Shown piece by piece: positions 1 to 42,600 of a stretch of 42,600 nt of DNA; position 1 is the first letter of the stretch; each line of letters starts with the position of its first letter. Made by a program: the position numbers and the translations under genes. This DNA is from Salinivenus iranica (GTDB lineage Bacteria; Bacteroidota; Rhodothermia; Rhodothermales; Salinibacteraceae). The notes under the pieces were generated by a model, which was given only the letters and a program-made list of their open reading frames with translations, was not told the DNA's origin and ran no database searches. The stretch covers positions 1-42,600 of the forward strand of contig NCRB01000048.1 of assembly GCA_002894665.1 (NCBI GenBank), read 5' to 3'.

Positions 1-336
1 CGAAAACGGCCTGTTTCCGCCCCCACTCTCGGCGAACGAAGAGGTCGGTAGATCCGACGCCCCATTGCAATCCACAAACTGAAGATTGATTGCACTTAGG
101 GTCGTCACACTGAACTTGACTCAGAGCCCATCCGACGATTGACGGTGCCTCTACCGACGGTCAGATGGGCTCCACACGAGCGAAGCGCTGGGAGCGAGAG
201 CGACCGAGTAGTCACCGGGCTGCGCGGTGACCGCAGGGAACGAGTGCTCCTTGGGTGTGACTGATGCAATAGATCAAGTCTGGAGCGACACGGTTCAGCT
301 TTTTGAATTCCATATTTCAGGTTTTGATAGGGGGGC
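1..336. other. Intergenic region with repeats, no gene seen
   Basis: I see no credible coding sequence here. The stretch holds an inverted repeat GAGCCCATC / GATGGGCTC (124-132 and 164-172). It also holds a perfect 7-bp hairpin GTCACCG / CGGTGAC (211-217 and 225-231) and a copy of a dispersed repeat at 187-225 that recurs at 22684-22721. ATTGCA...GTCACAC at 89-110 is loosely mirrored by GTGTGAC...TGCAAT at 255-270, so 89-270 might be a small non-autonomous element. That reading is weak. Confidence 0.5.
187..225 (+). repeat. Dispersed intergenic repeat, copy 1
   Basis: A 39-base sequence beginning GCTGGGAGCGA and containing AGCGACCGA, TAGTCACCGGG and CTGCGC. It matches the reverse complement of 22684-22721 with one indel and one substitution. 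A weaker relative lies at about 21789-21820. All three copies are outside genes. The motif resembles the short GGGAGCGAAGCGACCGA-type palindromic repeats common between bacterial genes; the family name is not known to me. Confidence 0.75.
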
Positions 337-804
337 TTACTCGTCCGTCACGGTTTCAAAGATCTGCCGCATTTCCCTGCGGAGGGCCTCTGGAGGCGTG
401 GCCCGCGTGTCGCCGACCCGGAGGGCGACGGTGGAGGTCTGGGCCATCAGGAGAAACGCTTCTTGTCCAAAGTAGACCGAGGTCGGCCCGACCTCATCGT
501 CCGCGGGGCGCTGGACCTCCAGGATCGGCAGGGAGTCGCCGTCTTGCAGAAGCTGGATGGGCGACTGCTCGTCGGCGCCGATGAGGCGCAGGCCCCAGCG
601 GGTCGTGTCCGGCGCCGAAATCCCAAAGGCGCGCGCCGAGAGCCCGTCTGCCAGCATGTGCGGCTCGGCCGTGAGGGTGGTGGTTTCGCCGCTCCCGGGC
701 CCCTCGACGGTGGTTACGTTTCCGGACTGAGCCACTGCGGGGAGGGCGCCGAACAGAAACCACAGAAGTCCGGGCAGCGCGAGGAGGACGAGTCGGGGAC
801 GCAT
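337..804 (-). CDS. Secreted hypothetical protein
   Basis: Encodes 155 residues. A clear Sec signal peptide (MRPRLVLLALPGLLWFLFGA, cleavage near AVAQ-SG at about residue 26) precedes a small acidic domain rich in beta strands. There is no lipobox, so it is predicted to be soluble in the periplasm or exported. I recognise no catalytic motif or family. The start at 804 was chosen because the signal peptide begins there; the same frame stays open far upstream only because of the high G+C content. It is divergent from pgeF, and the 165 bases between the two starts would hold both promoters. Confidence 0.7.
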   Translation of the reverse strand: MRPRLVLLALPGLLWFLFGALPAVAQSGNVTTVEGPGSGETTTLTAEPHMLADGLSARAFGISAPDTTRWGLRLIGADEQSPIQLLQDGDSLPILEVQRPADDEVGPTSVYFGQEAFLLMAQTSTVALRVGDTRATPPEALRREMRQIFETVTDE

Positions 805-969
805 GGCGGGATCGCTGTTGAGAAGAAGGCAACAGGTGCAGGGTATAGACGCATGGCGGGGCCGGGCGTTCGCTTTCGTGGTCCGAGGCCGGGCGGGGGA
901 GGCGGCGAACCATTGGGTTGGGGCTCGCGGTAGATCTAGTGTCTGCCGTTCGATTTTCCGTCTCCCCCA

Positions 970-1737
970 ATGCCGCCCACGCCCGCTCACACTCGCGCGC
1001 CGGTTCTCCGTCCCGCGATCTTTTCCGACATGCCCACCGTCACCGCCGGGATTAGCACGCGGCGCGGCGGGGTCAGCGGGCCGCCGTACGACACGCTCAA
1101 CGTGGGGCGTCACGTGGGCGACGACCCTGTGAGTGTGGAAGAGAACCGGCGGCGGTTCTGCGCGGCCCTCGACACGGATCCCGCCTGGCTCGTAACGGCC
1201 GGACAGGTGCACGGGGCTACGGTCCGGGCGGTGGAGGCGCCCCGCCACGAGCCGTTCTGCGACGGGCTGGTGAGCACCACCCCGCGGCTGCTGCTTGCGA
1301 TTGCGGTGGCCGACTGTGCGCCGGTCCTGCTGGCCGACCCTGCCGCGGGGGTCGTTGGGGCGTGCCACGCCGGGTGGCGCGGCGCGGTGGCCGGCATTGC
1401 CGCCCGCACGGTCCGAGCGATGGCGGAGCATGGCGCCCGCCCGGACGCTCTCCGGGCGCACGTGGGGCCGTGCCTCTCCCGGGAGGCGTTCGAGGTGGGG
1501 CCCGAGGTGGCCGCCCAGTTCGACGCGGCGGTGGTGCACCGTCGCGAGGCGTGGCCCCGGCCGCACGTCGACCTGAAGGCGGCGCTGTGCCGTCAGCTGC
1601 GCGACGCCGGCCTCGCGGACGATCACATTGAGGCGTCCGACCATTGCACGCTCCGGGAGGACGACACCTTCTTTTCGCATCGGGGGTCGGGAGGGACGAC
1701 GGGGCGCATGTTCGGGGCCATCGTCCTGCGTCTGTGA
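970..1737 (+). CDS. pgeF: Multicopper-oxidase-like (YfiH) purine nucleoside phosphorylase
   Basis: Encodes 255 residues, the usual size for the YfiH/DUF152 (Cu-oxidase_4) family. Members were first called laccases and are now known as zinc-dependent purine nucleoside phosphorylases/adenosine deaminases, also named PgeF for peptidoglycan editing. The conserved zinc ligands are visible: His81 in QVHG, Cys116 in ADCAPVLL and His133 in ACHAGWRG. The C-terminal FFSHR motif is also present. The protein is cytoplasmic, with no signal peptide. An internal ATG at 1030 would remove a poorly conserved 20-residue leader and is an alternative start. It lies 51 bases before the YheT-like hydrolase on the same strand, so the two probably form an operon. 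Confidence 0.9.
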   Translation: MPPTPAHTRAPVLRPAIFSDMPTVTAGISTRRGGVSGPPYDTLNVGRHVGDDPVSVEENRRRFCAALDTDPAWLVTAGQVHGATVRAVEAPRHEPFCDGLVSTTPRLLLAIAVADCAPVLLADPAAGVVGACHAGWRGAVAGIAARTVRAMAEHGARPDALRAHVGPCLSREAFEVGPEVAAQFDAAVVHRREAWPRPHVDLKAALCRQLRDAGLADDHIEASDHCTLREDDTFFSHRGSGGTTGRMFGAIVLRL

Positions 1738-1788
1738 CGCGTCCCCCGACCGCATCCGCTGTCTCTCTGCGCTTCTCCGCCCCACCTC

Positions 1789-2775
1789 GTGCCCGTTGTC
1801 GATTCGACCTACACGCCGCCCCCCTTCCTGTCCGGCGGCCACCTCCAGACCCTGTTCCCCTCGGTGGCCCGTCGGGTCGATTTTGCGTACGACCGCCGCG
1901 AGCGCATCGAGACGCCGGACGGGGACTTTCTGGAGCTCCACTGGGCCGGGCCGCGGTCCCCGGAGGGGCCAAACCGCAACAGCGAGCGCGTGGCCGTGCT
2001 CACCCACGGGCTGGAGGGCAGCGTCGACCGTCAGTACATGCGCGGCATGGCACGGGCGCTGGTCCGTCGCGGCTGGACCGTGTGCGCCTGGAACCTGCGC
2101 GGCTGCGGGGAGGCGATGAACCGGCGCCCCATCACCTATCACAGCGGCAAGACGGGGGATCTGGCCACGGTGGTGAGGCATGTTCGGGGGCGGGGCTACG
2201 ACGACGTGTCGCTGGTCGGCTTTAGCCTCGGGGGCAACCTCACGCTCAAGTACCTTGGCGAACGCGGCGCACGGGCGGCCGATCTGCGGGGGGCGGTGGC
2301 GTTTTCGGTGCCGGTCGACCTGGAGGCGGCGTCGCACCGGATTGCGCACTGGACGAACCGGCACTACACGGCGTATTTTCTGCGCTCGCTTCGGGAGAAG
2401 ATCCGGGTGAAGGCGGACCAGCACCCCGGGGTGGTGCGGACCGACGCCCTGGCGCACGTGCGCACGCTTCGCGACTTCGACGATGCGTACACGGCGCCGC
2501 TCAATGGCTTTCGCACCGCGGACACGTACTACCGCCGTGCCAGCAGCAAGCCGCTCCTGTCAGAGATCGCCGTGCCCACGCTGCTGGTGAATGCCGCGAA
2601 CGATCCCTTCCTCGCCGACGCCTGCTACCCGTGGGCCGCGGCGCGGGGGCATCGCCACGTGTCGTTGGAGGTGCCGGCGAGCGGAGGGCACGTGGGGTTC
2701 GTGTCGTTTCGGGGCGAGGCGTACTGGTCCGAGCGCCGGGCGGCGTCCTTCCTGGCCGCACAGTCGGGGGCGTGA
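1789..2775 (+). CDS. YheT-family alpha/beta hydrolase
   Basis: Encodes 328 residues. The N-terminal FLSGGHLQTLFPS is the signature of the YheT/ABHD1-3 family of esterase-like hydrolases. The catalytic triad can be placed: nucleophile Ser146 in GFSLGGN, Asp272 in NAANDPF and His301 in SGGHVGF. An oxyanion region LTHGLEGS is present. No signal peptide is seen, so the protein is cytoplasmic or peripheral. The physiological substrate is unknown; family members act on medium- and short-chain esters. The start is GTG at 1789, chosen because the family motif begins only about 13 residues later and no in-frame ATG precedes it. The gene converges on the HAD gene with a 7-base gap. Confidence 0.85.
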   Translation: MPVVDSTYTPPPFLSGGHLQTLFPSVARRVDFAYDRRERIETPDGDFLELHWAGPRSPEGPNRNSERVAVLTHGLEGSVDRQYMRGMARALVRRGWTVCAWNLRGCGEAMNRRPITYHSGKTGDLATVVRHVRGRGYDDVSLVGFSLGGNLTLKYLGERGARAADLRGAVAFSVPVDLEAASHRIAHWTNRHYTAYFLRSLREKIRVKADQHPGVVRTDALAHVRTLRDFDDAYTAPLNGFRTADTYYRRASSKPLLSEIAVPTLLVNAANDPFLADACYPWAAARGHRHVSLEVPASGGHVGFVSFRGEAYWSERRAASFLAAQSGA

Positions 2776-2782
2776 GGCGCCG

Positions 2783-3448
2783 CTAGGCGCGGGCCGCCGA
2801 CCAGCGGACGTGGAGGGGCGCGTCGTCGTTGGGGCCTTCCTCAATGTGCACGTCGGACAGGCGGTCGAGCACCGCGGTGGCGTCGTCCAGCGCCTCGGGC
2901 GGGCTGTGGGACGCAATCCCGAGCACCGCGGCGCCGGCCCGCCGCGCCGACTCGATGCCGGCGGGGGCGTCCTCGAACACGAGGCAGTGCTCCGGGGGAA
3001 GTCCCAGGCGCTCGGCGGCCAGTTGGTACGAGTCGGGGGCGGGCTTGCCGTACGCGACGTCGTCGGCCGTCACGAGGGTGTCGGGCATGGGCAGGCCGGT
3101 GGCCTGCAGGCGGCCCGTGGCCGTGGCGCGGCGCCCACTCGTGGCAATCGTCCACCGTCGGTCCGGCAGGGCGGACAGGAGAGCCTCCGCGCCCGCAAAG
3201 GCCCGAAGCGCCCCGTCTTCCGGCGCGGCCAGCCGGTCCATGCGATCCATTTCCTCCTGCAGGTCCAGGTGCGGCGCCACGGCCTCAATCACCTCCGCCA
3301 TGGGGCGTCCGTGGTAGACGGCCTGGACCTCCTCAAACGGGATGTCGTGGTGGGCGGCCCACCGCTGCCAGCGCTGGCGAATGGCGGCCTGGGAATCGAT
3401 CAGAACACCGTCCAGGTCGAAGAGGACGGCGTGGCAGGAAAGCGACAT
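2783..3448 (-). CDS. HAD-superfamily hydrolase, beta-phosphoglucomutase-like
   Basis: Encodes 221 residues with all HAD motifs: motif I FDLDGVL with nucleophile Asp11 and acid/base Asp13, motif II ATSG (Ser104), motif III Lys135 in YGKPAPDSY, and motif IV FEDAPAGI. The helical cap between motifs I and II and the FEDAPAGI signature place it in subfamily IA. That subfamily contains sugar-phosphate phosphatases (YfbT, 2-deoxyglucose-6-phosphatase) and beta-phosphoglucomutase, so the substrate cannot be read from sequence. It is cytoplasmic. The gene lies 37 bases after recJ on the same strand and is probably cotranscribed with it. Confidence 0.88.
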   Translation of the reverse strand: MSLSCHAVLFDLDGVLIDSQAAIRQRWQRWAAHHDIPFEEVQAVYHGRPMAEVIEAVAPHLDLQEEMDRMDRLAAPEDGALRAFAGAEALLSALPDRRWTIATSGRRATATGRLQATGLPMPDTLVTADDVAYGKPAPDSYQLAAERLGLPPEHCLVFEDAPAGIESARRAGAAVLGIASHSPPEALDDATAVLDRLSDVHIEEGPNDDAPLHVRWSAARA

Positions 3449-3485
3449 GGGCGAGACCGGGTGGGGAAGGAGCAGGGGCGAGGCG

Positions 3486-5243
3486 TTATTCGGATTCGAG
3501 GCGCAGGTCGCGCGCCTTCAGTTGGAGCGTGGTGCGCCCGTTCCACGTGTTGTCCTCCAGCGAGAACAGGAGCTCCAGCGGCTGGCCCTCGCGCTGGCTC
3601 TCCTTTAGGACGGAGAGCTTTTCGCCCATGTTGAACCCGATCACGTCGAAGGGGCGGGCGTCGGGCTGGTCGCGGTGGCGCACCTTGAACTTAAGGTGCT
3701 TGTCGTTCGACCCCACGGTGCGAGGGGAGCCGACCACCGCCAGCTCGCGGGCGTGAAAGACGGGCGTTGGGTTGGCGGGGCCAAACGGGCCGAACTGCCG
3801 CAGCACGGCCCAGAACCGGTCGTCGATGGTGCCGATGACGCTCAGGTCAATCTCAGCGTCCACCTTGAGGGAGGGGCGCAGGAGCTCGGGCGTCACGCGC
3901 TCGCCCACCGCGGCGTCGAACCGGTCGCGGAAGGCGTCGATCTGGTTCTCGGTCAGCGACAGGCCGGCCGCGTGGTCGTGCCCGCCGAACTGGGTGAGCA
4001 CGTCTTCGCAGTCGGCGAGCGCGTTGTAAATGTTGATGCCCTCGATCGAGCGGGCGGAGCCTTTGATCTCGTCGCCGTTGCGGGTGAGCATGATCGTGGG
4101 CTTGTGGAACCGCTCCACGATGCTGGAGGCCACGATGCCGATGACGCCGAGGTGCCAGTTCGGATCGTAGAGCACGAGGGCGTGCGGGCTGCGCGAGGTG
4201 ATCTGACGCTCGGCCTTCTCCACGGCGGCCTCCTCGGTGGCGTCGTCCAGTTCGCGCCGCTCGCGGTTGAGCGACTCCAGCTCGGCGGCCAGGGGCTCGG
4301 CGGTCGCGTAGTCGTCGCTCAGGAGCAGCTCGACGGCGGTCGAGGCATGGGCCATGCGCCCGGCCGCGTTGATGCGGGGCCCAATCGTAAAGACGATTTT
4401 GCCGGTGGAGGTTATGTCGGGCAGGTCGAGGCCGGCGGCGTCGGCGAGGGCTCGGAAGCCGGGGCGGTCGGTCTGTTGGAGGGCCCGGAGTCCCTCGGCC
4501 ATCAGGATGCGGTTTTCGCCTTCGAGCGGCACGATGTCGCTGGCGGTGGCGACGCCCAGGAGGTCGAGGTAGTCGAAGGCCGCGGCAGGGTCCTCGTCGC
4601 GCCGGGCGAGGGTGGCCTGCACGAGTTTGAAGCCAAGGCCACATCCGGTGAGCTCCGTAAAGGGGTAGTCGTCATCCTCCCGCTTCGGATCGACCACGGC
4701 CAGGGCTCCGGGCAGTGTGTCCTTGGGCGTGTGGTGGTCGCAGATGATGAGGTCGAGCCCCTGCTCGCGGGCGTATTCGGCTTCCTCGTGGGCCGTAATG
4801 CCGCAGTCGAGAGCCACCACAAGCCCGGCGCCCCGCTCCTGAGCGGCATTAAGACCGCGCTTGCAGAGCCCGTATCCGTCCTCGTAGCGGTCCGGGATGA
4901 AGAACGAAGCATTGACGCCGCGGCGCCGGAGGAAGTCGGTGAGGAGCGTCGCCGCGGTGGTCCCGTCCACGTCGTAGTCGCCATACACGAGAACCGGCTC
5001 GCCCGTGTCGATGGCGCGGGCCAGGCGGTCGGCGGCCGTGGGCATGTCGGCCATGCCGAGCGGATCGTGCAGGTCGGCCCGGTCGGCCCGGAAGAAGTGG
5101 CGGGCGTCGTCGAGATCGGTGATGCCGCGCAGGGCGAGGCTGCGGGCCAGCGGATGCGGAAGGTCGTTGAGCGCCTCCTGAAGGTGGCGGGTGTGTTCGG
5201 GGTCGTCGGGGCCGCGGGGAATCCAGCGGTAGGTCATCGACAT
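3486..5243 (-). CDS. recJ: Single-stranded-DNA-specific exonuclease RecJ
   Basis: Encodes 585 residues, the normal RecJ length. RecJ is a 5'-3' single-strand exonuclease used in recombination repair and mismatch excision. DHH-superfamily motifs appear in order: VYGDYDVDGTTA, VALDCGITAHEE, DLIICDHHTPKD and VVDPKR. They are followed by the DHHA1-region signatures GPRINAAGRMAHAS and FGGHDHAAGLSL, then the C-terminal OB-type domain. The ATG at 5243 (or 5237) is preferred over an upstream GTG-type extension to 5291, because the RecJ-like start of W-I-P-R follows it closely. Divergent from rho across a 511-base intergenic region. Confidence 0.93.
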   Translation of the reverse strand: MSMTYRWIPRGPDDPEHTRHLQEALNDLPHPLARSLALRGITDLDDARHFFRADRADLHDPLGMADMPTAADRLARAIDTGEPVLVYGDYDVDGTTAATLLTDFLRRRGVNASFFIPDRYEDGYGLCKRGLNAAQERGAGLVVALDCGITAHEEAEYAREQGLDLIICDHHTPKDTLPGALAVVDPKREDDDYPFTELTGCGLGFKLVQATLARRDEDPAAAFDYLDLLGVATASDIVPLEGENRILMAEGLRALQQTDRPGFRALADAAGLDLPDITSTGKIVFTIGPRINAAGRMAHASTAVELLLSDDYATAEPLAAELESLNRERRELDDATEEAAVEKAERQITSRSPHALVLYDPNWHLGVIGIVASSIVERFHKPTIMLTRNGDEIKGSARSIEGINIYNALADCEDVLTQFGGHDHAAGLSLTENQIDAFRDRFDAAVGERVTPELLRPSLKVDAEIDLSVIGTIDDRFWAVLRQFGPFGPANPTPVFHARELAVVGSPRTVGSNDKHLKFKVRHRDQPDARPFDVIGFNMGEKLSVLKESQREGQPLELLFSLEDNTWNGRTTLQLKARDLRLESE

Positions 5244-5408
5244 GAAGCGGATGGGCGGAACGGCGAACAGAACGGACGAGACGACACTCATACTCTCCCC
5301 GCACGCCGAACGTTGCGTTGCGCGGCGGCGTTTCTCGGGGGCGGGGGGAGGCTGTGGGGGCGGAGATGCGCGGTGGACACGAGGTGCGGATCATCCGGCG
5401 AGCCCACT

Positions 5409-5423
5409 TGTTACATCCGTCCC
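5409..5423 (+). promoter_or_regulatory. Shared intergenic box TGTTACA-N3-GTCCC (copy 1)
   Basis: TGTTACA, three bases, then GTCCC. The same arrangement occurs at 20655-20669 upstream of the first secreted paralogue, and similar pieces in a different order occur at 34827-34838. All are in leader or promoter regions. Function unknown; it was noticed by eye, so chance is possible. Confidence 0.25.
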
Positions 5424-5539
5424 GCTTTTTCTAAAGCGACCATTGTCTCATAGATCTTTGATTCCAGCCCGCCGTTCAGGGCCGTCGCGCGATCGCTCTT
5501 CGGGTGCGCTCCCCACCCCTTCCCGAAGCCCTAGACGCG

Positions 5540-5554
5540 CCGCACTGAGTGCGG
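5540..5554. promoter_or_regulatory. Perfect palindrome in the rho leader
   Basis: CCGCACT and AGTGCGG flank a single G. It could be an operator for a dimeric regulator, or part of a leader RNA structure about 200 bases before the rho start codon. There is no direct evidence of which protein, if any, binds. Confidence 0.3.
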
Positions 5555-5754
5555 AGAATGAGCACTATGCTTCAGATCGACGTCGCTCCGTTCGCGTCTG
5601 GGGAGGGACCCCGGCCGGGGCGACGGTCGGAGAAACGGTGGAGTGGACTCTTTTTGTCATCGCCGAACGGGAGGTCCTTGACGCATGTGCTCGCCTGGGC
5701 ATGTGCCCCACGCTTGCGACTCCGGACGGCACGGACTGACTTCTTCGTCTACGT

Positions 5755-7197
5755 ATGAAAATTTCTACGCTACAAGAAAAAAAGCTCGACGAGCTCCGCG
5801 ACATTGCCCGCGAGCTGGATCTTTCGAACTACTCCCAGCTGCGAAAGCAAGACCTGATCTATCGCATCTTGGAGGCGCAGGCGGAAGGAACGGCTGCCGG
5901 CGATCCGGAGACGGTTGAGGAGGCCGCCGACCAGACGAACGGGGCGGAGGGGACGGCCGACGCTGCGACCCGCCGGCCCGACAATGGGACCGATGCCGCA
6001 GACGATGTCGCGTCCGACGACGAGGGCGAGGCCTCTGGAAAGCCCGACTACATGCGTCGGTACGACCCGAATGAGACGCCGCTTCGCGGCATGATCGAGA
6101 AGACAGGTGTGCTGGAGATCCTCCCGGACGGGTATGGATTCCTCCGCTCCGACGAGTACAGCTACGAGTCGAGCCCCGACGACATCTACGTCTCGCCCTC
6201 CCAGATCAAGCGCTTTGGACTGGAGGAGGGCGACACCGTGCACGGCCGGGTGCGTCCGCCGAAGGAGGGGGAGAAGTTCTTTGCCCTCATCCAGGTCGAC
6301 GAGGTCAACGGCTGCGACCCGGAGGAGGTGGAGGACCGGCGCGACTTTGACTTTCTCACGCCCATCTTCCCTCGCGAGCGGCTGACCTTGGAGACGGAGC
6401 CGGACGAATTCGGACCGCGCATCCTCGATCTCTTTGCCCCGATTGGGAAGGGGCAGCGGGGCCTCATCGTCTCGCCGCCGAAGGCCGGGAAGACCGTTCT
6501 GCTCCAGAAGATTGCCCACGGCATTACCACCAACCACCCGGAGGCGCACCTGCTGGTGCTGCTCATCGACGAGCGACCGGAGGAGGTCACCGACATGGAC
6601 CGGCGGGTGGACGGGGAGGTGATTGCCTCTACGTTCGACAAGGACCCGGAGCGCCACGTGGAGGTGGCCGACACGGTGCTCCGCAAGGTGCGGCGCCTCG
6701 TGGAGTCGGGGCAGGACGTGTGTGTGCTGCTCGACTCGATTACGCGCCTGGCGCGGGCCCACAACGCGGTGACGCCGGGGCAGGGGCGCACCCTCAGCGG
6801 CGGCATCGAGGCCGGGGCGCTGCGCGGCCCCAAGCGCTTTTTCGGCGCGGCCCGCAACGTGGAGGAAGGGGGCTCACTCACCATTATCGGCACGGCCCTC
6901 GTCGATACGGGAAGCCGAATGGATGAGGTCATCTTTGAGGAGTTCAAGGGGACCGGCAACATGGAGCTCGTGCTGGATCGCGAGATGGCCGACCGGCGCG
7001 TGTTTCCCGCCATCGACCTCATCCGGTCCGGCACCCGTCGGGAGGAAGAGATTCTTTCGAAGCCGGTCCTCAAGCGCGTGTGGGTCATGCGCAAGATCCT
7101 GGCCGACATGGAGCCGATTGAGGCAATGGAGTTTCTCCTCGACAAAATGCGTGGGACCGAGAGCAACGACGAGTTCCTGGAGGAGATGAACTCGTAG
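5755..7197 (+). CDS. rho: Transcription termination factor Rho
   Basis: Encodes 480 residues. Rho is the hexameric RNA helicase that ends transcription of untranslated RNA. Domains in order: N-terminal Rho_N helical domain (residues 1-40, [20 protein letters not shown]), a low-complexity acidic insert (about 45-97), an RNA-binding cold-shock-like domain ([15 protein letters not shown] ... [15 protein letters not shown]), then the ATPase core. Walker A is SPPKAGKT (240-247) and Walker [10 protein letters not shown] (Asp327). The core also has the Q/R-loop region [13 protein letters not shown] and a normal C-terminus ([12 protein letters not shown]). The acidic insert is longer than in E. coli Rho (419 residues) and resembles the extended N-termini of several high-G+C or halophilic lineages. 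The ATG at 5755 follows the long leader; no Shine-Dalgarno is obvious. Confidence 0.97.
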
Positions 7198-7357
7198 AAG
7201 GCACGGCCCCGTCGTTGTGCGGTCGTTGGGCGGTCGGGGCGCCGGTGGATGCGCGCCGCCAATGGGGCGATTGGAGTGGGTCCAATTAACGCAACCCATC
7301 CCGGCGGACTCGGTATGGAAGGCGTGCGTTCTCGATTGACTGCGCCTTCTGCCTGCC

Positions 7358-10300
7358 ATGATTCGCTACCTACTGTCGTTCTGTGTCCTTCTGTCGTTGC
7401 TTGTGCTGCCGACGGCGGCGCAAGACACCGATCCGTTCATGCGCCACCCGGCCGTGCATCCCGACGGCGACCGGGTGGCGTTCTCGTATCAAGGGGACCT
7501 CTGGATCGTGCCGACGAGCGGGGGGCGGGCCGAACGTCTCACCGTCCACGAGGCCTACGAGGGCGAGCCCCGCTGGCGCCCCGACGGCTCCCAGATCGCG
7601 TTTACGAGCGATCGCTACGGCAACGACGACCTGTACGTGATGGAGGCAGACGGCAGCACGCCGGAACGCCTCACGTACCACTCCACCGGCGATGCACTGG
7701 GCGGGTGGACGCCGGACGGCTCGCTTCTCTTTTCCACAGAGCGCACCTACGTCCAGGCCGAGTGGAGCAGCGAGATCTACGAGGTGTCCGCCGAGGGCGG
7801 CACGCCCGACCGGCGCCTCGATGCCGTGGGCCAGTCCCCCCGCATGTCCCCCGATGGCCGCTTCATTGCCCTTGAGCGGGGCTACAACGACCGCGGAAAG
7901 AAGGGCTACGAAGGGCCGGCCGACCGCGACGTGTGGGTCTACGACACCGAGAACGACACCTACACCCGAATCACGACCTACGAGGGGAACGACCACAGCC
8001 CCGTGTGGACCGGCCCGCGCACCCTCCTCTACATCAGCGAGCAGAGCGGCACCTACAACGTTCATCGACAGACGATCACGGATCAGGGGGCGACCGACGG
8101 AGCGGCGGAGGCCGTTACCTCGTTCGACGAACACGGGGCCCGTGCCCTCAGCGCGAGCAGCGATGGGAGCGTCATTGCCTTCGAACGGAAGGCTGACGTG
8201 TACGTGATCGAGAACGGCGGCGAGCCGCGCATGCTCGACGTCACGGTGCCGTCCGACTACCGGTTCAGCCCGACCGAGCAGATGGAGATGACCGACGGCC
8301 TGCGCGACTACGCGGTGTCGCCGGACGGGGAGCAGATTGCCCTCGTGCTGCGGGGAGAGCTCTTCCTTATGCAGAACGAACCCGACGCGCCCCGCACCAC
8401 GCGCCTCACCGAGCATGCGTACCGCGACCGCGACGTGGCGTGGACCAGCGATTCGACCCTCGTCTTTTCCTCCGACCGAAACGGGGGGCAGTACGACCTC
8501 TATCGCCTCTCCTCGGCCGATCCCGAGCACCCGGGCGACCTCTTCGATGCGCTGCAGCACGAGGTGACGCGCCTCACCGACACGCCCGAGGATGAGCGCG
8601 TCCTAGCGGTCGCCCCCGACCGCTCGCGCCTCGCGCTCCGCCGCGGCGCAATGACCGGCTACGGCGAGGGGCAGCTCCTCACCGCGAGCCTCTCCGCGGA
8701 CGGCCTTGCCGACGAGACCCTCCTCGCGGACGGCTGGAACGCCCCGACGGACGTTGCCTGGAGCCCCGACAGCGACTGGCTCGCCTACAGCCAGGAAAAC
8801 CTCAACTTCAACTCCGAGGTCTACGTGCAGCGCGCCGACGGCAGCGGCGAGCGGGTGAACGTAAGCCAGCACCCACGCGGCGACAGCGACCCGGTGTGGA
8901 GCCCCGACGGCTCGAAGCTCGGCTTTACGTCCGACCGCAGCGGCGGCGACAATGACATCTGGTTCGTCTGGCTTCAGGAGGAGGACTGGGAAAAGACCGA
9001 GCGCGACTGGGAGGCCCTGGACGACGACCAGGAGGAGGCGGCGGACGCCGAGGCCGAAAGCGAGGACCCCGTGGACGTTGAGATCGATCTGGAGAACATC
9101 CACGACCGCCTCGAACACCTCACCAACATGCCGGGCGGCGAGGGCGACCCCGTCATCGGCAAAGACGGCGACACGTTCTACTTCGTCGGCGGCCGCAGCC
9201 CGGGCCCGGCGGGGGCGGACTCGGACGTCGACCTCTACAGCATCCAGTGGGATGGATCGGAGCGCACCCGCCTCACAGAGCGCGACGTGAATCCCTACGG
9301 CCTCCGCCTGTCCCCGGACGCGTCGCAGCTTCTGTTCACCCACACCGGCGGCCGGCTTGCCCGCGTGCCCACCGCCAGCAAGGAGCTGGAGCGCCTTCCG
9401 TTTGCCGCGACCATGACCGTCAACCACGAGACGGAGCGCAAGCAGATCTTCGCCGAATTGGGCCGCACCCTTCAGCAGGGCTTCTACGACCCCGACTTCC
9501 ACGGCGACGATTGGAGCGCGCTGCGCGAGACCTACCGTCCCTGGGCCATGCAGGCCTCGACCACGGAGGACTTCCAGTACGTGGTGAACCTGATGCTCGG
9601 CGAGCTGAACGCCAGCCACATGGGCTACGGGGCGGGCGACCGGGCCGAGACGCAGGAGGAAGAGACCGGGCGCCTCGGCCTGGAGCTCGATCCGGTGGAC
9701 GCCGGGGTGGAGGTGCAGCGGGTGGTGCCCCGCTCGCCCGCCGACCGCGAGACCAGCACGCTCCGCGAGGGCGACGTCATCACCGCCGTAGACGGCCGGT
9801 CGGTGGCCGACGCGCCCAACTTCTACGCGCTTCTGGAAGGCACGGCGGACGAGAAGCTGCTCCTGTCCGTGACCGGCCCGGAGGGCGAGGAGCGCACCGT
9901 CCGCATCCGGCCCACCGACGACCTCGGGGAGGAGCTCTACCGCGAGTGGGTCGAGGAGCGAAAAGAGTTGGTTGAGGAGTACTCGAACGGCCGCCTCGGC
10001 TACATCCACGTCGAGGGCATGAACTGGGAGAGCTTCGAGCACTTTGAGCGCGAGCTCTACGCCAGCGGGCACGACAAAGAAGGGCTCGTGATTGACGTGC
10101 GGTACAACGGCGGCGGCTGGACGACCGACTACCTCATGACGGTGCTCAATGTGCGGCGCCACGCCTACACCGTGCCCCGCGGCGCCACCGACAGCCTCGA
10201 GCAGAACCACACGAAGTTCCGGGAGCACTACCCCTACGGCGAGCGCCTGCCCTACGCGGCCTGGACGAAGCCCACCGCCGCCCTGGCCAACGAGAACAGC

Positions 10301-10603
10301 TACTCAAACGCCGAAATCTTCTCTCACGCGTTCAAGAACCTGGACCACGGCCCGCTGGTGGGGCAGCCCACGTTTGGGGCGGTCATCTCCACCGGGGCCG
10401 AAGGATTTATCGACGGGTCGTACGCCCGCATGCCGTTCCGCGGCTGGTACGTCTACCAGACAGACGAAAACATGGAGCACGGCCCGGCCCGCCCCGACGT
10501 CCGGGTGCAGAACCCCCCGGCCGTCAAGGCCACCGGCGAGGACCCGCAGCTGCGCCGCGCCGTCAACACGCTCCTCCAGCAGCTTGAGGAGGGCGGCGAG
10601 TAG
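7358..10603 (+). CDS. Tricorn-type protease, S41 family, secreted
   Basis: Encodes 1081 residues with a signal peptide (MIRYLLSFCVLLSLLVLPTAA, cleavage before QDTD). Tricorn proteases trim peptides. Order: N-terminal PD40/TolB-like beta-propeller blades (many S-P-D-G motifs, about 25-400), a second propeller (about 400-690), an acidic insert (about 545-575), the C1 helical domain, a PDZ domain (about 770-860, GRLGLELDPVDAGVEVQRVV) and the C2 S41 peptidase domain. Catalytic residues by analogy with Thermoplasma tricorn are Ser753-His754 in ELNASHMG, nucleophile Ser983 in ENSYSNAEIF and Glu1040 in NMEHG. The residue after the nucleophile is Asn, where archaeal tricorn has Asp. The export signal suggests periplasmic peptide degradation, unlike the cytoplasmic archaeal enzyme. 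Confidence 0.9.
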   Translation: MIRYLLSFCVLLSLLVLPTAAQDTDPFMRHPAVHPDGDRVAFSYQGDLWIVPTSGGRAERLTVHEAYEGEPRWRPDGSQIAFTSDRYGNDDLYVMEADGSTPERLTYHSTGDALGGWTPDGSLLFSTERTYVQAEWSSEIYEVSAEGGTPDRRLDAVGQSPRMSPDGRFIALERGYNDRGKKGYEGPADRDVWVYDTENDTYTRITTYEGNDHSPVWTGPRTLLYISEQSGTYNVHRQTITDQGATDGAAEAVTSFDEHGARALSASSDGSVIAFERKADVYVIENGGEPRMLDVTVPSDYRFSPTEQMEMTDGLRDYAVSPDGEQIALVLRGELFLMQNEPDAPRTTRLTEHAYRDRDVAWTSDSTLVFSSDRNGGQYDLYRLSSADPEHPGDLFDALQHEVTRLTDTPEDERVLAVAPDRSRLALRRGAMTGYGEGQLLTASLSADGLADETLLADGWNAPTDVAWSPDSDWLAYSQENLNFNSEVYVQRADGSGERVNVSQHPRGDSDPVWSPDGSKLGFTSDRSGGDNDIWFVWLQEEDWEKTERDWEALDDDQEEAADAEAESEDPVDVEIDLENIHDRLEHLTNMPGGEGDPVIGKDGDTFYFVGGRSPGPAGADSDVDLYSIQWDGSERTRLTERDVNPYGLRLSPDASQLLFTHTGGRLARVPTASKELERLPFAATMTVNHETERKQIFAELGRTLQQGFYDPDFHGDDWSALRETYRPWAMQASTTEDFQYVVNLMLGELNASHMGYGAGDRAETQEEETGRLGLELDPVDAGVEVQRVVPRSPADRETSTLREGDVITAVDGRSVADAPNFYALLEGTADEKLLLSVTGPEGEERTVRIRPTDDLGEELYREWVEERKELVEEYSNGRLGYIHVEGMNWESFEHFERELYASGHDKEGLVIDVRYNGGGWTTDYLMTVLNVRRHAYTVPRGATDSLEQNHTKFREHYPYGERLPYAAWTKPTAALANENSYSNAEIFSHAFKNLDHGPLVGQPTFGAVISTGAEGFIDGSYARMPFRGWYVYQTDENMEHGPARPDVRVQNPPAVKATGEDPQLRRAVNTLLQQLEEGGE

Positions 10604-10610
10604 GCACCGG

Positions 10611-10670
10611 CCGGACGGGGACTTTCCCGAGAATGCCCGCCGCCCGGGGAACGGACCGCTTCCCGTCCGG
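10611..10670 (+). terminator. Possible stem-loop after the tricorn protease gene
   Basis: CCGGACGGG (10611-10619) pairs with CCCGTCCGG (10662-10670) across a 42-base loop, starting 7 bases after the stop codon. Only a short A/T-containing stretch follows, so it is not a classical terminator. It may be an RNA-stabilising hairpin. Confidence 0.3.
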
Positions 10671-10720
10671 TCCAAAACACTTGGCTCGTCGCACTCCCCC
10701 ACGAATTGACTGCTCGCTCC

Positions 10721-11473
10721 ATGCCCGAGAACGTACAACTCCGCGCGTTGCTGTTCGACATGGACGGCGTCCTGGTGGACGTCTCGCGCTCCTACCGCCG
10801 CGCCATCGAGGAGACGGTTGAGCACTTCACCGGCCGGCAGATTGGCGAGAATGCCATTCAGCGCTACAAAAACTACGGCGGGTTTGAGGACGACTGGAAG
10901 CTCACCCACGCCATCATCACCGACACGGCGATGGAGGTCCCCCTGAGCCGCGTGATCGAGGAGTTTCAGGATCGCTACCGGGGCGACGACTGGGACGGGT
11001 TCATCAACGAAGAGCCGCCCCTGATCGATGACGAAACGCTCAACACGCTTCGCGGCGACGGCCACATCCTGGGCATCGTGACCGGGCGGCCCGAGGAAGA
11101 GGCCCAGTGGACGCTCGAGCATCGGAATTGGACGGACTACTTTCCCCTCCTGGTGGGCAAAGAGAAGCAGGGGGAGCGTCCCAAGCCCGACCCCTTTCCC
11201 CTGGAGCACTCCCTCACCATGCTCGCCGCTGCGGGCTGCGACCTGTCCCCCGAGGAGGTGGCCTATGTCGGCGACTCGGTCGACGACATGGAGGCTGCGC
11301 GCGAGGCCGGCATGTGGGCCATTGGGGTGGCGCCGCCCTACGTCGACGCCGCCGAGCACAAGCCCCTCCTGAAAGAAAAGGGGGCGCACGTGGTCATTGA
11401 GGACCCGAATGAACTCCCCGACGTGGCGGACACACTTGGGGAGCAGGCCGTGCTGGGGGCGTCCACGCGGTAG
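10721..11473 (+). CDS. HAD-superfamily hydrolase, subfamily IA
   Basis: Encodes 250 residues. HAD motif I is LLFDMDGVLVD (Asp13, Asp15). It is followed by a helical cap, motif II IVTGR, motif III PKPDPFPL with the conserved Lys, and motif IV YVGDSVDDMEAA. The VDVSRSYRRAIEETVEHFTG stretch resembles the group catalogued as TIGR01548 (HAD-SF-IA-hyp1), whose substrate is not established. Cytoplasmic. The ATG at 10721 was preferred to a TTG five codons upstream. It stands alone between the tricorn protease gene and a convergent OmpA-like lipoprotein. Confidence 0.85.
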   Translation: MPENVQLRALLFDMDGVLVDVSRSYRRAIEETVEHFTGRQIGENAIQRYKNYGGFEDDWKLTHAIITDTAMEVPLSRVIEEFQDRYRGDDWDGFINEEPPLIDDETLNTLRGDGHILGIVTGRPEEEAQWTLEHRNWTDYFPLLVGKEKQGERPKPDPFPLEHSLTMLAAAGCDLSPEEVAYVGDSVDDMEAAREAGMWAIGVAPPYVDAAEHKPLLKEKGAHVVIEDPNELPDVADTLGEQAVLGASTR

Positions 11474-11527
11474 CCGCCGTGGGGGCGACGTCTGGCCGGC
11501 CGAAGGACCGGAGAAACGAGCCGGCGG

Positions 11528-12064
11528 CTATGAGCCGTCCTCCACAACGATTTCGACGCGTCGGTTTTCGCGGCGTCCCTCCGGGGTCTCGTTCGGGCCG
11601 GTGGGCGAGCGGGGCCCGAAGGCCTCGATCTCCAGTCCCTCCGTGCGGATGCCATGCTCGGTATCAAGGTAGTGAGCCACGGCGGCCGCGCGCTGGGCCG
11701 ACAGGTACCAGTTGCTCGGATACGTATCCTGAAGCGTGGGGCCGATGGGCACGCTGTCGGTATAGCCCCGAATCCGAAACTCGGCGTTCGGGTACTGCTC
11801 CTGAATGGTCTGTGCGTGCCGGTCGAGGCGCTCCTTGGCGCTGTCGAAAAGCCACGCGCTGCCCGACGGAAAAAACACTGCGGGGTCGAGGGACGTCCCG
11901 CTCGACGAGGCCCGGAGCGAGTCCCGCAGGGCTTGTGCCTGGCGCTCCAGGCGTTGGTTGGCGCTTTCCAGCGAGTCGACTCGGCTCTGCAGGGCCGGGG
12001 CGGGGCTCTGCTGACAGCCCGCGAGCAAGACAAGAGCGAGAAACGACAGGGCGAGCGTGCGCAT
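11528..12064 (-). CDS. OmpA-domain peptidoglycan-binding lipoprotein
   Basis: Encodes 178 residues. A lipoprotein signal peptide with lipobox LLAGC puts the mature N-terminus at Cys17. A short coiled coil follows (about 25-50, SRVDSLESANQRLERQAQAL), then an OmpA/MotB-type domain (about 60-172). Diagnostic features are RIRGYTDSVPIG, NWYLSAQRAAAV, LEIEAFGPRSP and the C-terminal GRRENRRVEI, which includes the Asp/Arg positions that contact meso-diaminopimelate. It probably ties the outer membrane to the peptidoglycan, as Pal does. It has no Tol genes beside it, so it is not named pal. Confidence 0.9.
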   Translation of the reverse strand: MRTLALSFLALVLLAGCQQSPAPALQSRVDSLESANQRLERQAQALRDSLRASSSGTSLDPAVFFPSGSAWLFDSAKERLDRHAQTIQEQYPNAEFRIRGYTDSVPIGPTLQDTYPSNWYLSAQRAAAVAHYLDTEHGIRTEGLEIEAFGPRSPTGPNETPEGRRENRRVEIVVEDGS

Positions 12065-12371
12065 GAAATCAGGGCATCTGGAGGGGAGGGTGCACCGTCG
12101 ATGGTCGCCATTGGCGGCGGCGAATGCAAGATTCTCCCGGAAATCCCCCCGCGCTCAAGGCCTGGGGCAGGGGGAAGGGCCCCCGACGACCGGCCCGGAG
12201 GCGCCGTGCGTCGGGAGGGACGTCACGGGATCCTCGCACCGGCTTCACACTTGGAGAGGATCAACGGCGTCTTCGCCGGCTTTGCGAGGCCAATGCTTTG
12301 GTTATATCCCTGACCAGGGACGCACGCACGTCTTCTTTTCGGAATAGGGCCGCTCGACGCGCACGACGGCG
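12065..12371. other. Divergent intergenic region before the SulP gene
   Basis: The 307 bases between the OmpA-like lipoprotein and SulP contain no gene I can support. An A/T-richer patch near 12298-12308 (GGTTATATCC) precedes a short inverted repeat TCCCTG-AC-CAGGGA (12307-12320). Together these are a plausible but unproven promoter/operator for the transporter. Confidence 0.4.
12307..12320. promoter_or_regulatory. Short inverted repeat upstream of the SulP gene
   Basis: TCCCTG and CAGGGA are separated by AC, directly after an A/T-rich patch about 60 bases before the transporter start codon. Could be an operator; the arms are short enough to arise by chance. Confidence 0.25.
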
Positions 12372-14150
12372 ATGTGGAACCAACTCCTGGCCTGGGGGCG
12401 CGATGCCCTCTATATCACGCAGTGGGCCTCGGACTATTCGACGGACACGCTCAAGCAGGACGCCACGGCAGGCCTCACGGTGGGCGTGATGCTCATTCCG
12501 CAGGGGATGGCGTACGCCGTGATTGCGGGGGTGCCGCCCATCTACGGCCTCTACGCCGGGCTCGTGCCGCTGCTCACGTACCCGCTGTTTGGGAGCTCGC
12601 GACAGCTGGCCCTCGGCCCGGTCGCCATCGACATGCTGATTGTGGCCGCGGGGATCGGGGCGCTGGCCCAGGCAGGCACGGACCGGTACGTCGCCCTCGC
12701 CATCCTGCTCACGGCCCTGGTGGGGCTCTTGCAGATGGCCATGGGGGCGATGAAGCTCGGCTTTGTGGCCAATCTGCTATCGCGCCCGGTGATTGCGGGG
12801 CTCACCTCGGCGGCCTCGCTCATTATCGGAGCGAGTCAACTGGGCAACCTGCTGGGGGTGGAGCTCGGGCGGTCCCAGTACGTGCACGTGCTGCTGCGGG
12901 AGGCCGCACAGAACGCGGGAGAGGCCCATTTGCTCACCCTGGGCATCGGCCTCGCCTGCATCGCCGTCCTCGTGGGGCTTCCGCGCTGGCTTCCGCGCGT
13001 GCCCGAGGCATTGGTGGTGGTGGCCGGGGGCGCGCTGGCCGGGTGGTTCTTTGAGCTCGACCAGCTCGGGGTGGAGGTGATCGGGACGATCCCGACGGGG
13101 CTGCCGGGGCCCCAGGCCTGGTCCGTCAGCCTTTCGGAGTTGAACTCGCTGATCCCGGCCGCGGTGACCCTCGCCCTCGTCCAGTTCATGAAGGACATTT
13201 CGCTGGGGCGCATCTTTGCCACGCGACACGGCTACACGATCGACGCCAACCGGGAGCTGGTGGGCATCGGGGCGGGCAACTTTTTCGGCAGTCTGTTTCA
13301 GAGCATTCCCGCGTCGGGCAGTTTCTCGCGCTCGGCGGTGAACGACCAGGCCGGGGCCAAAAGTCCTCTGGCCAACGTGTTTGCGGCGGTCGTGGTGGCG
13401 CTCACGCTGCTTTTCCTAACGCCGCTCTTCTACTATCTCCCCATGCCGGTGCTGGCGGCCATCATCATCGTGGCCGGGGCGAGCCTCATCGACGTGCGGG
13501 AGCTGCGGATTCTCTTCAAGGCCCGGCGCCGCGACGGGTATATCGCCCTCTTCACGGCGGCCTGCACACTGTTTATTGGCATTCAGGAGGGGATTTTGCT
13601 CGGCATTGGGGCCTCGGTGGTGGCCGTTCTGTTCCGCATCAGCCGCCCCAATGTGGCCGAGCTGGGGCACGTGCCCGGCACGCGCCTCTTCCGCGACATG
13701 GAGCGGTTCGAGCAGGCGGTGCGCCTGAAGGACATCATGGTGCTGCGGGTCGACGCGTCCTTCTCGTTCGCCAACGCGGAGTACTTCAAGGACTTCATTC
13801 TGGAGAAGAGCGAGCGCGAGGGGCGGAATGTAGAGGTCGTGGTCGTGGACGGCAGCAGCATCAACGACCTCGACACGACAGCGATTGGGGCGCTCTCCTC
13901 CGTCGTCGAGACGCTGGAGGAGGAGGGGGTGGCGTTGCACCTGACGGGCCTCATTGGGCCGGTGCGCGAGACGGTGCGCCGCTCGGGCCTCTACGCCCTG
14001 ATGGGGGCCGAGCATTTTCACCTCGATCCCCACGAGGCCGTTGTGCGCGTGCTGGAGAAGTGGGACGGGGAGGACGGCGGCGACCGGGTGCGGCGCTACT
14101 TCGACACCACCGAGCCGGACAAGAAGGAGGCCACGCCCGCGGCGTCATAG
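12372..14150 (+). CDS. SulP-family anion transporter with STAS domain
   Basis: Encodes 592 residues. Members are inner-membrane sulfate, bicarbonate or other anion carriers (SLC26/SulP). The start of the transmembrane domain is diagnostic: [20 protein letters not shown] followed by [32 protein letters not shown]. Repeated hydrophobic segments run to about residue 430. A cytoplasmic STAS domain (about 449-560) contains [19 protein letters not shown]. The specificity cannot be read from sequence; no sulfate-assimilation or carbonic-anhydrase gene lies nearby. The start at 12372 gives a typical SulP N-terminus. It converges on the DUF2459-like gene with 21 bases between stops. Confidence 0.92.
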   Translation: [592 protein letters not shown]

Positions 14151-14171
14151 GACGAAAGGTCCGCAGCGGAT

Positions 14172-14834
14172 TCACTCGTCCGACCCCTGCTGGATGAGTG
14201 TGCCGCAGGCCTGTGCCTGGCGGAGTACCCGTCCGACGGTGAACGTCCAGCGGGGGGACGTGTCGCAGCCGGCGGCTTCCAGGGCCGCGGCGGCCCAGTG
14301 ATTGCAGTTGTTGAAGGCGTGGTAGGAGAGGCCGGATCGGTAAAACCGGCTGCCGGGATAAAAGCCGGGCTCCGACGCGGTCGAGTCCGCCGCAAACGAG
14401 TCCGCAATGAATTGGCCCAGCGCGTCGAGCTCGGAGGGGCCGACCGGAATGCGGACGATCGTGTTCTGCGGAAACGTCTCGGCGATCGCATCCGGCACGG
14501 GCACCACGTGCAGCACACTGCCGGTGGGCCAGAGGCCCGCGCGCATCACGCCCCAGAGGCCGCGCGTGTGGCCGGGGTAGTAGCGGGCCTCGCCCCATCC
14601 CACCTCCAACATCTGGGCCCCGGGGAACGTCCGGCCCGCGGGGCCCCACGTGCCCGGAATGTCGGAGCGGCGAAGGGCAATGCCGGCGTGCCAGCCGTGG
14701 CGCACCACGTAGATCGTGCTCGTGCTGTCGTCCGTGGCCTGGACCGTCTGGCGGGGCAGGTGGCAGCGCGTCCCCAGCACCAGTGCGTACAGCAGCAGAG
14801 CCAGTAGCGCCGCGGCGCCGGACCAGCGGGCCAT
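14172..14834 (-). CDS. DUF2459-like (TIGR02117) secreted protein
   Basis: Encodes 220 residues. The N-terminus has one hydrophobic segment (about 4-22), acting as a signal anchor or signal peptide. The body shows the family hallmarks STIYVVRHGWHAGI, MLEVGWGEARYYPG, and a late FNNCNHWAAAALEAAGC with conserved Asn, Cys and His. That combination resembles the DUF2459/TIGR02117 group, known from urease-region genes in some bacteria; its function is unknown. The H-G-W-H plus N-C-N-H pattern hints at a papain-like (NlpC/P60-related) fold, which is inference. The ATG at 14834 precedes the hydrophobic segment. Confidence 0.75.
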   Translation of the reverse strand: MARWSGAAALLALLLYALVLGTRCHLPRQTVQATDDSTSTIYVVRHGWHAGIALRRSDIPGTWGPAGRTFPGAQMLEVGWGEARYYPGHTRGLWGVMRAGLWPTGSVLHVVPVPDAIAETFPQNTIVRIPVGPSELDALGQFIADSFAADSTASEPGFYPGSRFYRSGLSYHAFNNCNHWAAAALEAAGCDTSPRWTFTVGRVLRQAQACGTLIQQGSDE

Positions 14835-14979
14835 AACGGAGGGGGCGGAGATGACGAACGGATGCGCAGCAGCCCGAACGGGGCGGGGCGGGCGAGGATT
14901 CCGTCTCCCGCGGATGCATTCGGGGCATCGGTTCGTTATCCTGCAGTCCCGATTGCTTTTTGCGCAGCCCCCCGCCGCC

Positions 14980-15468
14980 ATGATCCGTTCCGCCGCCCTC
15001 CGCGAGCACGTCCGTGCGCTCCTCACCGCCCGGCAGGCCCACGCCACGTTCGAGGACGCGGTCGCCAACCTGGACCCGTCGGCCCGCGGCGTGCGCCCCG
15101 AGGATCTGCCGTATTCGGTGTGGGAGCTGGTCGAACACCTGCGCCGCGCCCAGCGCGACATCCTCGACTACTGCCGTGACCCGGACTACGAGGCCGGCGA
15201 CTGGCCCGACGACTACTGGCCCGCGGCACCGGCCCCGTCCGGCGACACGACCTGGGCCGACAGCGTGGGGCAGGTGCAGCAGGACCGCGACGCGATGGTC
15301 GCACTCGTCATGGACGAAGGCCGCGACCTCTATGACACCGTCCCGTCCCACGACGAGCACACGTACCTGCGCCAGGCACTGCTCGTGGCCGACCACAACG
15401 CCTACCACATCGGCCAAATTGTGGCGGTGCGCCGCAGCCTGGGGGCCTGGCCGCCCGACAACACATAG
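14980..15468 (+). CDS. DinB-like four-helix protein
   Basis: Encodes 162 residues, mostly helical. The pattern fits the DinB/YfiT metal-binding four-helix fold: a first helix RSAALREHVRALLT, a His in WELVEHLRRAQRDIL, and the late DHNAYHIGQIVAVRRSLGAW with two further His residues. Those three histidines are the expected metal ligands. Members include thiol-dependent S-transferases (mycothiol, bacillithiol) and many uncharacterised proteins; the substrate is unknown. The ATG at 14980 was chosen because the first helix starts there. The frame is open upstream without homology-like content. Confidence 0.8.
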   Translation: MIRSAALREHVRALLTARQAHATFEDAVANLDPSARGVRPEDLPYSVWELVEHLRRAQRDILDYCRDPDYEAGDWPDDYWPAAPAPSGDTTWADSVGQVQQDRDAMVALVMDEGRDLYDTVPSHDEHTYLRQALLVADHNAYHIGQIVAVRRSLGAWPPDNT

Positions 15469-15600
15469 GCGACCGGGGCGCGGTTGACGGGAGGGGCGCA
15501 GACCCGGCCTGTCCCCCTCGCGTCGACCTACACAGCACTCGCCGGACGGAACCGCGGTCACCAGGACACGGCGCCTTTCTGGTTGTTGGGCCCGAGAAGA

Positions 15601-16224
15601 CTACTGCAGGAATCCTGTGCCGAAGAAGGCCCCGACCCCGGGCGATCGGAAGGCGCCCTCGATGGTTACGGCCCGCTCCGTCGGCTCGCCCCCGTCGCTG
15701 AATTCAAATGCGGTGCCCGACAGCGACAGGGTGCCGTCCAGGCGATCCGACTCCGAGCGACTCACGTCGATCGTGCCCTCTAGAATTTCGTAGACCGTTG
15801 CGGAGGACGAGGAGAGGTTTTCGTAGAGGACCATCGCAAATGTAGAACCACTGTCGAAGTCGTCGTCCGCGGTGGAGACCGCGTAGGAGCCGGTGCCGGG
15901 CCGCCCGGACTTGCGTACCGCCAGCCCGAAAAGACCGTCGGTGGCCCTGTTCTGTGAGAAGTCCTCGTCGTCCACGAAATATAGCACGAACCCCTCGACG
16001 CTCGTCTCCGGATCCGTGCCGGTGGCGAAGTATGCGAAGCCGTCGAGGCTCCGAGTGACTCCGTCCGCGTCCGTGACCGTGAAGGAGAACGTGTTGTCGA
16101 GGGCGGGCGGGTCGTCGGGGTCGGCGTCGGAACTGCCGCCCGAGTCGCAGGCCGCAAGGGGCAGGAGGACGAGGGACGCGAGAAGAAAGAAGAGCGGCAG
16201 TCGAAGCGGAGGCGAATGTCTCAT
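15601..16224 (-). CDS. Hypothetical lipoprotein
   Basis: Encodes 207 residues. The signal peptide ends in the lipobox LAAC (Cys at about 26). The following serine/aspartate-rich linker (DSGGSSDADPDDPP) is typical of surface or outer-membrane lipoproteins in this phylum. The rest is an acidic beta-rich domain with no motif I recognise. The start at 16224 places the charged n-region directly before the hydrophobic core. Upstream is a 355-base gap to uvrA, which is transcribed away from it. Confidence 0.7.
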   Translation of the reverse strand: MRHSPPLRLPLFFLLASLVLLPLAACDSGGSSDADPDDPPALDNTFSFTVTDADGVTRSLDGFAYFATGTDPETSVEGFVLYFVDDEDFSQNRATDGLFGLAVRKSGRPGTGSYAVSTADDDFDSGSTFAMVLYENLSSSSATVYEILEGTIDVSRSESDRLDGTLSLSGTAFEFSDGGEPTERAVTIEGAFRSPGVGAFFGTGFLQ

Positions 16225-16579
16225 GGGAGGGGCGGGACAAGAGGAGCTAAATGGTCTGATCACTCAAAATGAACGTTCTCTGCCCGGCGGATCCGCCCCG
16301 TTCTGCCTGGCGTGCCGTGCGCCGTCGGCGCAAATGACTGAACAGCAATGGAGGACGACTGGGCTGGTAAAGGAATCCGCAACGCCCCCGCAACATCTCT
16401 GAGGGTAAAGAGGGCACCCCCGCTGTTCTGGAAACGCCCATCCACCCCGACGGTGTAACCTTCTCTATCGAATACTGGCGTCTCCGCCCTGACGGAGTAC
16501 ACAACACGAAATACGCAATACGAGAATCCGGCAGGGCGTTCGACCGGAGCATACCCTCACGAAAGCTGCCTACCCCCGC
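16225..16579. other. Divergent intergenic region before uvrA
   Basis: I see no gene in these 355 bases. They contain a weak hairpin CTCCG / CGGAG (16482-16497) and an A/T-richer stretch near 16500-16525 that could be part of the uvrA promoter. I could not recognise a LexA-type operator, though the SOS box of this lineage is not known to me. Confidence 0.4.
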
Positions 16580-19500
16580 ATGCCCGAGCACATCACGATC
16601 CGCGGCGCACGCGAGAACAACCTCCAGGCCGTCGACCTCGACATTCCCCGCAACCGGCTCGTCGTAGTCACCGGCGTGTCGGGCTCCGGCAAGTCGAGCC
16701 TCGCGTTCGACACCATCTTTGCCGAGGGGCAGCGGCGCTACATGGAGAGCCTGAGCGCCTACGCCCGCCAGTTCCTGGAGATGATGGAGCGGCCCGAAAT
16801 CGACTACATCGACGGCCTCTCGCCCGTCATCTCCATCGAGCAGAAGACCGTGAGCGGCAACCCGCGCTCCACCGTCGGCACCGTCACCGAGGTGTACGAC
16901 TTCCTGCGCCTGCTCTACGCCCGCGCCGCCACGGCGTACTCGTACGAAACCGGCAACAAGATGCGGCAGCAGAGCGACGACGAGATTGTGGATGGCCTCC
17001 TCGATTTTCCCGAGGGCACGCGCCTGCAGATCCTGGCGCCCGTGGTGCGGGGGCGCAAGGGCCACTACCGCGAGCTCTTCGAGCAGACCTCCGCCCAGGG
17101 CTTCGAGCGGTTTCGGGTGGACGGCGAGATGCGCGTCTACGAGGAGGGGATGAAGCTGGAGCGCTACGAGACGCACGACGTGGAGGTGGTCATCGACCGC
17201 CTCGCCATCAAGGACGGCATCCGCTCGCGCGTGAGCCAGTCGGTCGAAACGGCGCTGGAGATGGGCGGCGGCACCCTCATCGCGAACGTGGTGGACGGGC
17301 CCGACGGCGTGGAGACGGGCGACCACCTCTTCAGCCGCGACCTCGTGGACCCCGAGACGGGCCTCTCCTACGAGGACCCGTCGCCGAACATGTTCTCCTT
17401 CAACACGCCCTACGGGGCGTGCCCGACGTGCGAGGGGCTGGGCACGACGAACGAGGTCGATCCCCAGCTCGTCATCCCCCATCCGCAGAAAACGATCAAC
17501 GAGGGGGCGTTGGCCCCGCTCGGCGAGCCCCGCGACATCTGGATCTTCAACCAGCTCGAGGCGGTGGCCGAGGCGTACGGCTTCGACTTCGACACGCCGA
17601 TCGAGGACCTGTCCGACGCACAACGGGACGTCATTCTGGAGGGGGCGGGCGACGAGCAGTTCGACATCACCTACGGCTACAAGGGCCGCGAGGTGCGCTA
17701 CAAGCACCGCTTCGGCGGGCTGTACGAACACATCTGGCACACCTACGAGAACACGAGCTCGTCGAAGAAGCGGCGGCGGGCCGAGTCGTTCATGCGCGAG
17801 ATGGACTGCCCCGAGTGTGGGGGCGGGCGCCTCAAGAAAGAGAGCCTCCACTACCGCATCGGCGACCGGTCGATTGCCGACCTGGCCCGGATGGACCTCA
17901 CCCAGCTGCGCGAATTTGTGGAGGACCTCCCGTTCGACACCGAGCGGCAGGAGCGCATCGGGGCGCCGATCGTGAAGGAGGTGCGCGAGCGGCTCGACTT
18001 TCTGATCGGGGTGGGCGTGGGCTACCTCACGCTCGACCGCCCGGCGCGCACCCTCAGCGGAGGCGAGAGCCAGCGCATCCGCCTCGCCACGCAGGTGGGC
18101 ACCCAGCTCACCGGCGTCCTGTACGTGCTCGACGAGCCCACCATCGGCCTCCACCCGCGCGACAACGATCGCCTCATCGAGAGCCTCAAAAGCCTGCGCG
18201 ACCTCGGCAACTCGGTTCTCGTGGTGGAGCACGACCGCGACATGATCGAGGCCGCGGACCACGTGATCGACCTCGGCCCCGGCGCGGGCATCCACGGCGG
18301 GCACGTCATCACCACCGGCCCGCCCTCCGTCCTCACCGTCGACCCCACAGAACCTGTCCCGAACGGGCAAGACGATCCGCAGGCCCGTTCCGCCGGAACA
18401 GGCACCACGGGAAATGGCAATCCAGATCGGCTCGTCGAGATCGAAGACAACGGCGTGGCGCGCCAGCAGGTGGCCGAGCGCGCGGCGGCCTACGACAGCG
18501 ACCACTACGACTTCCGGAGCTTTACCGCCGCCTACCTGCAGGGCGAGCGCGTCATTCCGCTCCCCGACGAGCGGCGCGACGGCACGGGCGAGTCGATCAC
18601 GCTCCGGGGGGCCTCCGGTCACAACTTGAAGGAGCAGGACGTGGACGTTCCGCTAGGCAAATTCATCTGCGTGACCGGCGTCAGCGGCTCCGGCAAGTCG
18701 ACGCTCGTCAATCAGACCCTCTTTCCCATCCTGCACCGCGAATACCACGACGCCAAGACGGTGCCCCTGCCGTACGACAAGGTCGAGGGCCTGGAGCACG
18801 CCGACAAGGTCATCGAGATCGACCAGCAGCCCATCGGTCGTACGCCGCGCTCCAACGCGGCCACCTACACGAAGCTGATGGATTCCCTCCGCAACCTCTT
18901 CGCCAAGTTGCCGGAGGCCGAGATCCGCGGCTACACCAAGAGCCGCTTCAGCTTCAACACCGACCCCGGCCGCTGCGACAAGTGCGGCGGGACCGGCACG
19001 GTGACCCTCGAGATGAATTTCCTGCCGGATGTGGACGTGACCTGCGACGAGTGCGACGGCCAGCGCTACGGGCCCGAGACGCTGGAGGTGGAGTACAAGG
19101 GCAAGAACATCGCCGAGGTGCTGGACCTGACCGTCGCCGAGGCCCTGGATTTCTTCGAAAACCAGCCGCGCCTGATGCGCACCCTCCGGACGCTCGACGC
19201 GGTGGGGCTCGGCTACCTCACGCTCGGCCAGCCCTCGACCACTCTGAGCGGCGGGGAGGCCCAGCGCGTGAAACTGTCGAAGGAGCTCTCGCGCCCCGGC
19301 ACGGGCGACACAATCTACATCCTCGACGAGCCGACCACCGGTATGCACTTCGAGGACGTGCGCCACCTCCTCAACGTCCTCCACGGGCTGGTCGACGAGG
19401 GCAACACGGTGATCGTCATTGAGCACAACATGGACATCATCAAGCAGGCCGACCACCTCATCGACCTCGGGCCGGGGGGCGGGCGCCACGGCGGCGAGAT

Positions 19501-19642
19501 TCAGTTTGCCGGCACGCCGGACGCGCTGGCCACGGCCGACACGCACACGTCGGCCTACCTGCGGGAGGAGCTGGAGCGGACGCGGGCCGCGCAGTCGGGG
19601 GGCGGCGAGGTGGTGTCCGTTGCCGACGCAAACGCCGCGTAG
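16580..19642 (+). CDS. uvrA: Excinuclease ABC subunit A
   Basis: Encodes 1020 residues, longer than E. coli UvrA (940). UvrA recognises bulky DNA lesions and loads UvrB for nucleotide excision repair. Both ABC modules are complete: Walker A GVSGSGKS at 32-39 and again at 700-707, signatures LSGGESQR (from 492) and LSGGEAQR, and Walker B regions DEPTIGLH and DEPTTGMH. Zinc-binding pairs are visible at Cys281/Cys284 with Cys410/Cys413, and at Cys799/Cys802 with Cys822/Cys825. The extra length sits mainly between the two modules (about 590-660), a Gly/Asn/Asp-rich low-complexity linker, plus a short C-terminal tail. Converges with the LytTR regulator gene. Confidence 0.97.
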   Translation: MPEHITIRGARENNLQAVDLDIPRNRLVVVTGVSGSGKSSLAFDTIFAEGQRRYMESLSAYARQFLEMMERPEIDYIDGLSPVISIEQKTVSGNPRSTVGTVTEVYDFLRLLYARAATAYSYETGNKMRQQSDDEIVDGLLDFPEGTRLQILAPVVRGRKGHYRELFEQTSAQGFERFRVDGEMRVYEEGMKLERYETHDVEVVIDRLAIKDGIRSRVSQSVETALEMGGGTLIANVVDGPDGVETGDHLFSRDLVDPETGLSYEDPSPNMFSFNTPYGACPTCEGLGTTNEVDPQLVIPHPQKTINEGALAPLGEPRDIWIFNQLEAVAEAYGFDFDTPIEDLSDAQRDVILEGAGDEQFDITYGYKGREVRYKHRFGGLYEHIWHTYENTSSSKKRRRAESFMREMDCPECGGGRLKKESLHYRIGDRSIADLARMDLTQLREFVEDLPFDTERQERIGAPIVKEVRERLDFLIGVGVGYLTLDRPARTLSGGESQRIRLATQVGTQLTGVLYVLDEPTIGLHPRDNDRLIESLKSLRDLGNSVLVVEHDRDMIEAADHVIDLGPGAGIHGGHVITTGPPSVLTVDPTEPVPNGQDDPQARSAGTGTTGNGNPDRLVEIEDNGVARQQVAERAAAYDSDHYDFRSFTAAYLQGERVIPLPDERRDGTGESITLRGASGHNLKEQDVDVPLGKFICVTGVSGSGKSTLVNQTLFPILHREYHDAKTVPLPYDKVEGLEHADKVIEIDQQPIGRTPRSNAATYTKLMDSLRNLFAKLPEAEIRGYTKSRFSFNTDPGRCDKCGGTGTVTLEMNFLPDVDVTCDECDGQRYGPETLEVEYKGKNIAEVLDLTVAEALDFFENQPRLMRTLRTLDAVGLGYLTLGQPSTTLSGGEAQRVKLSKELSRPGTGDTIYILDEPTTGMHFEDVRHLLNVLHGLVDEGNTVIVIEHNMDIIKQADHLIDLGPGGGRHGGEIQFAGTPDALATADTHTSAYLREELERTRAAQSGGGEVVSVADANAA

Positions 19643-19677
19643 TCGGCAGGCCTGCCCGGAGTCCAGGCCGACGACCG

Positions 19678-20448
19678 TCAGAGGGTCTGGATGGCGTTGA
19701 TAAGCTTCTCGCGATAGGAGGGGCCGATGGGAATTTTTTGATCCCCGATCTGGAGCGCATCCCCGTTGATCTCTTCAATGCGGTCGAGGCGGACCAGGTA
19801 CGACCGGTGCACGCGCATGAAGGCGTCCGGCGGAAGCTGCTCTTCTAGGTCTTTCAGCGTGCTGTGAATCATGTGCTGATCGGCGACGGTCGACACCAGC
19901 ATGTAATCCCCCTTCGCCTCGATGAACTGAATGTCGGCGAGCGCCACGCGGACGAGCCGGTCCCCAACCTTGAGAAAGGCGTGTTCGGGCATATGATCTC
20001 GGGTAAACAGCCCGTCTTCCGCGTCCGGCGGGGGGGGCGAGGGCGAGTCAGTATCCGACGCACTCGTCCCGCCCGACTCCGAAGAAGAGAGGTCAGACTG
20101 CACGCGGTTGATGGCTTTCAGGAAGCGGGGATACCGTACCGGTTTCACCAGGTAGTCCGTCACGGCCAGGTCGAAGGCCTCCACGGCGTACTCTTCGGAC
20201 CCGGTAATGAGCACGACGGCGGGCGGGTCGTCCAAGTTCTCCAACAGCTCGAGGCCCGTCATTTTGGGCATCTCCACGTCGAGGAGAAGCAGGTCGACGG
20301 GGTGGGTGGTGAGAACATTTGCTGCTTCGATGGCCCCGTCGCACACGTCGGTGATTTGGAGAGCAGCGTGTTGTTCGGCGAACTCAGTCAGCAGCTTTTG
20401 AGCAGTGGGGTCGTCGTCAACGATGAGGGTGTGAATTGGAGCGGACAT
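19678..20448 (-). CDS. LytTR-family response regulator
   Basis: Encodes 256 residues. The receiver domain (1-115) has the acidic pocket Asp11-Asp12, phospho-acceptor Asp57 in LLLLDVEMP and Lys102 in YLVKPVRYP. A low-complexity Ser/Pro/Asp linker (about 118-145) leads to a LytTR DNA-binding domain (about 155-256; IQFIEAKGDYMLVST, FMRVHRSYLVRLDRIEEI). Such regulators bind direct repeats near promoters and often control surface or biofilm functions. No histidine kinase is adjacent; the nearest signalling protein is the Hpt-domain protein at 21226. Its position beside the secreted-paralogue array suggests, but does not show, control of that array. Confidence 0.92.
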   Translation of the reverse strand: MSAPIHTLIVDDDPTAQKLLTEFAEQHAALQITDVCDGAIEAANVLTTHPVDLLLLDVEMPKMTGLELLENLDDPPAVVLITGSEEYAVEAFDLAVTDYLVKPVRYPRFLKAINRVQSDLSSSESGGTSASDTDSPSPPPPDAEDGLFTRDHMPEHAFLKVGDRLVRVALADIQFIEAKGDYMLVSTVADQHMIHSTLKDLEEQLPPDAFMRVHRSYLVRLDRIEEINGDALQIGDQKIPIGPSYREKLINAIQTL

Positions 20449-20631
20449 AGGGGCGGGAGTGGGGAGAGAAAGCCGCGCGTTCTACGCCCTGGTCACCCCC
20501 CCTCCAGCATGGGGAAGTGGGGCTGGGGGCGTTGTGAAAAAGGAGATGCGGTACAGACGAATTGTACTCGAAGCGAGAAGAATGATTCATCGTGGGGCCG
20601 CTGCACGTAGGAACAATAGCGGAAAATAGAG

Positions 20632-20662
20632 CTGTAACAGACAAACAGAAGCTGTGTTACAG
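20632..20662. promoter_or_regulatory. Inverted repeat between LytTR gene and paralogue 1
   Basis: CTGTAACA (20632-20639) and TGTTACAG (20655-20662) are perfect 8-base inverted arms with 15 bases between them, 35 bases before the start of the first secreted paralogue. The right arm overlaps the TGTTACA-N3-GTCCC box (20655-20669) also found before rho. The spacing suits a dimeric regulator; LytTR proteins usually bind direct rather than inverted repeats. Confidence 0.35.
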
Positions 20663-20696
20663 ATGTCCCAGCTTGGTTGAGTGGGATGTAATATTG

Positions 20697-21185
20697 ATGG
20701 CCGCACGTCTTTTTATTTCCCTTCTCGCGATAGGGCTTTTTGGAAGGGGAGTGCCCGTGAAAGCACAATCTGCGGCGGAGGCTCGTCACACTGTCACGAT
20801 TCGAGTGGAGGAGACCAGTCAGATTGAACTGGGGGAGGGAGCAGAACTCACGATTGATCGGGGAGGGACGGCGCGTGAGACCAGCACGTATACCGTTCTA
20901 ACCAACCGATCGGTCGCGCAGTCCATTGGCGCGAGCATTGAGGTTGAGGATCCGCCCGATGGCCTCACCCTTCAGGCAGAAATGCAGGCGCCGCAAGCGT
21001 CGGGAACGTCCACTGGGGCACAGATACTGCTGGAAGAAGGAAGTGTTACGTCTCGTACCCTGGTCGAAGAAATCGGACAGCTGTCCCAGTCCGGGCTCGA
21101 AATCACGTATGAGGCCACGAGCACCCCGGAGGTGTCGCCGGGGACGTACGCCATCAACGTTGTTTATACAATTACCGAAGAATGA
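20697..21185 (+). CDS. Secreted beta-rich paralogue 1 (putative fibre subunit)
   Basis: Encodes 162 residues. The signal peptide MAARLFISLLAIGLFGRGVP ends near VKAQ-SA. The mature part opens with a strand HTVTIRVEETSQIELG and has a middle Y-x-V-L-T-N motif (YTVLTNRS). It closes with LEITYEATSTPEVSPGTY and a final strand VVYTITEE. The same opening strand, middle motif and closing strand recur in six further proteins downstream, so this is the first member of a diverged array. The fold looks like a single beta-sandwich of pilin or coat-protein (DUF4402-like) type. No enzyme motif is present. The ATG at 20697 was chosen because the signal peptide starts there. Confidence 0.75.
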   Translation: MAARLFISLLAIGLFGRGVPVKAQSAAEARHTVTIRVEETSQIELGEGAELTIDRGGTARETSTYTVLTNRSVAQSIGASIEVEDPPDGLTLQAEMQAPQASGTSTGAQILLEEGSVTSRTLVEEIGQLSQSGLEITYEATSTPEVSPGTYAINVVYTITEE

Positions 21186-21225
21186 TGAAGGAGAGGGTCT
21201 TTTTTGTTCTTACGGTAGAATTGGT

Positions 21226-21681
21226 ATGAAAGATCACGCGTCAAGTACAGGTGCCCCATCGACCTCTGATTCCCGGGAGGAGAAAGAGGAGCCGATCGTT
21301 GCGCGGACGGTGCTGCGAAAACGAGCGGAGGACCTGGGGGAAGAGGAGATTGGGAGTCCCCTTCTGGTGGATTTGGTGAGCGGCTTCTTGGCCGATGCGA
21401 GCAATGAGATTCCGGTGTTGCAACAGCACGTGGCGGCCGGGCGCATGCAAAAAGTGGAAACCGTTGCGCATCGGCTCAAGGGGGGCGGGCGGACGGTGGG
21501 GGCGGAGGCCGTTGCCGCGATGTGTCGGGGGATGGAGCAAGCAGCCCGAGAGGGGAACGAAGAGCGTGTCCAAGAGGCAGTGGATCGGCTGCCGGCCTTG
21601 CTCGAGGAAACGCAGGCGGAGTTTCAGGAACTGATGGGGGAAAGCGTGGGGGGCGAGGTTCAGTCGGAGTCTACCTCCTGA
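21226..21681 (+). CDS. Hpt-domain phosphotransfer protein
   Basis: Encodes 151 residues. After a hydrophilic leader (1-40) the protein is helical and carries the Hpt signature AHRLKGGGRTVGA, with phospho-acceptor His82. Flanking helices such as LVDLVSGFLADASNEIPVL are typical of stand-alone histidine phosphotransferases that relay phosphate between hybrid kinases and response regulators. It is cytoplasmic. No kinase is in the window; the LytTR regulator at 19678-20448 is the only receiver-domain protein nearby and a possible partner. The start at 21226 was picked because upstream codons in the frame lie within the preceding gene. Confidence 0.82.
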   Translation: MKDHASSTGAPSTSDSREEKEEPIVARTVLRKRAEDLGEEEIGSPLLVDLVSGFLADASNEIPVLQQHVAAGRMQKVETVAHRLKGGGRTVGAEAVAAMCRGMEQAAREGNEERVQEAVDRLPALLEETQAEFQELMGESVGGEVQSESTS

Positions 21682-22050
21682 GGAAGAGTGCACAGTGGAG
21701 GAAGGCTCCGGGGGCGTCTTTCCGGTTGCGGTCGAGCGGGCCAAGGAAATAGGGGAGGGTCCGCTCGACAAGACACGGGGAGTCGAAGCGCCGGGAACGC
21801 AGCGACCGAGTGCTCCCGGGGGGAATCTCTTTGAATTCGGCGAAAGCAGTGCTGTGGAGCGTTTCCGCCTGTCTTCGAAGAGATTCCTCGACTCGGACGT
21901 CCTCCGTTGTACGTAAGAGGCGGTTGCCCTGAGTCCTGGACCCCTGGGAGGAACATGCGCCTGCAGATGTGGTGGCACCCCACATATTCCTCTGGAGGAG
22001 GAGCCTCCACTGCTCGTGAATGCTCTCATCGCGCTGGTTCCACCGTCCCT
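21682..22050. other. Repeat-bearing intergenic region
   Basis: No gene is seen. It contains a diverged copy of the dispersed repeat (about 21789-21820). A 10-base inverted repeat GGAATCTCTT / AAGAGATTCC (21822-21831 and 21878-21887) lies next to it with a 46-base loop. The presence of these between array members suggests repeated insertion or recombination here. Confidence 0.5.
21789..21820 (+). repeat. Dispersed intergenic repeat, diverged copy
   Basis: Contains CGGGAACGCAGCGACCGAGT followed by CTCCCGGGG. It aligns with the repeats at 187-225 and 22684-22721 through the shared AGCGACCGA core, but with several substitutions. Confidence 0.5.
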
Positions 22051-22617
22051 ATGAGTGGTTTTGCAGGCCTGTCTTGTGGCAGCCGTCCGGTGTTTTGGCC
22101 TGGACTGGGTGGGGTCCGATGGGCGTGGCAGGTGCTGGCGGGAGTTCTCGCACTGGGGCTCGGGGCAGGACTGGGGTCGGCGGCGTACGCCCAGTCGGGG
22201 CGGGCCGGGCAGACCCTCGATTTTACGGTGCAGAAGAGCACCTCCCTCGACGTCCACGGCGAACCGAGCCTGTCGCTTGCCCAACTCGGCGTGCCGCAGG
22301 AGACGGACGACGGGGCGGCCGCTTATTCGATCCAGACCAACACGGGAGAACCCCGGGACATCCGGGCGTCGCTGGACCAGGCGGTCCCGGAGGGGCTCAC
22401 CCTGGAGGCGTACGTGGATGCGCCGGAGTCAAATGGGAATAACGTTTCGTCTACCGGGTGGATGACCCTGTCGTCGGAGGAGCAGGTGGTGGTCGAGTTT
22501 ATTCAGAAGGCCGATGACGAGAACGTTCCGATCACCTACCGGGCAACGGCAACGCCGGAGGTTGCCCCCGATTCGTACGTGTTCACCGTCAAGTACACCA
22601 TCAGCAGTGCGAACTAA
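22051..22617 (+). CDS. Secreted beta-rich paralogue 2 (putative fibre subunit)
   Basis: Encodes 188 residues. A long n-region is followed by a hydrophobic core (VLAGVLALGLGAGLGSAAYA) with cleavage before QSGR. The mature protein has the family pattern: opening strand LDFTVQKSTSLDV, middle YSIQTNTGEPRDIRASL, a P-E-G-L-T-L-E-A strand, and the closing ITYRATATPEVAPDSY plus VKYTISSAN. The last codon and the TAA stop fall in the terminal inverted repeat of the MITE-like element that begins at 22613, so the insertion defines the present C-terminus. The start could also be an upstream ATG at 21955 or 21967; 22051 gives the most normal signal peptide. Confidence 0.72.
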   Translation: MSGFAGLSCGSRPVFWPGLGGVRWAWQVLAGVLALGLGAGLGSAAYAQSGRAGQTLDFTVQKSTSLDVHGEPSLSLAQLGVPQETDDGAAAYSIQTNTGEPRDIRASLDQAVPEGLTLEAYVDAPESNGNNVSSTGWMTLSSEEQVVVEFIQKADDENVPITYRATATPEVAPDSYVFTVKYTISSAN

Positions 22618-22856
22618 GTACGCCGTCAACTTTGTTTTTACAGGTGCGAGCGAACTCAAAATCCCTGAGGCAGGTCGCTTCGAGCGCAGCCCGGTGACTA
22701 TTCGGTCGCTTCGCTCCCAGCACAGTCGAGAAGCCTCCTTGAGCCTGGCAGCTTCGACGTGGAGATTTCTCGACGTTGCTCGAAATGACGTGCTGGATTT
22801 TCGGGATTTTGAGTTCGATTCGGCACCCAAAGAATTAACTTGACGAAGTACTTAGT
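22613..22856. mobile_element. MITE-like element with ~53-bp terminal inverted repeats
   Basis: The 244-base element starts ACTAAGTAC-GC-CGTCAA and ends TTGACG-AA-GTACTTAGT, inverted copies of each other. The inverted similarity continues inward to a perfect 15-base pair of arms, CGAACTCAAAATCCC (22651-22665) and its complement (22803-22817). No open frame encodes a transposase, so it would be non-autonomous. The centre carries the dispersed repeat at 22684-22721. The left end overlaps the stop codon of the preceding gene. I could not identify a clear target-site duplication, and the parent transposon family is unknown to me. Confidence 0.7.
22684..22721 (-). repeat. Dispersed intergenic repeat, copy 2
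   Basis: The reverse complement matches 187-225 with one single-base indel and one substitution over 38-39 bases. It lies inside the MITE-like element. Immediately downstream, TTTCTCGACGTTGCTCGAAA (near 22768-22788) is another short imperfect palindrome of the kind often scattered between genes in this phylum. Confidence 0.75.
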
Positions 22857-22922
22857 CGCGGGGCCGCCGGAGCGGTTGGCGGCCGGCCGTGTCGATAGTG
22901 TCTGCTCAATCCACGACGTGCC

Positions 22923-23426
22923 ATGGACCCGATCACCCGGGGACTTAGCATTTTGCTGTTGGGGGGCGGACTGCTCGTTGTGGGCCCGGGGGAGGCAGCT
23001 GCCCAGGCACGAGAGGACGAGGTGACCCATGAGGTGACGGCGCAGGTGCGTTCGTATCAGCACGTGAGCCTCGCCCCCCTCCCGTCCTTCGCCGCGGGGC
23101 CCGGCCCGCCCCGCACGGTCTCCACCACGTACTCGGTGGTGACCAACGACCCGGAGCCGCGGCGCCTCGTGGCTTCCGTGGAGGGCCCCACGCCCGACGG
23201 CGTGATGGTGTGGATTGAACTGGAGCCCCCGGAGGGCGCTGCGCCGGCCGGGGACGAGGCCGTGCAGGTTGTGGGACCGGACGCGGATCGCGGCCCCACG
23301 CCGCTGGTGACGGGAATCGAGCAGGTGTCCGCGACGGACCTCGACGTCCGGTACACGATGGAGACCACGGTGGCGGCGGACCCGGGGGACAAGCAGGTGC
23401 GGCTGGAGTTCGAACTCGTTCCGTAG
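22923..23426 (+). CDS. Secreted beta-rich paralogue 3
   Basis: Encodes 167 residues. The signal peptide MDPITRGLSILLLGGGLLVV ends near AAAQ-AR. The mature part opens THEVTAQVRSYQHVSL and has the middle motif YSVVTNDPEPRRLVASV. It ends LDVRYTMETTVAADPGDKQ with a last strand VRLEFELVP. It keeps the family layout but has lost the T-P-E-V and Y-T-I signatures of the closest members, so it is one of the more diverged paralogues. It starts 66 bases after the MITE-like element, which may therefore separate it from the promoter of the earlier genes. Function unknown; probably a structural subunit. Confidence 0.7.
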   Translation: MDPITRGLSILLLGGGLLVVGPGEAAAQAREDEVTHEVTAQVRSYQHVSLAPLPSFAAGPGPPRTVSTTYSVVTNDPEPRRLVASVEGPTPDGVMVWIELEPPEGAAPAGDEAVQVVGPDADRGPTPLVTGIEQVSATDLDVRYTMETTVAADPGDKQVRLEFELVP

Positions 23427-23480
23427 GGGAGGCCGCGAGTCTCAGGGAATCATTCGTTTCACATCTACAATCGCGTCGTG

Positions 23481-23957
23481 ATGAGTCTCGTGGGTCGAAG
23501 TGTGGTTGGGGGCGTCGTGCTGCTGATGCTTGGGCCGTTGGCCGCGCACGGGCAGTCCCTGCTGTTGGAGGGCGGGCCGCCCCAGCTGCAAATCGACCGG
23601 TTCGTGCCGGGGAAGACGACCGCGTCCGCCACCGACGCCTCGTCTACCCTGGTTTATACGCGGGCGTCGGGGGACGAGGAGCTGCCCCTCAAAGTGTCGG
23701 TCTCGACCTCGGCGCCGGGGCAACAGTTTGGCCTGGCGGTGGCGGCGGAGGATCCCACCCACGGCACGCCCACCGGCCCGGTGCCATTGCGCGACGGCAT
23801 GGCGCCCGCCGACCTGCTCCGCGACCTAACGCCGTGTGCGGAGGCGGAGGGCGCGTGCGAGGAGGAGACCACCCTCCGCTACCGACTGCGGGCGGCGGTC
23901 GAGGACGGGCCGGGGACCGACCGTCACGTGGTGCGCTTCACGCTTCTTGCACAGTAG
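23481..23957 (+). CDS. Secreted beta-rich paralogue 4
   Basis: Encodes 158 residues. The signal peptide MSLVGRSVVGGVVLLMLGPL ends near AHGQ-SL. Compared with its neighbours it lacks the clear opening V-T-I strand, but it keeps a middle LVYTRASGDEELPLKVSVS and a final LRYRLRAAVEDGPGTDRHVV-RFTLLAQ that aligns with the other C-termini. Two cysteines (TPCAEAEGACEEE) could form a disulphide in the periplasm. A GTG at 23478 directly before the ATG is an alternative start. It lies 54 bases after paralogue 3 and is probably cotranscribed with it. Confidence 0.68.
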   Translation: MSLVGRSVVGGVVLLMLGPLAAHGQSLLLEGGPPQLQIDRFVPGKTTASATDASSTLVYTRASGDEELPLKVSVSTSAPGQQFGLAVAAEDPTHGTPTGPVPLRDGMAPADLLRDLTPCAEAEGACEEETTLRYRLRAAVEDGPGTDRHVVRFTLLAQ

Positions 23958-23993
23958 GATCGCGCTGCGCGGGTTGGGTTCATCGAATGGCCT

Positions 23994-24056
23994 CCGGTTT
24001 CGTCGAAGCACGAGCGGGCTTCGTCGAAGCATAGGCGCACTCGTCGAAAAGGGGGG
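23994..24056 (+). repeat. Three imperfect 21-bp tandem repeats
   Basis: Units at 23994-24014, 24015-24035 and 24036-24056 share the core (T/C)TCGTCGAA-(G/A)-A, for example CGGGCTTCGTCGAAGCATAG. The third unit runs into a tract of nine G residues (24051-24059). The repeats lie in the 218-base gap between paralogues 4 and 5 and could be an upstream regulatory array. Confidence 0.55.
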
Positions 24057-24175
24057 GGGCGGTTCACAGAGGCATAACAACCCTGAAGGGGGGAATGGAT
24101 ACCCTCTATGCGGGAAAAAGACGGGCCATAGGCCCCTGCATCCCATACTCTCCTTCAAAACACCCTCGCCTCTTT

Positions 24176-24697
24176 ATGAAACGCATCGCCCTTCTCCTCT
24201 TCGCCGGCCTCTTCGGATTCGCCACGCTCCAGACGGCGACGGCCCAAGACGAGGCCAGTCATGATGTCACCATCGACGTGGCGGGTGTAAATGAACTTTC
24301 ACTCAACAATGATGGTGACGCATTAAATATTGATATCGGAAGCAACATTAATAGCTGGGTGTCTGGGGACGGAGATGTAAGCTACGCTGTTGAAACAAAC
24401 AAATCTGGTCAAATAATCGAGGCCAACGTAAGTAGCTCCAGTTTCTCAAATAATGGTGAACTCTCAGATGTTGGTTTAAAAGTAAACGCATCGCCTCCTA
24501 CCAACGCCTCCGGTGGGGAAACGATTCTCACAGACGTTGGTGACGGTGGAGGTACCGAAACTGTAGTGAGTGGCATAACCGGTGTGTCTGAGAATCAACT
24601 GGTTCTTGATTACAGTGCAAAAGTCAATGAGGATGTTTCTCCGGGTGAAGGAGGTGTGACGCTTACTGTTACGTACACGCTAACTTCGTCAGACTAA
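24176..24697 (+). CDS. Secreted beta-rich paralogue 5, A+T-rich mature domain
   Basis: Encodes 173 residues. The signal peptide MKRIALLLFAGLFGFATLQT ends near ATAQ-DE. The mature part is a very clear family member: SHDVTIDVAGVNELSL, then YAVETNKSGQIIEANV, a G-x-E-T-I-L-T-D-V strand, LVLDYSAKVNEDVSPGEGG and the last strand LTVTYTLTSSD. By hand count, 24301-24480 is 40% G+C (72/180). The signal-peptide segment 24181-24240 is 67% (40/60), close to the surrounding genes. This sharp change inside one gene suggests that the mature domain was acquired by horizontal transfer or cassette exchange behind a resident signal peptide. The gene is followed by a strong terminator. Confidence 0.78.
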   Translation: MKRIALLLFAGLFGFATLQTATAQDEASHDVTIDVAGVNELSLNNDGDALNIDIGSNINSWVSGDGDVSYAVETNKSGQIIEANVSSSSFSNNGELSDVGLKVNASPPTNASGGETILTDVGDGGGTETVVSGITGVSENQLVLDYSAKVNEDVSPGEGGVTLTVTYTLTSSD

Positions 24698-24749
24698 GTG
24701 GCTGAAATGCCTCAGGTCGGAAATTGACCGTCTCTCCTGGAGTCAGTTA

Positions 24750-24785
24750 TGCCTGGACGGTGTACGGCACCGTCCAGGCATTTTG
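24750..24785 (+). terminator. Strong rho-independent terminator
   Basis: TGCCTGGACGGTG (24750-24762) pairs perfectly with CACCGTCCAGGCA (24768-24780) around a 5-base loop, TACGG, and is followed by TTTTGTTT. The 13-bp G+C-rich stem with a U tract is the clearest terminator in the window. It separates paralogues 1-5 from 6-7. Confidence 0.92.
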
Positions 24786-24825
24786 TTTGGGGTCAGTAAT
24801 CGGACTGTAGGTGTCCCTCAACCAC

Positions 24826-25290
24826 ATGCGCCTCTTCCTTGCTATCCTTGTTTTGGGACTCGCCCTGGGGCTTGTGGGTAAGGAGGCCCTGGCGCAGGAG
24901 GCGGACGACCATCAGGTGACGATTGAGGTGGAGGAGATGAACGACATGGAGACGGGCGATCCTCCGCCGCCGGTGTCCATCCCCTCGGGCGGCGACGGGA
25001 CGGTCACCTCCGCCCTCACGGTGCGGACCAATGCGCCTCCCTCCAACCCGCGCACCGTAGAAGCGGACCTGGCGGAATCCCTCCCGGAGGGGTTTACCCT
25101 GGAGGTCGATGTTACGGACGATGCCACCGTCGACGGGCACATAGAGCTTGGCACCGAGCCCCAGGCGGTAATGGAAGATGTGCATTCGGTGGACAAGGAG
25201 TACACGCTCGAGTACAAGGCCTCCGCCACGCCGAAGGTGAAAACGACGGAGACCACCGCGACGGTGACCTACACGGTGAAGAAGCAATAG
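24826..25290 (+). CDS. Secreted beta-rich paralogue 6 (putative fibre subunit)
   Basis: Encodes 154 residues. The signal peptide MRLFLAILVLGLALGLVGKE ends near ALAQ-EA. The mature sequence opens HQVTIEVEEMNDMETG, contains LTVRTNAPPSNPRTVEADL and PEGFTLEVDV, and ends YTLEYKASATPKVKTTETT with last strand VTYTVKKQ. All family landmarks are present. A GTG at 24811 is a possible earlier start, but the ATG gives a better signal peptide. It begins 41 bases after the terminator hairpin region, so it must have its own promoter or depend on read-through. Confidence 0.75.
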   Translation: MRLFLAILVLGLALGLVGKEALAQEADDHQVTIEVEEMNDMETGDPPPPVSIPSGGDGTVTSALTVRTNAPPSNPRTVEADLAESLPEGFTLEVDVTDDATVDGHIELGTEPQAVMEDVHSVDKEYTLEYKASATPKVKTTETTATVTYTVKKQ

Positions 25291-25361
25291 CTAATCCGAA
25301 GAGGGGACACCCAGCAGATGGAGCCTCCGCGCTCCACCTCCACGAATTGCATATTGTCCTC

Positions 25362-25925
25362 ATGTCGTTTGTACGACCGTCCATGTGGTCCACGCTTCAG
25401 TACGGCTCCCGCCTGGCCGTACTGCTCGTGATGTTTGCCGTGCTGGCCGGGGGCGGGCCGTTGGCGTGGGGACAGTCGCAGAGCCAACAGGTGACGATTG
25501 GGGTCGACCAGGACACCTACTTTGCCCTCTCGGACGGGCCTGGCATCACGCTCGATGCACTCGATACATTCAAGGAGGCCACGGCCTCGTACACGTTTGA
25601 GAACACCATTTGCGGGCAGGGAAAGGGGAATGCATCGGGGAAGGAGTGCTGGAAGGTGGAGGCGAAAATCGAAGACGGAGACGCCCCGACCGGCATCACC
25701 CTGGAGGCGGAAATGGAGGCGCCGCCCACCCAGAAGCCACAGTTCAATGATCCAGAGTCGCACGGGCGCAAGCCGCTGTCCGAGGCCGACGACGTCCGGC
25801 TGGTGGAAGACATTGGCAATACCGAGCAGCAGGGACTCGACATCACCTACTGGGCCAAGGCGTCCCCGGAGGCCGAGCCGACGGAGCACGTCATCACGGT
25901 CGTGTACACCCTCTCGCGAATGTGA
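25362..25925 (+). CDS. Secreted beta-rich paralogue 7 (putative fibre subunit)
   Basis: Encodes 187 residues. A hydrophobic signal segment (LAVLLVMFAVLAGGGPLAWG) is followed by cleavage before QSQS. The mature part opens QQVTIGVDQDTYFALSDG and then ATASYTFENTICGQGKG. GITLEAEMEAPP recalls paralogue 1 (GLTLQAEMQAPQ), and the end LDITYWAKASPEAEPTEHV with strand VVYTLSRM is typical. Two cysteines (ICGQ, ECWK) may form a disulphide. An ATG at 25383 is an alternative start. It is the last paralogue before the Cys-rich protein and the assembly-like genes. Confidence 0.74.
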   Translation: MSFVRPSMWSTLQYGSRLAVLLVMFAVLAGGGPLAWGQSQSQQVTIGVDQDTYFALSDGPGITLDALDTFKEATASYTFENTICGQGKGNASGKECWKVEAKIEDGDAPTGITLEAEMEAPPTQKPQFNDPESHGRKPLSEADDVRLVEDIGNTEQQGLDITYWAKASPEAEPTEHVITVVYTLSRM

Positions 25926-26064
25926 TGCCGGGGCGCGGGGAGATGTCTCCACGAGCCGGGAGAAGGGCGGGGTGGTTTTTGCCAGCGTGTGGCGAACGAT
26001 ACCAGCGCTTACAAATACGGTACCGTGATGGCGCACAGATCTTTCACGTCCAACGTGCCAACGC

Positions 26065-26655
26065 ATGGGTTCGTCGTTTACAGATCGACTGGCGCGGGTG
26101 CTTCGGAACGTGGACGTTCGCGTCGAGGCGGGGGACGACGCCCGTCGCGTTGTGCTGTCGGGGGAGAACGACACCTACCGGTCGTCGTCCCTGTCGCCCG
26201 CCCAGGCCCGGGCGGTGCAGCAGGTGCTCCAGTCGCTCCGCGAGGCCCCGACCTCGCTCTTGCAGCGCCCTCGGAGCGACATTGTGGAGGCCTGCCGGCG
26301 CCAGCACCCCAACGTGCCGGGCGACACGATCCGTTCGATGGTCGAGCGTGCCCGCGCCGAATCGTGGACCGAGGCGGAGCTCAGCGAGGCCCTCGGGCGT
26401 ACGTCGCGCACCCAGGTGCTGAAGAAGCACGCGGCGGCGGACGTGTGGGGCGTGCTCGTCCTGTCGCAGCAGGACAGCAACGTGTGCCCGGCGTGCCGCC
26501 GGCTCGACGCGGTGGCCTATGCCATCGACCACGCCCTCGCGGAGCAGCCGCTGCCCCACGCCGATTGTGCCAACCGGACCTGCCGCTGCCAGTACCTCCC
26601 GGTTGTGCAGGAGGAAGATCTCTATTCCACCGTAGAGACGCGGACGGGCGCGTGA
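26065..26655 (+). CDS. Cys-rich protein resembling phage Mu F-like C-termini
   Basis: Encodes 196 residues with no signal peptide. The first 135 residues are mostly helical and charged. The C-terminal part has a compact cysteine/histidine set: Cys141, Cys144, His165, Cys168, Cys173 and Cys175, in D-S-N-V-C-P-A-C-R-R-L-D and H-A-D-C ... C-R-C. That C-x2-C ... P-x-P-H-x-x-C ... C-R-C layout resembles the tail of phage Mu gpF/SPP1 gp7-type head-morphogenesis proteins, where it reads C-x2-C-x-x-L-D-G and H-P-N-C-R-C. The rest of a phage is absent, so it could be a remnant or a domesticated zinc-binding protein. It sits between the paralogues and the chaperone-like gene. Confidence 0.6.
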   Translation: MGSSFTDRLARVLRNVDVRVEAGDDARRVVLSGENDTYRSSSLSPAQARAVQQVLQSLREAPTSLLQRPRSDIVEACRRQHPNVPGDTIRSMVERARAESWTEAELSEALGRTSRTQVLKKHAAADVWGVLVLSQQDSNVCPACRRLDAVAYAIDHALAEQPLPHADCANRTCRCQYLPVVQEEDLYSTVETRTGA

Positions 26656-26751
26656 CGAGAGGTTGAGGGGGGTAGGGTCTATGGACCGCTCGTCGGAGGG
26701 AGAGGTATAGGAACGGATACGAACTGACATGGACGGATCTCCTCCTTGCGT

Positions 26752-27630
26752 ATGAGCAACCGACTGATGTCCCCGACCCTTGCGTCCTTCACACTTCCTG
26801 GTTCTTTTTTTCCCGTGAGCGGGTGCAGCTGGCGCTGGATTGGGCTGATTGCGTGCGTGGCGTTACTGGGCGGTTTTGTACACGACAGTCGGGCGCAGGT
26901 CATGGTCCGCAGCTCGCTGTCGATGGACACGGAGGCCACGCCGGGCGAGACGTATCAGGGAACGATTGAGCTGTACAATCAGGACGACACGCTCCGCAGC
27001 GCCGAGGTGTCGCTCCGGGACTATTTGTTTACGGACGAGGGGAGCACGCAGTACGCCGATCCGGGCAGTCACGAGCGGTCGAATGCGCCCTGGATTGAGT
27101 TTGGGTCGTCGGTCGTGACGATTCCGCCCAACGAGGAGACGGAGGTGCAGTACGAGGTGCAGGTGCCGGAGACGGTGGAGGGAGAGGCCCCCGTTGGGAC
27201 GTACTGGAGCATGCTGATGGTACGCCCGCTGGGACAGGGCACGGGCCCCTCGCCCGATCAGGGAGTGGCCGTCCGGCAGATCCGGCGCTACGGCATTCAG
27301 GTGGCGACCCACATGCAAGGAAGCAGCGGGCCGACGCTGGAGGTGCAGTCGGCCGGGGTAGCGGACGAAGAGGGCCAGCCCACCCTCAACGTGTCCCTAG
27401 AAAACACGGGGGCACGAATGGCGAGCGTGAGCGTGTTGCTCGAGTTGTACGACGAGGCGGGCAGTCTGGCGCGCGAGGAGGAAACGTCGAGCCGGCGCCT
27501 CTACCCCGGCACGTCGGTCCAGTACCAGGTTCCGCTCGGGGAGGTAGAGTCCGGGCAGTACGAAGCCCTCCTCGTGTTGCAACCGGATCCGGGGCAGGCC
27601 CGCGGGGTGCAGTACACGATTGAGTTATAG
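26752..27630 (+). CDS. Periplasmic Ig-fold protein, chaperone/DUF916-like
   Basis: Encodes 292 residues. A signal segment (RWIGLIACVALLGGFV) is followed by cleavage near DSRAQ. Two beta-sandwich domains follow. Domain 1 (about 50-165) contains PGETYQGTIELYNQDDT, WIEFGSSVVTIPPNEETEVQ and APVGTYWSMLMVRP, the N-terminal pattern of extracytoplasmic Ig-like proteins. Domain 2 (about 195-290) holds LNVSLENTGARMASVSVLL and ends in a strand YTIEL. The layout recalls periplasmic fimbrial chaperones and the DUF916 proteins of WxL clusters, and the next gene looks like its outer-membrane partner. I do not see the invariant chaperone Arg/Lys pair, so the chaperone role is inference from fold and context. 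Confidence 0.65.
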   Translation: MSNRLMSPTLASFTLPGSFFPVSGCSWRWIGLIACVALLGGFVHDSRAQVMVRSSLSMDTEATPGETYQGTIELYNQDDTLRSAEVSLRDYLFTDEGSTQYADPGSHERSNAPWIEFGSSVVTIPPNEETEVQYEVQVPETVEGEAPVGTYWSMLMVRPLGQGTGPSPDQGVAVRQIRRYGIQVATHMQGSSGPTLEVQSAGVADEEGQPTLNVSLENTGARMASVSVLLELYDEAGSLAREEETSSRRLYPGTSVQYQVPLGEVESGQYEALLVLQPDPGQARGVQYTIEL

Positions 27631-27677
27631 AGACTCCCCCCGGGCGGCCGACTCTCCCATGAGTGATTCTTGAGGGC

Positions 27678-30600
27678 ATGTACATCGTTGGTGGGGGCTC
27701 CGGCCCACGACACGCACGCACTGGCGGGAGACGGGGCGGAACAGCGGCGGCGGGGCGGATTTTTGTGCTCGTGGTCGTCGCGATGGTGAGTGTGGGTGGG
27801 CCGTCGGCGTGGGGGCAGGCTCCCGCCTCCGACTCGCCGGTCCAGGTGGAGGCGGTGAGAGAATCGACCATAACGACCTCGCCGGGAGAGGCCGTCACCG
27901 CCCCGATGCGAATCGAGAACACCGGGGACACGAAGCGGCGCCTCCGGACGGAGCCTGCCCTGCCGGACGGATGGAGCACGACGTCGTCCCGGCCGGCATT
28001 TACGCTGGCCCCCGGGGAAAGCACCCTCCAGTTGCTTCGCATCTCGGTTCCGGCGGGTGCGTCCGCAGGGCGCGAGACGGTCCGGGTTCAGGTGGTGGAC
28101 ACCGCCGATTCCACCCTCTCGGCGTCGGCCACCGTGCAGGTGCAGGTGCGGGCCGTGCGGGAGGCGCGGTTGTCCGTGGCACAGGTCCCCCCGTCCGTCG
28201 GGACGGGACAGAGCTACGCCGCGACGTTTACGCTCACCAACGAGGGCAACGTGCCCCTGCGCCCCACGCTGCGGGCGGAGAGCAACCGGTCGGTGCCCCT
28301 CACCGTGGAGACGGCGGTCGATACGCTGGTGCCGCAGGACACCGAGCGGATTCGGGTGACGGCGCGCCCGGCCGCGGCCGACGAGGCGTTTGAGCATCGG
28401 ATTCGTTTCTACGCGGACCTTGCGCCCGGAGACACCACGCTCAGGACGAGCGCCACGACGGAGGTCATTCCGAGCGGGGAGGGCGGCGGATTGTGGGCGG
28501 GGCCGCGCTATCCCACGACGGTGCGGCTGCAGGCCTTTGGAGACCAGGCGGCGCAGGGCGGGCAGGTGGAGATCGACGGGGAGGGAGCGCTGGTGCAGGG
28601 GAGCGACCACACGGTCGACCTGTTCGTGCGCACGCCCGACCAGTCCGGGGAGGCGCGGTTTGGGCGCCGGAGCCGGTACCAGTTGGCGTACACCTCGTCC
28701 GCGTGGACGGTGCGGGTGGGAGACCACACGTTTGGGCGGACGCAGCTGGCGGAGCGTGGGCGACGCGGGGTAGGGGGAGAGGTCCGGTACCAGACAGGGG
28801 ACTGGACGGTCGGCGGGTACGCCCTCGGCGACCGCTTCGGGGCGTCGGACCGGCAGGGCAGCGCGTACGCGCAGTACGAGGTGCACCCTCGGGCGCAGCT
28901 CACGGGCAGTCTGGTGCACAACGATGGAGCGCGGGCCAACGGCACCCTCGGCACGCTCCGGGCGCGGGTAGAGCCGTGGGCCCGGGCCCAGGTCGATCTC
29001 GAAGCCGGCGGCGGCGAGGGGATGGACGGGTGGGGCGGGGCCTACCGGGCGGCCCTCCGCGGCGAGCCGACGTGGGGGGCGTATCGCCTTCGGCATCGGC
29101 AGGTGGACCCGGCGTTTCCCTCCACCTTCACCGGAGGCCAGCGTAGCTCAGCCGCTCTGTCGGCCGACCTGTCCGAGCATGTGGGGGTGAGCGGGTCAGT
29201 CCGGCGCACCGAACAGGACCGGGCCTTCGAGCGGACCTTCGAGTCGCGGTCGGCGCGCCTCGGGAGCACAGTGCGGGGGACCTGGGCGGGGGCCCAGTGG
29301 TCCCTCGGGGCCGACGCGGCGCTCGATCGACGCCCGCTCCGCGACGAGGAGAGCGTTCGGCTGCAGGGGGGCCTGCAAACGAGTCGTATTGGGATTCGAC
29401 CCACCGTGGAGGTGGGCCGGTTTGCGCCGAACGAGCAGGGGGCGGAGCGGGGGTATCGGACGTACGGGCTTCGCACGTCGGCCCAAGTGGGGGGGCAGCA
29501 GGTGGGCGGGAGCATCGAGTACACGGAGGCAGCGTTTCGAGAGGGCTTCGCGCGCCGGCCCCGCTGGTCGGGCGACCTCTCCACGCAGCTTCAGCTTGGG
29601 GACGCCGCCAATCTGCGCCTCCGCGGGCGATGGACGGAGGAGGGGCCGTTCTTGCCGCCCCGCCAGAGTGCACAGGCCGCATTGAACTACCAGCTGCCGG
29701 GCGGGCACGTCCTGACGATGGAGGCCCGCTACCAATCCTTTGGCGACGGGCAGAGTGACGCACGCTTCCGGGTCGGGTACACGGTGCCGGTGGGGCTTCC
29801 CATCGTTTCGACCCCGGAGCGGGAACAGCTCACGGGGCGGGTTGTGGACGCCGAAACGAACGCGCCCCTCTCGGACGTGCTGGTGCAGCTGGGGGCCTCC
29901 CGGCGCCTGACGGGCGACGATGGGTCCTTTTCGCTTCCGGTGCCGCAGGACCGAACGGCGTATCTCCGCCTCGACCTCTCGTCGGCCGGGCTGAACCGGG
30001 TGCCCATGCTGAACCTGCCGATGCGGGTCGATCCGGAAGAGCAGCGGTCGGAGCTCGTCATTCCCGTCAGCGAAGAAAGCATTCTGCAGGTCCGGGTGGT
30101 GAACTACGAATACGCGACGGCCCGGGCCGCCCTGGAGGGCGAGGACCCGGAGCCGGCCGGCGGGCTGGCGGGGGCGGTGCTTGAGGCGACGGACGGCACG
30201 GGGACGGTGCGCCGGCTGACCGGGGCGCAGGGCGAAGCCACCTTCGACGGATTGCGCCCGGGGACGTGGACCGTGCGGGTGCGGGAGGAGGGGCTTCCGC
30301 CGGACCGGGCCCCGGAGCAGTCCGACTACGAGGTGACGCTGCCCCCCGACGGTCGCGACACGTTGCGGGTGCGGATGCTCCCCGAGGGCCGCCCGCAGAT
30401 CGAGGTGGAAGAAGGAGGGGCGTTGACGAGAGGAGACACGTCGGAGGCCGCCCCCCCCGAACCGCAGGAGGAGCGGGACACGTCAGAAGATACGACGCGG
30501 GCTATGCCGGTTGACGTGGTGGCGGGGCCGTTTGCGGTGCAGCTCGGGGAGGCGCGGCCGTGGGCGGAGGCGCTGGAGACCGCGCGGCAGGTCCGAGACG

Positions 30601-31247
30601 AGCGTCCGTTCGTGTCGATCCAGCCTCGGCAGACGGAGGGGGAGTGGGCCTACCAGGTGTGGGCGGGCCGCTATCCGAACCGGCGGGCGGCGGAGCGGAC
30701 TCGTGATTCGCTGGAGGCGTCTGTGTCGGACGCCCGCGTGCTCGAGACCTCTGTCCCGGCTCCCTACGCGGTGCGCCTCGGGGCCTTTGCGGAATGGGAG
30801 GGTGCCCTTCGTATGGTTCAGCGCGTCCGAGACCGGGGCCTCCCCGTGGCCATTCATCCGAAGGTGTGGCGAGGTCAGGTTCTGTACCGGGTGTGGGCGG
30901 GGCAGTATTCGGACCGAGCGGCGGCCGAAGACGCCCTCAATACCTTCGACGCGGCCCCCGCGGATGCGTACGTCGTGGAGGGGCAAACACTGGAGAGGTA
31001 TGCCGTACAGGCCGGCGCGTTTAGTGCGGCCGAGCGGGCATTCAGCCGGGCGAGTCGCCTACGAGATGAAGGAAGGCAGGCGTATGTTCAGTCCGGGCAG
31101 GCGGACGGGCGGCTGGTCTACCGGGTGCTGATGGGGGCGTACCCGACCCGGGCGGCAGCCGAGAAGCGAGCCGATGGCCTGGCGGACGACGGATGGGAGG
31201 CCGTTGTGCGTCGGGTGGAGCACCGACCGGGCGCACGAGAGCGCTAG
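27678..31247 (+). CDS. Usher-like outer-membrane barrel with three SPOR repeats
   Basis: Encodes 1189 residues. Order: signal peptide (1-47, ending WGQ); NEW3-like Ig domain (about 57-155, ENTGDTKRRLR ... DGWS); second Ig domain (about 158-268, LTNEGNVPLRPTL); an Arg/Gly/Tyr-rich run of alternating beta strands (about 270-715) that I read as an outer-membrane barrel, containing WTVRVGDHTFGRTQL; a carboxypeptidase-regulatory-like domain (from about 716, LTGRVVDAETNAPLSDVLVQ); a second such domain (about 830-910); an acidic linker; and three SPOR repeats (about 950-1025, 1028-1100, 1107-1185), each with A-V-x-L/A-G and V-W-A-G-x-Y or V-L-M-G-A-Y. SPOR domains bind glycan strands lacking stem peptides. 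The barrel is not recognisably PF00577; 'usher-like' rests on order and neighbours. Its stop overlaps that of rodA. Confidence 0.72.
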   Translation: MYIVGGGSGPRHARTGGRRGGTAAAGRIFVLVVVAMVSVGGPSAWGQAPASDSPVQVEAVRESTITTSPGEAVTAPMRIENTGDTKRRLRTEPALPDGWSTTSSRPAFTLAPGESTLQLLRISVPAGASAGRETVRVQVVDTADSTLSASATVQVQVRAVREARLSVAQVPPSVGTGQSYAATFTLTNEGNVPLRPTLRAESNRSVPLTVETAVDTLVPQDTERIRVTARPAAADEAFEHRIRFYADLAPGDTTLRTSATTEVIPSGEGGGLWAGPRYPTTVRLQAFGDQAAQGGQVEIDGEGALVQGSDHTVDLFVRTPDQSGEARFGRRSRYQLAYTSSAWTVRVGDHTFGRTQLAERGRRGVGGEVRYQTGDWTVGGYALGDRFGASDRQGSAYAQYEVHPRAQLTGSLVHNDGARANGTLGTLRARVEPWARAQVDLEAGGGEGMDGWGGAYRAALRGEPTWGAYRLRHRQVDPAFPSTFTGGQRSSAALSADLSEHVGVSGSVRRTEQDRAFERTFESRSARLGSTVRGTWAGAQWSLGADAALDRRPLRDEESVRLQGGLQTSRIGIRPTVEVGRFAPNEQGAERGYRTYGLRTSAQVGGQQVGGSIEYTEAAFREGFARRPRWSGDLSTQLQLGDAANLRLRGRWTEEGPFLPPRQSAQAALNYQLPGGHVLTMEARYQSFGDGQSDARFRVGYTVPVGLPIVSTPEREQLTGRVVDAETNAPLSDVLVQLGASRRLTGDDGSFSLPVPQDRTAYLRLDLSSAGLNRVPMLNLPMRVDPEEQRSELVIPVSEESILQVRVVNYEYATARAALEGEDPEPAGGLAGAVLEATDGTGTVRRLTGAQGEATFDGLRPGTWTVRVREEGLPPDRAPEQSDYEVTLPPDGRDTLRVRMLPEGRPQIEVEEGGALTRGDTSEAAPPEPQEERDTSEDTTRAMPVDVVAGPFAVQLGEARPWAEALETARQVRDERPFVSIQPRQTEGEWAYQVWAGRYPNRRAAERTRDSLEASVSDARVLETSVPAPYAVRLGAFAEWEGALRMVQRVRDRGLPVAIHPKVWRGQVLYRVWAGQYSDRAAAEDALNTFDAAPADAYVVEGQTLERYAVQAGAFSAAERAFSRASRLRDEGRQAYVQSGQADGRLVYRVLMGAYPTRAAAEKRADGLADDGWEAVVRRVEHRPGARER

Positions 31248-32521
31248 TACCCGTAGATCGACAGGTCGTCGCGGCGCATGTGCGTCGTGAGAACGAGGGC
31301 GAGCAGCGCCGTGTGGGCGAGCATCGCCGACCCCCCGTACGAAATGAACGGCAGGGGCAGGCCGATCACCGGCAGGATGCCCGTCACCATGCCGAGGTTG
31401 ATGAAAATGTGGATCAGGTAGACCCCCACGGCCCCGGCGGCCACGATGCTTCCGAAGGGATGCTTCACGTCGCTGCCCAGCGTGATGAGGCGCAGCAGGA
31501 GGGCGGCGAGAAGGCCCAGGGTGACCACCGACCCTACGAACCCAAATTCCTCCCCGATCACGCTGAAGATAAAGTCGGTTGTCTGCTCGGGCACGTATGC
31601 GCCCTGCGTTTGCGTCCCCTGCATGAACCCTTGCCCCCACAGGCCGCCCGAACTGATCGCCGCCTTCGACTGCACGAGGTTAAAGCCCACGCCCTGCCGA
31701 AATTGCTCGGCGCCCGGATTGGTGAAGGAGAGCAGGCGGTCGACCTGGTAGGGCTGCAGGATCTTGTTGAGGACGAGGGAGACAGCGGCGGTGACCCCGC
31801 CGGTGAAGGTGGCGGCGAGGGCGGCGACGTAGCGTCGTTGGGAAGTCCACCAGAGCCCCGCGGTAAAGAGCGACGCAAACCCGAGTGCGACCGGCACCGA
31901 GAGGAGGGCCAGGTAGCCCGCCACCGCGGGCGAGATCATGAGGGCGATAACGGGGAGGGGAAGCCCGGCCCAGAAGAGCATGATCGGGACGAGGCCGAAG
32001 AAGACGAGCGCCGTCCCCAGGTCGTTTTGGAGGATGACGAGCACGCCCGGCACTACGATGAGGGCCACCGCCTTCAGCGCAAAGTTCAGGTTGCTGGCGC
32101 CGCGGGTGTGGCGCCCCGAGAGGAGCTGGGCCACCGCGAGCACCGTTCCGACCTTGGCCAGCTCCGACACCTGGAGCCGGAAGGGGCCGAGGGCGAGCCA
32201 GGCGCGCGTCCCCTTCACCTCCGCCCCGACAAACAGCGTGAGCAGAAGGAGCCCAATGGTGACCCCGTAGGCGGGATAGGCCAACTGCCGCAGCACCCGA
32301 AGCGGCAGCAGCAGGGCGATCGCAATGCCCACGGCCGAGACGCCCGCCCACACCATCTGCCGGTAGAAATTGTCGCGGACCCCGCTGCCCAGGTAGTCGG
32401 CCGCCGGGCCGTGCGTGGTGCTGTAGAGCGCCACAAGCCCGACGCCCACCAGGGCGACCCATGCGAGCAGGGTCCAGGGGTCGGGGAGCGGCGGCCAGTT
32501 GCGGGTGGGAGACGAGGGCAT
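31244..32521 (-). CDS. rodA: Rod-shape SEDS glycosyltransferase RodA
   Basis: Encodes 425 residues. RodA polymerises peptidoglycan glycan strands during cell elongation, working with PBP2. About ten hydrophobic segments are visible. SEDS signatures are clear: KGTRAWLALGPFRLQVSELAK, ILQNDLGTALVFFG, the loop SKAAISSGGLWGQGF, EQTTDFIFSVIGEEFGFVG, and GLPLPFISYGGSAML near the C-terminus. The product is longer than E. coli RodA (370 residues), mainly through an enlarged region around residues 205-270. The ATG at 32521 follows the mrdA stop by 14 bases, so the two are an operon. The stop codons of rodA and the convergent SPOR protein gene share the palindrome CTAG at 31244-31247. Confidence 0.95.
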   Translation of the reverse strand: MPSSPTRNWPPLPDPWTLLAWVALVGVGLVALYSTTHGPAADYLGSGVRDNFYRQMVWAGVSAVGIAIALLLPLRVLRQLAYPAYGVTIGLLLLTLFVGAEVKGTRAWLALGPFRLQVSELAKVGTVLAVAQLLSGRHTRGASNLNFALKAVALIVVPGVLVILQNDLGTALVFFGLVPIMLFWAGLPLPVIALMISPAVAGYLALLSVPVALGFASLFTAGLWWTSQRRYVAALAATFTGGVTAAVSLVLNKILQPYQVDRLLSFTNPGAEQFRQGVGFNLVQSKAAISSGGLWGQGFMQGTQTQGAYVPEQTTDFIFSVIGEEFGFVGSVVTLGLLAALLLRLITLGSDVKHPFGSIVAAGAVGVYLIHIFINLGMVTGILPVIGLPLPFISYGGSAMLAHTALLALVLTTHMRRDDLSIYGY

Positions 32522-32535
32522 GAGGGAGGCAGGGG

Positions 32536-34488
32536 CTAGTCGCGTCCGGCCGAGGAGGCGGGGGGCGCGGCGCCCACGGAGTCCGTGCGTGCGCCGGCGT
32601 CGGTCCGCAGCGGATCCGCCGACGGCGCCTGAGAGGGCGGCTCGGTGACCGACGAGTCCGACGGCGCCCCGAAGCCCTTCGGCGGGGCGCTCCGGACCGA
32701 GTCGCGCAACTGGGTTTTCCAGTAGCGACGCTCCCAGGTGTCGGCAATGGAGCCGGTGAGGTACTTCTCGGCCATCAGGCTGGCGATGGGGGCCGCGGCG
32801 GTGGCGCCGTACCCGGCATTTTCGACCGCGACCGCAATGGCGATTTCCGGGTCGTCGTAGGGGGCGAACATGATGAAGAGGGAGTGGTCCTCGCCGTGCG
32901 GGTTTTGGGCCGTGCCCGTCTTGCCGGCGCTGGGGATGTCCGGGATTTGCACCCACTGGCCCGTGCCGTCCGTCATCACGCGGTGCATGCCTTCGCGGAC
33001 CGTCTCGAAGGAGGACGAGTCGATGGGGATGGACTCCGCGGGCGGAAGGTCCGGGCGGCGCACCTCGCCGGTGCGGGGATGCACCATCTTCCGTACGAAA
33101 TGGGGCGAGGGGAGCGTGCCCTTGTTGGCGAGCGCGGCGGTGTAGCGGGCCAGCTGGAGCGGGGTGACCGACATGTCGCCCTGCCCGATGCCCAGGTTGA
33201 TCGTGTACCCGTCGGTCCAGCGGCCGTACATGCGGTCGTAGTAGGAGGAGTCGGGAATGAGGCCCGAGGCCTGTTCGCCGATGTCGAGCGGGATTTCCTG
33301 CCCAAACCCAAATTCCCGCGCCCAGTCGTGCCACGTCTTCAGCTCCATCCGGTCCATGAGCTGGTAGAAGAAGGTGTTGCACGACACCTCCAGGGCCTTC
33401 TCGACCGTAATTCGCCCCTCGTCCTTCATCTGGTGATTCTTGAAGGCCCGCCGGCCAATGCGGTAGGTGGGCGGGCAATCGAGCCGCTGGTTTTCCGTGA
33501 GGAGTCCCTCCTCCAGCGCCACGAGGGACATGAACGGCTTCCAGGTTGAGCCGGGAGGGAAGCCGCTCCGCACGGCGCGGTTGAAGAGCGGGTCGGTGGG
33601 GGCGGTGCGGAGGCTGTCCCACACGGGCCCGCTCACCGACCGGCTGAAGATCGACGGGTCGAACGACGGCTCGCTAACAAAGGACAGGATCTCGCCATTA
33701 TCGGGATCGAGGGCCACGGCGGCGCCCCGCTTGCCCACGAAGAGCGATTCGGCCAGGGCCTGCACCTCGTGGTCGAGGGCCAGGTGGAGGTCGTAGCCGC
33801 CCTCCGGCGGCTCGTCGTTCTGGCCGTTTCGGTACGGTTTGATCTCCGAGCCGCGCACGTTGACCAGCACGAACTCACTGCCCCGCTTCCCCCGCAGGGC
33901 CGATTCATACGCCTTTTCCAGCCCCATCTTTCCGATGAAGTCGCCGGCCCGGTAGCCGTCGTCGCGGTTCTGGGCGAGGGCCTGGTTGCTGATCTCGCGG
34001 ACGTATCCCAGGGCGTGGGCGGAGCGGGCCGCCGTGTGGTAGCGCCGTCGCAGTTCGATCTCGTGAGAGACGCCGGGCAGTTCGTAGAGGTGCTCCTGCA
34101 CGCGACTGAACGTGTCGAACGACACCTTGCGGAAGGAGCGGCTGGGGCGAAACGGGTTCCACGCCCGGGCCGCCTCCAGCTTGCGGGTCACCGTCGAGTC
34201 GGCCACGCCCATCAGGTCGGCCAGCAGCCCCGTTTTCGACCGGTCGAAGTAGCGGGGCGTGAGCATGATCGTGTAGGTGGGCTGGTTGTCCACCAGCAGC
34301 GTGCTGTCCCGATCGTAGATGGCGCCCCGAGCCGGCTCGACGGGCCGTTCCCGCACGGCGTTGCCGGCCGCGCCGCCGTCGCCCGCCCCGTTGAAGAGCT
34401 GAATCTGGGCCAGGCGTCCCCCCAGAATGAGGAAGAGGACCACCACGACAGCGGCGTAGATCCGCACGCGGACTTCGTACTCGTCCAT
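32536..34488 (-). CDS. mrdA: Penicillin-binding protein 2 (elongation transpeptidase)
   Basis: Encodes 650 residues. PBP2 is the class B transpeptidase of the elongasome. An N-terminal membrane anchor (VRIYAAVVVVLFLILGGRLA) precedes the dimerisation/pedestal domain (about 45-220) and the transpeptidase domain. The three active-site motifs are S-T-W-K (Ser314 to Lys317), S-C-N (369-371) and K-T-G (523-525). A Ser/Pro/Thr-rich tail (about 610-650) is dispensable-looking. The gene is directly upstream of rodA on the same strand; the mreBCD genes usually found nearby are not in this window. The start at 34488 places four charged residues before the anchor. Confidence 0.95.
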   Translation of the reverse strand: MDEYEVRVRIYAAVVVVLFLILGGRLAQIQLFNGAGDGGAAGNAVRERPVEPARGAIYDRDSTLLVDNQPTYTIMLTPRYFDRSKTGLLADLMGVADSTVTRKLEAARAWNPFRPSRSFRKVSFDTFSRVQEHLYELPGVSHEIELRRRYHTAARSAHALGYVREISNQALAQNRDDGYRAGDFIGKMGLEKAYESALRGKRGSEFVLVNVRGSEIKPYRNGQNDEPPEGGYDLHLALDHEVQALAESLFVGKRGAAVALDPDNGEILSFVSEPSFDPSIFSRSVSGPVWDSLRTAPTDPLFNRAVRSGFPPGSTWKPFMSLVALEEGLLTENQRLDCPPTYRIGRRAFKNHQMKDEGRITVEKALEVSCNTFFYQLMDRMELKTWHDWAREFGFGQEIPLDIGEQASGLIPDSSYYDRMYGRWTDGYTINLGIGQGDMSVTPLQLARYTAALANKGTLPSPHFVRKMVHPRTGEVRRPDLPPAESIPIDSSSFETVREGMHRVMTDGTGQWVQIPDIPSAGKTGTAQNPHGEDHSLFIMFAPYDDPEIAIAVAVENAGYGATAAAPIASLMAEKYLTGSIADTWERRYWKTQLRDSVRSAPPKGFGAPSDSSVTEPPSQAPSADPLRTDAGARTDSVGAAPPASSAGRD

Positions 34489-34726
34489 GAGGGCCGGGCG
34501 GTGGGAAAGCGTCGGAGAATACGCGAGTAGGAGTGGGACCCCCGTTCAAAACACATCTGTTAAATAGATGGAGACGGGTCGGGTTGCACCCGCTGGGGCA
34601 CGTGGCCCCCGGAGAAACAGGCGTCCGGCTGCGGGGGCGGACGGCCCCCGGCATTCTGGATGCGGGCTGGACCATCCGCCTAAAGGGCGAGTTAAATGAC
34701 GGCACGTGTCTCGTAGGCCCGACCCA

Positions 34727-34754
34727 ACGCATCGGACCGCACGCATCGGACCGC
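34727..34754 (+). repeat. 14-bp perfect tandem duplication
   Basis: Two head-to-tail copies of ACGCATCGGACCGC. Short perfect duplications like this can shift promoter spacing; no function is evident. Confidence 0.7.
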
Positions 34755-34807
34755 GCGTCGGCAGAGGGAGCGCGTTCTGCTTTTTTCTGTAACGTCTAAA
34801 CCTTTTT

Positions 34808-34833
34808 CGGGACAGACTGATACGTTTGTCCCG
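34808..34833. promoter_or_regulatory. Inverted repeat before the metalloprotease gene
   Basis: CGGGACA and TGTCCCG flank 12 bases, 45 bases before the start codon at 34878. TGTAAC (34788) and GTTACA (34833-34838) add further partial symmetry. It could be an operator or a 5'-leader hairpin. Confidence 0.35.
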
Positions 34834-34877
34834 TTACATGTAGGCTCCGTTAAGGCCCATCGACTCTCCGCTTCGAT

Positions 34878-37800
34878 ATGCGACGACTCGCTCTTTCCCT
34901 TCTGCTGGTTCTCGGGGGTGCCTTGGCTGGCGGGGCGTTGCCGGCTACGGCCCAGTACTTTGGGCAGAACAAGGTCCAGTACCAGGACTTCGATTTCCAG
35001 CAGTTCCAGACGGACAACTTTGAAATCTACTTCTACCCGGAGGAGCAGGAGGCGGTAACGGATGCGGGGCGGATGGCCGAGCGGTGGTACCAGCGCCACT
35101 CGCGCACCTTCCTCCGCGAATTTGAGCAGCGCAAGCCGCTGATCTTCTACGCCAACGACACCGACTTCCAGCAGACGAACGTAATCCAGGGGCAGATTGG
35201 ACAGGGCACCGGCGGGGTGACGGAAAGCCTGAAGGAGCGGGTGGTGATGCCCCTAACCGGAAGCTATAAGGAGACGGACCACGTGCTGGGACACGAACTG
35301 GTCCACTCGTTTCAGTACGACATCGCGCTGCGGCGGGACAACGAGGGCTTTTCGCTGCGCAACATGCCGCTCTGGTTCGTCGAGGGCATGGCCGAGTACC
35401 TCTCCGTGGGGCGCCAGGATTCGCACACGGCCATGTGGCTGCGCGACGCGGCCCTGCGCGACGACCTGCCGACCGTTCGGCAGATGACGCGGGACATGCA
35501 AAGCTACTTTCCCTACCGCTACGGCCAGGCCTACATGGCCTACATCGGCGGGAAGTACGGCGACGCGGCCGTCACGGACCTGTACAAGATGAGCGGGCGG
35601 GTGGGGGTCGATTCGGCCTTTGTCTACACGCTCGGCATCTCGACGGACTCGCTTTCGGCAGAGTGGAAGCAGGCGGTGCGCGATTCGTACCTCCCGCACA
35701 CAAAGGGGCGTACGCCGGTCGACTCGGTGGGAACGCCGGTTCTGGGCACGCCCGGGGCGGATCGGCAGCTCAACATTTCCCCGAGCGTAAGCCCGGACGG
35801 GCGCTACGTGGCGGCCATCTCGCGCCAGAATATTTTCACGACAAACCTCTTCGTGGCCGACGCAGAAACCGGGGAGATCGTTCAGGAACTGGAGGGGACC
35901 CGAAGCAACCCGCACTTCGATGCGCTCCGGTTCATCAATTCGGCCGGGGCGTGGTCGCCCGACGGTCGCCGGTTTGCGTTCGTCACCTTTGCGGAGGGCA
36001 CCAACGAGATCAACACGTTTAACGTGCAGACGGGCGAGGTAACGCAGCGCACGGTGGTGAAGGAGGTGGGTGCCATTCAGAATCTCGCCTGGTCCCCGGA
36101 CGGGACGTCCATCGCGTTTACGGGCATCGACGGGGGGCTGAGCGACCTGTACGTCTACAATCTGGAGAAGCAGTCGGTCCGCCAACTCACGAACGACCGC
36201 TACGCGGCGCTCCAGCCCACGTGGTCGCCGGACGGGGAGACGCTGGCCTTCACAACCGACCGCGGGCCCGACGGCACGAATTTCGAGACCCTGAAGTATG
36301 GCGACTATCGGCTTGGGCTGATCGACGTTGCCTCGCGCGACATTGAAATCGTCCGCCCCTTCCAGAAGGGGATGCAGCACAACCCCCAGTTCTCGCCCGA
36401 TGGGCAAAGCCTCTACTTCATTGCGGACCAGGATGGGTTCAAGGATGTCTATCGCTACAACCTCAAGACGGAGGCGCTGTACCGGGTGACGGAGGTGCAG
36501 ACCGGGGTGAGCGGAATCACGGCCACGTCCCCCGCCATGTCGGTGGCGCGCCGAAGTGGACGCATGATGTTCTCGATCTTCTCGAATGGCGGGTATTCGG
36601 TGGTGGCCTTGCCTGAGGAGGAGACGGACGGTACGCAGATTCGCCCCGGCACAACGCCCACGGCCGACACCACCGACACGGACTCGGTCTCCACGGATAC
36701 GCTCGGCACGGCGGGCACGCTGCCTCCCTCCGAAACGAGCGGCATTGTGAGCGACTACCTTACCGACTACCAAACGGGGCTCCCGGAGATACAGTCCGTC
36801 GATTCCCGAACGGCGAGCAACCGGCTCCACCTCGACTACGTGGCCCCGCCGTCGGTGGGGACCTCGTTCGGCGGGCCGTTTGGCACGCAGGTGCAGGGCG
36901 GGGTCGGGTTTTTCTTCAGCGACATGCTGGGCAACCAGAACCTGAGCGTGTTCGTCCAGGCGAACGGCACGCTGCGTGATGTCGGCGGGGGGGCGTTCTA
37001 CACCAACCGCGACAACCGCCTGAACTACGGGGTGGGCGTCTCGCACATCCCGTCCCGGTACGGCCAGATTGGGCTGGCCTCGGGGGGGCGTGAGATCGTC
37101 CAGTTCGTGCAGCGCATTTACCGGACACAGGTAAGCACGCAGGTGAGCTACCCCCTCTCTCAGACCAATCGGTTTGAGCTGAGCCTCGGCGGCACCCGCT
37201 ACGGCTTCGATACGACGGTGCGACGGATTGACCGCGTGACGGGCCAAATTCAGGAAAGCCGACAAACCTCGGACCCACTGTATTTGACGCAGGTGGGGCT
37301 GGCGTACGTGGGGGACTTCTCCAGCTCGGGGCTCACCTCGCCCCTGCAGGGCGGCCGCTATCGGTTCCAGGTCACGCCCCAGTTCGGCTCACGCAACTTC
37401 GTGTCGGTCCTGGCGGACTGGCGCCGCTACTTCTACCGCGAGCCGTTCACGTTTGCCGTGCGCGGGCTGCACCAGGGCAACTACGGGGCCAATGCGGAGG
37501 GCGGTCTGGTCGGAGGCGGAGACCTGCGGGGCCAGTTCGAGAATCTCATCGTGCGTGAGACGCTCGGCGATCCCTACAACACGGGCTTCGTTCGCGGGTA
37601 CAGCTTCAGCTCCTTCTTCGATCAGCCAGCGTGTCGCACGGAGGGCGGGGAGTGTGGCATTGAGTACCTCTACGGCACGCGCATGGCCCTGGCGAGCGCA
37701 GAGGTTCGGGTGCCGCTCCTCGGCCCCGAGGTGATCGGGCTTTCGACCTTCGAGTACGTGCCGGTTGACCTCGTTTTGTTCGGCGACGCGGGCGTGGCGT

Positions 37801-38018
37801 GGACGAGCGAGGACTTCGACGACTGGACCCTTCGCACCTCGGTGCCGGAGAGCCAGGGCGTGGCCTCGGGTCTGGTGTCGGCCGAGCCCGTGACCAGTGC
37901 GGGCCTCTCGGCCCGCGTCAACCTGCTGGGGGCCATCGTCTTCGAGATGTTCTACGCCCGCACCTTCCAGCGCGACAAGCCCTGGGACTTCGGCCTCATT
38001 CTGCGCCCGGGCTGGTAA
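34878..38018 (+). CDS. Metalloprotease-propeller-barrel outer-membrane protein
   Basis: Encodes 1046 residues. A signal peptide (MRRLALSLLLVLGGALAGGA, cleavage near ATAQ-YF) precedes a gluzincin-type peptidase region with zinc motif H-E-L-V-H (His139, Glu140, His143) and the downstream WFVEGMAEYLS, whose Glu169 would be the third ligand. TolB/PD40 propeller blades (about 290-560; SVSPDGRYVAA, AWSPDGTSIAF, TWSPDGETLAF) follow, then a Thr/Asp/Ser-rich linker (about 580-620). The C-terminal ~400 residues (from about 650) are alternating strands with Omp85/D15-like features such as GPFGTQVQGGVGFFFSDMLG and FVRGYSF. Related fused proteins occur in Bacteroidota; substrates are unknown. The ATG at 34878 gives an ideal signal peptide. 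Confidence 0.82.
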   Translation: MRRLALSLLLVLGGALAGGALPATAQYFGQNKVQYQDFDFQQFQTDNFEIYFYPEEQEAVTDAGRMAERWYQRHSRTFLREFEQRKPLIFYANDTDFQQTNVIQGQIGQGTGGVTESLKERVVMPLTGSYKETDHVLGHELVHSFQYDIALRRDNEGFSLRNMPLWFVEGMAEYLSVGRQDSHTAMWLRDAALRDDLPTVRQMTRDMQSYFPYRYGQAYMAYIGGKYGDAAVTDLYKMSGRVGVDSAFVYTLGISTDSLSAEWKQAVRDSYLPHTKGRTPVDSVGTPVLGTPGADRQLNISPSVSPDGRYVAAISRQNIFTTNLFVADAETGEIVQELEGTRSNPHFDALRFINSAGAWSPDGRRFAFVTFAEGTNEINTFNVQTGEVTQRTVVKEVGAIQNLAWSPDGTSIAFTGIDGGLSDLYVYNLEKQSVRQLTNDRYAALQPTWSPDGETLAFTTDRGPDGTNFETLKYGDYRLGLIDVASRDIEIVRPFQKGMQHNPQFSPDGQSLYFIADQDGFKDVYRYNLKTEALYRVTEVQTGVSGITATSPAMSVARRSGRMMFSIFSNGGYSVVALPEEETDGTQIRPGTTPTADTTDTDSVSTDTLGTAGTLPPSETSGIVSDYLTDYQTGLPEIQSVDSRTASNRLHLDYVAPPSVGTSFGGPFGTQVQGGVGFFFSDMLGNQNLSVFVQANGTLRDVGGGAFYTNRDNRLNYGVGVSHIPSRYGQIGLASGGREIVQFVQRIYRTQVSTQVSYPLSQTNRFELSLGGTRYGFDTTVRRIDRVTGQIQESRQTSDPLYLTQVGLAYVGDFSSSGLTSPLQGGRYRFQVTPQFGSRNFVSVLADWRRYFYREPFTFAVRGLHQGNYGANAEGGLVGGGDLRGQFENLIVRETLGDPYNTGFVRGYSFSSFFDQPACRTEGGECGIEYLYGTRMALASAEVRVPLLGPEVIGLSTFEYVPVDLVLFGDAGVAWTSEDFDDWTLRTSVPESQGVASGLVSAEPVTSAGLSARVNLLGAIVFEMFYARTFQRDKPWDFGLILRPGW

Positions 38019-38027
38019 CAAGCGCGC

Positions 38028-38837
38028 TCAGGCGTCGAGGCGGCCGCGGATGACGGTAACGGCCTGGCCGCCCAGGTCAATCCGGTCGGCGTCGGGGGCG
38101 GTCAGGCGCACCCGAACGGTGCCGCCCCGCGGAGACACCTGGTGGCCGATGAGCTCCGTCCGGCCCGTCTCGTGGGCCCAGTACGGCCCCAGCGCGCAGT
38201 GGGACGAGCCCGTGACCGGGTCTTCGGGGACGCCCACGCTCGGGGCAAAGAAGCGCGACACAAAGTCCGCCGCGTCCGTGTCGGCCGGGGCGGTGACGAT
38301 GACGCCGCGTGCGTCAAGGGTGGCGAGGCGGGCCATCCGGGGCGAGAGGGAGCGCACCGCCTCCGCGGCCTCGAGGTGCACGAGATAGTCGCGTCCCGTG
38401 TGCCCGACGTACGATGGCGCGGCCCCTCCAAGCCCGTTCAGCAGTGAACTCGGCGTCGCGTCAACCGGCGACGGCGGATCGGTCGGGAAGTCAAGCGTAC
38501 TCCCCCCGTCGGTCCGGGTGGCCGTGAGCGTGCCGCTTGCCGTCTCGAACTGAAGGGGGCGGTCCGGGTCGCTCCCCTCCTCCGTCCACAGCACGTGGGC
38601 GCTCGCCAGGGTGGCGTGCCCGCAGAGGCGCACCTCGTCGGTGGGCGTAAACCACCGCAACTGGTAGCGATCGTCGGACAGCGGGCGCAGGAAGGCCGTC
38701 TCCGACAGGTTCATCTCGGCGGCCACGTCCTGCATCCAGGCGTCCGGACGCTGAGACGACAGGAGGCACACGGCGGCAGGGTTGCCCGCAAAGGCGGTCT
38801 CCGTAAACGCGTCGACCTGGTAGAGCGGAAGCGACAT
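38028..38837 (-). CDS. PhzF-family isomerase/epimerase-like protein
   Basis: Encodes 269 residues. The family fold is two similar halves like diaminopimelate epimerase. The N-terminal VDAFTETAFAGNPAAVCLL is diagnostic, as are EMNLSETAFL with the catalytic Glu46, WFTPTDEVRLCGHATLASAHVL, and in the second half DFVSRFFAPSVGVPEDPVTGSSHCALG. PhzF itself isomerises a phenazine precursor, but most relatives, including this one with no phenazine genes nearby, have unknown substrates. Cytoplasmic. It converges on the metalloprotease gene (9-base gap) and is divergent from pyrD. Confidence 0.9.
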   Translation of the reverse strand: MSLPLYQVDAFTETAFAGNPAAVCLLSSQRPDAWMQDVAAEMNLSETAFLRPLSDDRYQLRWFTPTDEVRLCGHATLASAHVLWTEEGSDPDRPLQFETASGTLTATRTDGGSTLDFPTDPPSPVDATPSSLLNGLGGAAPSYVGHTGRDYLVHLEAAEAVRSLSPRMARLATLDARGVIVTAPADTDAADFVSRFFAPSVGVPEDPVTGSSHCALGPYWAHETGRTELIGHQVSPRGGTVRVRLTAPDADRIDLGGQAVTVIRGRLDA

Positions 38838-38975
38838 GGAGGAGAAGGGGTGCTGAGCGAGAGCACGGAGAAGGCAGGAGCGGAAACGATTGCCCCCGCC
38901 TTCGGGTCCAATCGGGGAGTCGCACGCGGGTGTCCCTTCGGAGGGCGCCTCTCTTCGACCGAATGTGGAGCCGCA

Positions 38976-40085
38976 ATGTACCGTACGCTTCGCCCTCTCC
39001 TGTTTCGACTTGACGCGGAGCGGGCTCATGCACTGAGCCTTCAGGCCGCCGCGCTCCTGCAGCGCGTGGCGCCATCGCTCGTCGAATCGCGGTACGAGTA
39101 CGAGGACGAGCGCCTCAAGACCCGCCTCTGGGGCGAAACCTTTCCCAATCCGGTCGGGCTCGCCGCGGGGGCCGACAAGAATGCCACGCTTGTGCCGTTC
39201 TGGGAGGCCGTCGGCTTTGGGTTCGTGGAGGTCGGCTCCGTCACGGCCCGGCCCTCGGACGGGAACCCGAAGCCGCGGGCCTTTCGGCTTCCGGAGGACG
39301 AGGCGCTCATCAACCGCATGGGGCTCAACAACGACGGGGCCGAGGTCGTGACCGATCGGCTGGAGGCGGGGCGGGGAAAACGCTCGCGCCCCCTGGGAAT
39401 CAACCTGGCCAAAACCCACGACCCCGACATCCTGGGGGACGCGGCGCTGGCCGATTTCCGCGAGAGCTTCCAACAGCTCGTGTCGGAGGCCCAGTACGTG
39501 ACCCTCAACGTCTCGTGCCCGAACACCGCCGACGGCACCACCTTCGAGGCCCCCGCCGCGCTCGATGATCTGCTCGGGGTCGTCGCGGAGGAGCAGCGGG
39601 CGCCCGGCCTCGAAACGCCCGTCCTCATCAAGCTGAGCCCGCCGCTGAGCGACCGTGTGCTGTTCGACACGCGCCTCGACGATATCGTGGCGGTGGCGCA
39701 GGAGCACGAGGTAGACGGCTTCGTGGCGTGCAATACGGCGTCGGACCGGGCGCACCTGCAAGCCTCGGCGGAGCGGCTGGCCGACATCGGGGAGGGCGGC
39801 GTGAGCGGGCCGCCGCTGGCGGACCGGGCCACCGGCCTGGTTCGCTATCTCTACCGTGCGACGGACGGCGAGGTGCCCATCGTCGGGGTCGGGGGGGTGC
39901 GGGATGCGGAGTCGGCCTACGAGAAGATTCAGGCCGGCGCGTCCCTCGTCCAGCTCTACACCGCCCTCGTGTACGAAGGCCCCTCCCTCGTCCGGCGCAT
40001 CAAGGAGGGATTGGTCGACCGCCTCCGCGAGGACGGGCACGTATCGATTGCGGACGCGGTTGGGACGAAGGCGGCTCCGTCCTAA
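38976..40085 (+). CDS. pyrD: Dihydroorotate dehydrogenase, class 2-like
   Basis: Encodes 369 residues. Oxidises dihydroorotate to orotate in pyrimidine synthesis. The N-terminal extension (MYRTLRPLLFRLDAERAHAL) is the membrane-associating, quinone-accepting helix region of class 2 enzymes. Core FMN-site motifs follow: NPVGLAAGADKN, GSVTARPSDGNPKPRAFRL, NRMGLNNDG, KLSPPL, CNTASDR, IVGVGGVRDAESAYEKIQAGAS and VQLYTALVYEGP. The active-site motif reads L-N-V-S-C-P-N-T with Cys181 where E. coli PyrD has catalytic Ser175; Cys is the base used by class 1 enzymes. The ATG at 38976 starts the family N-terminus; the longer open frame upstream is antisense to the phzF-like gene. Confidence 0.92.
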   Translation: MYRTLRPLLFRLDAERAHALSLQAAALLQRVAPSLVESRYEYEDERLKTRLWGETFPNPVGLAAGADKNATLVPFWEAVGFGFVEVGSVTARPSDGNPKPRAFRLPEDEALINRMGLNNDGAEVVTDRLEAGRGKRSRPLGINLAKTHDPDILGDAALADFRESFQQLVSEAQYVTLNVSCPNTADGTTFEAPAALDDLLGVVAEEQRAPGLETPVLIKLSPPLSDRVLFDTRLDDIVAVAQEHEVDGFVACNTASDRAHLQASAERLADIGEGGVSGPPLADRATGLVRYLYRATDGEVPIVGVGGVRDAESAYEKIQAGASLVQLYTALVYEGPSLVRRIKEGLVDRLREDGHVSIADAVGTKAAPS

Positions 40086-40179
40086 ATCGGGCGCACGGGA
40101 CGGGGCCCAGAAACAGCGAAGGGCCTCGCCTGTAGGCGCTGTCTGTGCGTACTGTCCCGCTCTTCGTCGCTTCCCCCCC

Positions 40180-42069
40180 ATGCCCGCTCAGGTCGAGTTC
40201 GACACCGTGACCCAGCTTATCCGTCGCCTCTGGAAGCGCTACCGGGGGCGGGAGCGTACGGTGCTTCGCCACAAGCCGGACGACGAGTGGATTGACATCT
40301 CCTGGGAGGAGCTGGAGGCCCGGGTGCAGTCCCTAGCGGGGGCGCTCCACGAGCAGGGCGTGCGCCCGGGCGACCGGGTGGCGCTCCTCTCCGAAAACCG
40401 CCCGGAGTGGGCCATCACCGACCTCGCCACGCAGCTCCTCGGCGGCGTGAACGTGTCGGTGTACACCTCGCTCCCGCCCGCCAAGGTCGGGTACATTCTT
40501 CGCGACAGCGGGGCGGAGGTGTGTGTCGTGTCGGTGCCCGTCCAGCGAAAAAAGATCGAGGCGATCCTGGACGAGTGCCCGGCGCTGGAGACGGTGATCG
40601 TGATGGATGAGATGCCGGACGACCCGCCCGCCGCCCTCATGCACTGGGACGATGTGCTGGAGCAGGGAGCCGCCTACTGGTCGCAGCACGAAGACGACCT
40701 CAATGCCCTGGCGGCCGATGTCGAGCCCGAGGACCCGAGTGCCCTCATCTACACCAGCGGCACCACCGGCGAGCCGAAGGGCGTCATCCTTACACATCGC
40801 AACTTCTGCTCGAATGTGAAGGCGGCGTTCCAGTGCGTCCCGTTCGGAGAGGACGATCACCATCTCTCGTTTCTCCCCCTGTCGCACGCCTTTGAGCGTA
40901 CGGCGGGTTACACCGCGATCCTGGCCGCGGGGGCCACCATCAGCTACGCCGAGAGCGTGGAGGCCGTGAGCCGAAACCTGCAGGAGGTGCAGCCCACGGT
41001 CATGATCTCGGTGCCGCGCATGTTCGAAAAGGTCTACACCCGCGTCACGAAGCAGGCGGAGGAGGGCGGCGCCCTGAAGCAGAAGGTCTTTGAGTGGGCG
41101 GTGCGGGCGGGCGAGAAGCACGCCGCGGCCGAGCAGGCGGGCGGGGCGGGGCCGTGGCTAAAGGCCCAGAAGGCCCTGGCCCACCGGCTCGTCTTTTCCA
41201 CGCTCCACGAAAAACTGGGGGGCAACCTCAAGTTTGCCGTGAGTGGCGGCGCGGCCCTTCCCAAGGACATCGGCACGTTCTTCCAGGCCGCCGGCGTGAC
41301 CATCATCGAGGGCTACGGCCTCACCGAGACCGCCCCCGTCATGACCGTCAACCCCATGGACGCCCCGCGCTACGGCACCGTCGGCCACGTCCTGCCGGGC
41401 GTGTCGGTGGCGATCCAGTCGCTGGAGGACGAGTCGATTCTCGGCACCGTGAGCGGGAGCGACTACCCCACGAGCACGACCACCGCCGAGGGCGAGATTC
41501 TCGTCAAGGGCCCTAACGTGATGAAGGGCTACTGGCAGCGCCCCGAGGAGACCCGCGCGGCTTTCGACCCCAAGGGGTGGTACCACACCGGCGACGTGGG
41601 GCAGTTTGCGGACGGGTACCTCCAGATCACCGACCGCATCAAGCACATGATCGTCTCGCGCGGCGGCAAAAACATCTACCCCGGCCCCCTCGAGGAGGCG
41701 TTCAAAACGAAGGGGTGGATCGACCAGATCGTCGTGTTGGGGGAGGATCGGCCCTTCCTCACGGCCCTGGTGGTGCCCGACTTCGAGTCGCTCCGCATGT
41801 GGGCGCGGGACCGGGGCGTGGACGAGGGGCGGTACAGCGACGCCGAACTCATCGAGCACGAGGAGGTGCAGGGCCTCTTCGACCGGGCGTTCACGGAGTT
41901 CAACCGCGAGGCGGCCGCCCACGAAAAAGTTCGCAACTTCCGCCTCCTGGCCGAGCCGTTTACCGTGGAGGACGGGACGCTCACGCCCACCCTCAAGCTG
42001 CGACGCAGCGTCATCGCTGAGCGGTACGCCGATCGCATCGATGCGATGTACGAGGAGTTTGGGCAGTAA
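40180..42069 (+). CDS. Long-chain fatty acid-CoA ligase (AMP-forming)
   Basis: Encodes 629 residues. Activates fatty acids to acyl-CoA through an acyl-adenylate, at the cytoplasmic membrane face. The phosphate-binding loop is ALIYTSGTTGEPKGVILTHR. Downstream come FLPLSHAFERTAGY, GYGLTETAPVM, and the hinge/adenylate region GWYHTGDVGQFADGYLQITDR-IKHMIVSRGGKNIYPGPLEE, containing the conserved Asp/Arg and the Gly motif. The 600+ residue length and internal insert (KVYTRVTKQAEEGGALKQKVF) match the FadD15/ACSL type. The start at 40180 was chosen because it begins the N-terminal domain; the frame upstream overlaps pyrD in another phase. It sits 94 bases downstream of pyrD. Confidence 0.93.
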   Translation: MPAQVEFDTVTQLIRRLWKRYRGRERTVLRHKPDDEWIDISWEELEARVQSLAGALHEQGVRPGDRVALLSENRPEWAITDLATQLLGGVNVSVYTSLPPAKVGYILRDSGAEVCVVSVPVQRKKIEAILDECPALETVIVMDEMPDDPPAALMHWDDVLEQGAAYWSQHEDDLNALAADVEPEDPSALIYTSGTTGEPKGVILTHRNFCSNVKAAFQCVPFGEDDHHLSFLPLSHAFERTAGYTAILAAGATISYAESVEAVSRNLQEVQPTVMISVPRMFEKVYTRVTKQAEEGGALKQKVFEWAVRAGEKHAAAEQAGGAGPWLKAQKALAHRLVFSTLHEKLGGNLKFAVSGGAALPKDIGTFFQAAGVTIIEGYGLTETAPVMTVNPMDAPRYGTVGHVLPGVSVAIQSLEDESILGTVSGSDYPTSTTTAEGEILVKGPNVMKGYWQRPEETRAAFDPKGWYHTGDVGQFADGYLQITDRIKHMIVSRGGKNIYPGPLEEAFKTKGWIDQIVVLGEDRPFLTALVVPDFESLRMWARDRGVDEGRYSDAELIEHEEVQGLFDRAFTEFNREAAAHEKVRNFRLLAEPFTVEDGTLTPTLKLRRSVIAERYADRIDAMYEEFGQ

Positions 42070-42201
42070 GGCAGCGGATGCTCCGTCGGGAGAGGAGACG
42101 CGGCGAAATCCTATGGAGAAGCATTGAACCCTCTGAGGGGAGCGGGGAGGAGTCGGATCCCAGCCAAGCGGCGGCCTTATAAGCACAGCACATTTTGAAC
42201 A

Positions 42202-42275
<74 letters not shown>

Positions 42276-42280
42276 CTTGT

Positions 42281-42317
42281 CAAGAGCGGTCGTCACGGTT
42301 GGTGGCGACCGCTCTTG
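42281..42317 (+). terminator. Stem-loop terminator after tRNA-Pro
   Basis: CAAGAGCGGTCG (42281-42292) and CGACCGCTCTTG (42306-42317) form a perfect 12-bp stem with a 13-base loop, beginning 5 bases after the tRNA. The following CTCTGTGTTG is only weakly T-rich, so termination strength is uncertain. Confidence 0.75.
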
Positions 42318-42513
42318 CTCTGTGTTGCCCTGAGCTGGATGCGCAGACGCGGATGTACCCCTCCGTTCCACCGGCCGTTACGTTATTCTCTTGTTTTCGT
42401 AAAGCGTCCCTGGGGGGGGAATTCAGGGCAATCGCATGTTAAGCAAATTGTGGGAAGGGAACGGGCCGTTGCCTTCCCGCCGCACTCCCCCGATCGAAGA
42501 TGAGCAACTCGTC

Positions 42514-42553
42514 ATCCCGGACGACGCGAACCCTGTGAGCGGAGATCCGGGAT
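42514..42553. repeat. Palindromic intergenic repeat unit
   Basis: ATCCCGGA (42514-42521) and TCCGGGAT (42546-42553) are perfect inverted arms around 24 bases. The GTCATCCCGG ... CCGGGATCCATC layout looks like the widespread small palindromic repeats found between bacterial genes. No second copy is in the window. Confidence 0.45.
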
Positions 42554-42600
42554 CCATCCGTTGGATAGATTACTTGCGTGAACTCGCAACGCTCGTTTCC

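Follow-up and report, generated by a model that had tools for sequence, protein, structure and literature searches.

Gene content of the locus

Within the 42,600-nucleotide stretch of Salinivenus iranica DNA analysed here (the window), we found seven open reading frames for secreted paralogous proteins, p1 to p7, all on the + strand and at the positions where an earlier note had placed them: p1 (20697..21185), a pilin-like subunit with the N-terminal extension HTVTIRV; p2 (22051..22617), the start of which is uncertain (22051, 22090 or 22132); p3 (22923..23426); p4 (23481..23957); p5 (24176..24697); p6 (24826..25290); and p7 (25383..25925). The array is not contiguous, since a gene for an HPt phosphotransfer protein (21226..21681, + strand; Pfam Hpt, 2.4e-16; 88% identity to S. 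lutea) separates p1 from p2. A strong intrinsic-terminator-like hairpin of 15 pairs (24749..24781, + strand; z -5.7) follows p5 and is conserved in S. lutea (94%). Divergent from the array lies a gene for a LytTR-type response regulator (19678..20448, - strand; Pfam Response_reg 1e-20, LytTR 5e-20). S. lutea has an orthologue of this regulator gene, whereas a search of the remaining 11 genomes of the genus at E<=1e-40 gave none.

About 1-6 kb downstream of the array, also on the + strand, are genes for a WxLIP-related two-domain secreted protein (26752..27630) and for a usher-like outer-membrane protein of 1189 aa (27678..31247), and the functional unit thus reaches beyond the array to 31247. 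The island is bordered by uvrA before it and by a RodA-type gene and PBP2 after it. Between p7 and the WxLIP-related gene, positions 26065-26655 hold a gene resembling a phage Mu F-type domain (E 0.005), which we rejected as a part of the system in view of this resemblance, its absence from S. lutea apart from the 3' end, and the lack of any counterpart seen in other loci.

Relatedness of the seven secreted proteins

Each of the seven proteins has a signal peptide with a cleavage motif A-x-A/G before Q, followed by a secreted domain of about 130-150 residues. In Smith-Waterman comparisons against 500 shuffles, p1, p2, p3, p5, p6 and p7 were all related pairwise (z = 4.1 to 24, p <= 0.004). The pairwise scores of p4 against the other six were not significant, except for a marginal one with p5 (z 2.5, p 0.03). 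However, a subunit profile built from the arrays of other organisms alone matched all seven, with p4 the best (1.9e-25), followed by p2 (1.2e-19), p6 (3e-19), p1 (1e-18), p5 (6e-15), and p7 and p3 (3e-11 each). In profile searches of the genome, on which our genome-wide statements rest, a profile of the six mutually related proteins found just two further weak places, one of which was p4 (E 0.12). Because the external profile matches all seven while p4 stands apart pairwise, the seven are, by sequence comparison, one family, in which p4 represents another branch rather than just a further diverged copy.

The cysteine content varies, as had been noted, with two residues each in p4 and p7 and none in the other five. 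The C-terminal motifs, described earlier as nearly interchangeable, were confirmed in p1, p2, p6 and p7, whereas that of p5 (LDYSAKVNEDV) is less similar. We found no tandem repeats or recent DNA duplications within the array, only patches of 20-40 nt at matching protein positions. No coherent Pfam or NCBIfam family was assigned to the subunits (0 of 79), and a search of PDB sequences with the subunit profile gave just chance-level matches to phage coat and adhesion proteins.

Subunit classes and the model of p1

The subunits of this and other loci fall into extension-bearing proteins, in which about 14-17 N-terminal residues, usually containing (T/H)xVTVxV, precede the core, and two further classes in which nothing precedes the first core strand. 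Of 55 extension-bearing subunits, 50 showed the alternating pattern, compared with 10.5 (maximum 20) in shuffles. Extension-less genes usually occur once per locus, and 31 of 43 loci have a gene of an extension-less class nearest the chaperone candidate (28 of 40 once duplicate genomes are left out). Protein p4 has no residues before the core and scored 88 bits with the profile of one extension-less class (class D), versus 54 bits with that of the extension-bearing class; in the genus of the window it occupies a central place in the array, away from the chaperone candidate, unlike elsewhere. In classical pili, the tip subunit alone can dispense with the extension, as in the single-domain Saf and Afa tips, and by this analogy p4 is likely to be the tip subunit.

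In the model of p1 (pLDDT 96), residues 1-17 form no strand and are left outside its sheets. Its best matches in Foldseek and VIA-align were mostly donor-strand-complemented subunits (CfaB, FimF, FimG, FimA and the PapG pilin domain), together with CanA (Z 8.8), the Sulfolobus 0406 filament (6.8), the P. calidifontis bundling pili and TasA (Foldseek 3e-3). In absolute terms, all of these are weak matches (Foldseek E about 1e-3, TM <= 0.48 and Z 6-8.8, a range in which the tool warns of a possible common arrangement), and because each score by itself is modest, what carries weight is that the list is consistent. The VIA-align lists served as second looks, in which the absence of a family is uninformative.

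Chaperone candidate and usher-like barrel protein

The protein encoded at 26752..27630 matched Pfam WxLIP_HBD/PGBD below the curated cut-offs, and the profile of its family matched the Enterococcus faecium WxLIP1 structures 9i25/9i1y (1.3e-7) over profile positions 42-259, which cover both domains. The PapD chaperone family (PF00345/PF02753) was matched by none of 42 family members of the candidate at E<=0.01, and PF00345 had no match in the genome at E<=10, while the Escherichia coli control was detected. A profile comparison of the subunits with the chaperone candidate gave no match, so that neither is detectably a duplicate of the other.

The protein encoded at 27678..31247 contains two Ig-like domains (NEW3/HYDIN-like), a barrel, CarboxypepD_reg and three SPOR domains. 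In its model (pLDDT 85), about 26 strands form the barrel at fragment residues 230-654, with an Ig-like pair N-terminal to it and two CarboxypepD_reg domains C-terminal to it, and no plug-sized insertion was seen. The top Foldseek matches were FimD and PapC (E 9e-13 to 5e-11, FimD 9e-13), and VIA-align gave MtrB (Z 21.5 over 401 residues), PapC (17.7 over 445) and FimD (16.9); the TM value of the whole protein to FimD was just about 0.3. Searched against 13 genomes from the genus, the Usher family (PF00577) profile gave no match at E<=1 but did detect the E. coli control, and it was matched by none of 25 homologues.

Distribution of the gene set

The gene set recurs in Bacteroidota, Ignavibacteria, Planctomycetota, Verrucomicrobiota, Armatimonadota, Zixibacteria, Thermodesulfobacteriota and Gammaproteobacteria. 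Loci with the WxLIP-like protein were found in Bacteroidota, Ignavibacteriota, the five taxa from Planctomycetota to Thermodesulfobacteriota, Myxococcota and Thiohalocapsa, where single taxon assignments may be wrong because several loci come from metagenome bins. Among 296 genomes sampled from the phylum of the window, 31 encoded the WxLIP-like protein. In 44 of 61 loci, which include a few genomes counted twice, a usher-like open reading frame follows the WxLIP-like one on the same strand within about 250 bp, often overlapping it by 3; a 468-aa partner in another locus (L061) had no match among PDB sequences. Subunit genes lie just upstream of the WxLIP-like gene in most loci with enough flank, and almost all subunit-carrying loci also contain a linked gene for a usher-sized barrel.

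Evolution of the array within the genus

The WxLIP-like gene occurs in three of 13 genomes of the genus; in two other members that we read, the uvrA-rodA interval holds a single gene, which from its sequence we take to encode an ammonium transporter. In the close genome of Salinivenus lutea (locus L002), the WxLIP-like protein is 93% identical, and p1 to p5, the chaperone candidate and the barrel gene are colinear both there (with a contig break inside p2) and in a further genome, G314. In a quick tree with SH-aLRT as its support, p1, p2, p3, p6 and p7 formed one clade with p1-p3 of G314 (95), p5 grouped with the p5 proteins of two sister species (86), and p4 grouped (96) with extension-less subunits of Ignavibacteria/Bacteroidota and of further genomes from the same order. 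On this tree, p1, p2, p3, p6 and p7 arose by expansion within the lineage, and the diversification by duplication proposed in the earlier note therefore applies to these five and not to p4 and p5, which belong to separate groups.

The presence of p6 and p7 varies between relatives: S. lutea lacks p6, p7 and the Mu F-like gene, but it retains a 40-bp p6-like stretch, a possible remnant, as well as the 3' end of the last of these genes, which suggests that the p6-p7 region was deleted there. Between the window and S. lutea, dN/dS was 0.19-0.34 for p1-p4, 0.18 for the chaperone candidate and 0.30 for the barrel gene, indicating that p1-p4 are under purifying selection between the sister species. 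With p1-p5 colinear in two relatives, we saw no sign of general diversifying selection; variation of a surface antigen would fit p5 only, and the idea of antigenic diversification across the array has partial support at most.

Over p5, the signal peptides of the two species share 21 of 24 residues and the mature domains only 47 of 154; DNA similarity stops at 24279, just inside the mature part, and synonymous sites are saturated, compared with dS values of 0.05-0.4 in neighbouring genes. The gene is AT-rich (GC3 0.46 versus about 0.8; 0.50 for p5 of S. lutea). Together with the conserved terminator hairpin behind the gene, these anomalies fit a highly expressed, exchangeable main subunit, and p5 is probably the main variable subunit, the mature domain of which has been replaced between sister species.

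A putative pilus assembled by a chaperone-usher-like pathway

We consider it quite probable that p1 to p7 are the subunits of a pilus or fibrillum on the cell surface, assembled by a chaperone-usher-like pathway with a different family of chaperone. Each subunit, exported by Sec as the signal peptides predict, would fold as an Ig-like sandwich, and its N-terminal strand (HTVTIRV-type, with alternating hydrophobic residues), unpaired in its own fold, would complete the groove of a neighbour by donor-strand exchange. The WxLIP-related protein would hold the subunits in the periplasm, and the barrel protein, held to peptidoglycan through its SPOR domains, would serve as the exit pore. Without an N-terminal strand, p4 would start the fibre at the tip; p5, with its own terminator and replaced mature domain, may be the main variable shaft subunit; and p1, p2, p3, p6 and p7 may be minor or alternative subunits. 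Expression is probably controlled by the LytTR regulator and the HPt protein.

The locus resembles chaperone-usher pili (type 1 Fim, P Pap, CFA/I and the archaic Csu/CupE) in its components, all encoded together: Ig-like subunits that are secreted and carry an N-terminal extension, a periplasmic protein of two domains, and a large barrel in the outer membrane with periplasmic domains on either side. The best fold matches of subunits and barrel also come from that pathway. In contrast, Pfam gave no match here to the PapD, Usher, fimbrial or spore-coat-U families; the chaperone candidate is of the WxLIP type, and CarboxypepD_reg, NEW3 and SPOR domains are present. The usher is a 24-strand barrel with a plug, an N-terminal domain and two C-terminal domains, whereas the barrel modelled here has a slightly higher strand number and no visible plug. 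We therefore did not file the locus as a member of that pathway, the PapD and Usher families having given no match; the locus would work like a chaperone-usher pilus without being detectably a member by sequence.

The closest competing explanation is a diderm counterpart of the WxL/WxLIP (DUF916-DUF3324) clusters of Gram-positive bacteria, in which the small subunits would form a static adhesive coat that is anchored to peptidoglycan via the WxLIP-like protein and not polymerised. WxLIPs have been reported to bind partner WxL proteins (PMC10599100), and WxL clusters likewise pair small secreted beta-domains with a WxLIP (PMC10599100, PMC9772566). The two-domain relationship of the chaperone candidate to WxLIP and the SPOR domains, which suggest a link to peptidoglycan, would suit such a coat. 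However, the WxL domain (PF13731) had no match at E<=10 anywhere in the genome, while the Lactococcus control was detected, and WxL-domain homology of the subunits was rejected; the gene conserved alongside encodes an outer-membrane barrel of usher size, and most of the best subunit folds are those of strand-exchanging filament subunits. We thus regard a static coat as unlikely. The locus also differs from the Gram-positive clusters in its diderm host and in having an outer-membrane barrel in place of cell-wall attachment.

Less likely still is the proposal of the earlier note that these are surface paralogues diversifying for antigenicity or as phage receptors, with no assembly machine in common. 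The local expansion of five genes, the replaced domain of p5 and the varying presence of p6 and p7 would agree with it, but the purifying selection on p1-p4 and their colinearity in two relatives, as well as the tight linkage with chaperone and barrel genes kept across phyla, argue against it; the note was right about the paralogues and overlooked the chaperone and usher-like genes downstream. That the barrel exports or imports something else, with the small proteins as periplasmic accessories, is hardly credible: MtrB, a conduit, is its top VIA-align match, but Foldseek places FimD/PapC first, we saw no gene for a cytochrome in the annotated neighbourhood, and the small subunits have pilin-like N-terminal strands and are co-conserved with the WxLIP-like protein.

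On balance, and with less assurance than for the pilus itself, we lean towards a widespread class of diderm pili, spread over eight phyla or more, with a WxLIP-type protein replacing the PapD chaperone and the barrel of about 26 strands replacing the usher. Such a class would join the WxL/WxLIP complexes of Gram-positive bacteria and the chaperone-usher pili of Gram-negative bacteria in one evolutionary picture. We found no description of such a system in the open-access literature on diderm WxLIP, non-classical ushers and Salinibacter pili, and an earlier description elsewhere is possible. If the pilus reading is correct, a role would be offered for WxLIP-type proteins, a widespread family the mechanism of which is unclear. 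Many phyla seemingly without chaperone-usher pili, as this whole genus would appear from its lack of a Usher match, would carry a parallel system that annotation overlooks because the subunits have no coherent family, and p5 would be marked out as the probable variable subunit on the surface of a hypersaline bacterium. The subunit fold also resembles those of TasA, archaeal threads, bundling pili and CanA cannulae; TasA/CanA-type filaments, however, assemble without a dedicated outer-membrane pore, whereas the gene set of this locus includes a candidate for one.

Distant WxLIP-like loci

Two loci in other genomes, L059 and L061, belong to the same class as the window, and each carries a distant WxLIP-like gene that overlaps by 3 bp the gene for an outer-membrane protein of at least 468 aa; in L059, a secreted subunit gene lies upstream. 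This arrangement is possibly intermediate between the window-type system and classical ushers. A PDB sequence search with the outer-membrane protein returned no match. Judged by eye, its middle part (RYPIEGNVPAQSEVELYLNNRLV...) resembles an usher plug domain. In the Chlorobi-type loci L026, L029, L043 and L047, the WxLIP-like protein is present and usher and subunit genes are absent. Upstream of the WxLIP-like gene there is a response-regulator gene, and downstream of it a deacetylase-like gene; here the WxLIP-like fold would be put to a different use.

Other features of the locus

The C-terminal part of the usher-like barrel protein (27678-31247) contains three terminal SPOR repeats with 234-bp spacing. 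Since SPOR was found in 9 of 25 homologues, the peptidoglycan link of this protein is optional.

Between p7, the last pilin-like subunit gene, and the chaperone gene lies a gene (26065-26655) whose 196-aa product, CxxC-rich at one end, matches weakly phage Mu protein F (Pfam, 0.005) and a PHROG head morphogenesis family (0.02); the sister species S. lutea keeps only its 3' end. Within the subunit array, the intergenic stretches at 21682-21906 and 22618-22922 contain recurring GGTCGCTTCG-like words, located at 22673-22726 in the latter, and look like dispersed repeat elements.
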